Shown in pieces: positions 1 to 64,000 of a DNA stretch of 64,000 nucleotides; positions within the stretch are counted from its first letter, which is position 1; each line of letters begins with the position of its first letter. The position numbers were made by a program, and so were the translations under genes. The notes below the pieces were generated by a model, which saw only the letters and a list, made by a program, of their open reading frames with translations, was not told where the DNA came from and ran no database searches. This DNA is from Niallia alba (lineage in GTDB: Bacteria; Bacillota; Bacilli; Bacillales; Cytobacillaceae), in contig NZ_JABBPK010000001.1 of NCBI RefSeq assembly GCF_012933555.1, positions 2,830,001 through 2,894,000 of the forward strand, read 5' to 3'.

Positions 1-1697
1 CCAATTGCAACAGATGGAATAACACGCAATGGATCTGCTGCAGCAAATGGGATTGCCCCTTCTGTAATAAACGAAAGTCCCATAATAAAGTTTGTTAAGC
101 CTGCATCTTTTTCTTGTTTCGTAAATTTCTTTTTAAATAATACAGTTGCTAATGCAATTGCAAGTGGTGGAACCATTCCACCAGCCATAATCGCAGCCAT
201 TGGTTCAAATACACCATTTGCAATAAGACCCGTACCAAAAACATAGGCAGATTTATTGATTGGACCACCCATATCAAAGGCCATCATCGCACCTAATATA
301 ATTCCTAAAATTACCGCATTTCCAGTTCCAAGACCTGATAACCAATTAGTCATTCCTGTATTAATTGCTGCGACTGGTTCCATAATCACATAATTCATGA
401 TAAGTCCAGTAAAGAAAATCCCTAATAATGGATACAGTAGAATTGTTTTAATTCCTTCTAATGATCTTGGTAGAACTTCTAACAATTTTTTCAAGCCAAT
501 CACTAAATAACCTGCTAAGAATCCGCCAATTAAGCCACCAAGGAATCCTGCGCCACCTTGAGCTGCCATAAATCCAGCCACCATACCTGGTGCAAAACCA
601 GGACGATCAGCAATACTCATTGCAATAAATCCAGCAAGAACTGGCACTAATAGTGCAAACGCATTATCTCCACCGATATATTTAATTACAGCTGCAAATG
701 CATTATAGCTCGGATCATTCGGATCAGCAGAGTTATAACCAAACATAAAAGAGATCGCAATTAAAATCCCGCCACCGACAACAAATGGCAACATATTGGA
801 TACACCATTCATTAAGTGTTTATAGATTTGACTTCCAATACCTTTTTTTCCTTCTGCTTTCCCTTCGCCCGAACTAGAACCAGAGCCTCCTTGATAAACT
901 GGAGCTTGCTGCTTAAGAGCACGGTTAATCAGTTCTTCAGGTTTACGAATACCATCTGCAACAGGTGTTTCCAGCACATGTTTGCCGTTAAAACGATCCA
1001 TTTGTACTTTCGTATCAGCTGCTACGATTACCGCCGTTGCATTTTCAATTTCTTCAGCCGTAAGAACATTTTTTGCACCGCCAGATCCATTTGTTTCAAC
1101 CTTAATATCTACTCCCATTTCAGCTGCTTTTGCTTTTAAAGAATCTGCTGCCATATAAGTATGAGCTATACCAGTTGGACAAGCAGTTACTGCAACAATG
1201 AAATTCTTCTTATCTGCAATATTTTCCTCGACCGATTCTTCCTCTACATCATAGCTATCGATTATAGATATAATATCTTGTTTAGACGTTGCATTTAATA
1301 ACTTAGAACGAACTTCTTCTTTAAGTAATAAAGTTGATAATCTTGATAATGCCTCAAGATGAGTGTTATTCGCTCCATCTGGTGCAGCAATCATAAAAAA
1401 TAGATTTGCTGGCTGTCCATCAAGTGATTCATAATCAACACCACTAATTGATCGACCGAACGCAATTGCCGGTGATTTTACGGCACTCGTTTTTGCATGG
1501 GGAATGGCAATCCCTTCTCCAATCCCAGTTGTACTTTGCTCTTCTCTTTTTAAAATGGCTTGCTTATATGTGTCTTTATCTGTTAATTTCCCTGCCGAAT
1601 AAAGAGTATCCACTAACTGATTGATAGCATCCAGTTTCCCGTTTCCTTCAATATTTAAAAGGATAGTCTCTTGCGTTAATAACTCGGTAATTTTCAT
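1..1697 (-). CDS. fruA: PTS fructose transporter, EIIABC fusion (3' end cut by window)
   Basis: Membrane permease of the phosphotransferase system that imports fructose and phosphorylates it to fructose-1-phosphate. Domain order from the N terminus is EIIA (phospho-His near residue 67 in IPHAK), EIIB (Cys in TACPTGIAHTYMA, about residues 170-182), a Gly/Ser-rich linker, then EIIC with many membrane segments (for example MLPFVVGGGILIAI and MGGPINKSAYVFG). The ATG at 1697 follows GGAGCG. It is the last gene of fruR-fruK-fruA, 69 bp after fruK. The reading frame is still open at base 1, so the end of EIIC is missing only because of the window edge. Confidence 0.95.
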   Translation of the reverse strand, partial: MKITELLTQETILLNIEGNGKLDAINQLVDTLYSAGKLTDKDTYKQAILKREEQSTTGIGEGIAIPHAKTSAVKSPAIAFGRSISGVDYESLDGQPANLFFMIAAPDGANNTHLEALSRLSTLLLKEEVRSKLLNATSKQDIISIIDSYDVEEESVEENIADKKNFIVAVTACPTGIAHTYMAADSLKAKAAEMGVDIKVETNGSGGAKNVLTAEEIENATAVIVAADTKVQMDRFNGKHVLETPVADGIRKPEELINRALKQQAPVYQGGSGSSSGEGKAEGKKGIGSQIYKHLMNGVSNMLPFVVGGGILIAISFMFGYNSADPNDPSYNAFAAVIKYIGGDNAFALLVPVLAGFIAMSIADRPGFAPGMVAGFMAAQGGAGFLGGLIGGFLAGYLVIGLKKLLEVLPRSLEGIKTILLYPLLGIFFTGLIMNYVIMEPVAAINTGMTNWLSGLGTGNAVILGIILGAMMAFDMGGPINKSAYVFGTGLIANGVFEPMAAIMAGGMVPPLAIALATVLFKKKFTKQEKDAGLTNFIMGLSFITEGAIPFAAADPLRVIPSVAI

Positions 1698-1766
1698 CCT
1701 ATAACGCTCCCTTTTTCATTATATTTTATCCATTTCACTATTTCTTTCTTGTAAAATGGCTTCCGT

Positions 1767-2675
1767 TTATGATTGTAATTGAACTTGTGAAAGGAGACTC
1801 TCTACCTTTTCCTTTGTACATAATCCAATCGAAAATGCTGTTGCACTACCTGAAGCAATGCTATAGCGGAAAGATTCTTTCATATCCTGTGTTTCCTCAT
1901 ATTTTGATAGGAATCCTGCCACCATGCTATCCCCTGCACCGACAGAGCTTTTTACTTCTCCTTTTGGTACCGTACTTATTAATTCTTCGTGCTGACTAAT
2001 CAATACTGCTCCTTCACCAGCTAACGAAACAATGACATTCTGTGCGCCCATTTCCAATAGTTTTTTTCCATATGGAATCGCTTCTTCAGCAGTAGTAATA
2101 GTTGTTCCAAACAGTTCACCAAGTTCATGATGATTAGGCTTAATTAAAAATGGTCGGTATGGCAAGACTGCTTTTAGTAAATCTCCTTCTGCGTCTACAA
2201 CAAAGGATACATTATTCTCATGACAAATCTTCACCAATTCTTCATAGGTGGTTTTTGGCAGAGTAGATGGTACACTTCCTGCTAAAACAAGAAGATCCTC
2301 TGAGGTTAAAGAAGCTATCTTATTTTTTAACTCTTGGAATTTAACTTCGGAGATAGTCGGCCCACTCGCGTTCAATTCCGTTTCAGTATCAGCTTTTACC
2401 TTAACGTTAATTCGCGTGTCTTCTTCTACTTTAACAAAATCAGTTTCAATATTTTCTGCTTGTAATTGATTTTCAATGAAGCTACCTGTAAAACCGCCCA
2501 CAAATCCTAATGCTTTACTTTGTACTCCCATTCTTTTCAATACTCTGGAAACGTTTATTCCTTTTCCACCAGCAAACTTACTTGTTTTTTCTAATCGATT
2601 TAGCTCTCCTAAATGCACTTCTGGTACCTCGATAATATAATCGACAGAAGGATTTAAGGTTAGGGTATAAATCAT
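1767..2675 (-). CDS. fruK: 1-phosphofructokinase
   Basis: Phosphorylates fructose-1-phosphate, the product of the fruA transporter, to fructose-1,6-bisphosphate for glycolysis. PfkB/ribokinase fold of 302 residues, the usual length. Both signatures are visible: GGKGINVSRVL near residue 37 and SSVGAGDSMVAGF near residue 245, with the catalytic Asp in GAGD. The ATG overlaps the end of fruR by four bases (ATGA), indicating translational coupling in the fruRKA operon. Confidence 0.96.
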   Translation of the reverse strand: MIYTLTLNPSVDYIIEVPEVHLGELNRLEKTSKFAGGKGINVSRVLKRMGVQSKALGFVGGFTGSFIENQLQAENIETDFVKVEEDTRINVKVKADTETELNASGPTISEVKFQELKNKIASLTSEDLLVLAGSVPSTLPKTTYEELVKICHENNVSFVVDAEGDLLKAVLPYRPFLIKPNHHELGELFGTTITTAEEAIPYGKKLLEMGAQNVIVSLAGEGAVLISQHEELISTVPKGEVKSSVGAGDSMVAGFLSKYEETQDMKESFRYSIASGSATAFSIGLCTKEKVESLLSQVQLQS

Positions 2676-3424
2676 TCTTTCACAACCTTTATACTAGTTT
2701 TCCTTGAATAAAAATCGTTTACTTCCTCATCCAGGGAGTTTGTAATAATAGAAGCTTCGTGCAAATCAGCAATTTTCGAAAAATACACTTCAGAAAATTT
2801 ACTGTCATCTGCGACAAAGAAAGCTTCTCTTGATAATGTTAGTGCCTTACTTTTCACCATAGCTTCTTCTTGATCAGGAGTAGTATACCCATATTCAGGG
2901 TGAATACCATTGACTCCCATAAAACATTTATCAAATCGGTAGTTATCAAGACTCAATATAGCGCCACGTCCTACTAAAGCGTTTGTTTTTTCTTTGACAT
3001 AACCACCTGTAATAAAGGTTTGGATTCGAGCTTCTAGTAATGTGGACAAATGCATAAGACCGTTTGTTACCACTACAATGTCACGATCTTTTAAATAGGG
3101 TATCATTTCTGTAATAGTTGACCCTGCATCTAAATAAATACTGTCTCCATCTTCTACTAGATTTGCTGCATAGGCGGCGATCATTTTTTTCTCTTGGATG
3201 TTTTTGAACGCTTTTTCACTCATACTTGGCTCACTTATTTTCCCTTGAAGCCTCGCTGCGCCACCATGAACTCTTTTCAAAAAACCTTCTTGCTCTAATT
3301 GAGTCAAATCACGTCTTATGGTTGATTCAGATGTATTCGTAATATCCATTAACTCTTGTATCTTGACAACGTTTTGTTGTTTAAGCAATTGTAAAATAAG
3401 TTCATGCCTTTCAGGTGTTAACAA
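2672..3424 (-). CDS. fruR: DeoR-family fructose operon repressor
   Basis: Transcriptional repressor of the fructose operon; DeoR regulators normally respond to a sugar phosphate, here presumably fructose-1-phosphate. The N-terminal winged helix-turn-helix reads NTSESTIRRDLTQLEQEGFLKRVHGGAA and is followed by the DeoR sensor domain (DAGSTI, VVTNG, GVNGI). The TTG at 3424 is chosen as start because it gives the familiar N terminus MLTPERHEL and sits 10 bases after GGGAG. A GTG at 3433 is in frame but too close to that GGGAG. First gene of fruRKA. Confidence 0.92.
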   Translation of the reverse strand: MLTPERHELILQLLKQQNVVKIQELMDITNTSESTIRRDLTQLEQEGFLKRVHGGAARLQGKISEPSMSEKAFKNIQEKKMIAAYAANLVEDGDSIYLDAGSTITEMIPYLKDRDIVVVTNGLMHLSTLLEARIQTFITGGYVKEKTNALVGRGAILSLDNYRFDKCFMGVNGIHPEYGYTTPDQEEAMVKSKALTLSREAFFVADDSKFSEVYFSKIADLHEASIITNSLDEEVNDFYSRKTSIKVVKE

Positions 3425-3467
3425 AATTATCACACTCCCTTTTCGGGTATGTCTTTGATTTAATTAC

Positions 3468-3496
3468 ATCTTACTGTAAACGATTTCACATTTCAA
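3468..3496 (-). promoter_or_regulatory. sigma-A promoter of the fruRKA operon
   Basis: Reading the minus strand, TTGAAA (3491-3496) and TAAGAT (3468-3473) are separated by exactly 17 bases, a good match to a vegetative promoter about 45 bp upstream of fruR. A cre-like site lies between the two hexamers. Confidence 0.75.
3475..3488. promoter_or_regulatory. cre-like catabolite control site
   Basis: TGTAAACGATTTCA matches the CcpA target consensus TGWAARCGYTWNCW at 13 of 14 positions. It lies inside the fruR promoter spacer, a position from which CcpA would block RNA polymerase. Repression by preferred sugars is inferred, not shown. Confidence 0.7.
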
Positions 3497-3516
3497 GCAT
3501 TTTCTTTCAAAAACAA

Positions 3517-3538
3517 TCAAATATTATCATAAATTTGA
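3517..3538. promoter_or_regulatory. inverted repeat, possible FruR operator
   Basis: TCAAAT and ATTTGA form an inverted repeat with a 10-bp AT-rich centre, just upstream of the -35 hexamer of the fruRKA promoter. The position suits an autoregulatory operator, but in such AT-rich DNA this could be chance. Confidence 0.3.
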
Positions 3539-3648
3539 CGTTTTGTGAACGTTTTTAGTAGAATTTGAATTTTCTTATTAGTTTGCCAGTCTATAATTAC
3601 ATGTATAATGCCCGAAACTATTTATTTTATTTATTCCATTCTTAACAT

Positions 3649-3792
3649 CAGTAAGACCAAACCACAAGCTGCGAAAAATCGAGACAGCTAGGTTGCTGAA
3701 TCTCTCCCGTAAAGGTCTGATAAGTGCACTAACCAACAGTGAGGGATAAGAAAAACCCCCACTGATAGAAGTTTTCTTTATCAATTATCGCT
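3649..3792 (-). repeat. dispersed structured repeat R1, copy a
   Basis: Minus-strand copy of an element of about 145 bp that recurs at about 33841, 54222 and 57412. In order it contains a hairpin (ATCAGTG pairing with CACTGTT), the conserved TTAGTGCACTTATC and GACCTTTACGGG stretches, and a 3' part ending near TTAAGAATGG. A 68-codon open frame here is a by-product of the repeat and has no family resemblance. Nothing else was recognised between fruR and the next gene. Confidence 0.75.
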
Positions 3793-3851
3793 TATTTATG
3801 GTATTCTTTGTTCTGGTACAAAAAATATAAATAAGGAAAAGGAATGCATTT

Positions 3852-4202
3852 ATGAAAAAGGTCTCTTATTTCTACTTGGAATTTGTAAAAATACTATTTT
3901 CTGCTGTTCTCTTGTTCGCGATTTTTGGAACAATTAACGATAGTATTATAAAAATGATTACTGGTGTCTCATTTCCCAATGCGCAATTTTTAGATGGTAA
4001 ACAAGCGCTATCTGGATTGTTTATCCTTCAATACATAGGTTTTGCACTGATTTATTTTGTTATTTATAAAAACTATCTGAGTTTTATCGGATTTATGAAA
4101 AATAAACAGAGAAAAAAACTTCCACCGATATGGTCTAAATATCTCGTACTTTTTGGCATAGTTTTTATTTTGGTATTTTATATTGTTCTTCTCGTTTACT
4201 AA
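3852..4202 (+). CDS. hypothetical membrane protein (116 aa)
   Basis: Not recognised. Three hydrophobic stretches suggest three membrane segments (about residues 10-27, 52-72 and 95-115). A basic loop, KNKQRKKLPP, lies before the last one. Start: ATG after AAGGAAAAGGAATGCATTT. It stands alone, followed by an intrinsic terminator at 4334, and lies between R1 repeat copies. A real gene seems likely from codon regularity, the ribosome binding site and the terminator. Confidence 0.6.
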   Translation: MKKVSYFYLEFVKILFSAVLLFAIFGTINDSIIKMITGVSFPNAQFLDGKQALSGLFILQYIGFALIYFVIYKNYLSFIGFMKNKQRKKLPPIWSKYLVLFGIVFILVFYIVLLVY

Positions 4203-4333
4203 ATTATTTTAATAGAAAGTAATTGCGTAAGAATGGATTGTATGATACTATCAAATCAATATATAGATGATTTAAATTAATAATCCACTATATATAGTTA
4301 TCGAATCAATTCTTTAATCCAATGTCTCTTTTT

Positions 4334-4359
4334 TCGCTTCTTAGAAGCGACTTTTTTTT
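4334..4359 (+). terminator. intrinsic terminator after the small membrane protein
   Basis: TCGCTTC-TTA-GAAGCGA hairpin with a perfect 7-bp stem followed by C and eight T residues. Confidence 0.8.
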
Positions 4360-4519
4360 GCAAAACTTCCGCGATTTTATTTCTTTAATTCGCCATTTAT
4401 ACATAAATAGTACCAAGAAATTTAAAATCAAGCACTCGCTTGATTTGTAGAGGAAACAATCAAAAAAGCCGCTGAATTACAAATAAAGTCGGCAAGATAT
4501 ACAATTAACAATAAAGTGA

Positions 4520-4575
4520 AACATACGCTTGAGGCGGGAGTCTTACTGTCTGTTAAGGGTGGGATAAAACGAACG
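4520..4575 (+). repeat. partial R1 repeat (3' portion)
   Basis: The stretch from ACTGTCTGTTAAGGGTGG to GGATAAAA matches the 3' end of R1 copies (CTGCCCGTTAAGAGTGGG in the copy at 54222). The 5' hairpin is absent. No gene was seen from 4203 to 5094; the rest of that stretch is a terminator, this fragment and an R2 copy. Confidence 0.5.
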
Positions 4576-4714
4576 GGATTTTTCTGAAAAATGCTTAAAA
4601 TCACCTTGAGTCCATGCAATTAGGGAAGTCGGTAGATTTCTCGATCAATAGTTATGGCTATATGTGAAGGTAAATGATGTAGATAATGAGGTTAACAAAC
4701 TATAACTTTGTTAA

Positions 4715-5061
4715 GAGGTTCGGACGTAACTAAATCGATACTCTGTAAAGACGAATAATCTCTAATTTAGCAAAAGAATATTTTCCACTCTCATATAGTT
4801 GAACAACAGACAACTTTCCTTCTACTGTCCATTTTTCTTTTTTCTCCATACAAAAAACACCCCACTTATTGCGTCCAATAAGTGGGATGCACTGCTAAGC
4901 TGAGGTGACTCAGCGCGAGTCCCATGGATGAATAGCACCAAACTTTCTAGAACCATCCTTTTAAAAACAAAAAACAAACAATTATACGGAACTTTCATTT
5001 GCATCTTCGTATAATTGTTTGGTTTTATCCACGGCTGGAATACTTAGGTCCCAACGTCCTC
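4715..5061. repeat. MITE-like repeat R2, degenerate copy
   Basis: Aligns with the copy at 56964-57339. Shared parts include ACTCTGTAAAGACGAA near the left end, CTCAGCGCGAG in the middle, a hairpin made of CAATTATACG and CGTATAATTG, and GGCTGGAATACTT before the right end. The interior differs: this copy has CCCACTTATT-GCGTCC-AATAAGTGGG in place of the GC-rich palindrome of the other copy. The terminal inverted repeats have decayed. Confidence 0.65.
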
Positions 5062-5094
5062 CCATCCTCTTAACTTTTATTAAAAGAATTTTGC

Positions 5095-5682
5095 TTATAG
5101 CCTATTCGTATGGGATAAATCAGCTGTAGATTTAAGCTGTTTTTTTTCAAAATAATCGTCTTTTGTCATACAATAATAGACACTTGTAATTAACCGATTG
5201 TTAAAAAGCTTATAACGGTCCGTTTTCTGAAATTTATAGCGAAAACCACACTTTTCATTTACTCGTTTTGACTTTGTATTAAAGTCAAAATGTCCACACC
5301 ATATTAAATCCAAATGCAAATGTTCAAAACCATATTTTAAAAGATGATTTACCGCTTCAGGAACAATCCCTCTTCCCCAATATTTTGGATGGAGAGCAAA
5401 ACCAACTTCTCGTTGCGCTAGATGGGATTGCTTAACATCTGGTGTCCGCTTATGAAAACCAATGCTTCCAATTACTTTGTTTTCCTCTTTCCATACGATG
5501 GCATAAGAATTTTTATTTTGTAAAAAATAACGGATCACTTCTTTACTTTCTTGTTCACTTTTATGCGGGGACCAGCCGGCGAAAGGACCAACTTCTTCCC
5601 TTTGTGCATACTCATATAAATCTTTATAATCCGATTCCTGCCATCCTCTCAACAGTAGTCTCTCTGTCTCAAACCTGTCCAT
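5095..5682 (-). CDS. GNAT-family N-acetyltransferase (RimJ/RimL type)
   Basis: Predicted acetyl-CoA-dependent acyltransferase of unknown substrate. The N terminus FETERLLLRGW and the acetyl-CoA-binding stretch VGFALHPKYWGRGIVPEAV (about residues 92-110) are typical of the RimJ/RimL-like subgroup, followed by NTKSKRVNEKCGFRY. The ATG at 5682 is preferred to the adjacent TTG because GGTGGTGA is about seven bases upstream. It follows the exonuclease gene on the same strand by 45 bp and may be the last gene of that transcript. Confidence 0.85.
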   Translation of the reverse strand: MDRFETERLLLRGWQESDYKDLYEYAQREEVGPFAGWSPHKSEQESKEVIRYFLQNKNSYAIVWKEENKVIGSIGFHKRTPDVKQSHLAQREVGFALHPKYWGRGIVPEAVNHLLKYGFEHLHLDLIWCGHFDFNTKSKRVNEKCGFRYKFQKTDRYKLFNNRLITSVYYCMTKDDYFEKKQLKSTADLSHTNRL

Positions 5683-5727
5683 CAATAAATCACCACCAGT
5701 TTATTGTTAAACTTTCTCTCATCGATG

Positions 5728-6456
5728 TTATCGTAAAGCTAACCTTTCATAAATATCCTGTAACGTACGGCACCCTAACTGTTGCACCCTTTGTAAATAT
5801 TGACACCATAAAATGGCTGTTAATTTTGCGTCCCCTAATGCATGGTGACGATCAATTACAGGAATATCACTAAACTCACACCATTCCTCTAATGTTAATA
5901 TCCGTTGTTTAGGTTCAACAATTTTAAATACAAAGGAAGTATCCACAATCCGATGCTTAAACGGTGTTTTAAAGCTTTTCCAGCAAGCAGATTGCATAAA
6001 GCTTTTTTCATGGGAAGAATGGTGTGCAACAAGCGTATCATCTTTTATAAATTCAAAAAATTGTACAAGTACATCTGATAAGGGTGGAGCATCAAGTAAA
6101 TTTTCTGTTTCAATTCCTGTTAAGCGACTTATTTCTCTTGGTATCTCAACATCAGCATTCACTAGTGTATAAAATTGTTCATCGAGGATTTCGCAACCTT
6201 CTACCTTTACCGCGCCAATAGAAATAATTTGATCACCTTTATCTGGTAAAAAACCTGTTGTTTCAATGTCAAAAACAACAGCTTTTAAATTACTTAACGG
6301 CAATCTGGAAGCAACTTCAACCTTTAAATCCTTTTGAAGCTGTCGCATAAAGGCAATTTGTTGCGAATTACTTCCACTCGAGGTTGCGTGCAATACACTA
6401 GAATTAACTTTTCCATATAAATCTCTCATATATTGAAGAAACGATTCTACTCCCAT
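5728..6456 (-). CDS. DnaQ-like 3'-5' exonuclease
   Basis: DEDDh exonuclease related to the DNA polymerase III proofreading subunit but encoded as a free-standing protein of 242 residues. Visible motifs are FDIETTGFLP near residue 63 (Asp, Glu), VAHHSSHEKSFM near 143, and HHALGDAKL near 203 (His, Asp). The middle motif carries HEKSF where the family usually has an Asp. The ATG at 6456 follows AAAAGGGTG. It begins one base after the stop of the DUF294 gene, so the two are almost certainly co-translated, a pairing common in bacteria. Confidence 0.88.
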   Translation of the reverse strand: MGVESFLQYMRDLYGKVNSSVLHATSSGSNSQQIAFMRQLQKDLKVEVASRLPLSNLKAVVFDIETTGFLPDKGDQIISIGAVKVEGCEILDEQFYTLVNADVEIPREISRLTGIETENLLDAPPLSDVLVQFFEFIKDDTLVAHHSSHEKSFMQSACWKSFKTPFKHRIVDTSFVFKIVEPKQRILTLEEWCEFSDIPVIDRHHALGDAKLTAILWCQYLQRVQQLGCRTLQDIYERLALR

Positions 6457-6457
6457 A

Positions 6458-7492
6458 TTAACACCCTTTTTCGATTATCCTGTGTACTTGATGATATAAT
6501 TTAATACCGTTGCGCATTAATGTTTTTATTTCCTGCCTTTGTTCCTTCGTTAATTGATTAATACTTAGATAGTGAACATCCTCATATGTTTTTGCTTCTC
6601 GAAATAAATCAATCCGATATTCTAGAATTCTATTAAAAGAGGATTCATATGGTTTTAGCCATTCATCATATATTTCCATATCCCGCAATGCCTGTATCCG
6701 ATCAATAGTTGAAGTTCGTTGAATACTTTCCTTAATTGCAAGGAGCCTGATTGAATTCACATAAGGCAAATACATAGTATGCTTTAAATGAATCGATCCT
6801 CTGTGACTTCCAGTTCTTTCCACGAAAAACTGACCGAATATTCCAACACCTTTCTTTATACGCATTACATTATTCATAAATCTTTTTAAGAGATTGGGAT
6901 GTAATCTACAGTACGCATGGATATAATTTCTTAGTTCTTGGACATATTCATGTTCGCCAAATATTTTTCTACTATCATAAAAAATTTGTAAAAATCTAAT
7001 AGATTCCCAGTTTTCCTTTTCCATCCATTGTTGCAATTGTTGTTTCCACTCTTCTAAGGATTTGCACCAAACAAAATTACTGCTCATAACATTCCCTTCA
7101 CAGTAGGGATATCCGATCTCATCTAACGCATCACTTAGAAATTCTCCAAATTTTAAAAAATACTCCTTATAGGACGAATCTTTCACTTCATAGATGATTC
7201 CATGATCTTGGTCGCTTAAAATGCCTTGTTCCTTTCTTCCAGCGCTCCCTGTTACAAACCAAACAAACGAACATGGCGGATCTCCAAAAGCCTTCGTATA
7301 CTCAGCCAGGACAAAATGAAATAACTGTTTAAAAATTTGATCGTGAAAATCATTTAATTCACTATTATTATAAGAATTTGATCGCAAAAATAATTTCTTA
7401 TCTTTTTTCAGTTCACTTAGTCCAATAGTATTAGAGCACATCCATGCACTTCCTTCGATAATCATTATTAATATCTTCTCTATGTCTATCAT
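6458..7492 (-). CDS. DUF294 nucleotidyltransferase-like protein
   Basis: Putative nucleotidyltransferase of the DUF294/GlnD-like fold. The signature VTGSAGRKEQGILSDQDHGI (about 85 residues in) carries the GS plus acidic DQDH pattern of that fold. The C-terminal half matches the DUF294 C-terminal helical domain type. Substrate unknown; relatives often have CBS domains, which are absent here. The ATG at 7492 (MIDIEK) is chosen because an in-frame GTG at 7519 lacks a ribosome binding site and falls inside the amtB terminator region. Co-transcribed with the exonuclease. Confidence 0.8.
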   Translation of the reverse strand: MIDIEKILIMIIEGSAWMCSNTIGLSELKKDKKLFLRSNSYNNSELNDFHDQIFKQLFHFVLAEYTKAFGDPPCSFVWFVTGSAGRKEQGILSDQDHGIIYEVKDSSYKEYFLKFGEFLSDALDEIGYPYCEGNVMSSNFVWCKSLEEWKQQLQQWMEKENWESIRFLQIFYDSRKIFGEHEYVQELRNYIHAYCRLHPNLLKRFMNNVMRIKKGVGIFGQFFVERTGSHRGSIHLKHTMYLPYVNSIRLLAIKESIQRTSTIDRIQALRDMEIYDEWLKPYESSFNRILEYRIDLFREAKTYEDVHYLSINQLTKEQRQEIKTLMRNGIKLYHQVHRIIEKGC

Positions 7493-7521
7493 ATCATTTA
7501 ATCTTTTCCTATAGACCACTT

Positions 7522-7561
7522 AAAAAAGATAAAAGCCCCACTTTTCAGCGAGACTCCTATC
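7522..7561 (-). terminator. intrinsic terminator after amtB
   Basis: On the minus strand a 15-bp stem with several G-T pairs (GATAGGAGTCTCGCT / AGTGGGGCTTTTATC) is closed by a GAAA loop and followed by TTTTTT. It separates amtB from the DUF294 gene. Confidence 0.85.
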
Positions 7562-7608
7562 TTCATTCATTCGATCGCCTATTACTTAAATCCGACTATC
7601 GCCATGTA

Positions 7609-8892
7609 TTATAGGCTTTTTGTTTCTTCTTTTGGCAAGAAAGCTTCTGGGTAACCGTATGAACCATGTTCACTAATATCTAAGCCCATGATTTCTTCTT
7701 CCTCTGTTACACGTAGACCGCTAACTTTCTTGATAACAAATAGAATGGCATAGCTTATTGCAAAAGCGAATAGTCCACAAGTAAGTACGCCAAGCGCTTG
7801 AACACCTAATTGACCAAATCCACCGCCATCAAATAGACCAGCTTTACCTACTCCCGTGTACTCCGCTAACTCTGCTGTAGCAAATAAACCATTGGATAAT
7901 GTTCCCCAAATCCCCGCTGTTCCATGCACGGATAATGCAAAGATTGGATCATCGATTTTTCTGCTTTCAAAGAAGCGAACACTATAAAACACAAGCACTC
8001 CAGCAATTAAACCAATAACAACCGCTGCCCAAGGCTCAACGAATGCACAAGATGCTGTGATTGCAACAAGTCCAGCTAATGCACCATTCAGCATTGTAGT
8101 GATATCTGACTTCCCTAATACAATCCAAGAAATTAGTAACGCTGCAACCGCACCTGCTGCTGCTGCTAAGTTTGTGTTTAAAGCAACATATCCGAAGAAA
8201 CCGTCAGCTACAGAAACTGTACTACCTGCATTAAAACCAAACCAACCTACCCAAAGAATTAATACACTTAATGCCGTATATACTTGGTTATGCCCGAAAA
8301 TTGGGTTTGCTGAACCGTCAGCATTGTATTTTCCAATACGTGGTTTTAAAAGCATTGTCGCTGCAAGCGCTGCTGCCGCACCAGTTAAGTGAACAACAGT
8401 GGATCCTGCAAAGTCCTGTTTTCCGTGCTCCGCTAACCAGCCGCTGCCCCAAATCCAATGGGCGATGATTGGGTAAACTAAAATACCGAATAACACAGAG
8501 AAGATAAGATAAACAGATAATTTCGCACGTTCTGCAAATCCACCAAGCGCAATCGTTAAGGAAATTCCTGCAAATGCTAGTTGGAAAATAAAGAATACAG
8601 TTGTTTGTAATCCATCGCCATCAATTTGACCAACTTCACCTCCATTGAAGAAAAAGTCACTCATCCCTACAAAGAAATTCGCATTATCTCCGAAAATAAA
8701 GCCATAGCCCACAGCCCAAAATACTAAGGAAGCAATTCCAAATGTGAAGATGGTTTTACCAGCAATATGTCCCGCATTTTTCATTCTTGTGGAACCTGCT
8801 TCTAATAATATAAATCCACCAAGCATAAAAATAACTAAAATTGCAGCAATCATCGTCCACAAGCTGTTCATCAAAAATTCCAAATTTTCCAT
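7609..8892 (-). CDS. amtB: ammonium transporter Amt
   Basis: Inner-membrane channel for ammonium uptake under nitrogen limitation, 427 residues with about eleven membrane segments. Visible family landmarks are AGSTVVHLTGAAAALAA with the first pore His, ALSVHGTAGIWGTLSNG with the second, and GGFAERAKL. The B. subtilis counterpart is called nrgA. No GlnK/NrgB (PII) gene follows; a terminator comes directly after. A TnrA/GlnR box lies 42 bp upstream of the ATG, consistent with nitrogen control. Start supported by AAAGGGGGAAATGGTAAA. Confidence 0.96.
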   Translation of the reverse strand: MENLEFLMNSLWTMIAAILVIFMLGGFILLEAGSTRMKNAGHIAGKTIFTFGIASLVFWAVGYGFIFGDNANFFVGMSDFFFNGGEVGQIDGDGLQTTVFFIFQLAFAGISLTIALGGFAERAKLSVYLIFSVLFGILVYPIIAHWIWGSGWLAEHGKQDFAGSTVVHLTGAAAALAATMLLKPRIGKYNADGSANPIFGHNQVYTALSVLILWVGWFGFNAGSTVSVADGFFGYVALNTNLAAAAGAVAALLISWIVLGKSDITTMLNGALAGLVAITASCAFVEPWAAVVIGLIAGVLVFYSVRFFESRKIDDPIFALSVHGTAGIWGTLSNGLFATAELAEYTGVGKAGLFDGGGFGQLGVQALGVLTCGLFAFAISYAILFVIKKVSGLRVTEEEEIMGLDISEHGSYGYPEAFLPKEETKSL

Positions 8893-8933
8893 TTTACCAT
8901 TTCCCCCTTTATGTATATAAAATTACCATCAAG

Positions 8934-8950
8934 TGTCATATAATCTAACA
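8934..8950. promoter_or_regulatory. TnrA/GlnR box upstream of amtB
   Basis: TGTCATATAATCTAACA (read on the minus strand TGTTAGATTATATGACA) fits the published consensus TGTNANAWWWTNTNACA at every specified position. The AT-rich DNA from 8951 to 9158 contains a candidate TTGACA-16-TAAAAT promoter upstream of the box. No other structure was recognised there. Confidence 0.85.
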
Positions 8951-9158
8951 CTCTAATAACTTTATTTTACCCATATTATATTTTCTGTCAATAAGATTTT
9001 GAAAATTAATTTTCTTAAAACTTAAAATATTATAACTTATTCGATTTTATACTTAGTTATTTGTTTTTCCGCGATAATTGTATGTATTTTTTATTAATTT
9101 TCCCGAAACCGCTACCATTTATTGGATAGCTAAAATAAAGGCTATTCTTTTTAGAATG

Positions 9159-9187
9159 TAAAAAAAGCTGACACAAGGTCAGCTTTT
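9159..9187 (-). terminator. intrinsic terminator after the YjcZ gene
   Basis: AAGCTGAC and GTCAGCTT form an 8-bp stem around a 5-base loop; on the minus strand it is followed by a T run. Confidence 0.85.
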
Positions 9188-9196
9188 CATCTTATA

Positions 9197-9331
9197 TTAG
9201 CAAATAAAAGTTGCACCAACGATAATTAACAAGATAAATAATACTACGATTAATGCGAAACCGCCGCCGTATCCTACACCAGGTCCAGCTCCATATCCGC
9301 ATCCATAACCATATCCACCATAACCGTACAT
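9197..9331 (-). CDS. YjcZ-family sporulation protein (44 aa)
   Basis: Small Gly/Tyr-rich peptide beginning [10 protein letters not shown] and continuing with [11 protein letters not shown] into a hydrophobic helix [17 protein letters not shown], the standard architecture of YjcZ/YrhM-type spore-associated peptides. The helix suggests membrane or coat association. Start ATG at 9331 with GGGAG eight bases upstream; monocistronic with its own terminator. The region 9332-9527 contains small AT-rich inverted repeats only. Confidence 0.88.
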
Positions 9332-9527
9332 ATATACATCTCCCTTTCTCATTTTTGTAGTATATTAACCATATCTTTTTTTGGTTAACGAGGAAGGAGC
9401 TTTTTATGTTTTTCTTTACTAGCTCCTCTTACAAAATTATTGTATGCAGAGATGTATATTTGGGTTGGGTAAATGTCTATTTTCCGCAAAAAACCTAAAT
9501 TGTTTCCATTTTACTTATTTATAGAAA

Positions 9528-10190
9528 TTACCCTTGGCCAAACACTACTTTCTTTAATCGCTTTGTTTGCTCATAGGGATTATCCGCCATACTAATTTCT
9601 GAAATAATGGCGACTCCATCGGCACCAGCTTGAATAACAGGAAAAGCATTTTCGGCTGTAATCCCCCCTATACCAACGATTGGTATAGTAAGGTTTGCCT
9701 CTTTGACTTTTTCGATAAGTGAGGTTCCTTGCACTTCTTTAGCATCTTTCTTTGTGCTCGTCGGGTAGATAGGACCTATGCCTATATAATCAGCACCTGC
9801 CTCGATTGCCTCTTTAACTTCCTCTATAGTGTGAGCAGATACTCCCACTAATTTATTTGCAAACAATTGCCGTACTTTTATGGCGTTTTCATCATCTTGC
9901 CCTATATGCACGCCATCTGCATCTAATGCTAAGGCTAGTTCAATATCATCATTCACAATAAATGGAACATGATATTGATTGCAAAGTTCTTGCATTCTTT
10001 TTGCTAATTGAATTTTGGCCGCTCCTTTTAATGCCCCAGTTCCTTTTTCTCTGAATTGAAAAATAGAAATACCACCTTTTAATGCTTCTTCTAAAATAAT
10101 TTCTGGAGCAAGTGTACTATTATTGTTACTTCCCATAATAAAATATACTTTGAGCAGTTGTTTCATTCGTTCTTTTGTATAAGATGTCAT
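9528..10190 (-). CDS. thiE: thiamine-phosphate synthase
   Basis: Joins HMP-pyrophosphate to hydroxyethylthiazole phosphate to make thiamine phosphate. TIM-barrel protein of 220 residues. Motifs include [51 protein letters not shown] and [10 protein letters not shown]. The start at 10190 ([11 protein letters not shown]) is preferred over an upstream in-frame codon at 10238 because GGAGG lies just before it. Third gene of the riboswitch-controlled thiM-thiD-thiE operon, 20 bp after thiD. Confidence 0.96.
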
Positions 10191-10210
10191 ATATCCTCCA
10201 AATTGCATTC

Positions 10211-11011
10211 TTATCGTTTGCTTTCTTGGTAAGCCCAATGATTGGTTGGTCCATGCCCGCTTCCTATATGAAGATCATTTTTTATTGCTTGATGAATAAA
10301 ATCCTTGCCTAATTGGAATGCATCGTTAATAGAATAGCCATTTGCAAGAGCTGCCGTTATTGCAGCAGAAAAAGTACAGCCTGTCCCATGCGTATTTTTG
10401 GTTGGAATTCTTTCCGCTACCAAACTTGAAAAATGGCTGCCATCAAATAGCAAATCGACAGCTTCCTTTTCATCCCCATGTCCGCCTTTAATAATGACAT
10501 AGTTAACCCCCATGGCACTTAATCTTTTAGCCGCTTCTTTTCTTTCCTCCATATTTCGAATGCTTATCCCAGTTAATTCCTCTGCCTCAGGTATATTTGG
10601 TGTTAAGACAGTGGCAAGGGGAAGAAGCTTCCTTTTCATGGACTCTGTTGCTTCTTGCTGTAGTAAATTGGCTCCGCCTTTAGCAATCATGACTGGATCA
10701 ACAACTAAATTTTTCCATTTGTATTGTTCCATTTTATTGGCTACTAATTCAATTATTTCGCTATTAAATAACATTCCTGTTTTTAAGGCATCTGGCTGTA
10801 AATCAACAGCGATGCATTCTAATTGTTTTTCTATTGCCTCGAGCATCATTGGGTATACTCCATCAACACCAAGGGTATTTTGCGCTGTTATTGCGGTAAT
10901 CACGCTCATTCCATATACTTTAAGTTCTTGGAAAGTTTTTAAGTCTGCCTGAATTCCAGCCCCACCTCCACTATCTGATCCTGCTATTGTTAAAGCTTTT
11001 GCTGTGGTCAT
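10211..11011 (-). CDS. thiD: HMP / HMP-phosphate kinase
   Basis: Phosphorylates hydroxymethylpyrimidine twice to the pyrophosphate used by ThiE. Ribokinase fold, 266 residues. Characteristic stretches are [18 protein letters not shown] at the N terminus, [11 protein letters not shown] near residue 105 and the active-site loop [14 protein letters not shown] near 205. The ATG at 11011 follows GGGGG, which lies inside the end of thiM, so translation is probably coupled. Confidence 0.96.
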
Positions 11012-11015
11012 TGAA

Positions 11016-11834
11016 TTACCCCCTTATACTCTCTACTTTCATCCATTTTTTTATATCTTCTTCTTTAATTTTCATTAATTGATTCAATAACTCAATTTGA
11101 AAACTTCCTGGTCCTTCTTCTTTCGTCTTTTCAAAGGCACGCTCAGCTGCAACCCCATATGTCACTAAACCTGCTGTTGAAGCAAGGAAAACATCTTCTT
11201 CTACAGCGATAAATGCTCCAAGAATAGAAGATAGTAAGCAGCCTGTCCCCGTAACCTTTGTTAACATCTGATGGCCATTATGTACTATAGATAGCTTCTC
11301 GTTAACAGCTACTATATCTTTTTCTCCTGTTATAACAACTGGTACCTGTAATAGCTTTGCAGCTTCTAGCGCGATTTCGCTATTATTATGTTCACTAACA
11401 GAATCTACGCCTCTCATTTTTGCTTTAATACCAGCAACATTCGCTACTTCTGCTGCATTTCCTCGTAGTAAAGTGATTTCCACTTCCTTCATAATACGAT
11501 GTACAGATTCCGTACGATATCTAGTAGCTCCAGCCCCAACCGGGTCTAAGATAACAGGAGTATTAGCCAAATTTGCAGCCTTTCCAGCAATAATCATGCT
11601 TTCTACGTTTTCAGCAGTTAATGTTCCAATATTGAGAACAAGGGCATTCGCTACTGTTGCCATATCTGCAACCTCTTCCTTTGCATATGCCATTACTGGA
11701 GAAGCCCCAATTGCTAATAAGCCATTCGCTGTAAAATTAGTGACTACTACGTTTGTAATATTATGAACTAACGGAACTTGCGCTCGTAATTTTGTTAGTA
11801 CTTTCGGTATCAACATTTCATATTTTTCATTCAT
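11016..11834 (-). CDS. thiM: hydroxyethylthiazole kinase
   Basis: Salvage kinase that makes hydroxyethylthiazole phosphate, the second substrate of ThiE. 272 residues; PLVHNITNVVVTNFTANGLLAIGASPVM at the N terminus and VTGTGCLLSS with the catalytic Cys/Gly loop near residue 198 are diagnostic. First gene after the TPP riboswitch. The operon encodes only salvage and condensation steps, not de novo synthesis of the pyrimidine or thiazole. Confidence 0.96.
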   Translation of the reverse strand: MNEKYEMLIPKVLTKLRAQVPLVHNITNVVVTNFTANGLLAIGASPVMAYAKEEVADMATVANALVLNIGTLTAENVESMIIAGKAANLANTPVILDPVGAGATRYRTESVHRIMKEVEITLLRGNAAEVANVAGIKAKMRGVDSVSEHNNSEIALEAAKLLQVPVVITGEKDIVAVNEKLSIVHNGHQMLTKVTGTGCLLSSILGAFIAVEEDVFLASTAGLVTYGVAAERAFEKTKEEGPGSFQIELLNQLMKIKEEDIKKWMKVESIRG

Positions 11835-11991
11835 CTCTCAAACTCATTTCCTTTCTGTTATCCTTATTAACTTGATTGCTCGCAATATTCATACAATGTA
11901 AAGGAATGCAAACTAAAAAAAGCCATAACTGACTGTAACGTTTTGCACGCGTTATAAAAAGGAAGCGGCGTGCTAGTTGTCAGTAATTATG

Positions 11992-12026
11992 ACAAAAATA
12001 AAAACACTACGCCTAAGCAAAGTGTT
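11992..12026 (-). terminator. TPP riboswitch expression-platform terminator
   Basis: On the minus strand AACACTTTGC-TTAG-GCGTAGTGTT forms a stem with a single mismatch followed by TTTATTTTT. It sits between the TPP aptamer and thiM, so ligand binding would favour premature termination. Another partly palindromic stretch (11925-11990) separates it from thiM. Confidence 0.85.
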
Positions 12027-12039
12027 CGTCTATTTCATA

Positions 12040-12135
12040 CACCTCCCTACGCTGGCATTATCCAACAGGTTCATCCGGTCAATGGCAGCAAATAGCCATA
12101 CTCTCAGCCTGTTTCCACAAGCTCCCGCTACGTAT
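12040..12135 (-). promoter_or_regulatory. TPP riboswitch (THI element)
   Basis: The minus strand carries the conserved TPP aptamer blocks in order: GCGGGAGC, CTGAGAGTATGG, TTGACCGGATGAACCTG and GGATAATGCCAGCGTAGGGA. It lies about 200 bp upstream of thiM and is followed by an intrinsic terminator, so it should switch off thiM-thiD-thiE when thiamine pyrophosphate is plentiful. Confidence 0.96.
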
Positions 12136-12192
12136 TCAATTGATTTCATCTAAATTTTAGCGAAAAAATAGGAATAATGCAAGAATTGTAGG

Positions 12193-12969
12193 CTAATAGT
12201 CTAATGCATATAAGTATTCTTCCTCAGGTTCTTCCGTCACTTCTACCTTTTCGACCTTAATAACTGGCATTAACTGACCTTCGTATTCCTTTTTCTCCAA
12301 TTTTCCTTTTATCACATACCACTGTTCATTTTGTAATTCATTTACTTCTCCCTCAATCAAATAGCCATACAACCCAAGATCAGCGATACAATGAGTCATC
12401 ACATATCTGGCAATAACTGCTTGTTTGTCGGTAAACGATTCCTCTCGATGGATAAAACCTGTAATCATTATTTCTTTCCCAACTAAATTGTCCAAATTTG
12501 TATTAATCATGTCCATCGTTTGTAAATAATTATCGTCCTCTATTGCAATCATATCTTCATCATTTGCTGCTTCGTTATTAACTTGACTAACAGAAAAAGT
12601 TTGACCATGCTCAAATTGAGTATTTGGGAGAATGCTTTTGTTAATGGACATATCTTGTTGGGTGAAAAACAAAAATAAAGGGCTAAAAAATAATAAATAA
12701 GAAAAAGTAAGATTCATTAAAGAGGCATTTTCGTCGCACACATCACAATCACAATCAGCCCCCTTTAAATTACTGTTAAGCAATCTAAAAAATCCAAGCA
12801 AAAATAACAGGGCCATGGTTATATATAACAATGGCACCATCTTCGGGGCAACAAGTCGCACTACCTCTCCTGTCACCATTAATTTAAAAATAAGGAGACT
12901 GAAGCCAATCAACACAATTCCTTGCAGTTCGTTTGCCAATTGCCAGGTTGGACTCCATTTGATTTTCAT
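12193..12969 (-). CDS. DUF1980 / TIGR03943 family protein (YcgQ-like)
   Basis: Putative partner subunit of the neighbouring permease; B. subtilis has the same gene order (ycgR-ycgQ). 258 residues. Three N-terminal hydrophobic segments (about 16-34, 44-64, 88-104) are interrupted by a Cys-rich loop DCDCDVCDE that could bind metal. The C-terminal soluble domain begins around residue 130. It starts 25 bp after the permease stop, same strand. Substrate is not known. Confidence 0.82.
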   Translation of the reverse strand: MKIKWSPTWQLANELQGIVLIGFSLLIFKLMVTGEVVRLVAPKMVPLLYITMALLFLLGFFRLLNSNLKGADCDCDVCDENASLMNLTFSYLLFFSPLFLFFTQQDMSINKSILPNTQFEHGQTFSVSQVNNEAANDEDMIAIEDDNYLQTMDMINTNLDNLVGKEIMITGFIHREESFTDKQAVIARYVMTHCIADLGLYGYLIEGEVNELQNEQWYVIKGKLEKKEYEGQLMPVIKVEKVEVTEEPEEEYLYALDY

Positions 12970-12994
12970 CGTTTTCCCTCCTTATATTTGTAAT

Positions 12995-14002
12995 TTATGC
13001 CAAAAACAATCCTGATACTAAAGAAAGTATAAAGACAACAATCGTAACAATCAAAATAAATAGCAGGACAAACTTTATCCGAAATGAAGCCATCATAACG
13101 AAAGTATTTTTAAAATCAAGAATAGGTCCAAACACTAAAAATCCAATAATTGCTTCAGGTGTAAACATCTTTGAGAAGGAAGCTGCAACAAAAGCATCTG
13201 CCTCAGAGCAAAGCGATAACACATATGCTAGTCCCATCATCACAGCGGTGCCTTCGATTGATGATTCTCCAGCTTGCATTATATAACTATCTTTTAAATA
13301 AACTTGTGCAACACTAGCAAATACTGCTCCAATAATAAAATATTTGCCAATCGTAAAGAATTCATGGCATGTATGATGTAAGATCCCTTTCCACTTGGAA
13401 TCACCTTTATTTTCATTAATAGGAACAACTGCCATTAAATCTTCTCTGTGTGTTTTTAATACCTTTTGTTTCGAAAAAAGCATATATACGATGATACTCA
13501 CAATGATGCTTGCCAAGATACAAATAATAAAACGTCCGTATGCAATCGATAAATTATTTTGGAAGGCATAATAAGTACTGCCAAACACGATAAAATTAAG
13601 GATTGGTGCTCCCATTAAGAGAACGACACCGATATGGACAGGAATTCCTTTTTGAATAAGCCTGCGCACAACTGGGATAATCGCACATTCACACACAGGA
13701 GTAATTACTGCAGCAATTAATGCGACACCTATAGCTGCAAATGGATTTTTGGGCATGATTCTAGCAATATACTCCTCAGAAATATATAGATTAATAACAG
13801 AAGAGGCAATTGCTCCTAATAATAAAAATGGTAGGGCCTCAAGCATAATTCCAAGAAATAAAACAAAAATGGTTTTTATCTGATCTGGCAATACGAAATT
13901 CCATTTATTCGCAACGTAAATATCTCCGAAAAAAAATAAATACATCATAGCCAGAAACAAGCCAAATATAAGAATATCTTTTACACGTGTTGGGATAGAC
14001 AT
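12995..14002 (-). CDS. YraQ/DUF318-type permease (YcgR-like)
   Basis: Multi-pass membrane protein of 335 residues in the DUF318 permease family. Typical stretches are IMLEALPFLLLGAIASSVI, TPVCECAIIPVVRRLIQKGIP, MGAPILNFIVFGSTYY and SLCSEADAFVAASF, with conserved Cys residues in the second and fourth. Start at 14002 chosen because AAAAGGAG lies six bases upstream; MEEKEYAMS starting at 14023 is the alternative. Family members are annotated as putative metal or anion permeases; the nearby G3E GTPase supports a metal link by context only. Confidence 0.82.
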   Translation of the reverse strand: MSIPTRVKDILIFGLFLAMMYLFFFGDIYVANKWNFVLPDQIKTIFVLFLGIMLEALPFLLLGAIASSVINLYISEEYIARIMPKNPFAAIGVALIAAVITPVCECAIIPVVRRLIQKGIPVHIGVVLLMGAPILNFIVFGSTYYAFQNNLSIAYGRFIICILASIIVSIIVYMLFSKQKVLKTHREDLMAVVPINENKGDSKWKGILHHTCHEFFTIGKYFIIGAVFASVAQVYLKDSYIMQAGESSIEGTAVMMGLAYVLSLCSEADAFVAASFSKMFTPEAIIGFLVFGPILDFKNTFVMMASFRIKFVLLFILIVTIVVFILSLVSGLFLA

Positions 14003-14082
14003 AGCATACTCCTTTTCTTCCATCGTTCGACCTTTTACAATCACTTATTACATGTCTATGCTTGTCCTATTCTATCTATGCA

Positions 14083-14123
14083 AAAAATGAGTGTATCTTA
14101 TGATAGATTCGATAAGATACACT
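14083..14123 (-). terminator. terminator after the G3E GTPase gene
   Basis: Perfect 12-bp stem AGTGTATCTTAT / ATAAGATACACT around a 10-base loop, followed on the minus strand by CATTTTTTG. It separates the GTPase from the permease, which may therefore rely on read-through or its own promoter. Confidence 0.8.
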
Positions 14124-14134
14124 TAGAAAAAAAT

Positions 14135-15064
14135 TTATATAGTAACTTTCTCAGATAATCGTTCTCCTATTAAAATAATCTCGCCTTTTCGATTCGGAAG
14201 ATATTCGTTAACTTTTTGCCATTCTAGCAATCCAGAAGCATATTGAAAATGATACCATGATTGATCATCACTATTTTTGATTGTCCCTTTGGCACGAAGT
14301 AATTTATCTTGATTGCTTTTCAAGAAATCTCTTAGTTCTCTTTTCGTCATTGCAGTTGTCTGCTCCACTTTTATTGCTTTAATATGGTGGTGGTGATGGT
14401 GATGATGGTGACCAGAAATGGAACGTTCTTTGATCTTGCTGTTTTTTTGCTGGCTTTCTAGATACTCCGTTACACCATTTCCATAATTACTATATAGTAA
14501 TGGTGCTTCAGCATTTAATTTTCTAATTCGCTTTTCAACCTTTTCAATAGCAAGTTTTCTAGAAAGCTGATCAACTTTATTTAGGACAAGTACTGTTCCG
14601 TTTTCAATTTGCTCTTTTTGCAGCTGTCTCACTTCTTTGCTACTCGAAAAAACACTCGTATATTCCGTAAAATGCAAACTATCAATCAAACAAATACTTT
14701 CAGCAATCTCAAAAACTTCCCTATATTGCTTTTCATTAAATGTCTCCATTATTTCGGAAGGATTTGCTACTCCTGTACCTTCTAATAAAACGACTTCAAT
14801 GTTTTCTTTATGTAATGTCTCTGCCAGTTCATCGAGCGTTGTTCTTAAATCCTCTTTGATGGAGCAGCATACACAGCCATTTAACAGTTCATAGAGTGAC
14901 TCATCTTTAAATAGGTGTTTTTCTATATTTGTTTCACCAAGTTCATTAAGGATAATCGCATACTTTTTATTCTTCCCCTTAAAATACTCCATGCATTTTA
15001 ATAGAGTTGTTGTTTTTCCGCTTCCAAGGAACCCATTTATTAAATAAACATTAATTTTTTTCAT
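14135..15064 (-). CDS. CobW/G3E GTPase with polyhistidine stretch
   Basis: Predicted metallochaperone GTPase (COG0523). P-loop GFLGSGKT at residues 11-18, the family metal motif CVCC at about 64-67, and LNKVDQL as the nucleotide specificity loop. Near residue 220 there are nine consecutive His residues, a likely metal reservoir. The C-terminal CobW domain includes RAKGTIK. 309 residues. It is distinct from the second COG0523 gene at 38004 (ZagA-like), and no Zur box was found here. Its AGGAGG ribosome binding site is inside a long inverted repeat. Confidence 0.9.
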   Translation of the reverse strand: MKKINVYLINGFLGSGKTTTLLKCMEYFKGKNKKYAIILNELGETNIEKHLFKDESLYELLNGCVCCSIKEDLRTTLDELAETLHKENIEVVLLEGTGVANPSEIMETFNEKQYREVFEIAESICLIDSLHFTEYTSVFSSSKEVRQLQKEQIENGTVLVLNKVDQLSRKLAIEKVEKRIRKLNAEAPLLYSNYGNGVTEYLESQQKNSKIKERSISGHHHHHHHHHIKAIKVEQTTAMTKRELRDFLKSNQDKLLRAKGTIKNSDDQSWYHFQYASGLLEWQKVNEYLPNRKGEIILIGERLSEKVTI

Positions 15065-15120
15065 TAAAATACCTCCTGCATATAAAGCCTATCGTTACTT
15101 TATGCAGGAGGTATTTTAAT
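15063..15120 (-). promoter_or_regulatory. long inverted repeat enclosing the GTPase ribosome binding site
   Basis: Two arms, ATTAAAATACCTCCTGCATA and its exact complement, form a 20-bp perfect stem, extended three pairs after a 2-nt bulge, with a 10-base loop (15088-15097). The right half of the RNA hairpin holds AGGAGG and the first bases of the GTPase start codon, so folding would block translation. It also follows the chemoreceptor stop by 9 bp and may double as a terminator. Confidence 0.75.
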
Positions 15121-15129
15121 TATGACAGA

Positions 15130-17112
15130 TTAATAGGTAAATTGATGAAGATTCTTCCTAAGCTCTTTAGCCATCTCTGATAAGTTCTTTGCCGACCCAG
15201 AAATTTCTTCCATAGCGGCTAGTTGTTCTTCCGTTAAAGAAACGACTTCTTCAGAGGAAGTAGCATTATCATAAGCAATTTGGGCTAATTCACCAGCTGA
15301 AATGCTTACTTCATTTAACGTTATAGCCATTTCGTTTGAAGTATCGGTAACATGTTGAATATGTGGTGTCATTTCCTTCATACTATGAACGATTTCTTGA
15401 AACCTTGTATTTGATTCATCTGTTACTTTTAACCCTGCTTGAACTGCCAGTGATACCTCTGCCATTCGATGCACCGTATTTTCGGTCGTTTTCTCAACAC
15501 TATTAATTAATTGAGAGATATTATTCGCAAATTCACCTGACTGCTCAGCAAGTTTGCGTACTTCATTAGCAACAACCGCAAACCCTTTTCCTTTCTCTCC
15601 TGCTCTGGCAGCTTCTATCGCCGCATTTAAAGCTAATAGATTTGTTTGTTCTGAGATTGTGGTAATACTTTCTGTAATCTTCCCAATATGTTTGGATTGC
15701 TCGACTAGTTCTTTAATCATTTTATTTGATTCTGCTACGGTCTCACTTATTACTTGCATTTGTTCTAGTGTTGCTTGAATAGAACTTCCGCCGGCATGGG
15801 CTTTTGTTATTGTGCCAGTTGAAAGATCGGACACTTTCTTACTAAAGGCAACAATTTGATTTGTTCCTTCTAAGACAGATTTGATATTATCTACATTATT
15901 ATCTAACCCTTTTGTCTGTATTTCCGCGCCACTTGCAACTTGTTGAATTGTATTGGTTACATGCTCTGAAGCAATGGTTACTTCATTAGCGCTTGCTGTT
16001 AACTGACCCGCACTTGCTGCGACATTCTCTGAACTATGTTCAATATTTTTGATAAGTTGTTGCAAATTATGCTGCATCGTATGAAAAGCAGCCGCTACAT
16101 CGCCAATTTCATCTTTTGTTGCAATATTAATGGAGGTTGTTAAATCACCTTTGCTAACTGCAATTGCTTGTTCTTTTAATTTTTTTATCGGCTTGATGAT
16201 AGAGGAAACAATAAGCATCATCATTATTCCTCCAATAATAAGAGATCCTGTTAATATCCCTGCAATCGTATACAAAAGACCTCTAGAATTATTGACAATT
16301 TCTGATTTTTCCATCGTTCCAGCTAGCTTCCATCCGGTCAGTTTATTCGTCTGATAAACCATTTTTCGATTAACTTTATTTGCTGAATAATCCAATGTTC
16401 CAGCTTGTCTCTCATAAAGCGTTTCGTAAAAAGCATCTTTCACAATGTCTCCTTGTTTTTCATCAGGATGAACGATAAAACGTTTCTTCTGATCAAGAAG
16501 AATAACATAACCTTCTTGACCAAACGTGATCTCACCTGATAGCTCTGCTAAGTAATCTAAATTCATCGTAACGGCCATAACTCCTGCATTGTCTGCAATT
16601 GTTTTTCCTATTGTAATAACCATTTTCTGAGAAACTGGGGATAGATAAGGATCCATGATAACGGCTTCCCCTGGTTTATTAACAGCTGCTTTATACCAGT
16701 CTCTCAATCTAGGATCCATATGATCATCGAGTTCCTCTGTAGACTTCTGAAAAAGCTTTCCATCATTTGTCCCTATATAGATACTCGAGACTTCAGGATG
16801 GACTTGGCTATATTGTTCAATTGTGTTCTGAATAATCGCTGAATCTTTTTCGATTGTTTCCTTCGTCAGCGTTTCTGCCAGTGCCGAGATATCATAAACC
16901 TTTGCGGACATTAGGTTAGTTATCGATGTATCTAGCATGTTTAAATTAGTACTTGCATTGTTTATAAAGTCCTTTTCCATTTGCTTATTTGCATATAAAA
17001 AGGAAAATGCACCAATTAGGATACTTGGAATTAATAACATCACTAAAAAAGAAAAAATAAGCTTCTTTTTTAGCGGAATTCCTTTATTTTTTCGAATATA
17101 AAATTTTTTCAT
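15130..17112 (-). CDS. methyl-accepting chemotaxis protein
   Basis: Transmembrane chemoreceptor, 660 residues. Order: membrane segment (about 15-36), extracellular dCache-type sensor (to about 270; contains [11 protein letters not shown] and [16 protein letters not shown]), second membrane segment (about 275-298), HAMP domain ([13 protein letters not shown]), and the coiled-coil signalling domain with the hairpin tip [32 protein letters not shown] (tip sequence split by family convention). Start at 17112 chosen for GAGGGG eight bases upstream. Ligand unknown; no chemotaxis genes nearby. Confidence 0.93.
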
Positions 17113-17275
17113 TGTAATCGCCCCTCTCTTTGTATACGCATACATCTTTACAAGAAAAAATAGGTAATCCCTTATCTGCTCCCTTATTTTACAATAGATA
17201 GGAGAAGGTTCCTATGCCATTAGTCATATTTTTCATTTGTTACTCGTTAACATTTTTTTATTGCTCACCTACAAA

Positions 17276-18678
17276 CACTAGTGTTGCATAAATGTTGTTA
17301 GAATATTCAGTTTAAATATGTCCCCTGTTAAGAGCCAAAAAAGTAAATACCCAACTAAAGGTGGATCCATCCATTTGGAAATTTTTTTACAATTAGACTT
17401 AAGAGACGACGACAATTTGTTTATTAAGGAATGGTTTTTCCTTCAATCTTTCGAAGCCAAATATGTGCTGGTTTCCACAAAGCTGCCCGTAAATATCGGC
17501 TAATTTGTAGGGTTTTTCGTTTACTTTTTGTCTCGATTTGTGCGAGAACATGCAGGCAAAAAACAATAAGTGCGATAAACACTTGATTCTGAATTGCCCA
17601 TTCGCTTTGGCCGTAAAACTTTTTGATATGGAGATGTTGTTTAATCCATTTGAAAAATAACTCAATCGCCCAGCGTGATTTATACATCTTTGAGATTTCT
17701 TCAGCACTTAAATCAAAACGATTTGTGATTAAATGAAGCTCATTTCCTTTTGAATCAATCACTTTTAGAAGACGAAAGTAATTTTCGGCACGGTTTTGCG
17801 TCGTACCAATCAACACCATTTGATCCGACAAAACAGATGTATTCTCGGGTAGTTTAAAATCGTAAACCTCCCGTATGACTGCGTTTTTTCGCAGCCTAGA
17901 AAGGAAAAAGTAGCCGTCATCTGTCATCCGATCAAAGCGTTCGTAGTCTAAGTAACCACGGTCAAACACATACATACATTCCTTGTCATCAACCATTACT
18001 TCAAGCTGACCGCGGTCATGTTCTTTGGCCGTTGTCATAATGGCCTTTTCGGGATAGGATATACCTTTTTCCATAAACACAAGGCGTAAGTGCAATTTAA
18101 CACCCGCTTTTGTTTTGCGGAATTTTGCCCATTTATGATTAGTCAAATTGAGAGGCAATGTGCTTGAATCAATGATTTTTAATGGCATCACAAGTTTCGT
18201 GTTGTGCGTTTTGGCATGAATTTGTGAAACTAAATCAAGGAAAAGCTTTTGGAATAAGTCTGGATTCATGCCATTTAAACGGCGTGAGAGTTGGGAAATA
18301 CTGATAGAATCAAGATCAATGCCCTTTTGCAGTTGATCATCGAAAAGACAATCGCTCAGCGCATGCAGACTTTCGACTTCTTCTAGCTGCGCAAAAAGTA
18401 ATAATTTTAGAAATGACTCTGTCGTTAGTTTTTTCGTATAGAAATCTAATTTCAACGTTTTCACGTTTTCTTCAAATAATTGAAGATTTATTGGTGAAAA
18501 CCATTGTCCAAATGAAGTTTTTCGTGTAATCTTGTCCATGCGATAGTCCTTTTTAGTGGATTTGGACGGGTTACCACCTAACTTATCCATTATAAAGGAC
18601 TTTTTCTTTGCATAAAATGATAAAATTGAACATTTCAAGTATTTTTAATAGTTAAATTAAATTAACGCAACACTAGTG
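17276..18678 (-). mobile_element. IS4-type insertion sequence, copy A (1403 bp)
   Basis: Bounded by inverted ends beginning CACTAGTGTTGC. The flanks carry an exact 9-bp target duplication, ACCTACAAA (17267-17275 and 18679-18687). It has one transposase gene. Length and ends equal copy B at 42316-43718. It separates the chemoreceptor gene from the methyltransferase gene at 18741. Confidence 0.95.
17424..18539 (-). CDS. IS4-family transposase (copy A)
   Basis: Cuts and joins the ends of the surrounding element. 371 residues with DDE motifs IIDSSTLPL, YVFDRGYLDYERF and the C-terminal signature YKSRWAIELFFKWIKQHL (Y-2-R-3-E-6-K) typical of IS4 transposases. The start at 18539 (MDKITRKTSF) is supported by AAAGGA seven bases upstream. 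Nearly identical to the copy at 42456; intact. Confidence 0.95.
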   Translation of the reverse strand: MDKITRKTSFGQWFSPINLQLFEENVKTLKLDFYTKKLTTESFLKLLLFAQLEEVESLHALSDCLFDDQLQKGIDLDSISISQLSRRLNGMNPDLFQKLFLDLVSQIHAKTHNTKLVMPLKIIDSSTLPLNLTNHKWAKFRKTKAGVKLHLRLVFMEKGISYPEKAIMTTAKEHDRGQLEVMVDDKECMYVFDRGYLDYERFDRMTDDGYFFLSRLRKNAVIREVYDFKLPENTSVLSDQMVLIGTTQNRAENYFRLLKVIDSKGNELHLITNRFDLSAEEISKMYKSRWAIELFFKWIKQHLHIKKFYGQSEWAIQNQVFIALIVFCLHVLAQIETKSKRKTLQISRYLRAALWKPAHIWLRKIEGKTIP

Positions 18679-18740
18679 ACCTACAAACTATATATTATAG
18701 TGTAATTAAAATTTTCTAAGCAAAAAGGAGGGGAATTTAA

Positions 18741-19292
18741 ATGAATGAAAAGTCTATAAAGCTTGTTATAGGTGCAGGAGAATACAGGAATAATCCTGGC
18801 TGGATATATACACAAGAAGAAGAATTGAATTTACTAGATGAATCAACCTGGATACACTTTAACAAATCTTCGATTGACGCTATTTTAGCTGAACATGTGT
18901 GGGAGCACTTAACCTTTAAAGAAGGCGTTCAAGCAGCTTTTCTTTGCTATCAATACTTGAAGCCCTCAGGATACATTCGTTGTGCTGTTCCAGATGGTTT
19001 CTTTCCAGATAAGTCGTATCAACAAATAGTTCAAGTAGGTGGACCAGGCCCAAAGGATCATCCTGCCTCTACTCATAGAATCGTTCATAATTATCGAACA
19101 TTAAGTCGGATGTTTGAATTAGCAGGATTTGATACTAAATTATTGGAATATTGTGATGAAAAAGGAACTTTCCATGAAAATGACTGGGATGGGGAGGATG
19201 GCGTCATTTTCCGGTCAAAAAAGTATGATCCACGAAATAATGGGGAAAAACTCTTATTTCCCTCTCTTATTATAGATGCGATTAAAAGATAA
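18741..19292 (+). CDS. class I SAM-dependent methyltransferase-like protein
   Basis: 183 residues with the short methyltransferase layout: LVIGAGEYRNNPGW in place of a full motif I, AILAEHVWEHLTFKEGVQA (the acidic-EH region) and YLKPSGYIRCAVPDG (motif near strand 5). Target unknown. ATG after AAGGAGGGGAATTTAA. IS copy A ends only 62 bp upstream; TATTAT near 18695 could be a -10, but any -35 would now lie within the IS end. Convergent with pnkp across a shared terminator. Confidence 0.75.
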   Translation: MNEKSIKLVIGAGEYRNNPGWIYTQEEELNLLDESTWIHFNKSSIDAILAEHVWEHLTFKEGVQAAFLCYQYLKPSGYIRCAVPDGFFPDKSYQQIVQVGGPGPKDHPASTHRIVHNYRTLSRMFELAGFDTKLLEYCDEKGTFHENDWDGEDGVIFRSKKYDPRNNGEKLLFPSLIIDAIKR

Positions 19293-19342
19293 AAAAGCAA
19301 ATTCAGGGAGTGATATGAAAACGTCCTCTGAATTTGCTTTTT
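19293..19342. terminator. bidirectional terminator between the methyltransferase and pnkp
   Basis: AAAAGCAAATTCAG and CTGAATTTGCTTTT form a long stem around a 21-base loop, with A and T runs on both sides. It serves the two convergent genes. Confidence 0.8.
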
Positions 19343-19362
19343 GCATGGATACTGGTTCCATC

Positions 19363-21963
19363 TTATAATCTTGCATCAATAGGTTCTTCTTCAAGCGCCA
19401 GTGTAGCAAGAACACATTCATGAATCCGTTCCAGAGATTCAAGCTGTATAAAGCGATTGATTCCTTCTAACCCTAATGCTAATTCTTTTAAGGCATTACG
19501 CTGTTTTTTTCCTGTTTTTCGGTCTTTAAGACGACGTAATTGATCCTTTTCTAAATAATCCATACCATAAATAATTTGAAGGTATTTCTGTCCCCTTACT
19601 TTAATAGCCGGTTGAAGTAATTTGCCCTTTTGATTTCTAGCGAGGAAATGATATGGTTTAAAGATAACTCCTTCATGGCCGTCTGCAGTTATCTCTTCCC
19701 ACCATCTCACTGCTTTTGTCAGTGATTCTTCATCATTTACAATCATATAATCTGTTTTCATAAAAAGACTGCTTATGGTACTAAAATATTCATTTTGCTC
19801 CATATGCCACTGATGGGTTTTTAGAAAAAAGCTTTCTTTACTATGTGCAAGTAAATGAAATGGTGCAATTTTTATGTCATCTAAACGCTGAATCTCCCAG
19901 CAATATTGGTTATATACTTCACTAAAGCTTTGCGCATTTTTTCGTTTCTGCTCAAATTCTTCTATCCAACTTTGAACATCCATGCCATTTTGTTGTGCAA
20001 GAAGAAGCTGCTGATGTATCTTGTCTCTATCCATCTGGCTCATTTCAGCGACATGAGCGTATTGCTGAATAATTAAATCTTTCGCTTTTAAATTCCAAGG
20101 GAGAATTTCAGCGTCAAGCAATACCCAGTCTGTCTGATTCTCTTCAAAATAATTTGCAGCTGTTAAATCATTGTGCAGCTTAGTGAGGATCTCTTCTTCT
20201 AGTTCATGGGAGAAAAAAGCTCTCCCAGTTCGCGTGTAGATAGTTCCCAAGCTCTTTTTACCGATATATTTTTCAGCTGTTTCTTGATTTTTGTATAACA
20301 AAAGAATTCCTCTACTGCCCATATGCTTTTTCTCCACAACCATTTGTTCTATCCCATTGTCTTTGTAATAGTGATAGGCATCTATCGGATGTTCTAAATA
20401 TCCTTCTATCGACGAACTCTTCGGTGTAGGGCTCATGGTTGGCGGAATATAGATTAATTCTTCCATAGGAATCGTATAATGAGAAACTTTGTCCAGTGCT
20501 GCTTTCACATTGTTTTGTGGACAGTTAATTTCTCCATATGTGTCTGTCCATACACTAAAACCATTTATAAATCGATGAACGTTTGGTAAGGCTAATCTTG
20601 TTTCTTGCCACTTTTTTAATGGATTATCTTCGATTTGGGCATAATCTTGTTGCGCCTTTACTGATATAAATTCCCTTTCTGGATAGCGTATAGCCGTTAG
20701 CTTGCCGCCAAAAACAACGCCTTGATCAATATTTATCGTATTATTCACAACGAGCGGCTCTGGCTTTGGATCATGTCCCCAGATGATTAATTCTTTTGAT
20801 AAATGTTTTCGATACCAGTCTCCGCGAATTGGCTTTCCGTCTGAATCCATCCCTAAGGTTTCTCCATATCTCGTAAAATCAGAAATTCCAGCAGATTCTT
20901 TTCCAATATATTTATCCTTAATACCTGCATGGGCGATAATGGCTGTTTTAATTCCATTTCTTGTTAATACATAATGAGAAGGGGCATTAAGGAGTATTGT
21001 TTTCCAATCTTCTCTTATTTCCTCTATCTGCTTATCCGTATATTCATGAGAAAATGCAGAAAAGGCTTCTTCAATCCATTCATCACCATGACTTAGTGTC
21101 ACTTTTTTGCCGTCTAGCCATCTTGCTATTTTCCAACCATGATTACTGTCGATCATATAGGCAAGATTATTTTTTAGATGCGCAGAAAAAAAGAATAGCG
21201 CTTCGGCAGATTTTGGTCCACGACTCATAATATCGCCTACTGAAACAAACTTTCGCCCTTCTGGATGTCTAAATAATCCATCCTCCTCTTTCACGTATCC
21301 CAGCCGTTCAAGCAATTCGTAACATTCATCCATACATCCATGAATATCGCCGATAACATCCAAACCACTATCTGCACTTAAATATAAAGAAGAAACGACT
21401 GGATCTATTTGCACAGACTCATCCCGTTCTCTTAAAGAATAAATTGCATAGTAGGTCTCTTTTTGGATTTTGCGAATTTCTTGGCGCATTATTTCAAAGT
21501 GTCTTTTCACTCTTCCCTTCCCTCTCGGATGAGTTCGTTTCTCATCTCTTTCAAGGAGAACAGGCAAGGAAATATCGAAGAAAATTGCTATTACTGGAAC
21601 ATGAAATTGCTTACCAAGAAGTCGATATTTTTCGCGCTCTGCTTCTTTTAAATGGGTTGCATCTATAAACGAGCGCTTATTTAATGCTGCTCTTGCTCCA
21701 ATCATTTTTTCCATCATATCAAAAGCTACTCTCGATATTTGGCTATATTCTTCCATCAAATTGGCAGCTACTTCTTTAGGCTGATTTGTCCAGTCTAAAA
21801 AGTCAATATCACTGACCAATCTTCGAAAATGATCAGAACTAATTACTTCTTCCGCTTGCAAATAGCCTTTTCTTACCCAATTTTGTAATGTCGTAGATTT
21901 CCCACTATTCGAAGGGCCAATCAATAAGACTATACTGTTATGTGGAATGCTTATCGTTTTCAT
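19363..21963 (-). CDS. pnkp: polynucleotide kinase-phosphatase-ligase (bacterial RNA repair)
   Basis: End-healing and end-sealing RNA repair enzyme, 866 residues as in characterised bacterial Pnkp. Domains in order: 5' kinase with P-loop GPSNSGKST (16-24); metallophosphatase (2',3' ends) with DVIGDIHGCMDE near 206, GDIMSRGPKS near 242 and a changed NHG motif; and ligase-type adenylyltransferase with a candidate nucleotidyl Lys in VVEKKHMGSRGI near 550. The ATG immediately follows the hen1 stop (TAAATG), so the pair is translationally coupled. Likely repairs tRNAs cut by ribotoxins. Confidence 0.94.
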   Translation of the reverse strand: MKTISIPHNSIVLLIGPSNSGKSTTLQNWVRKGYLQAEEVISSDHFRRLVSDIDFLDWTNQPKEVAANLMEEYSQISRVAFDMMEKMIGARAALNKRSFIDATHLKEAEREKYRLLGKQFHVPVIAIFFDISLPVLLERDEKRTHPRGKGRVKRHFEIMRQEIRKIQKETYYAIYSLRERDESVQIDPVVSSLYLSADSGLDVIGDIHGCMDECYELLERLGYVKEEDGLFRHPEGRKFVSVGDIMSRGPKSAEALFFFSAHLKNNLAYMIDSNHGWKIARWLDGKKVTLSHGDEWIEEAFSAFSHEYTDKQIEEIREDWKTILLNAPSHYVLTRNGIKTAIIAHAGIKDKYIGKESAGISDFTRYGETLGMDSDGKPIRGDWYRKHLSKELIIWGHDPKPEPLVVNNTINIDQGVVFGGKLTAIRYPEREFISVKAQQDYAQIEDNPLKKWQETRLALPNVHRFINGFSVWTDTYGEINCPQNNVKAALDKVSHYTIPMEELIYIPPTMSPTPKSSSIEGYLEHPIDAYHYYKDNGIEQMVVEKKHMGSRGILLLYKNQETAEKYIGKKSLGTIYTRTGRAFFSHELEEEILTKLHNDLTAANYFEENQTDWVLLDAEILPWNLKAKDLIIQQYAHVAEMSQMDRDKIHQQLLLAQQNGMDVQSWIEEFEQKRKNAQSFSEVYNQYCWEIQRLDDIKIAPFHLLAHSKESFFLKTHQWHMEQNEYFSTISSLFMKTDYMIVNDEESLTKAVRWWEEITADGHEGVIFKPYHFLARNQKGKLLQPAIKVRGQKYLQIIYGMDYLEKDQLRRLKDRKTGKKQRNALKELALGLEGINRFIQLESLERIHECVLATLALEEEPIDARL

Positions 21964-23325
21964 TTATACACCTCTTTTCTTTGAAAAAATAGCCATCTGT
22001 GTAGGAAAACCAAATCCTTCCACAAATTCGCCAATTCCATCTATTTGCACCTCATAGGTTGAATGATTTTGCCAATAGCTCACCCATTCTTGAAACTGCT
22101 GTCTAGTCCATTCAAAGCGATGGTCGCTATGCCTTTTTGCTTCCTTCATATCATAGACAACATTATAATCTTGATTAGGCGTTGTAATAATCAAATGATA
22201 CGGCTGATATTTCGTGAAAATTGTTTCAAACGTCTTAAATAATCGATTTTCATCAATATGTTCAATCACTTCGCAGAGAATAAATATATCTTTATTCTCC
22301 AATTCGCTATCATAATAGAATAAAGAACCCCATTTAAAGGTTGGGAAAAGAAAATCTGGCTTGTCCACTAATGCTTCGATTCTTTTTTTAGCTTTTTGCT
22401 GTTCTCTTTCGGAGGGCTCTACAGCGATTAGTTCTTTAATCCCATTAACAAATCCTAATTGCGCAGTTAACTTTCCTTCTCCAGCACCCATATCTACAAT
22501 CCGGCTATTATGAGGAAGTATCTTTACCGTTTCAACTATTTTCTCATAACGCCATTGATTTAAGCTTTTCTTTTTTACAATTGTTTCTTGTTTTTGGTTA
22601 TTAGAATTTGAATCTAATAACCTTGATTTGTCGATTAAGTCTGAAAAAATAAGTGATTCCTTTATAATAAAACTTTTTTTCGGATGAGAGGAAAGCCAGC
22701 CCTCCCCGTAGCGCTTTAGCTTATCGACTTCTTTTTCATCAATAAAATAATGCTTATATTGGTCCATGACAGGAATTAATACAAATAAATGCCGAAAGAA
22801 ATCTTGTATCGTCTGATTTGCTTTTAAGGTAATAAACTTGGCTGAACTTTTTTTCTGAAAAGCTGCTGGCAAAAGTACTTTTCCATTTTCGATGCTCACT
22901 TCATATCCTAAAGGTTCAAAGAGCTCCCTTATCTCTTTCTCGGATAAATTTGTGGAAAGAGGCCCAAAAGTAATTTCAAGTGAAAAAGCAAAGTTTACCC
23001 AATCTTTAAATTCTTCTTTTGGCTTTCCATTTAGTGCTGTTCCTACTGCTTTTCGTAAAACAGAGCAGAAAATACTACTAACAGCGCTTTCTCTATCATT
23101 AATATAGTGAGTTATAGACGAAAAATTCGTTTGATTCTTCGTTAATTCAACATTATCTACTGTAACGAAAAATAATATATTGACTTCTCTCTCCTCGTTT
23201 TTCGTAAAAACAATCCGCACTAATCCACCCTTTTCTTTTCTTTCATATAGATTATGCGGGTTTTTAGCAATAAGATGGGATACCATCCCTGCGTGCTCAC
23301 CATAGACTTTAAGACTTATTTGCAT
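21964..23325 (-). CDS. hen1: 3'-terminal RNA ribose 2'-O-methyltransferase Hen1
   Basis: Partner of Pnkp that methylates the ribose at the 3' end of broken RNA before sealing, marking the junction against a second cut. N-terminal Hen1-specific domain (about 1-240) then a class I methyltransferase domain: VDMGAGEGKLTAQL near 285, metal-binding CEVIEHIDENRLF near 365, and the downstream His in HRFEWT. 453 residues. The start at 23325 (MQISLKV) is chosen because AGAGGTG precedes it. First gene of the hen1-pnkp pair; a terminator upstream separates it from sspH. Confidence 0.95.
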   Translation of the reverse strand: MQISLKVYGEHAGMVSHLIAKNPHNLYERKEKGGLVRIVFTKNEEREVNILFFVTVDNVELTKNQTNFSSITHYINDRESAVSSIFCSVLRKAVGTALNGKPKEEFKDWVNFAFSLEITFGPLSTNLSEKEIRELFEPLGYEVSIENGKVLLPAAFQKKSSAKFITLKANQTIQDFFRHLFVLIPVMDQYKHYFIDEKEVDKLKRYGEGWLSSHPKKSFIIKESLIFSDLIDKSRLLDSNSNNQKQETIVKKKSLNQWRYEKIVETVKILPHNSRIVDMGAGEGKLTAQLGFVNGIKELIAVEPSEREQQKAKKRIEALVDKPDFLFPTFKWGSLFYYDSELENKDIFILCEVIEHIDENRLFKTFETIFTKYQPYHLIITTPNQDYNVVYDMKEAKRHSDHRFEWTRQQFQEWVSYWQNHSTYEVQIDGIGEFVEGFGFPTQMAIFSKKRGV

Positions 23326-23362
23326 GTATCTCACCTCTTTTTTTCTAAACCATTTGAATACT

Positions 23363-23371
23363 ATTTTACCA
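23363..23371 (-). promoter_or_regulatory. possible extended -10 promoter of hen1-pnkp
   Basis: The minus strand reads TGG-TAAAAT, an extended -10 type element, 37 bp upstream of the hen1 start. No convincing -35 hexamer is present. Offered because the pair needs a promoter after the sspH terminator. Confidence 0.35.
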
Positions 23372-23446
23372 TATTTACATTTACCGATATAAATAATTAT
23401 CTATCAAAAAAAAAACCAGGAAATGAGAATTAGGAGCTAATAATTT

Positions 23447-23488
23447 CAAAAAAAAAAAAAAAACGAACCACTATTAATATTAGTGGTT
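23447..23488 (-). terminator. intrinsic terminator after sspH
   Basis: AACCACTA / TAGTGGTT stem around a 7-base AT loop, followed on the minus strand by CG and a run of about fourteen T residues. Confidence 0.85.
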
Positions 23489-23502
23489 GTCTTTCTTGAA
23501 CT

Positions 23503-23682
23503 TTATACTTCTTCCAAGCTTGCGATATCTACTTCTGTTTGTTCTTCAATCCCACCTACAAGATGAACGATTGCAGTTGCGTCTTCTTCTTTAATGTCAT
23601 CTATCCAAACAGAAACACCATTATACTGTACTTCTATTTCAGCTGATGACGAAAGTATTTGCCTCGCTCTGTTTATATCCAT
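23503..23682 (-). CDS. sspH: H-type small acid-soluble spore protein
   Basis: 59-residue spore protein. The N terminus MDINRARQILSS and AEIEVQYNGVSVWID are diagnostic for the SspH family. Expected to be made in the forespore. ATG at 23682 follows AGTAGGTGGAACT. Monocistronic, with a terminator directly after it. It sits between the hen1-pnkp pair and two unknown genes on the same strand without obvious functional connection. Confidence 0.92.
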   Translation of the reverse strand: MDINRARQILSSSAEIEVQYNGVSVWIDDIKEEDATAIVHLVGGIEEQTEVDIASLEEV

Positions 23683-23836
23683 AGTTCCACCTACTTTCTA
23701 TAAAAAGAACCTTTTATATTCATATGAAATACAGAAGATAGCGGTTCCTTTGTTAAAATAGATCCTTTTTCATTATGTGAAAGTAGGTGAATTTCTATTC
23801 TTTTTATTTGTTCTATTTAGTTCGTTTTAATTAGAA

Positions 23837-24283
23837 CTATTCTTCCATCTGTATAGTTAAGCCATCTATTTTCTTCATAATATTTCGATAATAATCCGAG
23901 CGTATGGAGAAAATCGCAAACTCTTCATGTGCTGTACTTGTAAACCAGGGATGATTATTTTTTATAAACGTAAGATCTTCTGGCAATTTAGGCGAAACCC
24001 AATCATATAAAGAATTGGCCAATTGTTGTAATAATAAACAAGTTTCTGGATTAACATCAATAACATAAACAGTTGCAGATGGACCATCCGTCATAGTATT
24101 TGCCCATTTTTTTGTTTTATATGTCTCTACTATATAAGGTTCAAAGTTCTTTATTATTTTCATGTCATAACCTAATTCTTTTCTAGTAATAAAATAAAAT
24201 TTATCTGAATAACTACAAAGTACATTTATTAATTGCTGGTAAACCTCCCCTGTTGGGTTTTCTACTAAAGACCAGTATTCCAT
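23837..24283 (-). CDS. hypothetical protein (148 aa)
   Basis: Not recognised. Soluble, no membrane segment. Notable features are an aromatic-rich N terminus (MEYWSLVENPTGEVYQQL), KTKKWANTMTDGPSATVYVIDVN in the middle, and HPWFTSTAHEEFAIFSIRSDYYRNI near the end. It starts 9 bp after the 697-residue methyltransferase-domain gene, with GGGG upstream of the ATG, so the two form an operon and probably act together. Confidence 0.6.
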   Translation of the reverse strand: MEYWSLVENPTGEVYQQLINVLCSYSDKFYFITRKELGYDMKIIKNFEPYIVETYKTKKWANTMTDGPSATVYVIDVNPETCLLLQQLANSLYDWVSPKLPEDLTFIKNNHPWFTSTAHEEFAIFSIRSDYYRNIMKKIDGLTIQMEE

Positions 24284-24292
24284 TTTAATCCC

Positions 24293-26386
24293 CTATCGAC
24301 TTAATTTTTCGATAACAATAAAACAAGTACTATCAGGAAGTTTAACTACATTCCTGGATGCATCCATCAATTTCACTTTCGGTAAAAGATGTTCTCCGTA
24401 CCCATCTTGTAAATAATGGTCAAACAATAGAACTTTTCCCTTTTTTCCAATCACCTTATGAATAACATCTTTATACTCTGTAGGGGTAAAATAGCCGAAC
24501 TGCTCTTGTACTTCGTGCGGATAAGCTTCTTCTCCCCATGTATACGTATAAAGAAATTCCATCGCATCATTAATCGGTAATTGAATAGTGGATTTGTTTA
24601 TTTGTTCAAAAGTGATCTGTCTTCCTTTAAAATCATTTACATAGCGTTTAAAAAAGTCCATGCCATTTGGCAGCTTAAATTCAATTTGTCTTAATTCTTC
24701 TTTCGGTTCTGTCATAATACCATCTCTAATAATGATTCTGCCACCTGGTTTTAATACCTCAAATGCACTTGTTAGACTATCGGAAATAACCTCTGGATTA
24801 AATTTTATCCCTTTATATGGAATATAAGAATACATCTCATGAAGAATGGAAGAGAATATAATGGTATCCATACTATTAAGCGCAAATGTTTCTTTTAATT
24901 GAAGTGCGTCCGCTTGTTTAACATACCAACTTTTCTTTTCTCTTATTTTTCTTTTTTCTAATGACTCAATAACATTTGTAGAAATATCAATGCCAATTAC
25001 TGTTGCCTTAGGATGACTATCCGATAAAATATCTAACATGATCCCGCCGCCTGCACCTATATCAAGCATCTTATTTCCCACTGCATAGTCGGCAATTGCC
25101 TTTTTATAATTTTTGGCATTATTCATATCGGTAAGATAGTTTTGCTCGTTTTGCAGGCGATCAAATCCATCCTTTCGAAAACCGAAAAAATCATATAGGA
25201 GAATAATTGCACGTTCATAAAGGGGGGATTTTTCCGCTTCTTGGCAAAACTCAATTAATTTTTCTCCTGCTTTTGAATAAGCAAACGCTACTCCTATATT
25301 TTCATTTAAAGAATCAAGTGGAACAATTGTTAATTCTACATGGTCATTTTTGCTATCGTGTCCTGCAACTAATTTCTCCATCATTTGTTCTTTCAAGTAA
25401 GCCTCAATGATTCGCTTCTTATATAAATTAATTGTTTTTTTGCCTTTATAGTCATAATATATGTCTTTCATAAACGGTTCAAAGCTGATTTGCTTTACTG
25501 TTAATGGATTGACTTTTTGATATATTAATAGAAAGATTTTTAAAAATTCTTCAAGGGTGAAATCATGAAGTGCTGACTCCACATACCACATATCAGTTTT
25601 GCGAAAAAATATTTGAAACAACGCTTTCAGCTTCTCGTCCTTAAAAAATTGCTCATACCCCATATCAAAATTTTCGCCGTTTTGAATAGCGGCATTTCTT
25701 AGTCTTTTTATTCGTTCTTTTAACGATAACTCTTTCTCCCTTTTTCCTGATAAAATAGAGCCTATAATTTCTTTAACCTCTTCTTGAACATCTCTCCATA
25801 TTTGCGGCGAAACAGCTTCGATGATACATTGATTCATGACATACAATATATTGTACATGTCATCTTGGTTTACTATTGTATTTTTATTCATATATAAAAT
25901 TAAAGGCTCTAATTGACAATAGCGAACTTCTCCTCTAATAAATTGTCCCGTTAATCCGTGCGTATAAATGAGTGTGAACACGAGCTCTTCTTGTGCTAAA
26001 TTCCGTTGGTTGATTGCTACGTTCTTTTTTTCTTCTGCATAAATTTGCGCAGAACCAATATTATGTATGCCTAATTGAAATCCTCGCTCACGCCAATACC
26101 TTCTTTTAGATGGTGAACCACATTTTGCGACATCACTCCAAATCAACACTTCTTCTATGATGCATTTTCCAACTTGATTTACTCGTGTACTGTTGTCTAA
26201 AATGGTTAGCGCTCTTTCAATATAGGACAGAACTGGATGACTTTCTATTCCTTCAAGAGAATTAACTTGTTCTAAGTTAATGTTCTTTTCCTTTGTTAGA
26301 TAGAGATACTGTAGCCATTTATATTGACGAAGTACTTCTTTATCTCCCTGTTTCACTTTTTGAATCGCTTTTAATGAAGAAAGCAT
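24293..26386 (-). CDS. large protein with C-terminal SAM methyltransferase domain
   Basis: 697 residues. The first ~450 residues match no family I recognise and look helical and soluble. The C-terminal part is a class I methyltransferase: KMLDIGAGGGIMLDIL near 465 (motif I), VIGIDIS (motif II), ADALQL, IIFSSILHEMYSY and VLKPGGRIIIRDGI (strand 5). The start at 26386 (MLSSLKAIQ) is chosen because AGGAG lies eight bases upstream; an upstream ATG at 26455 has no such site. Operon with the 148-residue unknown, upstream of sspH and hen1-pnkp. Confidence 0.72.
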   Translation of the reverse strand: MLSSLKAIQKVKQGDKEVLRQYKWLQYLYLTKEKNINLEQVNSLEGIESHPVLSYIERALTILDNSTRVNQVGKCIIEEVLIWSDVAKCGSPSKRRYWRERGFQLGIHNIGSAQIYAEEKKNVAINQRNLAQEELVFTLIYTHGLTGQFIRGEVRYCQLEPLILYMNKNTIVNQDDMYNILYVMNQCIIEAVSPQIWRDVQEEVKEIIGSILSGKREKELSLKERIKRLRNAAIQNGENFDMGYEQFFKDEKLKALFQIFFRKTDMWYVESALHDFTLEEFLKIFLLIYQKVNPLTVKQISFEPFMKDIYYDYKGKKTINLYKKRIIEAYLKEQMMEKLVAGHDSKNDHVELTIVPLDSLNENIGVAFAYSKAGEKLIEFCQEAEKSPLYERAIILLYDFFGFRKDGFDRLQNEQNYLTDMNNAKNYKKAIADYAVGNKMLDIGAGGGIMLDILSDSHPKATVIGIDISTNVIESLEKRKIREKKSWYVKQADALQLKETFALNSMDTIIFSSILHEMYSYIPYKGIKFNPEVISDSLTSAFEVLKPGGRIIIRDGIMTEPKEELRQIEFKLPNGMDFFKRYVNDFKGRQITFEQINKSTIQLPINDAMEFLYTYTWGEEAYPHEVQEQFGYFTPTEYKDVIHKVIGKKGKVLLFDHYLQDGYGEHLLPKVKLMDASRNVVKLPDSTCFIVIEKLSR

Positions 26387-26455
26387 GAAATTCACTCCTA
26401 ACGAAATCTCTTTCCCCATATTACCATGGGACAAAAGATTATTGCCAAGTTTCAT

Positions 26456-26624
26456 TTAACTCTTTACATAGCCCAAGATAGCATCTTTAAATTCTTTTTG
26501 ATTTTCGATATAAGGGTGATGCCCACCATTTATAGAATAAATTTTCGCATTCTTACTTCTAAAAGATAAATGATGATGTGGTCCAACCGCATGGTCAGAT
26601 TTTCCAGCTATTATCAATATTGGC
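26456..26624 (-). pseudogene. alpha/beta hydrolase, C-terminal remnant
   Basis: The minus strand translates to PILIIAGKSDHAVGPHHH, then a strand, then INGGHHPYIENQKEFKDAILGYVKS and a stop. This is the last part of an alpha/beta hydrolase, including the Asp and His regions (GKSDHAVG, GGHHPYIE). The frame is closed by TAG immediately upstream and the rest of the gene is missing. Its stop lies directly next to 26455. Confidence 0.65.
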
Positions 26625-26652
26625 TAGTAATATCCTCATACCGGATTTTACT

Positions 26653-26889
26653 TTAAAAAGGTCCACCTTTCACCAGTAAATACTCATCATTAAACACATA
26701 TTTAATGCTAAATGAAATCCATGCGATAAAAGAAGTAGTTAAGGTAAAAATGGCACTCATAATAAAACTAGGTAATATGGTTATTTCCTCCTCTACAAAC
26801 AATGGACCTATAGTAACAAGTCCAATAATGAAAACAACTATCATTAAAATTATTCTACAGAACCGATCTATCTTCGAGTGAAAAACCAT
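26653..26889 (-). pseudogene. truncated PH-domain membrane protein (DUF1200-like)
   Basis: Encodes MVFHSKIDRF, two membrane segments (about residues 12-30 and 40-62), then YVFNDEYLLVKGGPF and a TAA stop. After that stop the same frame continues SKIRYEDITS, which is how such PH-domain proteins normally go on (KGGPFKSKIRYEDIT). So a Lys codon AAA appears to have become TAA, and the remainder has been lost where the hydrolase remnant begins. Start at 26889 with GGAGG ten bases upstream. Whether the short product is still made is unknown. Confidence 0.55.
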
Positions 26890-27058
26890 CACTTTAACAC
26901 CTCCGTCTAACATACGTTTTAGAATTGCGTTAAGTTTCAGAGAATTCCCTTTCCTTTAATAGTACTATTTGAACAAATATGCCAAACTATCTAATATTAA
27001 TACTCTTGATATTAAACAATAAGTAATAAAATTTCATTTTAAATTATATAATAAATTA

Positions 27059-27087
27059 TTGAAATTTAATTTTAATTTTATTATAAT
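27059..27087 (+). promoter_or_regulatory. sigma-A promoter of the mur operon
   Basis: TTGAAA (27059-27064), a 17-base spacer and a perfect TATAAT (27082-27087), 56 bp upstream of murQ. Confidence 0.8.
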
Positions 27088-27095
27088 CATTTTAA

Positions 27096-27109
27096 GGAAA
27101 TCGTTTTCA
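27096..27109. promoter_or_regulatory. cre-like site downstream of the mur promoter
   Basis: GGAAATCGTTTTCA matches the CcpA consensus TGWAARCGYTWNCW at 12 of 14 positions. It begins at the expected transcription start, a road-block position, so glucose repression of MurNAc use is plausible. Confidence 0.5.
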
Positions 27110-27142
27110 TATTTGAATAGACTTTGAAAAGGAGTACATACA

Positions 27143-28042
27143 ATGAAAGAAAAGCTTGAATTATTAACTACAGAATCTCGAAATGAGCAAACCATGCAAA
27201 TCGATACAGCTAATCCACTTGAAATATTGCGCTTGATGAATGAGCAAGACCAATTAGTGGCTCTTGCAGTGAAAGAAGTTTTACCCGAAATAGAGGTAGC
27301 CGTCCAATTCGTATATGAATCATTTAAACTAGGTGGACGCCTCATTTATGTCGGAGCAGGAACGAGCGGAAGATTAGGAGTACTTGATGCGGTTGAATGT
27401 CCACCAACTTTCAGTACAGAACCTAATATGGTGCAAGGGTTAATTGCCGGTGGAGAAACTGCCTTCTTAAAAGCGGTCGAAGGGGCAGAAGATCAGCCGG
27501 ATCTTGGTATCAAAGATTTAAAAGATATAGGTCTTTCAAAAAAAGATACAGTTATTGGTATAGCTGCCAGTGGCAGGACTCCTTATGTAATCGGCGCATT
27601 ACAATATGCCCGAAAGATTGGAGCAAAAACGGTTGCCCTATCATGTAATAAAAATGCAGCTATCAGTAAGGAAGCGGAACAAGCAATCGAAGTAATTGTC
27701 GGTCCAGAGGTACTTACTGGATCTACACGGCTAAAATCTGGCACTGCACACAAAATGATTTTAAATATGATCTCTACCTCATCCATGATTTTGTTAGGAA
27801 AAGCCTATGAAAACTTAATGGTAGATGTTCATGTGAGCAATGAAAAGCTTAAAGAACGAGCAATCGGGATTATTCGCAAAATTGCAGATGTTTCATATGA
27901 ACAAGCATTAGAAACATTAGAAAAAGCAAACTTACAAGTAAAAACAGCAATCGTCATGCTTAAAACTGATTCAACAAGACAAGAAGCCGAACAACTATTA
28001 ATAAATGCAAATGGTTATGTAAAAAAAGCAATCCAAAAGTAA
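27143..28042 (+). CDS. murQ: N-acetylmuramic acid 6-phosphate etherase
   Basis: Cleaves the lactyl ether of MurNAc-6-phosphate to GlcNAc-6-phosphate plus D-lactate in cell-wall recycling. 299 residues with an SIS fold. Family signatures are [23 protein letters not shown] near residue 70 (catalytic Glu, split signature), [11 protein letters not shown] near 135 and the second signature [16 protein letters not shown] near 195. ATG follows AAAAGGAG. First gene of murQ-murR-murP-mupG behind a strong promoter. Confidence 0.96.
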
Positions 28043-28061
28043 TAAAAAGGTGGTGATCAAT

Positions 28062-28916
28062 TTGGTAGCAGGTGGTTTAAAAATTATACAAAGCATGTTG
28101 GAGCAACTCCCCGCTTCTGAGCGAAAAATCGCTGCGTTTATTCTTGAAAATCCAAACATGCTATTAAACAGTACCGTTCATGAAATCGGCGCACATGCTG
28201 GTACAAGTGGTGCTGCAGTTATTAGGCTCTGTAAATCATTAGGCTTAAATGGCTTTCAAGATTTAAAAGTTAGAATTGCAGGTGATTTAGTAAAACCCAT
28301 TGAACAGGGATATCGTGACATCGAACCTGATGAATCCTTCTATTCTATTGTTCAAAAAACAACCAGTAATAGTATTCAAAGCATCCGCGATTCAGAAGAA
28401 ATAATTAATTATGAAGAATTGGAGCGTGCTGTTCACACCTTATCAACTGCACAAAATGTTCACTTTTTCGGAATTGGTGCTTCCAATATTATCGCTAAAG
28501 ATGCCCAACAAAAGCTCCTCCGAATTCATAAAAATGCAACTGCTTTTACTGATACACACCTTGTCGCTACATTAATCGGTAATGCAAGCAAGGATGATTT
28601 GGTCTTTGGTATTTCCCATTCTGGTGAAACTCCAGAAGTAATTAAAGTTATGTCACTTGCCAAGAAACATGGTGTTAAAACAATCAGTCTAACAAAATAC
28701 GGTCAATCGTCTGTTGCGTCACTCTCAGATATCAAATTGTTCACTTCATATTCAGCTGAAGCTCCTTTTCGAAGTGCAGCCACTTCATCACGCCTTGCTC
28801 AGCTATATATCATGGATATTTTGTTTCTATCAATGGCAACAGTCCAATATGAGGATACTATTACCTCTATTGATAAAACCAGAGAAGCTATTCAATTTAT
28901 TAAAGAAGGAAAGTAG
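28062..28916 (+). CDS. murR: MurR/RpiR-family regulator
   Basis: Transcription factor with an N-terminal RpiR-type helix-turn-helix (HEIGAHAGTSGAAVIRLCKSLGLNGFQDLK, written here by its ends HEIGAHAG to GFQDLK) and a C-terminal SIS sugar-phosphate sensor (FFGIGASNIIAKD, GISHSGETPEV). It likely senses MurNAc-6-phosphate and controls this operon. The TTG at 28062 is preferred as start because AAGGTGG is eight bases upstream, giving MVAGGLKIIQ; an in-frame GTG at 28050 overlaps that site. It begins 19 bp after murQ. Confidence 0.92.
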   Translation: MVAGGLKIIQSMLEQLPASERKIAAFILENPNMLLNSTVHEIGAHAGTSGAAVIRLCKSLGLNGFQDLKVRIAGDLVKPIEQGYRDIEPDESFYSIVQKTTSNSIQSIRDSEEIINYEELERAVHTLSTAQNVHFFGIGASNIIAKDAQQKLLRIHKNATAFTDTHLVATLIGNASKDDLVFGISHSGETPEVIKVMSLAKKHGVKTISLTKYGQSSVASLSDIKLFTSYSAEAPFRSAATSSRLAQLYIMDILFLSMATVQYEDTITSIDKTREAIQFIKEGK

Positions 28917-29019
28917 TATTCTATTAATTGTGTCTGTCTTACCTATGAATAATGAGATGCTTGGACGCTTTTAATGTGAGTGCAAAAAATAAATAATAGT
29001 GGAGAGAAGGGAATTTAGT

Positions 29020-30384
29020 ATGGCTGGTGAAAACAACAAAATTTTAGCAGAAAAGATTCTCGAACAATTAGGTGGTCCCCAAAATATTGTTAACTACACA
29101 CACTGTATGACAAGACTTCGTGTCACACCGAGGGATGCTTCAGTAATCAATACGGAGGAATTAAAAAAAGTTGATGGAGTACTGGGAGTGGTAGTAGAAG
29201 AAACACTCCAAATTATACTAGGTCCTGGAAAAGTAAACAAAGTAACAGAAGCGTTTAGTAAGTTAATCGAGGATGCTGGTGGCATTAATTTAAAAACAAA
29301 GGCAGCAAGCAAAAAGGCGGAAATAAATAAAAAAAATGCGACTCCCTTTAAATTATTTTTACGAAAAATTGCTGGTATCTTCATTCCCTTAATCCCCGCC
29401 CTTGTGGCATCTGGTTTGATAACAGGGATTACAAAAGCCATTGTTCAGGCAGGATGGCTGGCAGGTGATTCACAGCTTGCAACAATTTTATCTGTTATAG
29501 GGAGTGGATTATTCGGATATCTTGGAATTTTAGTTGGTACGAATGCAGCAAAAGAGTTTGGCGGTTCACCTGCACTTGGAGCTATTGCCGGAATCTTAAT
29601 AATAAACCCAGCTGTCGCTGGAATCCATTTATTTGGCACAGATTTGCTACCTGGTCGTGGCGGATTAATTGGTGTTCTATTCGCAGCTATCTTTATCGCT
29701 CTAGTTGAAAAACAAGTTCGTAAATATGTACCAACATCACTAGATCTTTTCATTACACCAACTGTTGCTTTATTACTTACTGGTATTGTGACTTACGTTG
29801 TATTTATGCCGCTTGGTGGCCTAATTTCGGATGTAATTACAAAAGGGTTAACCTCCTTACTGGACATTGGGGGCATTGTTGCAGGATTTGTTCTAGGAGC
29901 AACCTTCCTTCCGCTAGTTGTCACTGGATTACACCAAGGATTGACTCCAATCCATCTAGAGTTAATTAATACCATTGGTGATGACCCTCTTCTACCAATA
30001 CTTGCAATGGGTGGTGCTGCCCAAGTAGGTGCAGCGTTTGCGATTTACTTCAAAACAAAGAAAACACGATTAAAAAGAGCTATTGCCGGTGGTCTTCCTG
30101 CAGGAATACTTGGAATCGGAGAGCCATTGATTTTCGGTGTTACACTTCCGTTAGGGCGTCCCTTCTTAACTGCATGTTTAGGAGCAGGAGTCGGCGGCGC
30201 ATTCCAAGCTGCCTTTGGAGTTGCAACAATAGCTGTCGGGGTATCTGGTATACCACTTGCATTCCTAGTTGTCACTGGTCAAGTTCTTCTATATTTAGTA
30301 GGGCTATTAATTGCTTATGCCGCAGGATTCATTTTTACGTATTTATTTGGTTTCAAAGATGAGATGGCTGGTGAGTTTGAATGA
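29020..30384 (+). CDS. murP: PTS N-acetylmuramic acid transporter, EIIBC
   Basis: Imports and phosphorylates MurNAc to MurNAc-6-phosphate, the substrate of MurQ. The N-terminal EIIB domain has its phospho-Cys at residue 29 (YTHCMTRLRV); EIIC follows with membrane segments from about residue 105, including GLHQGLTPIHLEL and GIGEPLIFGVTLPLGRPF. No EIIA domain is fused, so a general glucose-type EIIA must serve it. The start at 29020 is supported by GAAGGGA upstream. 454 residues. Confidence 0.93.
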   Translation: MAGENNKILAEKILEQLGGPQNIVNYTHCMTRLRVTPRDASVINTEELKKVDGVLGVVVEETLQIILGPGKVNKVTEAFSKLIEDAGGINLKTKAASKKAEINKKNATPFKLFLRKIAGIFIPLIPALVASGLITGITKAIVQAGWLAGDSQLATILSVIGSGLFGYLGILVGTNAAKEFGGSPALGAIAGILIINPAVAGIHLFGTDLLPGRGGLIGVLFAAIFIALVEKQVRKYVPTSLDLFITPTVALLLTGIVTYVVFMPLGGLISDVITKGLTSLLDIGGIVAGFVLGATFLPLVVTGLHQGLTPIHLELINTIGDDPLLPILAMGGAAQVGAAFAIYFKTKKTRLKRAIAGGLPAGILGIGEPLIFGVTLPLGRPFLTACLGAGVGGAFQAAFGVATIAVGVSGIPLAFLVVTGQVLLYLVGLLIAYAAGFIFTYLFGFKDEMAGEFE

Positions 30385-31391
30385 TTGGAATTTCCTTCTA
30401 CTTAAAGGATCCTTTAGCAGAAGAACGAATTGCCCTCGCCACAAAATTAGGGGTAAAACGGGCATTCACCTCCCTTCATATTCCGGAAGAGTCTGGGGAA
30501 TTAGCGACTAGGACTAAAGAAATTTTGAAAACAGCTGTGGAAACAGGAATCGAGGTTTTTGCAGATGTTTCGTTAAGAACTCCTACCCATTTAGGATTAA
30601 AGAGTTTATCTGAGTTAAAAAAATTAGGAGTTATTGGTCTTAGATTAGATGATTTTTTTGAAAAGGAAACGATTTTAAAACTTTCCAAAGATTTCAAACT
30701 TGCGCTTAATGCCAGTACTTTACTTGAGGATGACTTGTTTGCCCTCTTAGAAGCTGGGCTGAACGCCAATCAACTTATAGCTTGGCATAATTTCTACCCA
30801 AGACAAGAAACGGGATTATCCTATTCCTTTTTCCAATCGCAAAATGAATTATTCAGACGTTTTGAAATACCTATTAGTGCCTATATTCCAGGCGATGGGG
30901 AAAAACGAGGCCCTCTTTTTAACGGGCTGCCGACATTGGAAGATCATCGTCAATTAGAGCCTTATCATGCTGCATTAGAGTTATTTCAGGCAGGAGTTGA
31001 GGATGTCTATATTGGCGATCCTGCGGTAAGTGAAGCACTTCTTCATAGACTAATAGATTTTGACCAGCATCATTATGTCTCAATCCGAATTCAGGGTTAT
31101 CAAGGGGGCGTGTTTCAGCTCCGTCCTGATTTTTCCCGTGATGTTCTTCGCTTCATAGATACTAGGAGCCTAGAAAATATCCTCCCGGAGAATACAAAAG
31201 CCCGCCCAATCGGAACGATTACAAGAGATAATGACCTTTATGGACGATATCGTGGAGAAGTTCAGATTACTCTATGTGAACTTCCAGCAGACGAGCGAGT
31301 CAATGTTATAGGAAAGGTTGTGGAGGCAGATATACCACTTCTTTCCTTACTAAAGCCTTATCAAAAAATAAAACTTATTCATGTCCCCTAG
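30381..31391 (+). CDS. mupG: 6-phospho-N-acetylmuramidase-type protein (DUF871)
   Basis: Likely hydrolyses MurNAc-6-phosphate-GlcNAc disaccharide inside the cell, as characterised for the MupG family. 336 residues: a TIM barrel (MIGISFYLKDPLAEE, LRLDDFF, LALNASTL, WHNFYPRQETGLS, AYIPGDGEKRGPLF) then a cyclophilin-like C-terminal domain from about residue 225 (RPIGTITRDNDLYGRYRGE). Its ATG overlaps the murP stop (ATGA). No nagZ or amiE follows, so the disaccharide route rather than amidase-NagZ processing is encoded here. Confidence 0.9.
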   Translation: MIGISFYLKDPLAEERIALATKLGVKRAFTSLHIPEESGELATRTKEILKTAVETGIEVFADVSLRTPTHLGLKSLSELKKLGVIGLRLDDFFEKETILKLSKDFKLALNASTLLEDDLFALLEAGLNANQLIAWHNFYPRQETGLSYSFFQSQNELFRRFEIPISAYIPGDGEKRGPLFNGLPTLEDHRQLEPYHAALELFQAGVEDVYIGDPAVSEALLHRLIDFDQHHYVSIRIQGYQGGVFQLRPDFSRDVLRFIDTRSLENILPENTKARPIGTITRDNDLYGRYRGEVQITLCELPADERVNVIGKVVEADIPLLSLLKPYQKIKLIHVP

Positions 31392-31459
31392 TAATTAACG
31401 GATAGTGCAAAATAGTGAAATAGTAAAAAGTACATTTGCAAAAAACAATAGAAATAAAA

Positions 31460-31500
31460 AAACATCCCTTAAGCATAAACTTATAGGGATGTTTTTGTTT
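31460..31500 (+). terminator. terminator of the mur operon
   Basis: AAACATCCCT-TAAG / CTTA-T-AGGGATGTTT stem with a one-base bulge and a 6-base loop, followed by TTTGTTT. Confidence 0.85.
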
Positions 31501-31635
31501 CAGTAAACAACAATGTATATAGATCGTTTGTCGACATAACAATTTTAAGAGTTAAATTGGACTGAAATAAAATCAAATAAAAAGTACTATTAAGAGAAGA
31601 GTACGAAGTATTTGTAGCAAAATTAGATAACTTGT

Positions 31636-32595
31636 TCATACCGTTGTTCTTTTTATAAAGCGAAAAAACATTTCTTGTTTAGATATTTCTTTGCTAATAG
31701 CTTGTTGAAATAAGTTCTTTCCCATCTCTAAAAGAGGAATTTCCATTGTAGATATTTCCATCATTTTAGCAATTGGTTCATTATGATATCCTATTATCGC
31801 AAGTTCTTCCGGTATTCTGATTCCTTGTTTTTGGCAATAGGTTACAATTCCCGCCGCAACTTGATCACTTGTCACAATTAAAGCTGTCGGCCGATTATCC
31901 ATTTTTAGTAAATGATCCATCACTTTTTTGGCATCTTCAAAGTAATTACAGTGATCGATAATATATTCTTCACAATAAGGAAGATGATGATCAGAAAGAA
32001 ACTCTTGATATGCATTTGCTCTTAATCTGCTGCTTGGTCCTGATTTTCTTCCAATGCAGTAGCCAATCTTTTTATGACCTTTTTTATATAAAAATGTTAA
32101 TGCTTCTTTGAAAATTTCATATTGGTTAACAAATGTAGAAGAAACTTCCTTGCCCTTTGTGTCTTCACATAAAACAATTGTTCCATTGGATAGATATTCT
32201 TGTATTACAGACCATCCACAAGCTCTCGAACAAATGATAAGAGAATCAATTTGCTTTTGTTTTAACATTTGCAGTGCTTCCAACTCTCTACTTTCCATAT
32301 AATCAGTCTGAAATAGAACAAGCTTATAATTATTTTCCAATGCTTGTTTAGCGATCCCTTTTAACAGCAATGCAAAATAAGGGTGATCTGAGAAAGGAAG
32401 AACAACACCAATCATTTGTGTTTTCTCTTTACTTAAATGAACGGCATTGAGATTTTGTTGATAATTACTTTCTCTAATTGCCTCTAAAACGGCATTTCGC
32501 TTTTCTTCCCTTACATATGGATGATTGTTTAAAACACGAGAAACGGTCGTTACGGAAACTCCTGCCATTTTTGCTAAATCTTTTATATTTGTCAT
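31636..32595 (-). CDS. LacI-family transcriptional regulator
   Basis: DNA-binding regulator of 319 residues. The N-terminal LacI helix-turn-helix IKDLAKMAGVSVTTVSRVLN is followed by the periplasmic-binding-protein-like sensor (GVVLPFSDHPYFALLLKGI, GYCIGRKSG, ALIVTSDQVAAGI). The ligand and targets cannot be told: the neighbours are a divergent mur operon, which has its own MurR, and a tiny membrane peptide gene just upstream. Confidence 0.9.
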   Translation of the reverse strand: MTNIKDLAKMAGVSVTTVSRVLNNHPYVREEKRNAVLEAIRESNYQQNLNAVHLSKEKTQMIGVVLPFSDHPYFALLLKGIAKQALENNYKLVLFQTDYMESRELEALQMLKQKQIDSLIICSRACGWSVIQEYLSNGTIVLCEDTKGKEVSSTFVNQYEIFKEALTFLYKKGHKKIGYCIGRKSGPSSRLRANAYQEFLSDHHLPYCEEYIIDHCNYFEDAKKVMDHLLKMDNRPTALIVTSDQVAAGIVTYCQKQGIRIPEELAIIGYHNEPIAKMMEISTMEIPLLEMGKNLFQQAISKEISKQEMFFRFIKRTTV

Positions 32596-32653
32596 ACTTT
32601 CACCTTTTCAAAACCGAAATATCATTTTTACTTATACACTAAGAATACATTTT

Positions 32654-32791
32654 TTACTCTTTTCTGTATATACCAATGAAATAGTCTTCAAAAGATTGAA
32701 TCGGTGTAACTTCCAATGATTCCCCTGATTTCTTTAAGCAAACATAAGCTAAAATATAAATAATCATGCAAAGTATTATTAAACTCAACAT
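32654..32791 (-). CDS. small membrane peptide (45 aa)
   Basis: Not recognised. One hydrophobic helix (MLSLIILCMIIYILAYVCL) and a charged tail ending YFIGIYRKE. A good GAGGAG lies eight bases before the ATG at 32791. It ends 58 bp upstream of the LacI-family gene on the same strand, so the two may be co-transcribed. Real gene or chance is undecided, but start signal and composition favour a gene. Confidence 0.45.
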   Translation of the reverse strand: MLSLIILCMIIYILAYVCLKKSGESLEVTPIQSFEDYFIGIYRKE

Positions 32792-32892
32792 ACCATTATC
32801 TCCTCGCTTTCTGCTATTTGCTTAAAGTGTAATGGATGAAACGCGTACCATGTCAATGAGTAAATACATTATAAGACGTATAAATTTCCAAT

Positions 32893-32934
32893 AAAAAAAA
32901 TGTACTATCTCTAGATAGAATAGTACATTTTTTA
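32893..32934. terminator. bidirectional-type terminator
   Basis: AAAATGTACTAT / ATAGTACATTTT, a 12-bp perfect stem with an 11-base loop flanked by A and T runs, located about 100 bp past the end of the methyltransferase gene at 33036. Confidence 0.75.
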
Positions 32935-33035
32935 AAACTCTATTACTTTAGTACGCATCAAAAAGAATGCTAATATAATTAACTTGAATCAGTATTAACT
33001 AGTTTTTCAGAATCTATGCCAATACATTATAGCTT

Positions 33036-33725
33036 TCATAAAGGAGCCGTAAAACGGAACAAATACCCCTCTTCATATTCATATTGAACGCGATCCTTTA
33101 CACTCTGAAAAAACCGTTCATCACGCGATATTGGTATAAACGTTTGAGGAGTAAGCCGAGTAATTGCTGCTTCAAATCCTTCAGCGTGAAAAGCGCCAAT
33201 GATATCATCAAGGGAATGAAGATTCATTGATAGCTTGCCTCCATTATTGATTTTTTCACGTATCTGTGGGAGACTCGGGTTATTGCTATAATCGGTGAAA
33301 CTTCCATAATATACGCCACCAGGCTTTAATGCTCTCTTCATTTTTTGAGCGTGCTCATGTAGATTAGAAATTAAATAGATAACAGCAGTACTTACAGCTA
33401 AATCGAAGCGTTGGCCCCATTGTTCAGGAGATGCAGTTGCCACATATGTAAGTGGTAAGTCACCTTTTCGCTCATTTGCAACCTTAACCGACTCAACTCC
33501 CAAATCAGTACCTACACCCTCTTTAAACGGATAACGATCATATAAATATCGAAGAAAACCACCTTGATTGCAGCCAAAATCCAATACGGAGAAATCATGA
33601 ATTCTTTCTTTCTCTACAATGCGCTCCACTATTTTTTCCCAAAAATGTCCATGGCTATCTTCCATTTTTTGTTCGCTTTCTGATGGCATATGCCACCATC
33701 TGTCATATAGAGTGTCCTCTTTCAT
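33036..33725 (-). CDS. class I SAM-dependent methyltransferase
   Basis: 229 residues. VLDFGCNQGGFLRYL near residue 47 is motif I, followed by GVGTDLG (acidic SAM-ribose contact), FDLAVSTAVIYLI (strand 4) and RALKPGGVYYGSFTDY (strand 5). Target unknown. ATG after GGGAGG. Stands alone; R1 copy b follows upstream of it. Confidence 0.85.
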   Translation of the reverse strand: MKEDTLYDRWWHMPSESEQKMEDSHGHFWEKIVERIVEKERIHDFSVLDFGCNQGGFLRYLYDRYPFKEGVGTDLGVESVKVANERKGDLPLTYVATASPEQWGQRFDLAVSTAVIYLISNLHEHAQKMKRALKPGGVYYGSFTDYSNNPSLPQIREKINNGGKLSMNLHSLDDIIGAFHAEGFEAAITRLTPQTFIPISRDERFFQSVKDRVQYEYEEGYLFRFTAPL

Positions 33726-33840
33726 TGAAAGTCCTCCCTTATAATCAAATATTTACACTAATTATTATTACGAATGAAATTTCTAATTTTTTATATTTCT
33801 AATTTTATTCTCTAACAACTACATTTTCTACCTCAATAAA

Positions 33841-33975
33841 GTGAAACTTCCATCAGTGGGGGATTTCTTGATCCCCCACTGATGATTAGTTGAACCAATC
33901 GGACCTTTACGGACAGTTGATCTCTCACAATTTCCACTCGTATTCTCATAAGCTTACTATCTGTTAAGAGTGATG
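33841..33975 (+). repeat. dispersed structured repeat R1, copy b
   Basis: 5' hairpin CATCAGTGGGGG / CCCCCACTGATG, conserved TTAGTTGAACCAATCGGACC and TTTACGGACAG, then a 3' part ending CTGTTAAGAGTG. Flanked only by AT-rich sequence between the methyltransferase and the FeoB-like gene. The remaining bases to 34151 show no recognisable feature. Confidence 0.8.
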
Positions 33976-34151
33976 TAAAAATAACTAATATTATTATGGA
34001 CACTGAAAAAATGCTATCTATTGAATATTTCTCATAATTGGTTGTTAAAAAATTTAGGAGGCTGCATTCGTTTCACTTTCTAATGCCCTATATTCTAATT
34101 TACTATAGATAGGAATACTTTTTCAGCGGCTTCATTTATTAACTCCTGTAT

Positions 34152-35813
34152 TTACAATGAATACTGAAAAAGTTGATGAATGACTAATAAGGATAAGGCA
34201 ACTAAAATAGATGTTATTAATTGTCTTGAAATAATATTCCTTGCTTGCCTAAACCCTAGTTCCCTCCAAATTGTCGATAATGTAACGATACAGGAAGTGA
34301 GAGTAGAAGCCAGAAAGACTAATATAAATAATTGAAAATTAGATAGTACAGAAAATAAGGCACCATTCCCCTCATTTATTAACAAAATTCCGTCCTTTCT
34401 AATAATAGAAAAAGCCAGTGTTGTTGCCGCATCAGTGGGAAGCTGAAAAAGGGTTAACAATGGATTAAAAATGATAGCTAAATAAGAAATTATATGAAAA
34501 TATTGCAATAAACCTGCGATAATGCAAATAATCAAAAAGATAGGCATTGCTTGTTTTATAAATTGCAATAAATCTACTTTTACTTGATAGATAAAATTCT
34601 TCAAACTCGGTTTTTGAATAAATGCCTTTCGCATGAAGTTATGTTCTTGAATCTTTTGGTTTTTAAACCATAAACGATTGTGTAGAATTCCTCCTAATAA
34701 TAAAAATGAAATATAGGGAAGAAAAAGCCAAGGTGCATGTGCTGTGTTAAATATTGATAATGTTGCTCCAATTTGATAACTACACGCCGATCCAAAGGAA
34801 ATAAACGATATACATTGAGTCCTGCTGCAAGAATGACAGCTCCTGCTCTGAAATACTGCCACTACATTGCATCCAAATCCAGTAATAATCGGAGCTATAT
34901 CCCTCCCTGTTAAACCTATCTTTTCAATGGCTGGTTCAATAGTATCTATAATACGATCCTTTAATCCCGTTTCTTCTGTTAATGCTTTACTACAGCTAAT
35001 CAGTAGGACAACTGGAAACGCCCAAATAAAAGAATACATACCAAGGGATAATAGCCCGTAATCATCTATAAAAATCATTTGCACGATTCTAGGAGTATCA
35101 CTAAATAAAGTCTTTATTTTATCAATGAAATAAGTATCGGCGAGTGGCTGAACAAAGTTTGATATGTTATAAGCTAAAATTACTGGAATAACAAACATTG
35201 CAAATAAGCAAATGAAAGCTATGAATGTTCCCATATATTTTCTTTCAAAGAACAGAGATGGTGGCTCCATATTACTAATTGATAAATTTAGTAACTCCTT
35301 TAATTGAGAAGGCTTAATCGACTCCTCCTCGTTAACACATTCTAACACTAACTCCTTAATATCATTGTTTAAGTGACGAGTGTCGGTAATAAATATTGGT
35401 AACTTCTTCGTTGTGATTTGTTTTAACAGCAATTGTTTTCCATCTGTTGACATTTTATCTGAAAAGGTCACAAAGAGAACTATTTTTTTGGTTGTATTTT
35501 CGATCAATGGATATAATTTTTCTAACTCTTCTATAAAATGTGTACCACGAACTACTATAAAGACTGTTGTTGCTTTTATTATTTCCTCCTTTACTATTCT
35601 TTGCGTAAATGAATCTGTTTGATTAATTCCTGGCATATCTTTTAAATATCCATTTCCATAGGAAGCACTAGCAATATGAACGGTAGAACCTTTTACATTT
35701 GCTTCATCTGTCCTCTTTTTACCTGATAGTTTAGAAAATAAAGTGGTTTTACCAGAAGATTCAAATCCTATAATAACTATATTATTATCATGAATGCTTT
35801 CATTTGCTAGCAT
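34152..35813 (-). CDS. FeoB-like GTPase-permease, candidate Zur-regulated metal importer
   Basis: 553 residues. N-terminal small GTPase domain: P-loop GFESSGKT (16-23), DMPG near 59; the usual NxxD specificity motif is replaced by TFSD near 117. The membrane part starts near 194 and carries FeoB-type gate regions: PIITGFGCNVVAVFQSRSC followed by HSCSRTQCISF, and AFSIIRKDGILLI. The region is unusually rich in Cys. It lacks FeoA and FeoC neighbours. It overlaps the upstream flavoprotein gene by 7 bases; that gene has a Zur box, so zinc rather than iron is the likely cargo (inference). Confidence 0.8.
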   Translation of the reverse strand: MLANESIHDNNIVIIGFESSGKTTLFSKLSGKKRTDEANVKGSTVHIASASYGNGYLKDMPGINQTDSFTQRIVKEEIIKATTVFIVVRGTHFIEELEKLYPLIENTTKKIVLFVTFSDKMSTDGKQLLLKQITTKKLPIFITDTRHLNNDIKELVLECVNEEESIKPSQLKELLNLSISNMEPPSLFFERKYMGTFIAFICLFAMFVIPVILAYNISNFVQPLADTYFIDKIKTLFSDTPRIVQMIFIDDYGLLSLGMYSFIWAFPVVLLISCSKALTEETGLKDRIIDTIEPAIEKIGLTGRDIAPIITGFGCNVVAVFQSRSCHSCSRTQCISFISFGSACSYQIGATLSIFNTAHAPWLFLPYISFLLLGGILHNRLWFKNQKIQEHNFMRKAFIQKPSLKNFIYQVKVDLLQFIKQAMPIFLIICIIAGLLQYFHIISYLAIIFNPLLTLFQLPTDAATTLAFSIIRKDGILLINEGNGALFSVLSNFQLFILVFLASTLTSCIVTLSTIWRELGFRQARNIISRQLITSILVALSLLVIHQLFQYSL

Positions 35814-36910
35814 TCACAATTCACCTCACAACAAGATAAATCATCCAAATACATATTATTCTCTCGATAAATATCAAATACTTCATTTGGATAAGTAATA
35901 TTGCTACGATTTAGAATTTCCTTTGCGACAACTGCAAATCGTTGGCGGAATTTATATATATAACAAAAAATCACATTTTGATGTTTCACATTAGGTCCTA
36001 TTAAAAACAATCCAGGTGTTATAGTTGACTCATCTTTTAGCGTTAATTTAACAATTTTGGAATTATCCCATTCAAATAATTCATGAATCTGTTTCACGCC
36101 AGGTATAAAACCTGTTGCTAGAATAGGTCTTGTTTTTGATACATGGGTTGTCCCATCTGATAAATAGAGTACATAGTCCCCATCCACTATAGATACTTTC
36201 AATACTTCTACATCTTCAAGTATCTCTAATCGATCTGTGTCATCAGCAATTTCTAATCGTTCCTTTGTAAACGGGGATAAGGATATACTTGGGTCAGCTT
36301 TTGGTGACTTCCAAGGGGAAGAATTAGAAATTACCGTCACATTTTTGTTGTTTTGCGTTAAGTGATATGCTGCGTCTATTCCACTCTCATAGCCTCCGAT
36401 AACCGTAAATTCTTCTCCCTGTAAATCTACCCAAGATCGAACATAACTGTTATGAAGACACAATTCAGAACCTTCAAATGGACTTAAATCAGGAGTAGTA
36501 TATTCCCCTGTCGCCCATACTAAATAAGTGGATTCAATTTCTTGCTCTTCTGTATAAATTTGAAATAACCCATCACTTTTTTCTACCTTTTTTACATAAG
36601 CTTTTCTAACTGGTAATTTATAATGACTTACTAACAATTGAAGATATTTAGCATATTCTATTCCTGTTAAATGTTCTTTTCCAAACGTGTATGCTGGAGA
36701 GGTTTCAGGTGCCAGAGCATTCAAATCTAACATTCCAAACCCGTGTCCTGTAAAAGACGGCGTGATTAGTTTCATTTCTTTTGGCCATTTTAGAAAGCTT
36801 GCACCAATGTCTTCTTTTTCTAAAATAATAAAGTCATGGAAGTTTAGCTTTTTTAATAATATTCCTAAGCCAATTCCTGATGGGCCAGCACCTACTATTA
36901 CTAATTTCAT
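35807..36910 (-). CDS. FAD/NAD(P)-dependent oxidoreductase with Cys-rich tail
   Basis: Flavoprotein of 367 residues. FAD-binding motif VIVGAGPSGIGLGILL at the N terminus, GASFLKWP, ATGEY near 133, a second dinucleotide motif FTVIGGYESGIDAAYHL near 170, and ILATGFIPGV near 262, as in YpdA/CzcO-like monooxygenases. The last residues read CCEVNCEC, a possible metal site. A perfect-looking Zur box lies 54 bp upstream. ATG follows AGGAGTG. The function in zinc starvation is not known; it may pair with the FeoB-like permease. Confidence 0.85.
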   Translation of the reverse strand: MKLVIVGAGPSGIGLGILLKKLNFHDFIILEKEDIGASFLKWPKEMKLITPSFTGHGFGMLDLNALAPETSPAYTFGKEHLTGIEYAKYLQLLVSHYKLPVRKAYVKKVEKSDGLFQIYTEEQEIESTYLVWATGEYTTPDLSPFEGSELCLHNSYVRSWVDLQGEEFTVIGGYESGIDAAYHLTQNNKNVTVISNSSPWKSPKADPSISLSPFTKERLEIADDTDRLEILEDVEVLKVSIVDGDYVLYLSDGTTHVSKTRPILATGFIPGVKQIHELFEWDNSKIVKLTLKDESTITPGLFLIGPNVKHQNVIFCYIYKFRQRFAVVAKEILNRSNITYPNEVFDIYRENNMYLDDLSCCEVNCEC

Positions 36911-36963
36911 AAAGATACACTCCTAGTTTCAAAATAATAGGAACATTATTCATTAACGTAACA

Positions 36964-36983
36964 AAACGTAATCATTACGATTT
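36964..36983. promoter_or_regulatory. Zur box upstream of the flavoprotein/FeoB-like operon
   Basis: AAACGTAATCATTACGATTT is a near-perfect palindrome matching the Bacillus Zur core TCGTAATNATTACGA with one change. It lies 54-73 bp upstream of the flavoprotein start. Confidence 0.85.
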
Positions 36984-37043
36984 ATTACGTATAACTTGTC
37001 ATATCTATTCCATTTAAATGAATATTGCTCTAAAAAGAAATAA

Positions 37044-37406
37044 TTAAGAAACAAAAACAAATGTCCATTTCTTATTTTTTCTTTTTTGAAATTTTCTTTC
37101 AGTCTTTGAGTAATTAATCCATCGCATTCGATTAATTCTCGCCATTATCATTAAATCTATTTCTGCTTGAGCTTCATCCATTATTTCTTTAATAGTCGAC
37201 ATAGTGAGGGAAAAATGGTCCGCAGCCTCTTTGAAGGGTGATTTTTCAACCATTAACTCCATAAACTGCTTCTCATTTGCAGCAATCTTTTCTAACTCTG
37301 CTTCTTTACTTTCTATGTATTGATAAATTTCCCGTTTTCTTTCTGGCAAATTTGCAATAGCACTTCGATAAAAAAATGGAACTAAAATAGGATTTACGGA
37401 ATTCAT
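37044..37406 (-). CDS. hypothetical protein in Zur cluster (120 aa)
   Basis: Not recognised. Soluble, highly charged, with FKEAADHFSLTMSTIKEIMDEAQ, which looks like a sigma region-4-type helix-turn-helix, and a basic C terminus (KTERKFQKRKNKKW). The start at 37406 (MNSVNPILVP) is chosen because GGAGGAA lies just upstream. It follows rpsN by 74 bp on the same strand with an attenuator-like hairpin between, so it may share the Zur-controlled transcript. Confidence 0.6.
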   Translation of the reverse strand: MNSVNPILVPFFYRSAIANLPERKREIYQYIESKEAELEKIAANEKQFMELMVEKSPFKEAADHFSLTMSTIKEIMDEAQAEIDLMIMARINRMRWINYSKTERKFQKRKNKKWTFVFVS

Positions 37407-37435
37407 TTTATATTCCTCCAACTTTGATTTAAGAT

Positions 37436-37469
37436 AAAAGCCGTCAAACTTTAATATCTGACGACTTTT
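37436..37469 (-). terminator. hairpin after rpsN, terminator or attenuator
   Basis: AAAAGTCGTCA / TGACGGCTTTT, an 11-pair stem including one G-T pair, around a 12-base loop. The T tract on the minus strand is short (TTTTATC), so partial read-through into the 120-residue gene is likely. Confidence 0.6.
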
Positions 37470-37480
37470 CTTGTCATTAA

Positions 37481-37750
37481 TCACCAACTTGCTTTTTTCA
37501 CTCCTGGAATTTGTCCTTTATGAGCATATTCTCTAAAAGCGATGCGGGACATTTTGAATTTTCTCAAATAGCCTCTTGGTCTGCCAGTCACTTCACATCT
37601 GTTTTTTAAACGGGTTGGTGAAGAATCTCTCGGTAATTTTCTAAGCGCTTCATAGTCCCCTTTTTCTTTGAGCTCTAATCGAAGAACAGCATATTTTTCA
37701 ACCTTTGCTTGACGTTTTTTTTCTTTTATTATTTTTGACTTTTTTGCCAT
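37481..37750 (-). CDS. rpsN: 30S ribosomal protein S14, zinc-independent type
   Basis: 89 residues. [14 protein letters not shown] and [26 protein letters not shown] (given by ends LRKLP and RPRGY) are typical of the long S14 form without the zinc-binding CxxC pairs; only one Cys is present. In Bacillus this form is derepressed by Zur and can replace the zinc-binding S14. Start at 37750 after a GGAGG-type site. Zur box 31 bp upstream. Confidence 0.95.
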
Positions 37751-37780
37751 TTTTCTTTCCTCCAATCCATTCAATCTATT

Positions 37781-37800
37781 AATACGAATGATTACGATTT
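37781..37800. promoter_or_regulatory. Zur box upstream of rpsN
   Basis: AATACGAATGATTACGATTT. The right half-site ATTACGATTT is perfect; the left is weaker. It falls between rpmG and rpsN, so rpsN may have its own Zur-controlled promoter. Confidence 0.7.
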
Positions 37801-37815
37801 AAACTATATAAAAAA

Positions 37816-37965
37816 CTATTTTGTTTCTCGATGTAAAGTACGTTTTTTTAAACGCGGGCAATATTTCATCAACTCAATACGATCTGGGTTATTCCGCTTA
37901 TTTTTTGTTGTAATATAATTTCTATCTCCTGTTTCTGTACATGCTAATGTAATTTTTACTCTCAT
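37816..37965 (-). CDS. rpmG: 50S ribosomal protein L33, zinc-independent type
   Basis: 49 residues, [17 protein letters not shown] to RTLHRETK. Two of the four zinc-ligand Cys of the zinc form are missing: only Cys9 and Cys36 remain, so it should fold without zinc. It follows the ZagA-type GTPase by 38 bp and is preceded by GGAGG seven bases before the ATG at 37965. It fits the zinc-sparing ribosome switch together with the S14 gene. Confidence 0.93.
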
Positions 37966-38003
37966 TTTTCTTCCTCCTAGTAAATTTTATTTTTTGCTCA
38001 TTC

Positions 38004-39194
38004 TCAGGAAAATGCAGGTAATGGATCAATAAATTTGGTCCAATCCTTTTTCATTTCCATTTCAGTCAATAAACATGCATTTAAATCTTCTTCCATTCGC
38101 TGTTGATTCATGCCAATTCCAATAAACACTAACTCTGTCATTCGATCTCCGTATAAGGAATCCCAACGTTTTTGTAAATCTGGATCTTCTTCTAAAACTT
38201 CTTTTTGCTCCATTTCTGGATAAGCTGCTATCCACTTCCCTGCACCTTGTATGGTTAAGGAGGGTCCAGCTTGAGAAAGTAGTCCGGCAATATCATTTCT
38301 AGTAGCCAACCAAATAAATCCTTTAGCACGAACAACTTCATCTGGCCAGTTTTCTAGCCAATTCATCAATCTAACTGGGTGAAAAGGTTTATTGCTTCGA
38401 TATACAAAGGAAGAAATTCCATATTCTTCTGTCTCCGGAATATGTTCTTCATTCAGTTCTTTTATCCAGCCTGCACTTTGACTTGCGGCTTCAAAATCAA
38501 ATAACCCAGTATTTAAAACTTGATTTAAGGGAACGCACGAATATTCACTCTCAATGATTTTAGCTTCTGGATTAAATTTTTGTATAACTGCTTTCAATTC
38601 TTGAAGTTTACTTTCTGAAATTAAATCCGTTTTATTCAACACAATCACATTAGCAAATTCAATTTGATCAATTAACAAATCTGCTATTTCTCTTTCATCC
38701 ATTTCATCCACCGCTTGCTTACGGTCTAAAAGACTTTCGCCCGATGAAAAATCATGCCAAAAACGATTGGCATCTACTACAGTAACCATTGTATCTAACT
38801 GACAAAATCGAGATAAGTCAATTCCAACACTCTCATCTACATATGTAAATGTTTGCGCAACGGGAATCGGTTCGCTAATGCCACTAGATTCAATTACGAT
38901 ATAATCAATATTACCTAAACTTGCAAGCTTTTCTACTTCTATTATTAAATCTTCTCTAAGTGTGCAGCAAATGCAACCATTTTGCATTTCCACCAATTTT
39001 TCATCTGTTCTTGAGAAACCACCCTGTTTCACCAATGAAGCATCGATATTTACTTCACTCATATCATTGAGAATCACAGCAACTTTTAAGTTTTCTCTAT
39101 TAGATAAAATATGATTTAATAAAGTAGTTTTGCCTGAACCAAGATAGCCGCTTAAAACGGTAACTGGAATTTTCTTGTTGTTCAATAATTTCAC
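38004..39194 (-). CDS. zagA: Zur-regulated COG0523 GTPase (ZagA/YciC type)
   Basis: Zinc chaperone GTPase made under zinc limitation; B. subtilis ZagA delivers zinc to FolE. 396 residues. P-loop GYLGSGKT (16-23), metal motif CICC (74-77), LNKTDLI specificity loop and a C-terminal CobW domain with [12 protein letters not shown]. Unlike the GTPase at 14135 it has no His stretch. Two Zur boxes lie upstream. Confidence 0.93.
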
Positions 39195-39204
39195 TCCTTT
39201 AAAT

Positions 39205-39225
39205 AAATCGAAATGATTACGATTT
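39205..39225. promoter_or_regulatory. Zur box, proximal, upstream of zagA
   Basis: Core TCGAAATGATTACGA with flanking AAA and TTT; one mismatch to the symmetric Zur consensus. It lies only 11 bp upstream of the zagA start, within the leader. Confidence 0.8.
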
Positions 39226-39257
39226 ATAAACCGATAAAAAATTCTCTTTTTTTGCTA

Positions 39258-39296
39258 TTCTTTCTATTTTAACATCTAATGTTAAAATAGAAAGAA
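39258..39296. repeat. perfect palindrome between the two zagA Zur boxes
   Basis: 18-bp arms TTCTTTCTATTTTAACAT and their exact complement around CTA. In the zagA leader RNA it would form a long AT-rich hairpin. A TATAAT (39299-39304, minus strand) just upstream places it within or at the start of the transcript. Confidence 0.8.
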
Positions 39297-39309
39297 CTAT
39301 TATATAATA

Positions 39310-39329
39310 AAACGAAATGATTACGATTT
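39310..39329. promoter_or_regulatory. Zur box, distal, upstream of zagA
   Basis: AAACGAAATGATTACGATTT. It overlaps the expected -35 region of the TATAAT at 39299-39304, the classical position for repression. Confidence 0.8.
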
Positions 39330-39588
39330 GCAAGTGTTTATAAACAACTTTTTAAAAGAATTATTCTATATGTAGTGAATTTTTGTGTACTTATCCTATT
39401 TATTTAGAGAAAAAAGGGAAAACTTTCCCCTCTTTTCTGTGACTACTATATTGTCTCTACTAACTTTATTAGCTTAGTCTCAGTATTAAAAATTCTAGTT
39501 CGAGTATCATTTTTTGAAAGCAATAAATTATTGCCATTTTGATCAAAGCAATATGCAATCGGGATAGAAAAACCACAATTTCTGTAGG

Positions 39589-41455
39589 AGTGAGTAGACC
39601 GAAGGAACCTCCCCCTCAGTCTCTCTCAGAACCGTACGTGAACCTCTCAGCTCATACGGCTCCCATTATTCATCGCCGGTTGTATTCCATATTTCCAATG
39701 CACAAATAACTTGCGTTCTCGATGTGCAATAGCTCCTAACCAATGTTCCGCTCTTCTTCGATGTTTTCGCTTTTTGTATTTTCGGCGAACCCATTTTACC
39801 AAGCAACTATTAATATATCGCAGTACACTGTACATTTCTGATTTATAGAAATGTCCATAGTAATTAATCCAACCTTGGATTTTCTTATTGAACATGTTGG
39901 AAATATCCTGCAGTGTTTTATCTACTTTGAGCTGTAGTCGCCAACTTCTCACTTCTTTTCTGATTGCTTTCTTTGCCTTGTCGGCAATAGCTGGCAAGAA
40001 GTTTGTAAAGAATTTTCCATATTTATTCTTTGAGTGCCTTGGACGAAATGTGTATCCTAGAAAATCGAAAGAGATAGTCGAATAGTCCCCTTGCCTATCA
40101 TCATCTTTACAATAGACAATTTTCGTTTTCTCCAGGTTCAACTCCAATCCAAACAATTGAAATCTTTCTTCCAGTCTTCGTTGAAGATATTTGGCTTGTT
40201 TCAATGAAGCACAGTGTGCTATTCCATCATCAGCGTATCTTGCCCAAGGAATACTTGGAAATTCTTTTGTCATAAAATCATCAAATGTATAATGAAGAAA
40301 TAGATTCGCAAGAACTGGACTGATGACCCCTCCTTGCGGAGTGCCAGAAGTCCGCTCTGTTAACGTTCCGTCCTCCATTTGAAAAGGTGCAGTTAGCCAT
40401 CTTTGTATATATAAGATGACCCATTCTTGATTTGTATGACGTTTTACCATTTCAATGAGGTAATCATGTCGGATATTATCAAACAGTCCCTTAATATCGA
40501 ACTCTAATACCCAGTCTTTCCTCCAACATCTTTTCCTTGTAGCCTCGATCGCATGAATCGCCGATTTATTTGGTCGATATCCATAAGAATCCTCATAAAA
40601 CAATTTCTCCACTGATGGTTCAAAATATAATTTCGCAACCATCTGTGCCACTCGGTCTTCGACTGTAGGTATACCAAGTGTTCTTGTTCCACCGTTCTTT
40701 TTGGGAATAGCTATTGCTTTTACTGGTTTAGGAAAATAGCTTCCTGAGGACATACGATTCCATAGTTTGTACAGATTATTCTTCAAGTCTAGTTCGAAGC
40801 TCTCAATAGACTGTTCATCAATCCCGTATGCCCCTTTGTTGGCTTTAACTCGCTCAAATGCAGTCATTACTGCATTCTTTGAAATACTAAACGGTTTTGT
40901 TTCTTGCATAGGTTCCTCCTCCTTTCAAAGTTGACCTATCCTTTGAAACTGAATAACTTGGATTCTTCGCTCCGTTTCTATTACAGAAGTTTCATCACTA
41001 CTACAACCCAATCTGCCCCTATGACTGCATCGGTACTCTTTTCTTGTGGGTCTTCCACTTGAAATACTCCCTTAACATCAGCCCGTAGGTTCCCACGTTC
41101 CGTACAAACGCCTGTGTTATGTTCATGCCACCTCTATGCCGCCCACCACTTAGACAGTAAACAGGTTTCCTCTAAGCTCATCCTAGGTTAACGACTACCC
41201 CCTAGTTTTGATGGAATCTCTACGCTTTCGACATTTCCGTAAGTGGTTCACATGTTCATTCATCTCCATAACACGCACTTGACAGTTCTTGACTGCCTTT
41301 TCCTTAACGCTCAATACCATAGCTTTTGACTACAGCACCTTAAGGTAGTTTGAAATCTCCACCTGTATGGCGACTCCGACGGGCCCACCGTCATCATTTG
41401 TACAGCATAGCTGCTTTGAGTAGTCTCGCTACTCACGCACACTTTCGTGGCGCAC
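39589..41455 (-). mobile_element. group II intron (about 1867 nt)
   Basis: The 5' end reads GTGCGCC on the minus strand. The 3' end has the catalytic domain V (GAGCCGTATGAGC, a GAGA-type loop region, then GTACGGTTCTG) and a domain VI-like hairpin ending CTACTCAC(T). One intron-encoded protein lies inside. The junction is ambiguous by one T, but the exon frame is restored either way. The stretch 40910-41455 is intron RNA (domains I-III) without a gene. Confidence 0.88.
39647..40909 (-). CDS. ltrA: group II intron reverse transcriptase/maturase
   Basis: 420 residues. Reverse-transcriptase blocks are clear: KPVKAIAIPKKNGGTRTLGIPT, YGYRPNKSAIHAIE, FDIKGLFDNIRHD, GTPQGGVISPVLANLFLH and the catalytic WARYADDG; the maturase X domain includes GWINYYGHF. 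No HNH endonuclease domain at the C terminus, so it probably relies on another route for second-strand priming. Intact. Confidence 0.94.
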   Translation of the reverse strand: MQETKPFSISKNAVMTAFERVKANKGAYGIDEQSIESFELDLKNNLYKLWNRMSSGSYFPKPVKAIAIPKKNGGTRTLGIPTVEDRVAQMVAKLYFEPSVEKLFYEDSYGYRPNKSAIHAIEATRKRCWRKDWVLEFDIKGLFDNIRHDYLIEMVKRHTNQEWVILYIQRWLTAPFQMEDGTLTERTSGTPQGGVISPVLANLFLHYTFDDFMTKEFPSIPWARYADDGIAHCASLKQAKYLQRRLEERFQLFGLELNLEKTKIVYCKDDDRQGDYSTISFDFLGYTFRPRHSKNKYGKFFTNFLPAIADKAKKAIRKEVRSWRLQLKVDKTLQDISNMFNKKIQGWINYYGHFYKSEMYSVLRYINSCLVKWVRRKYKKRKHRRRAEHWLGAIAHRERKLFVHWKYGIQPAMNNGSRMS

Positions 41456-42315
41456 AGCCGTCGGCATGGCTTGTCCCAATAACCATAGCTTTTTCCCTTA
41501 TCGCAATTTTTCTTGCTTCATCTGTCCATTCTTCATATTGTTCTTCACTAAACATTCCAACACCTATAGGATTAAAAATGATATCAACCTTTCCATTCTC
41601 TAAACCTACTAATCCTTGAAAAATCTCTCTACATAGTAAATAACCGAATGAAAAATTTTTATCGTTTATTTTGGATGGTGTATATAATCCTTCATTCTCA
41701 GGTGTTTTTGCTCTTTCTAAAATTATTTTTCCAAAATGGTTGGCGATAAATACTCTATCCTTATTCTTTTCATCTTTATATCCTGTAACAATGTATGTTT
41801 GATGTTTATTTGCTAAATGACATACTTCCTCTAAATAATTGGCTGTAAAATAACCTTCTGGAAATAGCATTAAATCAACTTCAGAATTACTCTTTATTTC
41901 CGCTATTAATTGTTGTAAGTTGTTCTCACGTTTTGGTTGGCCGATTAATATTTTCATTGCTTCCTCCTGATTATTTGATTGATTTCTCTTAAACAACTAG
42001 TTTTTCACTTTTAAAACAAATTACCTTTGTTTTTTGGTAAAATAAAGAATAAACTGAAAATGAATTAAAGGAATATTTAATTATGAATGTAATGAAGGGA
42101 TTTGTTGTCAGCTTTGCTTGTTATATATTTCTAAACGCTATCTTGTTTATTAGTCATCATAGTGTGCAGGAACTCACCGCCCTACTTATTTATCAAACTA
42201 TTTTGGGCTTTTTTATTATTTTAGTCCAAACTATCATAATAGAAATTTGTCTTCAAGTGGAGGGATATAATAGATTATTTGCTATGATGATAGGATTTAT
42301 TTATGGAGTTGCGAT

Positions 42316-43718
42316 CACTAGTGTTGCATTAATTTATTTTCACTATTAAAAATACTCAAAATGTTCAATTTTATTATTTTATGCAAAGAAAAAGTCCTTT
42401 ATAATGGATAAGTCAGGTGGTAACCCGTCCAAATCCACTAAAAAAGGACCAACTCATGGACAAGATTACACGAAAAACTTCATTTGGACAATGGTTTTCA
42501 CCAATAAATCTTCAACTTTTTGAAGAAACCGTGAAAACGTTGAAATTAGATTACTATACGAAAAAACTAAAAACAGACTCATTTCTAAAATTACTCCTTT
42601 TTGCACAGCTACAAGAAGTCGAAAGTTTGCATGAGCTAAGCGATTGTCTTTTCGACGACCAACTACAAAAAGGCATTGATCTTGATTCAATCAGTATTTC
42701 TCAGCTCTCACGCCGATTAAACGGTATAAATCCAGATTTATTTCAAAGGCTTTTCCTTGATTTAGTCGCACAAATTCATGCAAAAACACATTATACAAAG
42801 CTTATTATGCCGTTAAAAATCATTGATTCAAGCACATTGCCACTTAATTTGACCAATCATAAATGGGCAAAGTTCCGCAAAACAAAAGCGGGTGTCAAGT
42901 TGCATTTGAGACTTGTGTTTATGGAAAAAGGGAGTTCCTATCCTGAAAAGGCTGTTTTAACAACGGCAAAAGAACATGATCGTGGTCAGCTTGAAATCAT
43001 GGTTGATGATAAAGAATGCATGTATGTGTTTGACCGTGGCTACCTAGATTACGAGCGCTTTGACCGAATGACAGATGATGGTTACTTTTTTCTTTCAAGG
43101 CTACGGAAAAACGCAGTCATACGGGAAGTTTATAATTTTAAACTACCCGAGAATTCAGCTGTTTTGTCAGATCAAATGGTGTTGATTGGTACGACTCAAA
43201 ACCGTGCTGAAAATTACTTTCGTCTTCTAAAAGTGATGGATTCAAAAGGAAATGAACTGCATTTAATTACCAATCGTTTTGATTTGAGTGCCGAAGAAAT
43301 TTCAGAGATGTACAAATCACGGTGGGCAATTGAGTTGTTCTTTAAATGGATCAAACAGCATCTCAGCATCAAAAAGTTCTACGGTCAAAGTGAATGGGCG
43401 ATTCAAAACCAAGTGTTTATCGCACTGATTGTTTTTTGCCTACATGTTCTCGTACAACTTGAAACAAGAAGTAAGCGAAAAACCTTACAAATTAGCCGTT
43501 ATTTAAGGGCTGCATTGTGGAAACCAGCCCATATCTGGCTTCGAAAGATTGAAGGGAAAGCCATCCCTTAATAAGCAAATTGTTGTTGTCGCACAAGTCT
43601 AATTGTAAAAAAAACCCAAATGGATGGAGCCACCTTTGAATAGGTATTTACCTTTTTGGCTCTAAACAAGGAGGATAATCAGACTGAAAATTGCGACAAT
43701 ATTTATGCAACACTAGTG
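42316..43718 (+). mobile_element. IS4-type insertion sequence, copy B (1403 bp)
   Basis: Same length, same CACTAGTGTTGC ends and almost the same transposase as copy A. Target duplication AGTTGCGAT at 42307-42315 and 43719-43727. It interrupts the small membrane protein gene. Confidence 0.96.
42456..43571 (+). CDS. IS4-family transposase (copy B)
   Basis: 371 residues, intact DDE motifs IIDSSTLPL, YVFDRGYLDYERF and YKSRWAIELFFKWIKQHL. It differs from copy A at scattered residues only (for example MEKGSSYPEKAVLTTA against MEKGISYPEKAIMTTA). ATG at 42456 with AAAAAGGACC upstream. Confidence 0.95.
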   Translation: MDKITRKTSFGQWFSPINLQLFEETVKTLKLDYYTKKLKTDSFLKLLLFAQLQEVESLHELSDCLFDDQLQKGIDLDSISISQLSRRLNGINPDLFQRLFLDLVAQIHAKTHYTKLIMPLKIIDSSTLPLNLTNHKWAKFRKTKAGVKLHLRLVFMEKGSSYPEKAVLTTAKEHDRGQLEIMVDDKECMYVFDRGYLDYERFDRMTDDGYFFLSRLRKNAVIREVYNFKLPENSAVLSDQMVLIGTTQNRAENYFRLLKVMDSKGNELHLITNRFDLSAEEISEMYKSRWAIELFFKWIKQHLSIKKFYGQSEWAIQNQVFIALIVFCLHVLVQLETRSKRKTLQISRYLRAALWKPAHIWLRKIEGKAIP

Positions 43719-43944
43719 AGTTGCGATATCTATTTTATTTTCCGGCACGATAGATGTAGAGATCTCCGCTCATTTGTTAATTGGTTTTATGTTTAGTTTT
43801 TGCTTTTTAATCTATATGATAGTTAGAGGGGAGAGCAAGATTTAATATATTAATTTTTAAATAGAGAAACAGTATTTGTGTTAATTTTCTTTCAAAATTG
43901 ATTATCTACAAACTATTTATTAAAATTTATCTTTTATTTTTTTT

Positions 43945-45349
43945 CACTAACGTCGCATAAATATTGACTGAATTTTCTGTTTTATTATTTTTCCGTTTGA
44001 GAAGAAAAATGAAGACACGTGAACAGAGGTAGTAATCATCCATTTTTTCACTATAACCTTTGGCGAGGGCGACAGAGACGGTTAAACCTTTACGGGACAG
44101 CTCTTCCTGCTATTTTTCGAATCCAAATGTGTGCGGATTTCCACGGTGCTGCTTTTAACAACCGACTAATTTGTAAGTACGTCCGTGAACTGTTTGTACC
44201 CAACTGAGCCAGTACGTTTAAACAGTAGACAATCATCGCGATGTACACTTGATTATGGACAGCTTGTTCGCTTTGTCCGTAGAACTTTTTGATGTTCAAG
44301 TGTTGTTTCATCCACTTGAAAAACAGCTCGATTGCCCAGCGTGATTTGTACAGTTCAGCGAGTTCATCCGCATTTAAGTCGAAACGATTCGTGATGAGGT
44401 GCAGCTCATTCCCTTTTGAATCCATCACTTTCAGTAGTCGAAACTCATTACCAGCCCGACTTTGTGCTGTGCCCAAAGAAATCATTTCATCTGATAAAAC
44501 AGTTGAATTTTTTGGAAGGTGAAATTTCTCGATTTGATGTGTAACGGCGTTTTTTCGTAAGCGTGAGACAAAGAAATACCCGTCGTCTGTCATACGGTCA
44601 AATTGCTTGTAATCCAAGTAACCACGGTCAAAAACATACATGCACTCTTTGTCGTCAACAAGTACTTCTAGCTGACCTCGATCATGTTCAATCGCATTCG
44701 TTAACACCGCTTTATCCGGGTATGAACAGCCCTTTTCTAAGTAAACAAGACGTAAATGGAGCTTAATGCCTGATTTTGTTTTGCGGAATTCAGCCCATTT
44801 ATGATTGTTCAGGTTCAATGGTAACGTACTTGAGTCGATGATTTTCAGTGGTGTTGTCATTTTCCGTCGCTTTTCAAAATGCGTTTTCTTATGAATTTGC
44901 GCGACTAAATCTAGAAACACCTGCTGGAACACCTCTGTCGGCACTTGATTTAGCCGGCGTCCCAGTTGCGAAAAGCTAATTGATTCTAGTTCGGTTGCTT
45001 TTTGTAGGTCATCCGAGAATAACGTATCACTAACCGCACGTAGACTTTCGGTTTCGTTGAGTTGTGCGAATACGAGTAATTTCAAGAATGAAGCAATGTA
45101 CAGCTTCTTTGTATAGTAATTTAATTGATAGGCTTCCACAAGTTCCTCTAGTTTTGTGGAGGAAATCGGTGAAAGCCATTGTTCAAATGATGTTTTTCGT
45201 GTAAACTTATCCATGCGTATGTCCTTTATTTTGGATTTGGATGGTTTACTACCACCCAACCATTATAAAGGATTTTTTTGTGCATGAATAATATTGCAGA
45301 AAATTCAGATTTATAAAGGGCTTTGAATTATTTTAATGCGACGCTAGTG
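43945..45349 (-). mobile_element. IS4-type insertion sequence C, a diverged relative (1405 bp)
   Basis: Ends CACTAACGTCGCAT and, inverted, CACTAGCGTCGCAT are related to those of copies A and B. Target duplication ATTTTTTTT (43936-43944 and 45350-45358). It lies 226 bp from copy B in the opposite orientation. It holds a related but clearly different transposase. Confidence 0.93.
44090..45214 (-). CDS. IS4-family transposase (element C)
   Basis: 374 residues. It shares IIDSSTLPLNL, ECMYVFDRGYLDY and YKSRWAIELFFKW with copies A and B but differs across the N-terminal region (KTSFEQWLSPISSTKLEELV) and has a three-residue insertion near KKTHFEKRRKMTT. The start at 45214 (MDKFTRKTSF) is supported by AAAGGA. 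Intact. Confidence 0.95.
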   Translation of the reverse strand: MDKFTRKTSFEQWLSPISSTKLEELVEAYQLNYYTKKLYIASFLKLLVFAQLNETESLRAVSDTLFSDDLQKATELESISFSQLGRRLNQVPTEVFQQVFLDLVAQIHKKTHFEKRRKMTTPLKIIDSSTLPLNLNNHKWAEFRKTKSGIKLHLRLVYLEKGCSYPDKAVLTNAIEHDRGQLEVLVDDKECMYVFDRGYLDYKQFDRMTDDGYFFVSRLRKNAVTHQIEKFHLPKNSTVLSDEMISLGTAQSRAGNEFRLLKVMDSKGNELHLITNRFDLNADELAELYKSRWAIELFFKWMKQHLNIKKFYGQSEQAVHNQVYIAMIVYCLNVLAQLGTNSSRTYLQISRLLKAAPWKSAHIWIRKIAGRAVP

Positions 45350-45446
45350 ATTTTTTTTAAGAATAATTTTCATTTTTTAGTCTTTAACGTATTTTTTCTC
45401 CCTTTACATAAAAAATTGTCTTATCCTATCCATGCTTCACTCACTA

Positions 45447-46019
45447 TCATAATAAAATTTCTTGTCTTCTCTTTATCCATATTTCTTTTTTTAAAATATA
45501 GTGATTTTTCTCAAGTACTTGATTATGCTTTGAGAATAAACTCTTTTCTGTATGGATTAAACTAAAACCAATATACTCCATTGATTTGCAGGAATTTATA
45601 TTGTCTTTCCATGCCACTGCATGAATTTCTTCAGCAAATAACTGAAAAAATACAAAATCATAGATTAGAATCCTTGCTTCTTTTGTATATCCCTGCCTCC
45701 AGTATTTCTTACCTATCCTTTGTGCTTCTGAGGAAATTAACTTTGGATTCTCATCTTCTAATGCGATCCAATAAGTCCCAATAAACTCTTGAGTTTCATT
45801 ATTAATTATAGCCCATGAAATTAGTCCATTTAAGTCGCGATATTTACAAAGAAGTTCATATGTTTCATTCTCATTGATTGGAACAGTATTTCCTGTCCAT
45901 AAATGAAGGTCTGGCTCTAGAAACATATCAAAAAAAGATTGGTTATCTATATCTGGATTAATCATACGTAATGTCACTTTATTACCTTTTAATATGGGAG
46001 CTTTTTTAAAATAGTCCAT
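45447..46019 (-). CDS. GNAT-family N-acetyltransferase
   Basis: About 190 residues in the RimJ/RimL-type GNAT layout: APILKGNKVTLRMI at the start, SWAIINNETQEFIGTYWIALED in the middle, and the acetyl-CoA region AQRIGKKYWRQGYTKEARIL near residue 115. Start uncertain: the ATG at 46019 (MDYFKKAP) has a GGAAAAGA site upstream; in-frame ATGs at 46028 and 46037 are alternatives. Substrate unknown. Element C lies 98 bp beyond its 3' end. Confidence 0.8.
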   Translation of the reverse strand: MDYFKKAPILKGNKVTLRMINPDIDNQSFFDMFLEPDLHLWTGNTVPINENETYELLCKYRDLNGLISWAIINNETQEFIGTYWIALEDENPKLISSEAQRIGKKYWRQGYTKEARILIYDFVFFQLFAEEIHAVAWKDNINSCKSMEYIGFSLIHTEKSLFSKHNQVLEKNHYILKKEIWIKRRQEILL

Positions 46020-46252
46020 ACAACACATCTTTTCCATTCCGAAAAATTTCAAATTAAATATAATATTATTGTATCTATTTATTCAAAAAACTCAATTGTA
46101 ACTAACAAACTCGAATTATAAAACTATCTGAAAAGCTAGTTCAGCAGCTGTTTAGTTTTAATAGGAATAAGGACGGAGAAATTAGCAATAAAAGAATAGT
46201 CTAGCAAGTGATTTTCTCAAATATAGTATAAAAAGAAAGAAGAGGTTTGTTA

Positions 46253-46393
46253 ATGAAGGTTACCTATAGTGTTCTAAGAGAGATCAATATAGGTACAGCT
46301 TTACCAATAGCAAAAGAATATAATTTCAAGCAGAGGGAATTTGAAAATTTCATCTTTCTTTTAGAAAATGAAGGATATGTAGAAACGGATTAA
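46253..46393 (+). CDS. YjcQ-like small protein, end possibly altered by IS3
   Basis: 46 residues starting MKVTYSVLREINIGTALP and ending FIFLLENEGYVETD. The pattern of a short winged-helix unit (VLREIN, LLENEGY) recalls YjcQ-type phage-related proteins; similarity judged by eye only. ATG preceded by AGAGG. The stop codon TAA directly abuts the IS3 end (CCCCCGAA), so the original C terminus may have been longer. Confidence 0.45.
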   Translation: MKVTYSVLREINIGTALPIAKEYNFKQREFENFIFLLENEGYVETD

Positions 46394-46619
46394 CCCCCGA
46401 ATTTTGGACAATAACTCTCTTATTCTTTCATTTCCTCAGTTTTTTATTTTATAGATTTCTTTCATTATTCTTCAAAAAGGCCATGTTGCTTGACATGGAG
46501 CCTCTGCGGGCATGATTCTCCTGCCAAGAAGCCAGCTGTTTTACAACATTGGCATCGCCGAACGAGGCTATCATGCCCGCCACTCCAAATCAAGCTGATG
46601 CTTTGAATGAATACATCCA

Positions 46620-47492
46620 TTACACCCGAACCTCCTTGATCACCAATGAATCTTGTTTTTGATAGAATTCCTTTGGTGACAAATCTAGTATACTAGAATG
46701 CATACGTCTCTCGTTGTAGAACTCCATAAAATTCATGACTTCTTGATATGCTTCTGTGTAGGTTTCAAACTGCCATCTGGATAGGCAATCGTCCTCAAAA
46801 ATGCGATGGAAAGACTCAATATGAGCATTCATATTTGGTGTTCTTGGTGGAATTCTTTCGTGCTCAATTTTGGAATCTTCACAAAACTTTTCAAAAGTAT
46901 GGGAAATAAACTGCGGTCCATTGTCTGTTCGGATTACAGGTTTTTCCAATTCATCATATTGTTGGCGTTTTAATAATGCCCTTTTCAGTGTCTGTTTGAC
47001 ATCATCTCCAGTGCAGCTTAATCCCATATGATAGGTAATGATGCCCCTGTCATAAACATCGATGATGGACATGACAAAGAAAAAGCGATCCTCACCTTCG
47101 ATAAAGCCATATTTAATGTCAGCTTCCCATAGCTGATTAGATCTTGTAATAATGCGATTTCTTGCTAGTTTCCTAGGGTATGAGACTTTCTTTTGGCGCT
47201 GTGGGCGTAAGATGCCCAATTCTTTACAAATCCGGTATACTTTTTTCTTGTTAATTTTAAGTTTGTATTTTCGCCTTAAGACCTTAGTGAGTTTGCGATA
47301 ACCATAGTTATAGCAATCACCGGCAATCTCTTCTAGTAGAAATTCTTTAATCTGTTCGTCTGATATCTTTTGACCGTCCTCTTGGATCGAATAACCTGGT
47401 GCTGGACGTCCCTCACTTACTTTTTTCTCCTCAACACGATAATTCTTTTGATAATAGTATGTGGATCGAGGAATACCTATGATTTTAAGCAC
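46620..47492 (-). CDS. IS3-family transposase OrfB
   Basis: Integrase catalytic domain, 290 residues from the first ATG. DDE residues lie in QLWEADIKYG, IRTDNGPQFIS and NMNAHIESFHR. The frame is open upstream to the A AAA AAG site in orfA and reads EKPSLAEKHEVANKWIQKG there, so the active protein is probably an OrfAB fusion made by -1 frameshifting rather than a separate OrfB. Confidence 0.92.
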   Translation of the reverse strand: MLKIIGIPRSTYYYQKNYRVEEKKVSEGRPAPGYSIQEDGQKISDEQIKEFLLEEIAGDCYNYGYRKLTKVLRRKYKLKINKKKVYRICKELGILRPQRQKKVSYPRKLARNRIITRSNQLWEADIKYGFIEGEDRFFFVMSIIDVYDRGIITYHMGLSCTGDDVKQTLKRALLKRQQYDELEKPVIRTDNGPQFISHTFEKFCEDSKIEHERIPPRTPNMNAHIESFHRIFEDDCLSRWQFETYTEAYQEVMNFMEFYNERRMHSSILDLSPKEFYQKQDSLVIKEVRV

Positions 47493-47530
47493 CTTTGAAA
47501 TCGAGTAGCCTTTTTGAATCCATTTGTTAG

Positions 47531-47842
47531 CTACTTCATGCTTTTCAGCAAGTGAGGGTTTTTCTTTTTTATAAGATCCCTCAGGATCGCTATTTCAAGG
47601 TCTTTTTCACCTAATAACATTTTAAGTTTTTCATTTTCTTTGGATAATTCTTTGGAGTCTATATCTGGCAGCACAGCCACATCTACTTCACCAAATTTAC
47701 CATCTTTGTATTCACGAACCCAGCGACTAACCATATTGGGATTCAGATCATACCGGCGAGCTACAAGGGTATTCTTCCCTGTGTCTTGGGCTTCCTTGAT
47801 GACTTGTAATTTAAATTCTTTAGAATGTTTTATTCGTTTCAT
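47531..47842 (-). CDS. IS3-family OrfA (helix-turn-helix)
   Basis: 103 residues with the HTH of IS3 OrfA proteins: SKEFKLQVIKEAQ and LVARRYDLNPNMVSRWVREY, followed by a leucine-zipper-like stretch LSKENEKLKMLLGEKDLEIAIL (given by its ends LSKEN and EIAIL). It binds the IS ends and supplies the N-terminal part of the OrfAB transposase. Confidence 0.92.
   Translation of the reverse strand: MKRIKHSKEFKLQVIKEAQDTGKNTLVARRYDLNPNMVSRWVREYKDGKFGEVDVAVLPDIDSKELSKENEKLKMLLGEKDLEIAILRDLIKKKNPHLLKSMK
47564..47570 (-). promoter_or_regulatory. programmed -1 frameshift heptamer of the IS3 element
   Basis: A AAA AAG on the minus strand in the orfA frame (codons ATA AAA AAG). Slipping back one base leads into an open frame that runs without a stop to the end of orfB, the standard way IS150-type elements make transposase. 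Confidence 0.75.
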
Positions 47843-47911
47843 GATGTCAGCCTCCTTGGTACATTAAGCAGTATAATAAATATTACTCTTATTGTCCAAG
47901 TTCATTTTGGG

Positions 47912-48050
47912 GCTTATGAGCATCTAACAGGAATTGAGTAAATGAAAGGTCTTTTTGCTCAGCTTCTCTGATCAAATGGGGGAGATGCTTGGCAGTTTCA
48001 ACGAGTCTTAACCCTTTCATTATGTCTTGTAATTGTTGGATTTGGCTCAT
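47912..48050 (-). pseudogene. istB: istB fragment (IS21 helper ATPase, N terminus only)
   Basis: Starts MSQIQQLQDIMKGLRLVETA and runs to SFTQFLLDAHK, the N terminus of IS21-type IstB. It is cut there by the IS3 end. The rest of IstB, including the Walker motifs, is not found on the other side of the IS3 element, so the helper is dead. Its ATG is 2 bp after the istA stop. Confidence 0.85.
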
Positions 48051-48052
48051 CG

Positions 48053-49615
48053 CTATTCAACCTCCATTAAAACCGTGTAAGTATCTACTTTTCTTTTGTA
48101 TGCTTCTGTTTCTAAAACCCATTCTGATAGCCTGTTCAAAGTCTTAACTTCTTTCTTTTTATCAATAACTGTTTCATGTACCTGGCGCTGACGTTTCACA
48201 TATGCAATGATATCGCCAAAATCAGTTGCACTGTATAATTTCCTTTTTAAACACTCTGCTAACGCTTTAGTCAGTACTTCGTTATCGATACCTTTTGTTT
48301 CGCGCAAGATGATTTGCAACTGGTCTTTAATGTAACGAGGATTTTTTTCCCTAACCTTCTCTAAATATTTAAAGGCTAGTTCTTTATCTTCAAATCTCTC
48401 AGCCACTGTATTAATGAATGCTCCAACACCTTTTGTACGATCCCTACTATGTTTTTTATCTTTTATTAACATCCCTTTCCCTTCGGGAATTGAATGTTTT
48501 GCAATAATTTCGCCAGTATCAGGTATATAAATAACTAATTCTTTAGTCTCCGTTTCCTTGATACATACTTTTTCATATTTGTTATAAGTTCCAAGTGGAA
48601 GAGAGTACCGATTAGATTGGTAACGAATAGTATTGTCCTTATGAACACATCTTGCTATACTTATCTCATAGTTATTTTGAATATCTATATTTTGGGAGAC
48701 TGGTTTTAAGTGTTGCTTTTCCAGGAGGAACACTTCGAATGGTCTCTTTTTTGTTGTATTGTGTATTTTATAGTTACCCGTTCTGTTCAGCCATTCCCAT
48801 CCTTGCTCATTCCAAGAGTCGATGTTATGAAACACTCTATGTTTGGCATAGTTTTGTTTGATAAATCCAACTACATTTTCTATTCTTCCCTTACTCTCAG
48901 GGTCAGCTTTTCTACAAACCCGAAGGTTTATTCCTCTGGATTCTCTATACTGCTGAAATTCTTTAGTTAAAATTAGATCTCCACCATTTTCGCTAACAAC
49001 AATTAAACTATCTTGGTCATAAACGATCTCATTGGTCATTCCTCCATACCATTTAAACGCGTTCTCATGGGCTTGTATAACATCCCGTGTTGTAAATGGT
49101 CTATCCAACCACTCTTTATACTTTTGTCTAGAATGTGATAAGACAAAAGCTATAAAGTTGAGTTTGGCTTCCTTATTATCAACAGTTTTTTGTCTCGTAT
49201 GACCAAAATCTACTTGCATTTGTTCTCCCATTGGGGGATCAGGAATTGCCTCATACATTCGAGGAGATGTTTCCTTATTTATTTTGTATTCTTCTCTTAA
49301 TGCTTTTACATATGTTCTTACTGTACTTTCTCCAACAGTTAGATCTTTATATTTCTCTAAAAGCCAATCATAAACTTGTGCTGCTGACATATCCGGATGC
49401 ATTCTCAACCAAGATAAAATCAGTTCTTTATATGGATCTAATTTTTTCTTTTTATACTGAAGAGAATCAACCCATTCCGCCATCTCCGAAGGAGATCTCT
49501 TTAAGTGCCTGTAAACAGTTGTTCGAGAAACCCCTAACTTTTCAGCTATCTTTGTCTGACTAAATCCTTGCTTTAATAATTGCTTTATCTCCATGTACAT
49601 TTCCCACTTATCCAC
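48053..49615 (-). CDS. istA: IS21-family transposase IstA
   Basis: 520 residues. N-terminal helix-turn-helix IKQLLKQGFSQTKIAEKLGVSRTTVYRHL, written here by its core KIAEKLGVSRTTVYRHL, then the integrase domain: MQVDFGHTR (Asp), EIVYDQDSLIVV (Asp) and ESKGRIENVVGFIK (Glu). The GTG at 49615 is chosen because GGAGG lies nine bases upstream. Intact itself, but its partner istB is truncated, so the element should not transpose on its own. Confidence 0.9.
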   Translation of the reverse strand: MDKWEMYMEIKQLLKQGFSQTKIAEKLGVSRTTVYRHLKRSPSEMAEWVDSLQYKKKKLDPYKELILSWLRMHPDMSAAQVYDWLLEKYKDLTVGESTVRTYVKALREEYKINKETSPRMYEAIPDPPMGEQMQVDFGHTRQKTVDNKEAKLNFIAFVLSHSRQKYKEWLDRPFTTRDVIQAHENAFKWYGGMTNEIVYDQDSLIVVSENGGDLILTKEFQQYRESRGINLRVCRKADPESKGRIENVVGFIKQNYAKHRVFHNIDSWNEQGWEWLNRTGNYKIHNTTKKRPFEVFLLEKQHLKPVSQNIDIQNNYEISIARCVHKDNTIRYQSNRYSLPLGTYNKYEKVCIKETETKELVIYIPDTGEIIAKHSIPEGKGMLIKDKKHSRDRTKGVGAFINTVAERFEDKELAFKYLEKVREKNPRYIKDQLQIILRETKGIDNEVLTKALAECLKRKLYSATDFGDIIAYVKRQRQVHETVIDKKKEVKTLNRLSEWVLETEAYKRKVDTYTVLMEVE

Positions 49616-49769
49616 CTTCGCTAACCTCCACTGCAAGTATGAACTATGATCATTTTACAGTGATAGGTTGATATTTTTTGCTGGTATATTTGGGTAAATA
49701 AGCGTTTCATCTTATCAAGCAAAAACTGTACACTTTATTCTAGCAGTCACAATAACATTTTACGACACA
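49616..49769 (-). mobile_element. outer end of the IS21-type element (tentative)
   Basis: Upstream of istA, the minus strand reads TGTGTCGTAAAATG at 49756-49769, a plausible TG-type element end, followed by short repeated TACAGT/TACACT stretches as at IS21 ends. The boundary is a guess because the opposite end has been lost. From 49770 to 49959 only AT-rich sequence was seen. Confidence 0.4.
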
Positions 49770-49959
49770 AAATATACACATAATATTAATCTATTGAGGA
49801 ACTATTTTAAATTTAACTTAAAGAATTCAATACAGTATAGATCGAGTTTTCTTATACAAATGTTTAGTAGGATAATATCTTATGCATTAATTTAAGTATT
49901 AATAAATTTTGTCGCTTTTTCGTGTGCGATTTTATATATTAAAACCAATAAAACAAAGA

Positions 49960-49993
49960 AGAAGAAAAGACCAAATCATATGCAATTTGGTCT
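49960..49993 (-). terminator. terminator after the sigma/DUF4179 operon
   Basis: AGACCAAAT / ATTTGGTCT 9-bp stem with an 8-base loop, followed on the minus strand by TTTCTTCTTC. Confidence 0.75.
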
Positions 49994-50100
49994 ACTTATA
50001 AGTATTCTATTTCATATGTTTCCCCACAGAAAGGGAATTACTTAAGTTTTTTTGGGTTCCTTTTCTTTTTAAAAGATATCGGAAAAAGCGATAGATTAGA

Positions 50101-51459
50101 CTATTTTAATGGAACTTCAATTTCTAAATCCTTCAATATTTCAGGAGCTTCTTCTTGCATATATTCAATAGTCAATTCTTTTTTGGGAATATTCATATAT
50201 TCCTCTTCGAAAATATAATGATCCTTCTCTTTAAAGGTTATAGATTTATTAGCCCCATAATATACTTTGCCCTTACGATCCTTTAATGTAAAATAGTTCG
50301 AATGGGAAAAAGGAAACGGACTATTTAATTCATAGGTTATCGTCATTACATTCCCCGTATATTTAACTCCAATAATATTGATTTTCCCCCATCCCCCTAT
50401 ATCTAAATTAGTATCCTTCCCTCTAAATGGTTCTTCTATTGGATTATATGTCGAATTAATATTGACGATCATTGGTTGAATGGTCACCGAATCTGTATTT
50501 TCATCTAACCCTTCAAATGATTCCTGAATAGAATCCACCACTTCCATATTATCCTTTATTGTGATTCCACCATAGCCATGTGTATTATAAATCCAAGGTA
50601 TTACTTCTCCCTCATTTGTGATTAATCGGAACATTAAAATTTTATCATCTTTTTTTGTCAGTGGACGTTTAAAGCTCATCTTAACCACTGTAGTGATTGG
50701 CGTTCTTTTTATTTCTTCAACTGTAAATTCGCTCTCATTGCTTTGTCTAGTAATCATCGGAGCCATTATTTCTAGGTTTTCCGTTTTGGTAAGTTTAAAT
50801 TCAAATTGAAAGATTTCATACTTTCCGTTTATTACTACTGCATAATAGGGATGAACTTCAATTTCCTTTGGTAATTCCTTATGTTTAATGAAATTTACTG
50901 TTCCAATCCCAGCTACTTTATTGGGAGTCACCAATTCATAATTACCATCTGTTAACTTCCCTAAACCAGCTCTTGCTTCTTCCTTAAAGGAAACATTTAG
51001 ATTATCAATCTGATAATCTTTGATTGGTTTCTTTGATTCTACTACATAACTAAATGATATTCTTTCTCCATCATAAATTGCTTCTTCTATCGTCATTTCT
51101 ACATCATTACTTTTTGAAGTAGCAATAATATTTGATACTAATTGGCTGTCCTTCCCTTTCTTTAATCCACCATCACCATATGCTTTGAAAATAGATTCAA
51201 TAAAAGGGATGGAAGAGAGTGTATTTGCTAGAGTTGGTGAAAGTTTTGGAAAAGTCAGCATTAATGAAATGAATAGACAAGCAATTATCGTAGTTACTAT
51301 ATATTTTTTATATAAAATCACAAAATTATGATGATAAGCCTTCTCTTCATTCTTATTTTTCACTTGCAATAATACTTTTTGTCGATCTATTTGTGAAAAG
51401 TGGGCATCTTTCATTACTTCTCCTATTGACTCTTTTATGACCTTGGAATCATTCTTCAT
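50101..51459 (-). CDS. DUF4179 membrane protein, probable anti-sigma factor
   Basis: 452 residues. Short cytoplasmic N-terminal region, one membrane segment (about 50-70: KYIVTTIIACLFISLMLTF), then a large extracytoplasmic domain of the DUF4179 type with several beta-rich repeats (VEMTIEEAIYDGERISFSYVVE, LTIEYMQEEAPEIL; both shortened from longer stretches). Its start overlaps the sigma factor gene by four bases (ATGA), the usual arrangement for a cognate anti-sigma factor. Signal sensed is unknown. Confidence 0.82.
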   Translation of the reverse strand: MKNDSKVIKESIGEVMKDAHFSQIDRQKVLLQVKNKNEEKAYHHNFVILYKKYIVTTIIACLFISLMLTFPKLSPTLANTLSSIPFIESIFKAYGDGGLKKGKDSQLVSNIIATSKSNDVEMTIEEAIYDGERISFSYVVESKKPIKDYQIDNLNVSFKEEARAGLGKLTDGNYELVTPNKVAGIGTVNFIKHKELPKEIEVHPYYAVVINGKYEIFQFEFKLTKTENLEIMAPMITRQSNESEFTVEEIKRTPITTVVKMSFKRPLTKKDDKILMFRLITNEGEVIPWIYNTHGYGGITIKDNMEVVDSIQESFEGLDENTDSVTIQPMIVNINSTYNPIEEPFRGKDTNLDIGGWGKINIIGVKYTGNVMTITYELNSPFPFSHSNYFTLKDRKGKVYYGANKSITFKEKDHYIFEEEYMNIPKKELTIEYMQEEAPEILKDLEIEVPLK

Positions 51460-52013
51460 CTGAACTCCTCCTTATTTAGGAATGGGATAAGATTTTTTCT
51501 GCCTCTTCTTAATCTCGTTTTAGCAGTATTTCTGGAGATTTGTAGAATATCAGCAATTTCATTAATATCAAGCTCCTCATAATAATATAATAGGATGACT
51601 TCTGCATATTTTGGCGAGAGATTTAAAATTATATTTTTTAGTTCCGCTTGCATAATTTGATCAATTACTTCCTCTTCTGGAGAAGTCACGGTCTCACTCT
51701 TATAATCATCTTTCTTAAATAAAGTAAACCGCCTAAAATAAGCACTTTTCACATAATCCTTACATTTATTAATTGTTATTCGGTAGAGCCAAGTTCTTAA
51801 TTTAGCCTCTCCTTTGAACGTTTTTAAATGGGTGTAGCACTTAATAAAAACAGTTTGCACAATATCTTTTGCTGTTTCTATATCCTTTACATATGTATAA
51901 GCTAACCGTGTCAGTTCATCTCCATACAAAATCATAATCTCTTCTAACAGTTTATCTAATTCATTCTCCTCTACTTCATTTAATAAGAAATGCTCCAATT
52001 TTTTCAATATCAC
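51456..52013 (-). CDS. ECF-type RNA polymerase sigma factor
   Basis: 185 residues. Region 2 includes RLAYTYVKDIETAKDIVQTVFIK and LRTWLYRITINKCKDY (both shown in part); region 4 includes LSPKYAEVILLYYYEELDINEIADIL and ISRNTAKTRLRRGRKNL. The GTG at 52013 is chosen because GGGGGG lies six bases upstream; a longer in-frame start at 52091 would add 26 non-conserved residues. First gene of a two-gene operon with the DUF4179 protein. Confidence 0.9.
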   Translation of the reverse strand: MILKKLEHFLLNEVEENELDKLLEEIMILYGDELTRLAYTYVKDIETAKDIVQTVFIKCYTHLKTFKGEAKLRTWLYRITINKCKDYVKSAYFRRFTLFKKDDYKSETVTSPEEEVIDQIMQAELKNIILNLSPKYAEVILLYYYEELDINEIADILQISRNTAKTRLRRGRKNLIPFLNKEEFR

Positions 52014-52210
52014 TTCTTCCCCCCTTACAGAATCGCTAGTTAGACGACATGGATTTACAATAGGGTGCACTTTTATCGTTATAATTTGCATAATTTTCCT
52101 AAATAATTATAGCACCTTTTTATTTATCCATATCGGCATACTTTAAGACATGAAAAAGCTGAGTTCATTTACTGAATCCAGCCAATTATTTGAAATAAGG
52201 TTTGTCCTCG

Positions 52211-52285
52211 CTAATTCCCCATCGTTAATACAAAAAATAAGTAAAACAAAATCTTAACTAATGTCGGAAGCGCTTCAAATATCAT
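52211..52285 (-). CDS. possible hydrophobic micropeptide (24 aa)
   Basis: Reads MIFEALPTLVKILFYLFFVL then TMGN and a stop, one membrane helix. AGGAG lies seven bases upstream. It lies alone in the 52014-52435 gap, which otherwise shows nothing but AT-rich sequence. Evidence is the start signal and composition only. Confidence 0.3.
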   Translation of the reverse strand: MIFEALPTLVKILFYLFFVLTMGN

Positions 52286-52410
52286 ATTCATTCTCCTAAC
52301 CCATTCGATTATTTAATATTTAATATATAATATGAAGCAGATAAGCTAAATGTAACCGCTTACTTTATTGTGCACGTCATTAAAATGATTAAAAACTATA
52401 TGTACGCAAG

Positions 52411-52433
52411 AAAAAAACTCTCAAACAGAGAGT
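52411..52433 (-). terminator. terminator after the 94-residue gene
   Basis: ACTCTC / GAGAGT stem with a 5-base loop, followed on the minus strand by seven T residues, starting within 3 bp of the stop codon. Confidence 0.75.
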
Positions 52434-52435
52434 CT

Positions 52436-52720
52436 CTAGCTTACCTTATAAAATTTATCAATTTTACCAGCTAAAATTCTTAGAAAGTTATTAATTGTCA
52501 TATTTTCGATTTTTTTCGAATACCATGACAATTTATTGCCCATGTCTTCACCATCATAATTAACATTTAATGGAACGTATCCTTTTGATTTGGACGATAA
52601 AGTATGATCGAAGGCAATAATTAATACTTTCCCCTCAGGTGTTTCTAATTTGACCTTGTATCTTGGAAATTTGTAGTCTGAGCTATACTTAACACCTTTA
52701 ATCTTAGCCTTAGTTTTCAT
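52436..52720 (-). CDS. hypothetical protein (94 aa)
   Basis: Not recognised. Basic, soluble, beta-rich looking (YKVKLETPEGKVLIIAFDHT), ending ILAGKIDKFYKVS. ATG with AGGAG upstream and a terminator immediately after support a real monocistronic gene. Confidence 0.6.
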   Translation of the reverse strand: MKTKAKIKGVKYSSDYKFPRYKVKLETPEGKVLIIAFDHTLSSKSKGYVPLNVNYDGEDMGNKLSWYSKKIENMTINNFLRILAGKIDKFYKVS

Positions 52721-52883
52721 ACATTCTCCTTCAGAGTGTGTCTATTTACTATTATAGCTTAAATGAAAAGAATTAGACATCATTTACTGTAATAATGAGA
52801 AGAATAGGCATTTGTATACACAAAACAAAAAACTATTATATACTTGAAGTCTCAGTATATCTCAGAATTTTCTAATCGATTTA

Positions 52884-53066
52884 TTATTCTGCATTAGCAA
52901 CTACTTCTACAGATCCGTCTTCTGCGTAATGCATAATATTTACAATTTTGTAGTAAGCTTTATCAATTATTATTGTTTCTCCGATGGATGGCGGGATTTG
53001 AAAAATAATTTGCTTTGACTGCCAACCTTTCACTTTATGCTGAAATAAAGTATTTAGTCTCACCAT
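52884..53066 (-). CDS. hypothetical protein (60 aa)
   Basis: Not recognised. MVRLNTLFQHKVKGWQSKQI then IPPSIGETIIIDKAYYKI and HYAEDGSVEVVANAE; a small beta-barrel-like pattern without membrane segment. The start at 53066 is preferred to the longer frame because GAGGAG lies seven bases upstream. Confidence 0.55.
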   Translation of the reverse strand: MVRLNTLFQHKVKGWQSKQIIFQIPPSIGETIIIDKAYYKIVNIMHYAEDGSVEVVANAE

Positions 53067-53228
53067 GACCAATCTCCTCTTTCTATTGATATTCCAAGAA
53101 ACGAGTTCCTTCATTATATTTATGCACCACTAAATCTGAGCTTTCCATTTCATGAATAAAAAATTTCTATTTATGAAAGTTGATGATTTTTTATCATTTC
53201 ATTTATCCAAAGATAGACACTTAAGACC

Positions 53229-53262
53229 TAAAAAAACTGAAATCAGTAAATGAGTTCAGTTT
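53229..53262 (-). terminator. terminator after the pentapeptide-repeat gene
   Basis: AAACTGAA / TTCAGTTT stem with an inner pairing ACTCATTT-ACTG, followed on the minus strand by TTTTTTTAGG. Confidence 0.65.
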
Positions 53263-53299
53263 AGTATTTTATTTAGATTGTAACTTGTCACACGAAAAA

Positions 53300-54121
53300 T
53301 CAAGAAATACTACTCTTCGTCCAATGACTTGGCTTTTCTAGATAGTTTGGTATTTTAGTATGTACATTCCCAATGGCTGAATTAATTTGTGACTGTGTGA
53401 GAAAGAGAGCGTCTGTTAAATTTGCACCACTTAAATCAGCGTCTCTAAGATCTGCCCCAATAAAGTCTGCTCGCCTTAAATCACATTTGCTTAAATTAGA
53501 TGCAATCATTAGTTTCCCACGAAAATCTTCACCTTGTAGATTTAAACCATTAAAGTTAGTGTCTATATAGTTTGATTTATTCTTTAACTGTCTCTTTTTC
53601 CCTTTATTCACACAATTGTTTCTATATTTTTTGCTTGATTCTATTAATAGTGCATTAACTTTACTGCGATGGAAAACAATATCTATTTCTAAAATCTCTT
53701 TTGGCTTTCTTACTGTTAGCTCAACTGTATCTTCATAAATCTTTTGAAGTTTGCCATGAAAAGACGAAGTTTCCTTTAATGTTAGTGTTTGATGAAGGTA
53801 CCAAAGCATTTCATGCAATTGTTGAACAAGAAGAAAGACTTCGAACATTTCTCTTGCATGTTCTCCCTCCCGCCAGTCCATACCGTTATAAATAGACTGT
53901 GAAACATGCTGCCCTGCACCAAAACACTCATAAGATACACACCCATGGAAACCTTTATCCTTTAATGTTTCATGGATGGAACAAGAATAATTTGAACATA
54001 AATGGATACAGGGTTCGCCTCCATCTTTATTAATTGGAAAGTCTGCTGATTTTCCAAATGGCAATGCTGTACAACACAGTCCAAAGCAGTTTTGACAATC
54101 TGACTTTAAATTATTTATCAT
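53300..54121 (-). CDS. pentapeptide-repeat protein with Cys-rich N terminus
   Basis: 273 residues. The N-terminal ~80 residues contain CQNCFGLCC, CIHLCSNYSC and CVSYECFGAG, a pattern suited to metal or Fe-S binding. A helical middle part follows. Near residues 190-240 there are pentapeptide repeats (FNGLNLQGEDFRG, SNLSKCDLRRADFIGADL, RDADLSGANLTDA). The combination is seen in relatives annotated only as pentapeptide-repeat proteins; role unknown. Some pentapeptide proteins shield gyrase, but nothing here shows that. Confidence 0.75.
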   Translation of the reverse strand: MINNLKSDCQNCFGLCCTALPFGKSADFPINKDGGEPCIHLCSNYSCSIHETLKDKGFHGCVSYECFGAGQHVSQSIYNGMDWREGEHAREMFEVFLLVQQLHEMLWYLHQTLTLKETSSFHGKLQKIYEDTVELTVRKPKEILEIDIVFHRSKVNALLIESSKKYRNNCVNKGKKRQLKNKSNYIDTNFNGLNLQGEDFRGKLMIASNLSKCDLRRADFIGADLRDADLSGANLTDALFLTQSQINSAIGNVHTKIPNYLEKPSHWTKSSIS

Positions 54122-54221
54122 TATTAGACACTTCCTAAAATATAATTACAAACTTCTTGGTGGATCTGTAAACTATTTACCAAAATAATATAGATGATAA
54201 GGGAAAGTGGCAGTGTTACTA

Positions 54222-54376
54222 TCAAGAAAACTTCCCTCAGTGGGGGTTTTTCTCATCCTCCACTGAGGGTTAGTTGCACTTATCGGACCTTTACGGGCAG
54301 TTATTCCCCCACTTAGCTTCCTCAATTTTTCTCAACTTTAGCTGGGGGATTACTGCCCGTTAAGAGTGGGACAAAA
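54222..54376 (+). repeat. dispersed structured repeat R1, copy c
   Basis: 5' hairpin CCTCAGTGG / CCACTGAGG, the conserved TTAGTTGCACTTATCGGACC and TTTACGGGCAGT, a second long hairpin joining CGGGCAGT to ACTGCCCG (with CCCCCAC / GCTGGGGG inside), ending GTTAAGAGTGGGAC. The most complete copy. The gap 54122-54523 holds only this repeat and a terminator. Confidence 0.85.
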
Positions 54377-54429
54377 ATCAGACGAATACCTAAAGGGGAT
54401 ATCCCAAAGTATTCGCCAATACCTCCACA

Positions 54430-54472
54430 AACTCCAAAATTGCTTTATTGTTAGCCGATTTTGGAGTTTTTC
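54430..54472 (+). terminator. terminator-like hairpin
   Basis: AACTCCAAAAT / ATTTTGGAGTT 11-bp stem followed by TTTCG on the plus strand. No plus-strand gene precedes it; it may end transcription of R1 copy c. Confidence 0.5.
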
Positions 54473-54523
54473 GATTCATTCTTATTCCCCATTTAAATTA
54501 ATATATTTTTCCTCACTGATAGT

Positions 54524-55057
54524 TCATTTGCGATACTCCATCAACCAACAATCATGATACTCGCCTTCATGCAATTCATGTTTCGGAAGAATTTTGACCT
54601 TCTTTAATCCACACTTTTCATAGCATGAAATTGCTCTTACATTCCTTGCTTGTGGATCCATAACTACATAGTCTGCTTTCTTATTTTCAACTAAAAAGTT
54701 AATCATTGACGTGACGAGTAATGTTCCGATTCCTTTATTCCAATAGTTACTCTCGCCAATAAATTGGTCTGTTCCGTATATTAGTTCTGTCTTATACCCA
54801 TAAAACATACTCGTTTTACTATCTAATTTGTAAAACTGAATATACCCAATCGCTTTATTATCATATTCCACGATGCATCTCACTTCATCGTCTTCAGAAG
54901 AATAAAACACTTTATTCACTTTATCTAAATCAAACGGCTTATCTCTCCCTTCATCAAATTTGAGGACAGATGGTTCAGAAAGCCATTTAACTAAGCGAAT
55001 ATTATCCTTTTTTTCTAATTTACGAACTTTTAAAAGACCACTTTCGTATATTATCAT
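54524..55057 (-). CDS. GNAT acetyltransferase resembling AAC(6') aminoglycoside acetyltransferases
   Basis: 177 residues. Resembles the AAC(6')-Ie type acetyltransferase half of the bifunctional aminoglycoside enzyme: VKWLSEPSVLKFDEGRD, YGTDQFIGESNYWNKGIGT and LPKHELHEGEYHDCWLMEYR all follow the known protein closely (recalled similarity, not a search). Acetyl-CoA site around NKGIGT. Whether it acts on aminoglycosides is untested. It lies 18 bp after the methyltransferase gene at 55076, same strand. Confidence 0.8.
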   Translation of the reverse strand: MIIYESGLLKVRKLEKKDNIRLVKWLSEPSVLKFDEGRDKPFDLDKVNKVFYSSEDDEVRCIVEYDNKAIGYIQFYKLDSKTSMFYGYKTELIYGTDQFIGESNYWNKGIGTLLVTSMINFLVENKKADYVVMDPQARNVRAISCYEKCGLKKVKILPKHELHEGEYHDCWLMEYRK

Positions 55058-55075
55058 CTACTAATCTCCATTTTT

Positions 55076-55825
55076 TTATAATTTCCTAGCAACAATCGTA
55101 AATTCCCATGGAATATTTTCATTTTTCCAACCACGATGTTCATCAAATCGATCTAGCTTAAACGCAGCAGGTATCAATGAATTAATGATTTCGCTAAGTG
55201 TATACAACCGGATAGAAACAGCAGGAAAATCCACTTGTTCTTCTTCAGGAAAAAATTGTTTAAAAGCAACATCTCCTGTTTGTAATCCTGAATCAAAATA
55301 TGTTTGCTTTACAGTGAAATCTTCATTCAAGCATTTTAGAAAAGGGTGATAATCACTTAGAATCATCGTTCCATTCTTTTTTAAAAGCGAGGACAGAATC
55401 GACATTAATTTATCAAGATCCTTAAAATAATGTAAGATTCCGCCTTCTAAATAGAGCATATCAAATGAGTTTCCGTAAGTTTCTAGATCTATATCATAAA
55501 GATCTCCAACAACATAGGTGATGGAAATATTGGCATAGTAAGCTAATTCTTTTGCATAACGTTCATTTTCCACTGATATATCAAATATTGTCACATCTGC
55601 GCCTAATAAGGCTAATGGTACAGCTTTTCTCCCATTTGAACCACATAAATTCGCTATCTTTTTCCCTTCCACATTGTTAAAATACACTTGATGTTTTTTT
55701 AAACTTCCTAAGGGATTTTTCTTTAATTCAATCGCTTTATCCTTTGGAGGACCATCCCTCTGCATCCAAAATTCATAGGCGCGATATTCCCAAGCCACTT
55801 TATTAGCCGAGCTTTGCTCATTCAT
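55076..55825 (-). CDS. class I SAM-dependent methyltransferase
   Basis: 249 residues. Starts MNEQSSANKVAWEYRAYEFW, then KKIANLCGSNGRKAVPLALLGADVTIFDIS (motifs I and II, shown by ends), YVVGDLYDID, FDMLYLEGGILHYF and NGTMILSDYHPF. Target unknown; this subgroup is common in Bacillus. Operon with the AAC(6')-like gene. Confidence 0.85.
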   Translation of the reverse strand: MNEQSSANKVAWEYRAYEFWMQRDGPPKDKAIELKKNPLGSLKKHQVYFNNVEGKKIANLCGSNGRKAVPLALLGADVTIFDISVENERYAKELAYYANISITYVVGDLYDIDLETYGNSFDMLYLEGGILHYFKDLDKLMSILSSLLKKNGTMILSDYHPFLKCLNEDFTVKQTYFDSGLQTGDVAFKQFFPEEEQVDFPAVSIRLYTLSEIINSLIPAAFKLDRFDEHRGWKNENIPWEFTIVARKL

Positions 55826-55842
55826 AATGGAAACCCTCTCCT

Positions 55843-56057
55843 TTATAAATCAATATTTTTTCCTAATAACCCCAACCTTTGCACTTGCACGAGTTCATTA
55901 CCTTGAAATTCCATTCGGTAGATATCTGGCTTTGGCGTATTTAATAAAAAATCCAAGCCAAACTGATTGTCATAATAGCCCATCATTAATGTCATTACTA
56001 CACCATGTGTTCCAATTACTATGTTCTTTCCATATAGATATAAGTTCCCATACTATT
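55843..56057 (-). pseudogene. histidine phosphatase (phosphoglycerate mutase-like), C-terminal fragment
   Basis: Minus-strand frame reads GKNIVIGTHGVVMTLMMGYY, then FLLNTPKPDIYRMEF and QRLGLLGKNIDL-stop. THG is the second catalytic His region of the histidine phosphatase family. A TAG stop sits immediately upstream and the N-terminal half with the first RHG motif is missing. Confidence 0.65.
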
Positions 56058-56061
56058 CTCC

Positions 56062-56547
56062 TTACTTAGTGACTCCAACACGTAGCCAGTCCAAAGGTGA
56101 TTTTTTTGCGAAATGTTTTTCAATATGTGTAAGAACTTCATCGTTTCCTGGTAATGAAACATATTCGATTGCTTCCTTAAAGGATAACCATTTATATTCA
56201 CTATGCTCATCATTTAACCTAACATGTTCATCATCCTCTATGAAACCAACAAAGACAGGCGCAATGTAAATGTAGTTTTCTAGCGGAGAATATATTTGAT
56301 CAAATGTATTCGTGCTGTAGAGTAGTAAATTTGTAATTCCCGTTTCTTCTTTCACTTCTCTTAAAGCTGCTTGCCAAGCTTGTTCTCCTTGTTCTAAGCT
56401 GCCTCCTATATAATAGCACCACATATCTTTCAATATCGGTGTTGCCCTTTTTAATAATAAGACTTTATACATCCCCTCTATTTTTTTCAATAACACAACT
56501 GCTATCCCAGTACTGCGAATAGGTGTTTGCGCCTCTTCATTTGCCAT
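56062..56547 (-). CDS. NUDIX hydrolase
   Basis: 161 residues with a complete Nudix box GGSLEQGEQAWQAALREVKEETGI (pattern G-5-E-7-REVKEETGI, about residues 48-71). Hydrolyses an unknown nucleoside diphosphate derivative. ATG near 56547. The phosphatase fragment follows directly. Confidence 0.88.
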   Translation of the reverse strand: MANEEAQTPIRSTGIAVVLLKKIEGMYKVLLLKRATPILKDMWCYYIGGSLEQGEQAWQAALREVKEETGITNLLLYSTNTFDQIYSPLENYIYIAPVFVGFIEDDEHVRLNDEHSEYKWLSFKEAIEYVSLPGNDEVLTHIEKHFAKKSPLDWLRVGVTK

Positions 56548-56707
56548 GTTTTATCTTCACTCCAATATTAAGATTATATTTTTGTAAAATTAAGTCTTTT
56601 CTATTATAAACTTTTTCCTCTTAAACTGGTAATATTTCTTAGTTTTTACTTTTGCTGAAAGGTGGTATATAGGTAGTAGTAAACATAATCTAAAAGGAGG
56701 TATAAAG

Positions 56708-56941
56708 ATGAGTGTATTACAGAAAATTGCCTTAATACTTATGATTATCGGAGCAATTAATTGGGGACTTATCGGCTTATTTCAATTTGACTTAGTTGCA
56801 GCTATTTTTGGAGGGCAGCATGCAGGATTATCCCGAATTATCTATAGCATCGTTGGAATAGCAGGTTTGCTGAGCATTAGTTTACTTTTCCCTTCAAAAA
56901 GCTTATCAAAAAATAGCACAAAAGAGAGAACTGTATATTAA
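56708..56941 (+). CDS. DUF378 membrane protein (YuzA-like)
   Basis: 77 residues, two membrane helices (about 8-27 and 42-60). LMIIGAINWGLIGLFQFDLVA is the DUF378 signature. ATG after AAAAGGAGG. Monocistronic. Function unknown. Confidence 0.88.
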   Translation: MSVLQKIALILMIIGAINWGLIGLFQFDLVAAIFGGQHAGLSRIIYSIVGIAGLLSISLLFPSKSLSKNSTKERTVY

Positions 56942-56963
56942 AAAGGTTTCATAAAAAATAATA

Positions 56964-57339
56964 GAGGATGGGACATAACTAAATAGATACTCTGTAAAGA
57001 CGAACAATTTCTAATATAGCTAGTAAATAGCAGCTGCTTTCGCATACTTTTTACAAGAGGAAATATAATTAGTTGGAAAAACAGAGCAGCCGGAATACAC
57101 GAAGACTCCTAAGGGATTGGCGAGACAGTCTGAGACCCTGCAGGCCACAGGCCGAAGCGGCTCAGCGCGAGCCCCATGGAAAGCGAAGTGTATTCCGGCT
57201 GCGGGGAATCGCACCAAACTTCATGGAAACATCCTTTGAAAAACAAATAAAAGCCCGAACAATTATACGGAACATTCATTAGCATCTTCGTATAATTGTT
57301 CGGAATTATCCTTGGCTGGAATACTTGTGTCCCAGCCTC
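56964..57339. repeat. MITE-like repeat R2, best copy (376 bp)
   Basis: Terminal inverted repeat GAGGATGGGAC / GTCCCAGCCTC (10 of 11). Inside is a GC-rich block bounded by a perfect 14-bp inverted repeat CAGCCGGAATACAC / GTGTATTCCGGCTG (57087-57100 and 57188-57201), and a 12-bp hairpin AACAATTATACG / CGTATAATTGTT near the right end. The GC-rich block resembles a repeat widely scattered in Bacillaceae (recalled). It holds no gene. Confidence 0.75.
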
Positions 57340-57411
57340 ATTATTTATTTTAGTAGATGAAATTCAAAACCTTTATTCGAAAATGTATTTGTCTTTTTTT
57401 CGATCCTAAAG

Positions 57412-57556
57412 TGAAACTTCCCTTAGTGGGGTTTTCCTTCATCCCCCACTAAGGGTTAGTTGAACCAATCGCGGACCTTTACGGACAGTTGCTCTCCCAC
57501 CTTCCTCGTATTCTCATAGCTTGAGGGGGGAGGGGGGTCCATTAAGAGTGGTATAA
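57412..57556 (+). repeat. dispersed structured repeat R1, copy d
   Basis: 5' hairpin CCTTAGTGGGG / CCCCACTAAGG, conserved TTAGTTGAACCAATCG and GGACCTTTACGGACAG, a G-rich 3' part and TTAAGAGTGGTATAAA at the end. It lies 72 bp beyond R2 and just past the DUF445 stop. Confidence 0.85.
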
Positions 57557-57565
57557 ATTATACGC

Positions 57566-58816
57566 TTATAATATATTCGCCACTAACTGAATGCCACTTA
57601 AAAACAGGCCAATAATAAAACCACATACAGCTCCGTTTACACGGATCCATTGTAAATCTTTGCCGACATTATTTTCAATCATATCGACCAGTGTTTCATT
57701 ATCTAACTTGTCGAGATTTTCTTTTACTAAATTACCAATTTGATCATGATTATTCTCGATAAAATTAGAGATTTGTTGAACAATCCACGGATCAATCTTT
57801 TCGCCATTTTCTTCGATTTTTTCTACTAATTGCAAAATAAATGGAATTACTTTTGTTTCCATGAATTCTTCGTTTTCAAGAAGTTCAATCGCCTTTTCTT
57901 GTACCTGTTTAACGCTTGCTAAGATCGTATGATTAGATTCAAGTGAGTCTAACACTTTATCTTTCCATGTATTGATTCCTTCTAAAACCTTATCGTTTTC
58001 TGGAAGGCTCTCAATCTCCTTGCGAATATAAAGAATGAGCGCTTCTCGATTTTGCTCTCCTTCTTTTTGGAGACTTCGCATTCCACTTAAGCAAAGGTTT
58101 TGGACAATTTGCCCTAACTTATCTTCTGTTAAAATATTTTGCAAAGTCTTTAATGCGAATTGAAGCATGCCACTTGCTTCTACATTATTTAGTACATTCA
58201 TCGAAACAGAACCAAGTTTTCTAGCTGTTTCTTCTTTTCTTAGCCAAGTTTCTGTTTTTACTAAAACATGATCCAATGCTTTTTTATCTACTTCCTCGGT
58301 AATTAACTGATTAGTAAGCAGTGTTAAAATATTACTTATTTGCACATTGGATAAAGCAGATGACATTTGCTCTCGAACAAACGGAGTGATCGTTTCTACA
58401 TTGATATTGCTAATTGCTTGTTGTGTAGCTTTTATCATTGCTTTTTTGACTGGTTCAGTTTGAATTCTTGTTTTAATAGCTGCTGTGACTTTTTCAGTAA
58501 AAGGAATATTCTTCACTTTATCCTGAATACTTTCCTTCGATAACCAATCCTTTTTTAAAACACTCACTAATCCATTCACCATTCTATCCCTGTTCTTTGG
58601 CAATAGTGCAGTGTGAGGTATTGGTAACCCGAGTGGATGTCTAAATAAAGCTGTAACTGCAAACCAGTCCGCTAATCCCCCAACAAGTCCAGCCTCAAAG
58701 CCGCCATGTAATAAATGAATCCACATATTATCTTGAAAAGGGAATGTTAAAATAAATCCAATTCCCATAATAATAAGTGAATATCTTGCAATTTTTCTTG
58801 ATGATCTTTTTTCCAC
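57566..58816 (-). CDS. DUF445 family membrane protein
   Basis: 416 residues. Membrane helices at both ends (about 10-30 and 395-415), the first followed by GGFEAGLVGGLADWFAVTALFRHPLGLPIPHTALLPKNRDR (shown in pieces GGLADWFAVTALF and IPHTALLPKNRDR), the diagnostic DUF445 motif. Long helical middle part, possibly coiled coil. Probably a GTG start at 58816 after GAGGGAC. Function unknown; envelope location likely. Confidence 0.88.
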   Translation of the reverse strand: MEKRSSRKIARYSLIIMGIGFILTFPFQDNMWIHLLHGGFEAGLVGGLADWFAVTALFRHPLGLPIPHTALLPKNRDRMVNGLVSVLKKDWLSKESIQDKVKNIPFTEKVTAAIKTRIQTEPVKKAMIKATQQAISNINVETITPFVREQMSSALSNVQISNILTLLTNQLITEEVDKKALDHVLVKTETWLRKEETARKLGSVSMNVLNNVEASGMLQFALKTLQNILTEDKLGQIVQNLCLSGMRSLQKEGEQNREALILYIRKEIESLPENDKVLEGINTWKDKVLDSLESNHTILASVKQVQEKAIELLENEEFMETKVIPFILQLVEKIEENGEKIDPWIVQQISNFIENNHDQIGNLVKENLDKLDNETLVDMIENNVGKDLQWIRVNGAVCGFIIGLFLSGIQLVANIL

Positions 58817-59011
58817 ACATTGTCCCTCATTTTACTTTTAAAATCGTTATTTACATCTTTCCAAGATGTAGAACCTCTATTCTGTAGTATACCAATAATC
58901 GCCTAAAAACAGAAAGAATAAGTAAAGATTTGCTGAATTTTTTCTTATTTGCGCAGTAAAAGCCAAAAGGTTTATTACTCCTTTCGGCTCTCCTACTTTG
59001 ATTCTTTTGTT

Positions 59012-59878
59012 TTAATGGTCTATTTGAGACAAAAATCTATTCATAACTTGTCTATATTGTTCTGGTTCTTCTATATAGGCCATATGGGCACTTTTTTCAA
59101 ATATATGGAAAGATGCATTTGGTGTTTTCCTACTAAAATATTCCGTTGATGCTGGAGTTGCTTCATCAAATCGCCCACATGTATACAAAGTTGGAATCGA
59201 TATTTCCGCTAATCGTTCCGTACAATCAAAGGATTTTAAGTTGCCTTGCACCGTGAATTCCGATGGTCCCCACATTATTTGATATACATGGGGATTTCTA
59301 AAATGCTTGCCCTGTTTAAGATGTTCAGGATAAGGCTTTAATCGACATACAAAATGATCATTGAACACTTCAATTGCTTTTTGGAAGGCTGATGAATCAG
59401 TCGTTCCATTTGCTTCACTTCTTTTAATCGTTTCTTGAATTTCTTTCGGTAATAAAGTAAGATTTTTCTTTTGATCTTCTTCCCATAACGGAGCACTTAA
59501 ACAAGGACTTGAAAAAATAATACTACCAATTCCTTCTGGCTCACTAAAATAATAGGCTGCTGCAAGAGTTGTTCCCCATGAATGACCAAGAATATGTACC
59601 TCATTTAGCTCTAACGCTTTCCGAACAAGCCCAACTTCTTCGACAAATCGATCCAACGTCCAGAGTGAATCGTCCTCTGGTCGATCCGATTTTCCACATC
59701 CCAACTGATCATACAAAATGACTGGCCGATTGATTGCCAAATCTTTTAATCCTTGTAGAGAGTAAGAACTAGAGCCAGGTCCACCATGCAAAACAAGGAG
59801 TGGTATTCCTGTTGCTTGTTGATTATGGATAACATACCAAACCTTTCCACCTGTTACTTCGATAAATCCTTCTTTCAT
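59012..59878 (-). CDS. pip: proline iminopeptidase-like alpha/beta hydrolase
   Basis: 288 residues, S33 peptidase family. HGGPGSSSYSL (oxyanion region, residues 30-40), YDQLGCGKSDRP, nucleophile elbow GHSWGTTLAAAY near 98 (Ser), Asp in CGRFDEATP near 235 and His in SAHMAYIEEP near 263. Likely removes N-terminal proline from peptides. ATG after AAAGGAGTC. Confidence 0.9.
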   Translation of the reverse strand: MKEGFIEVTGGKVWYVIHNQQATGIPLLVLHGGPGSSSYSLQGLKDLAINRPVILYDQLGCGKSDRPEDDSLWTLDRFVEEVGLVRKALELNEVHILGHSWGTTLAAAYYFSEPEGIGSIIFSSPCLSAPLWEEDQKKNLTLLPKEIQETIKRSEANGTTDSSAFQKAIEVFNDHFVCRLKPYPEHLKQGKHFRNPHVYQIMWGPSEFTVQGNLKSFDCTERLAEISIPTLYTCGRFDEATPASTEYFSRKTPNASFHIFEKSAHMAYIEEPEQYRQVMNRFLSQIDH

Positions 59879-59952
59879 CGGTTGACTCCTTTATGTATTT
59901 TTCTACTAGTTTAGCATATTATTATCTCTCAATCGCAAAAGAACAGCTATTT

Positions 59953-60321
59953 CTATTTCTTTCTTTCAATTATCTCTACACGATTTCCAAATGGATCACG
60001 GAATTCAAAGCGCTCATATCCTTCAATCGCAATAGAATCTGCAATCTTTACGCCTAGTTTACTAAGCTTATTTTTCCATACAATCATACTATCTACTTGA
60101 TAAGCAAGATGAGATTTTGTTGAATACCGATCAAATCCATCCTCCGTACCAACATGAACATCCATGTTTCCAAGTGTTAACCAAAAACCACCTCTACCTT
60201 GTAAGGATAATGGCTTCTCTATCTCCGTTAATTCTAATACTTCACAATAAAAATTCTTTGCCTCTTGTTCAGTACCTTTTGGAATCGTAATTTGGACATG
60301 ATGCACACCAATAATAGTCAT
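59953..60321 (-). CDS. VOC-family (glyoxalase-like) protein
   Basis: 122 residues with the VOC fold: IIGVHHVQITIPKG, EAKNFYCEVLEL, GGFWLTLGNMDVHVG, KSHLAYQVDS and RFEFRDPFGNRVEIIE, the last carrying the usual metal-site Glu region. The start at 60321 is chosen because GGGGGG precedes it by seven bases; an earlier in-frame ATG at 60384 is unlikely. Substrate unknown. Confidence 0.88.
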   Translation of the reverse strand: MTIIGVHHVQITIPKGTEQEAKNFYCEVLELTEIEKPLSLQGRGGFWLTLGNMDVHVGTEDGFDRYSTKSHLAYQVDSMIVWKNKLSKLGVKIADSIAIEGYERFEFRDPFGNRVEIIERKK

Positions 60322-60423
60322 CTTATATCCCCCCTCCTCTAAACTTCCTCCTATCAATCGTACAAGATAGATTGCTAAACACACATTTTTAATTTAACAT
60401 TTTGGTTATCCGCACATCTCTTT

Positions 60424-61134
60424 TCATTTCTTCCCAAGTGAAAACCCAGCAAATAACTTTCCACCATATGGATCTAGCACTTGTTCCGCAAGTAAAATTA
60501 CTTTTGTCTTTTCCCCTGTTCGATAAAAAACTTGAAACGCCTCAATAAATTTATCAGCGAAAGTTAAATCATATTGACGTAAAGATCGAACCATCCATTT
60601 CGAAGTTCCTATCCACTGGTTATTTACTCTTAAGACAAATTCATGAAGAAGCATACTTAACGAACTTGCGATAAAAATAGCTTCTTGTTCATTAGTAGAA
60701 CCAATAAAATCATCTAATACGTCCGAAATAAAGTATCGCTTCGTTCTAATTGTTTCCTCCGACCATTCTTTAGGACCAGCTACTAACATTTTTTCTGCCT
60801 CTTGTTTTATATCATTTAGAACGCCATCATTCCTCAACACGATTCCTTCTGTTACCATTCGTTGCATAGATGGTTTCGCTATATGATAATCCATTAAGAA
60901 AAAATCCTTGTAAGAGGATAAATTATGTACAAAGACTTCGATAGGCCACCCAAATTCACATACAGACTCTCTGAAGGAAGATTCGATTTGTTCATCAAAA
61001 ACGACTATATCAAGATCCGATGTTGCTGTCGCTTGTCCTCTTACCACACTTCCCGCTAAAACCGCTGCGTTGCAATTAGTAAAATATTTATCAATAAAAA
61101 GACGAGCTGCTTCTATTGGTTCTAATCTTTCCAT
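60424..61134 (-). CDS. nucleotidyltransferase-domain protein
   Basis: 236 residues. Pol-beta-type nucleotidyltransferase motif AAVLAGSVVRGQATATSDLD (GS...SDLDIVVFD) near residue 20, then a helical C-terminal part similar to aminoglycoside adenylyltransferase-like proteins. Substrate unknown. ATG after AAAAGGAG. It follows the PhzF gene on the same strand by 26 bp and probably shares its transcript. Confidence 0.8.
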   Translation of the reverse strand: MERLEPIEAARLFIDKYFTNCNAAVLAGSVVRGQATATSDLDIVVFDEQIESSFRESVCEFGWPIEVFVHNLSSYKDFFLMDYHIAKPSMQRMVTEGIVLRNDGVLNDIKQEAEKMLVAGPKEWSEETIRTKRYFISDVLDDFIGSTNEQEAIFIASSLSMLLHEFVLRVNNQWIGTSKWMVRSLRQYDLTFADKFIEAFQVFYRTGEKTKVILLAEQVLDPYGGKLFAGFSLGKK

Positions 61135-61160
61135 CTAAATCTCCTTTTCTAATCAATATA

Positions 61161-62054
61161 TCATTCTAATATTATTTTAATTTCCTTAACAAATACTGCA
61201 GTCCCACTTATCTCAACATCCAGTTGATCATCCTTATCGGAAACGGTGACAGAAACTTTTCCATTCCGACCTATTTCCTTGCCTTGCTCGATAACAATAG
61301 GTTGGTTCTTTCCCTTATCATTTATATAAGTAACGTAATAGGCTCCCATCACTCCAGAAGCTGTTCCTGTGACAGGATCTTCTATCGTACCAGAAAAAGG
61401 AGATGAAAAATGTCTACCATGCATTGTTGCTTCTCCCTCAAAAGTTTCGAGGCAAAATGGGTGAACAGATGCATTTGGAATCTCTTTTAAAATGGACGGG
61501 AACAAATCATTTTTTGGAACCATTTGTGAAAATACATGTAAACTCTTTATTGGAACAAGCAATGTCCATATCCCTGTACTTCCATAAAGGATAGGCTGAT
61601 TTACATCTAAATCAGATTCTGCGATGCCAATTGCCTCTGCCAATTCTTTTCTTGAACCGTTAAATTCTTTAAATTGTGCAGGTATTTGTTTCATAATAAT
61701 AGAAGGGGTTGACTGTTCCTTTTGATTAATTCGAATAGGTAGAATCCCTGCTCTCGTCTCAATCAAAATCGTCTCTTTTTCAGGAAGATGCCCATTTGCT
61801 TTTAACGCAAAAACTGTAGCAATTGTTGCATGACCGCAAAGATTCATTTCATGTCCTGGTGTAAAATAACGTATTCTCAAATCGGCAATATTTGATGGCA
61901 AAACAAAGGATGTTTCATTAAAGCCTACTTTCTCCGCTATTTTTTGCATTTCTGACTCGTTAAATTTTTCCCCTTCTAAAACTATTCCTGCAGGATTTCC
62001 TTGATTTGGATGCTCTGTAAACGCATCGTAATGCAAGACGGAAATGGTTTTCAT
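61161..62054 (-). CDS. PhzF-family isomerase-like protein
   Basis: 297 residues. VLHYDAFTEHPNQGNPAGIV at the N terminus, FVLPSNIADLRIRYFTPGHEMNLCGHATIA (active-site region, shown by FTPGHEMNLCGHATIA) near residue 65 and DPVTGTASGVMGAYY near 235 are diagnostic. The family includes phenazine and diaminopimelate-epimerase-like enzymes; no phenazine genes are nearby, so the reaction is unknown. ATG after GTGGGGGT. Confidence 0.92.
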   Translation of the reverse strand: MKTISVLHYDAFTEHPNQGNPAGIVLEGEKFNESEMQKIAEKVGFNETSFVLPSNIADLRIRYFTPGHEMNLCGHATIATVFALKANGHLPEKETILIETRAGILPIRINQKEQSTPSIIMKQIPAQFKEFNGSRKELAEAIGIAESDLDVNQPILYGSTGIWTLLVPIKSLHVFSQMVPKNDLFPSILKEIPNASVHPFCLETFEGEATMHGRHFSSPFSGTIEDPVTGTASGVMGAYYVTYINDKGKNQPIVIEQGKEIGRNGKVSVTVSDKDDQLDVEISGTAVFVKEIKIILE

Positions 62055-62219
62055 TATCTAACCCCCACCTATATATTCGTATTGTCAAAACTTTTATAGT
62101 AAATAGGTTATTAAATCCTATCTGAGAGGGCTTTATAAGCAAAAAAATTGCCACCCCCTGAATTCTAAGGATAATTGAGGTTACGACACTCTCAACAACC
62201 TAGAAAAGGAAGTGACAAT

Positions 62220-63659
62220 TTGTACCCTCAAATTATAACCTATTTATTAACTTTTATAAACTATCAAGAACAACTAATTCGAACATTGCTTACTTTATTG
62301 ATTGGTAAGAGTATGTTTGATAAGCCTACTGAACAGCCAGTAAATAAACCATATCGAAAACTTCAAGTGGACGACCTTCCGGTCATTGAAGTTCTGGAAC
62401 AGCTTGATTATCGAGTTCTTCTTAGTGAATATCTAGAGAAGAACGGGAAACCACTTAAACCTGTTCAAAGGCGTAAGAATGCAAAAGTTTCCGTACCTAA
62501 ATCCATGAACTGCCCAAAGTGTGGTGCTCCATCAGATTATCTTTATGCCAACAATGGAGATAAAGGCCAGTATCAATGCAAGGTGTGTACAGAGCTCTTC
62601 AGTGAAAAGAACCGTTATTCTAAGGAAGCCATCCTGAAGTGTCCTCATTGTTCCAAAACTCTCGAGAAAATAAAAGAAAGAAAAGATTTTCACGTGTTTA
62701 AGTGCAAGAACAATGACTGTTCTTATTATCAAAAGAAGCTCAATGGGATGACTTCAAAAGAAAAGAAAAGGTTCAAAAAGGACCCTCAAGCATTTAAATT
62801 AAGATACATTTTCCGTCAGTTTCATATCGATTTCCAGCCGTTATCCAAGGAATCACCAGAACTGCCGGCCGTTGACTTATCAAAGATTTATGCATCACCA
62901 CATACATTAGGATTAATCCTAACCTATCATGTAAACTATGGCCTTTCGGCCCGTAAAACAGCTGCGATTATGCAGGACGTACACGGAGTGATGATTTCAC
63001 ATCAGACTGTATTGAACTACGAAAATAGCGTAGCTTTATTACTTAAACCTTATGTGGATCACTATCCCTATGAACTTTCAGACCAATTCTGCGGTGATGA
63101 AACGTATATCAGAGTAAACGGTCGATGGCATTATTTATTTTTCTTTTTTGACGCCGTGAAAAAGATTATTCTTTCGTATCCGGTGTCGCCTAATCGAGAC
63201 ACAGCAACAGCCATTCGAGCAATTGATGAGGTCTTAATCAAGATGAAAGAGATTCCAGAAAATCTGACCTTTGTGGTAGACGGGAATCCAATCTATCTTT
63301 TAGCCCAACATTTCTTCGCTCAACATGGGATTTCATTCGATGTGAAGCAGGTCATTGGATTAACCAATGAGGACCCTGTTTCGACCGAATATAGACCACT
63401 GAAACAAATAATTGAGAGACTTAACCGCACCTTTAAGGGCAATTATCGCTCCACTCATGGATTCGGCTCTGAACATGGTTCCATTTCATACGTCACCTTA
63501 TTTACGGCCTACTTTAACTTTTTGCGTCCGCATGCCGCCTTAGAAGGAAAAGTGCCCGTAGTGAATCCAGAACTCAAGGGGCTTCCAACAATGCCAGCAC
63601 GTTGGACAAAGCTCATTGGATTAGCACAACAATGGATAGTAGAACAAAGACAAGCCTAA
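62220..63659 (+). CDS. DDE transposase with zinc ribbons
   Basis: 479 residues from a TTG at 62220 (AGGAAG seven bases upstream); an in-frame TTG at 62175 is less likely. Two CxxC zinc-ribbon pairs, CPKCGAPSDYLYA...CKVC and CPHCSKTLEKI...CKNNDC, precede the catalytic domain: CGDETYIRVNGRWHYLFF (Asp), LTFVVDGNP (Asp) and QIIERLNRTFKGNYRSTHGF (Glu), similar to IS6/IS240-type domains. Element ends were not identified. Intact. Confidence 0.88.
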   Translation: MYPQIITYLLTFINYQEQLIRTLLTLLIGKSMFDKPTEQPVNKPYRKLQVDDLPVIEVLEQLDYRVLLSEYLEKNGKPLKPVQRRKNAKVSVPKSMNCPKCGAPSDYLYANNGDKGQYQCKVCTELFSEKNRYSKEAILKCPHCSKTLEKIKERKDFHVFKCKNNDCSYYQKKLNGMTSKEKKRFKKDPQAFKLRYIFRQFHIDFQPLSKESPELPAVDLSKIYASPHTLGLILTYHVNYGLSARKTAAIMQDVHGVMISHQTVLNYENSVALLLKPYVDHYPYELSDQFCGDETYIRVNGRWHYLFFFFDAVKKIILSYPVSPNRDTATAIRAIDEVLIKMKEIPENLTFVVDGNPIYLLAQHFFAQHGISFDVKQVIGLTNEDPVSTEYRPLKQIIERLNRTFKGNYRSTHGFGSEHGSISYVTLFTAYFNFLRPHAALEGKVPVVNPELKGLPTMPARWTKLIGLAQQWIVEQRQA

Positions 63660-63710
63660 CTTTTTGTTTAGCTGAGCCCTTAAGCTAATTCAGCAATCGG
63701 CGGAGCGAAC

Positions 63711-63840
63711 TCTTGACAAACCGAACTTGCCAATGGTTTAAAATGGAAACAACCAAGGGCTTATTTGGTATGCCTTCTTTTGTTCCCTTCGCCCTTGTTA
63801 AACAATCCTCAAACCATTGGCGTGTTTGTCAAGAGCGATT
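63711..63840. repeat. large imperfect palindrome downstream of the transposase
   Basis: Left arm includes CTCTTGACAAAC, then CTTGCCAATGGTTT; right arm AAACCATTGGC and GTTTGTCAAGAG. The arms are separated by about 65 bp that contain a smaller inverted pair (AACAACCAAGGGC / GCCCTTGTT). It could be a transposon end structure or an independent hairpin element. No gene was seen between 63660 and 63929. Confidence 0.6.
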
Positions 63841-63929
63841 GCGGCGCATCTCCATCCAGTAAATAGGAGAGAAACTAACCCTTTAGGTAGTTTTCATAAA
63901 TCTTTTGACACTACCTATATATTTGTCTC

Positions 63930-64000
63930 TCAATCTAACTTAATATCATACTCCATCCTTTTGGCAGTTTCCTTTGCGACTTCTTTTCCATATAATTTCG
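63930..64000 (-). CDS. 3' end of an unidentified gene (cut by window)
   Basis: The minus-strand frame entering from the right edge ends KLYGKEVAKETAKRMEYDIK then LD-stop. Too short to name; the pattern looks protein-coding rather than random. Confidence 0.5.
   Translation of the reverse strand, partial: KLYGKEVAKETAKRMEYDIKLD

Follow-up and report, generated by a model that had tools for sequence, protein, structure and literature searches.

In Niallia alba, a FeoB-like permease and a flavoprotein encoded by overlapping genes are best explained as a Zur-repressed two-gene module for zinc starvation, a reading to which we give a probability of about 0.6, and the permease family probably imports zinc. 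The link of the pair to zinc appears nearly certain, and its role in the zinc-starvation response is well supported by the genome comparison, because Zur boxes and the flavoprotein recur with the permease, FeoA accompanies none of the 111 family loci, and the operators occur in two forms. Comparison of these loci establishes predicted Zur boxes, joint travel of the two genes, zinc-sparing clusters around them and separate conserved Cys signatures on the two proteins.

Locus organization in Niallia alba

The sequence-only reading of this DNA had described a FeoB-like protein with a GTPase domain and gate regions, overlapping a flavoprotein that ends in CCEVNCEC, behind a near-perfect Zur box and alongside zagA and genes for zinc-independent S14 and L33, and all of these elements were recovered (Table 1). 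The two reading frames share 7 nt, where the flavoprotein ends and the permease starts, and the likely ribosome-binding site of the permease, GAGGTG, is located inside the codons of the flavoprotein tail. The upstream box differs at one position from AAATCGTAATNATTACGATTT, which we take to be the Zur box consensus, and its core ends 55 nt before the flavoprotein start. With so few Cys, S14 and L33 both look zinc-independent. The zagA product scored 539.5 bits against the ZigA model, under the model cut-off of 600. A separate canonical FeoB with FeoA is also encoded in the Niallia alba genome, indicating that the permease of the pair is not the iron FeoB of this organism. A promoter scan found 25 promoters against 25.5 in shuffles, i.e., no excess.

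Table 1. Features of the permease-flavoprotein locus of Niallia alba (positions in the window, the whole 64-kb stretch of DNA analysed).
Feature	Position	Strand	Remarks
FeoB-like permease ORF, 553 aa	34152..35813	-	GTPase domain N-terminal, then two Gate domains
Flavoprotein ORF, 367 aa	35807..36910	-	NAD(P)H/FAD Pyr_redox_3 fold, C-terminal tail CCEVNCEC
Zur box AAAACGTAATCATTACGATTT	36963..36983		1 mismatch in 20
Small ORF recurring next to S14	37044..37487	-	
Ribosomal protein S14, Cys-poor (zinc-independent) form	37481..37774	-	1 Cys
Ribosomal protein L33, Cys-poor (zinc-independent) form	37816..37965	-	2 Cys
zagA/zigA-like COG0523 GTPase	38004..39194	-	ZigA model match
Zur box upstream of zagA	39205..39225		1 mismatch
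Second Zur box upstream of zagA	39309..39329		2 mismatches

Gene context of the family

Related loci were found with an alignment as query, a single-protein query having returned no matches; 80 of the FeoB-like loci were the highest-ranking of 323 confirmed ones. Dereplication at 95% identity reduced 120 loci to 111, which belong to Bacillota, Pseudomonadota, Verrucomicrobiota, Chloroflexota, other groups and Haloferax. The flavoprotein is encoded within 8 kb of the permease at 106 of the 111 loci, confirming the predicted recurrence, and is missing from five. Neighbours were labelled by blastp (E up to 1e-6) against 32 reference proteins and five FeoA. Within 8 kb, COG0523 proteins are present at 75 loci, S14 at 36, FolE2 at 26 (a label resting on 21-25% identity in those Bacillota loci for which identities were listed), ZnuA/B at 18, L33 at 13 and HisI at 9, so that 85 loci carry at least one zinc marker and 26 carry none. 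No zinc marker was detected at 20 canonical feoB loci (Fisher, 3e-11), these controls being 20 of 45 canonical matches, all from one order, while the family set is wider. Homologues beside feoA, which had been named as evidence against a zinc role, were not found: FeoA lies within 8 kb at none of the 111 family loci and at 20/20 canonical loci, as judged with five FeoA references from the control loci, which a diverged FeoA could escape. At the level of the family, the signature greatly exceeds what chance would give.

The zinc clusters also carry replacement enzymes, namely carbonic anhydrase and FolE2, and some loci possess extra ABC-transporter genes. The same cluster occurs in Haloferax, where S14, HisI and a GTP-binding protein are among its products and metal ABC genes lie close by. 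No description of the permease-flavoprotein pair was found in the literature searched. A cluster on Klebsiella plasmid pLVPK was marked as Zur-regulated by Haas et al. 2009 (PMC2770081), and the Zur-controlled COG0523 and zinc-sparing clusters in the available part of that paper are of the same kind as the present one; word searches of this text for FeoB, permease and flavoprotein gave no matches, suggesting that the pair is not called there.

Zur operators

In the window, only three matches to the consensus were found at up to three mismatches (shuffle mean 0.01), namely the flavoprotein box and the two boxes before zagA; a shorter 15-nt consensus with three mismatches was not specific (six matches vs. 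4.56 expected). Zur boxes were counted at the 103 of 111 loci where the flavoprotein is present and its upstream region was measured, 81 of them from Bacilli. A box at up to two mismatches precedes the flavoprotein in 56 of these 81 dereplicated promoters (7 perfect, 33 with one mismatch, and 16 with two) and is missing from 25, while shuffles gave a mean of 0.15 (maximum 2) and random pieces of the same length from the same loci a mean of 3.9 (maximum 8). In a permuted-palindrome control on 112 promoters before dereplication, the true box occurred at up to one, two, and three mismatches in 41, 61, and 67 promoters, against permutation means of 0.017, 0.29, and 3.2 (maxima 3, 19, and 52); the maxima are high because some permutations match in AT-rich promoters. 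S. aureus record L148, measured apart from the 103 loci, has a perfect Zur box before its flavoprotein gene.

The Bacillus-type box was found in none of the remaining 22 non-Bacilli loci (0/22). All five gammaproteobacterial loci of the set carry a gamma-type Zur palindrome directly before the flavoprotein gene, with two or three mismatches in four loci and one in the other, at 14-70 nt from the gene in the four loci with a located gene start. The one betaproteobacterial locus scanned has a weak palindrome (three mismatches) about 220 nt upstream. Zur-type operators are thus conserved in two different sequence forms, and the association of homologues with Zur boxes, anticipated from the single locus, extends beyond Bacilli. 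In the 700 nt upstream of canonical feoB, a Zur box at up to two mismatches was found in 0/20 loci, and one locus had a box with three.

The FeoB-like permease

Pfam detected two Gate stretches (PF07670, 65 bits), MMR_HSR1 and FeoB_N in the permease, and Gate is matched by all 76 aligned family members. All 76 also match the FeoB model TIGR00437 (best E 3e-39), to which the Niallia protein scores 75.1 bits against a curated cut-off of 315.65; in 20 pair-bearing genomes, the cut-off is exceeded in three and never at the locus of the pair. The permease resembles FeoB in its N-terminal GTPase domain, two Gate domains, K473 and equivalents of Cys315, Cys344 and Cys508. It differs in gene context, with a Zur box and zinc genes in place of FeoA, and in several residues. 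Its GTPase motifs are GFESSGKT (G1), DMPG (G3) and TFSD (G4, T116-F-S-D119), the last replacing NxxD as noted earlier; the replacement is family-wide, with TxxD in 19/19 members examined against N in 20/20 FeoBs, and T116 in 95/111 alignment rows. The extra gate-segment Cys noticed before are Cys326 (111/111 permeases), Cys329 (106/111) and Cys334 (110/111), to which the earlier unnamed Cys430 (110/111) is added; all four are missing from 20/20 canonical FeoBs. His378 (110/111), also a difference from FeoB, and R472-K473-D474 in the Gate core (111/111) are likewise conserved. The search patterns that yielded the 80 highest-ranking loci included Cys315 and Cys344, whose conservation is therefore partly by selection, and did not include Cys326, Cys329, Cys334, Cys430 or Cys508. 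Among the 50 Foldseek matches listed, the membrane domain had no solved relative and only the GTPase domain was matched.

Judged by length, 15 of the 111 permeases are missing the GTPase domain, a further difference from FeoB, and a quick tree without bootstrap suggests that it was probably lost in two separate lineages. The idea that gate-only permeases borrow an adjacent COG0523 GTPase gained no clear support from enrichment, as a same-strand COG0523 neighbour occurs in 6/15 of them vs. 33/96 full-length permeases; the count covered ORFs of at least 200 aa, a limit below which the truncated COG0523 gene of L148 falls.

The flavoprotein

A C-terminal Cx3-5CxC tail is present on 95 of 106 flavoproteins. 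It is missing in 11, comprising eight Verrucomicrobiota, two Kiritimatiellota and one shortened Bacillus ORF, and the gene order is reversed at seven of the eight Verrucomicrobiota loci. These eight loci still have the permease Cys triad, so the tail and the triad do not strictly co-vary. An Enterococcus record encodes a Cys-tailed flavoprotein, with no FeoB-like gene found in the 1.8 kb downstream.

The S. aureus member of this flavoprotein family is PDB 3D1C, titled "flavin-containing putative monooxygenase", a title without assigned function. It matches the Niallia flavoprotein over the whole length (TM 0.91) and has a CCEVxCxC tail; its FeoB-like partner, encoded by the gene behind it, is a gate-only product of 448 aa without a GTPase domain match, whereas the Niallia partner has this domain. 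The flavoprotein also shares the FAD/NAD(P)H two-Rossmann fold of the bacillithiol disulfide reductase YpdA/Bdr (Foldseek TM 0.75), but its Cys tail lies beyond the Bdr-aligned region. Identity with Bdr was rejected, as the score is 80 bits vs. a cut-off of 339.9 and the GGGPCG Cys, which we take to be the catalytic active-site residue, is gone (GPCG to GP[ASV]G-type in the aligned family). Thioredoxin reductase, which has a CxxC adjoining the flavin, was likewise rejected, the only invariant or nearly invariant Cys of the flavoprotein being 316, 361, 365 and 367. An ArsO-type flavin-containing monooxygenase (NF040505) was also rejected (50 bits vs. 425). Another, different flavoprotein family recurs within the zinc islands too. 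According to the available part of a study of Synechococcus 7002 (PMC4628125), an FAD oxidoreductase is induced via Zur; that gene matches a different flavoprotein family and does not serve as expression evidence for the pair.

Proposed mechanism and alternative explanations

In the proposed mechanism, the permease would bring Zn(II) across the cytoplasmic membrane by a FeoB-type path of Cys315, Cys344 and Cys508, and the ion would then go to a thiol site absent from FeoB, Cys326-x2-Cys329-x4-Cys334 plus Cys430 and His378. Flux may be gated or regulated by the GTPase domain, which would be dispensable given its apparent loss in two lineages. Less firmly, we infer a role for the flavoprotein at the cytosolic mouth of the permease, where its flexible tail might accept the ion that the permease delivers, or the flavin might hold thiol ligands reduced; ZagA and other COG0523 chaperones could then receive the zinc on the inner side. 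The sequence-only reading had the flavoprotein reducing or freeing the metal. Since Zn(II) is redox-inert, reduction of the metal in that literal sense is unlikely, and reduction or handling of thiol ligands fits better with the conserved Cys tail.

The idea of an ordinary FeoB beside zinc genes by chance has the Gate and FeoB_N matches in its favour, but is already refuted by the score (75 bits vs. the 316-bit cut-off), the absence of FeoA, and the recurrence of Zur boxes and a zinc-related neighbourhood in distantly related taxa. Import of a substitute metal under Zur (Fe(II), Mn(II) or Co(II)), for metal-swapped enzymes in zinc starvation, is unlikely; it would agree with the retained Gate domains and FeoB Cys (Cys315, Cys344, Cys508) and with FolE2 and carbonic anhydrase in the clusters, and such paralogues may use other metals according to the available part of Haas et al. 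2009 (PMC2770081). However, FeoA is adjacent in 0/111 loci, the COG0523 and ZnuA/B neighbours handle zinc, and the Niallia genome already has a canonical FeoB, although a match that exceeds the cut-off is present in only 3/20 of the genomes with the pair. The four extra near-invariant Cys also favour zinc, a Cys-rich site being better suited to soft, tight Zn binding than to Fe(II).

Still less likely is a role of the pair in importing or processing zinc bound in a thiol or metallophore complex, whose ligand the flavoprotein would open or oxidise in the cytosol, freeing zinc. The distant resemblance of the flavoprotein to YpdA/Bdr and ArsO-type monooxygenases, the additional ABC-transporter genes at some loci and the second flavoprotein family of the islands would suit such a role. 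The Gate/FeoB channel is, however, thought to move ions, the YpdA active-site Cys is gone (GPCG to GP[SA]G), and one common thiol such as bacillithiol is unlikely because members occur in many phyla and also in an archaeon. Less likely again is a membrane thiol-redox system that transports no metal and protects or senses zinc-thiolate sites in zinc starvation: the conserved Cys tail of the NAD(P)H-dependent flavoprotein, the Cys triad on its membrane partner and the 15/111 members without a GTPase domain are consistent with it, but the Gate core is conserved, including the FeoB Cys (Cys315 and Cys344 partly by selection) and R472-K473-D474 in 111/111, and ZnuA/B and COG0523 are neighbours.

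Significance and occurrence

Among the known zinc importers of bacteria, ABC systems, ZIP proteins and metallophore systems predominate. If the zinc-import reading is true, a FeoB-type zinc permease would be an added class in S. aureus, Klebsiella plasmids, soil Bacillota and Haloferax, the substrate would be wrong in some "FeoB" and "nucleoside recognition" annotations, the orphan structure 3D1C would gain a function, and natural FeoB relatives without the GTPase domain would offer a test of its role. A more far-reaching version is tentative: the pair might represent a new class of zinc importer in bacteria and archaea, in which a FeoB-fold permease carries zinc, in some lineages without the need for a GTPase domain, and works coupled to an NAD(P)H-flavoprotein. 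The Cys tail of this partner would take the ion from the pore, thiol chemistry giving directional uptake. The pair is found on hundreds of Klebsiella plasmid records and in many soil Bacillota; in the genus of Niallia alba, it is present in 3 of 13 genomes and is thus accessory.

Organization of the locus

The permease gene overlaps the flavoprotein gene by 7 nt, and the permease has a good ribosome-binding sequence, GAGGTG, within the codons of the flavoprotein Cys tail; because of these two features, both proteins are probably translated together. The small protein recurs near S14 in Bacillota zinc clusters.

Features at and near the flavoprotein-permease pair
Feature	Position	Strand	Remark
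Group II intron reverse transcriptase/maturase	39647-40909		TIGR04416, 415 bits; directly upstream of zagA
zagA	39194-38004	minus	
rpmG/L33	37965-37816	minus	
rpsN/S14	37774-37481	minus	
Small ORF	37487-37044	minus	without Pfam or NCBIfam match
Zur box	36983-36963		between small ORF and flavoprotein gene
Flavoprotein (367 aa)	36910-35807	minus	
FeoB-like permease (553 aa)	35813-34152	minus	last gene in order

The 5.24 Mb genome also encodes a separate canonical FeoB with FeoA. A 140-aa Fur-family regulator, which reaches no NCBIfam cut-off, adjoins a Zur-like box, and further Zur-like boxes precede ZnuA-like, ZinT-like and second zagA genes. This second zagA lies with an S14 gene behind a perfect Zur core (L188, the locus from the same genome, 4251-6110).

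Zur operators

The 21-nt Zur consensus is specific: with up to three mismatches it occurs at exactly three sites in 64 kb against 0.01 expected, one before the flavoprotein gene and two before zagA. The 13-nt core is non-specific by itself, with 17 genomic sites at up to one mismatch versus 26 for a backwards control pattern, and one of four perfect cores (C1:3344254) falls inside an ABC-transporter-like ORF. Zur boxes were then counted in 103 dereplicated flavoprotein promoters. Among the 81 from Bacilli, the box was perfect in 7 and had one mismatch in 33, two in 16, and three or more in 25; shuffled promoters gave a mean of 0.15 (maximum 2), and random pieces of the same loci a mean of 3.9 (maximum 8). 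In the undereplicated set (n=112), 41 promoters had at most one mismatch, versus a mean of 0.017 (maximum 3) with permuted palindromes.

The Bacillus-type box was absent from all 22 promoters outside Bacilli. A gamma-type Zur palindrome was scanned for in all five gammaproteobacterial loci and was found immediately 5' of the flavoprotein gene in each, at 19 nt in Klebsiella, 14-19 in Superficieibacter, 18 in Tatumella and 70 in Stutzerimonas; in Erwinia, where the flavoprotein ORF is in two pieces, it holds the matching place, about 1.15 kb upstream of where the permease begins. The Klebsiella result is matched by the E. coli copy of that cluster, and Achromobacter, a betaproteobacterium, has a weak match alone, about 220 nt upstream. 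Since two different operators occupy the same promoter, there is strong evidence in these sequences that zinc control is under selection there. Zur control of a Klebsiella pLVPK cluster was predicted in the passages available from Haas et al. 2009 (PMC2770081). More gamma-type palindromes lie about 4 kb beyond the zinc island (L105, 16308-16327; the Klebsiella plasmid locus L044, 16753-16767), and the distal one in Klebsiella directly precedes ABC-transporter and MFS genes, which suggests another putative zinc-regulated transporter operon.

Gene neighbourhoods and distribution

Neighbours within 8 kb of 111 dereplicated permease loci were compared with those of 20 canonical feoB loci, all from one order, by Fisher tests. 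The flavoprotein was present in 106 of the 111, COG0523 in 75, S14 in 36, FolE2 in 26, ZnuA/B in 18, L33 in 13, HisI in 9, and DksA and CysS in 5 each; any zinc marker occurred in 85, leaving 26 with none. The canonical loci had neither flavoprotein nor zinc marker (0/20 each). The sequence-only reading had proposed a Zur-controlled zinc importer, and its homologues do recur with the flavoprotein (106/111) and with Zur boxes (56/81 Bacilli promoters, at most two mismatches). A position beside feoA, which that reading had set against the proposal, was not encountered: FeoA lay within 8 kb in 0/111 permease loci versus 20/20 canonical ones.

By protein search, the permease was detected in 6/151 genomes (the window's own and relatives), 18/397 of the order and 3/13 of the genus. 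A species-level genome collection yielded 323 confirmed loci, and the best 80 of these were retained; 521 plasmid records carry the permease at a coverage of at least 80%. Counting matches at any coverage, there are 541 plasmid records, 499 of them from Klebsiella. The 111 loci come from Bacillota, Pseudomonadota, Verrucomicrobiota, Kiritimatiellota, Chloroflexota, Acidobacteriota, Myxococcota, Binatota, one cyanobacterium and Haloferax. The reverse search, with the flavoprotein, gave 20 loci in 299 genomes of the class, and a FeoB-like gene adjoins the flavoprotein in all 17 loci fetched anew, split over two ORFs in one; L147 (Enterococcus) encodes a flavoprotein with the Cys tail but no FeoB-like gene in the 1.8 kb of downstream sequence present. 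Two records that GenBank labels as Enterococcus or Staphylococcus phage (L147, L148) contain bacterial genes including this flavoprotein, probably as host contamination.

The zinc-sparing island including the pair is plasmid-borne in Klebsiella and E. coli (L044, L045), and both plasmids opened are IncFIB-IncHI1B. There, the pair lies beside zigA, hisI, dksA, folE2 and Fur-family repressors, and both plasmids encode another GTP-binding protein, which we label COG0523 type; cysS and carbonic anhydrase join the island in the Klebsiella record. In Haloferax, an S14 gene sits between the flavoprotein and permease genes, near a GTP-binding protein, hisI and metal-ABC-transporter genes.

Permease and flavoprotein

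The permease has two Gate domains and fits the FeoB model poorly (75 bits versus a cut-off of 316). Cys315, Cys344 and Cys508 are common to it and the 20 canonical FeoBs, whereas Cys326, Cys329, Cys334 and Cys430 occur in none of the latter, His378 lies in a stretch missing from FeoB, and the G4 motif is TxxD instead of NxxD. TxxD in place of NxxD and the extra gate Cys residues, noted as TFSD and a Cys cluster in the sequence-only reading, separate the family from canonical FeoBs. Across the 111 loci, Cys326 is conserved in 111, Cys334, Cys430 and His378 in 110 each, and Cys329 in 106; R472-K473-D474 is invariant. In the confident AlphaFold2 model (pLDDT 91, pTM 0.87), Cys326 lies at the turn between short helices 316-325 and 328-340, at whose outer ends lie the FeoB motifs GFGC315 and GSAC344. 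The positive charges of R324 and R331 around the Cys triad would suit a candidate cytosolic position. Fifteen of the 111 members are too short for the GTPase domain, whose distribution on the tree requires two changes, most simply two putative losses; two short members scanned (L148, L183) gave a Gate match only. By the tests used here the permease falls outside FeoB, though it probably works in a similar way.

The flavoprotein is a Pyr_redox_3 protein lacking the YpdA active-site Cys, with a model pLDDT of 93 and a low-confidence tail (last block 54). The tail motif Cx3-5CxC is present in 95/106 flavoproteins, Haloferax included; the 11 without it comprise eight Verrucomicrobiota, two Kiritimatiellota and one shortened Bacillus ORF. 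The sole close solved relative, 3D1C from S. aureus Mu50, is matched whole-length, and the S. aureus-type flavoprotein of L148 matches it whole-length with no difference in the printed alignment. A perfect Zur box lies 50 nt upstream of the L148 gene, behind which come a gate-only FeoB-like gene and then the first part of a COG0523 gene.

Proposed function

The operators, the partnership and the conserved thiol signatures are apparent from sequence, and the link of the pair to zinc is near certain. The permease would transport zinc inward (probability about 0.6), because the genes that Zur represses serve uptake and sparing, the FeoB core is retained, and the added ligands are thiols. The flavoprotein, less securely, might accept zinc on its tail or keep thiols reduced; handover by the tail is a tentative and rather doubtful model.

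Judged by titles, abstract starts and passages, full-text searches of an open-access library listed no paper describing the pair. The word FeoB is absent from the available text of two Zur reviews (PMC6103462, PMC8000910), and the S. aureus Zur regulon, as given in the passages of the former, does not include the pair. The parts available from a 2026 S. aureus ZigA paper (PMC13339975) give three predicted COG0523 proteins, without mention of this operon; in those of Grim et al. 2017 (PMC5666155), AdcABC and CntABCDF are named as importers of zinc in S. aureus.

A second flavoprotein family (NAD_binding_9) occurs in the same zinc islands (L046, 4265-5554; L055, 3766-4908; L269, 10590-11855). 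Synechococcus plasmid pAQ7 encodes a distant homologue (27% identity) close to hemB and folE; for this region, the passages of PMC4628125 report an FAD-dependent oxidoreductase that is induced on TPEN treatment as well as in a zur mutant.
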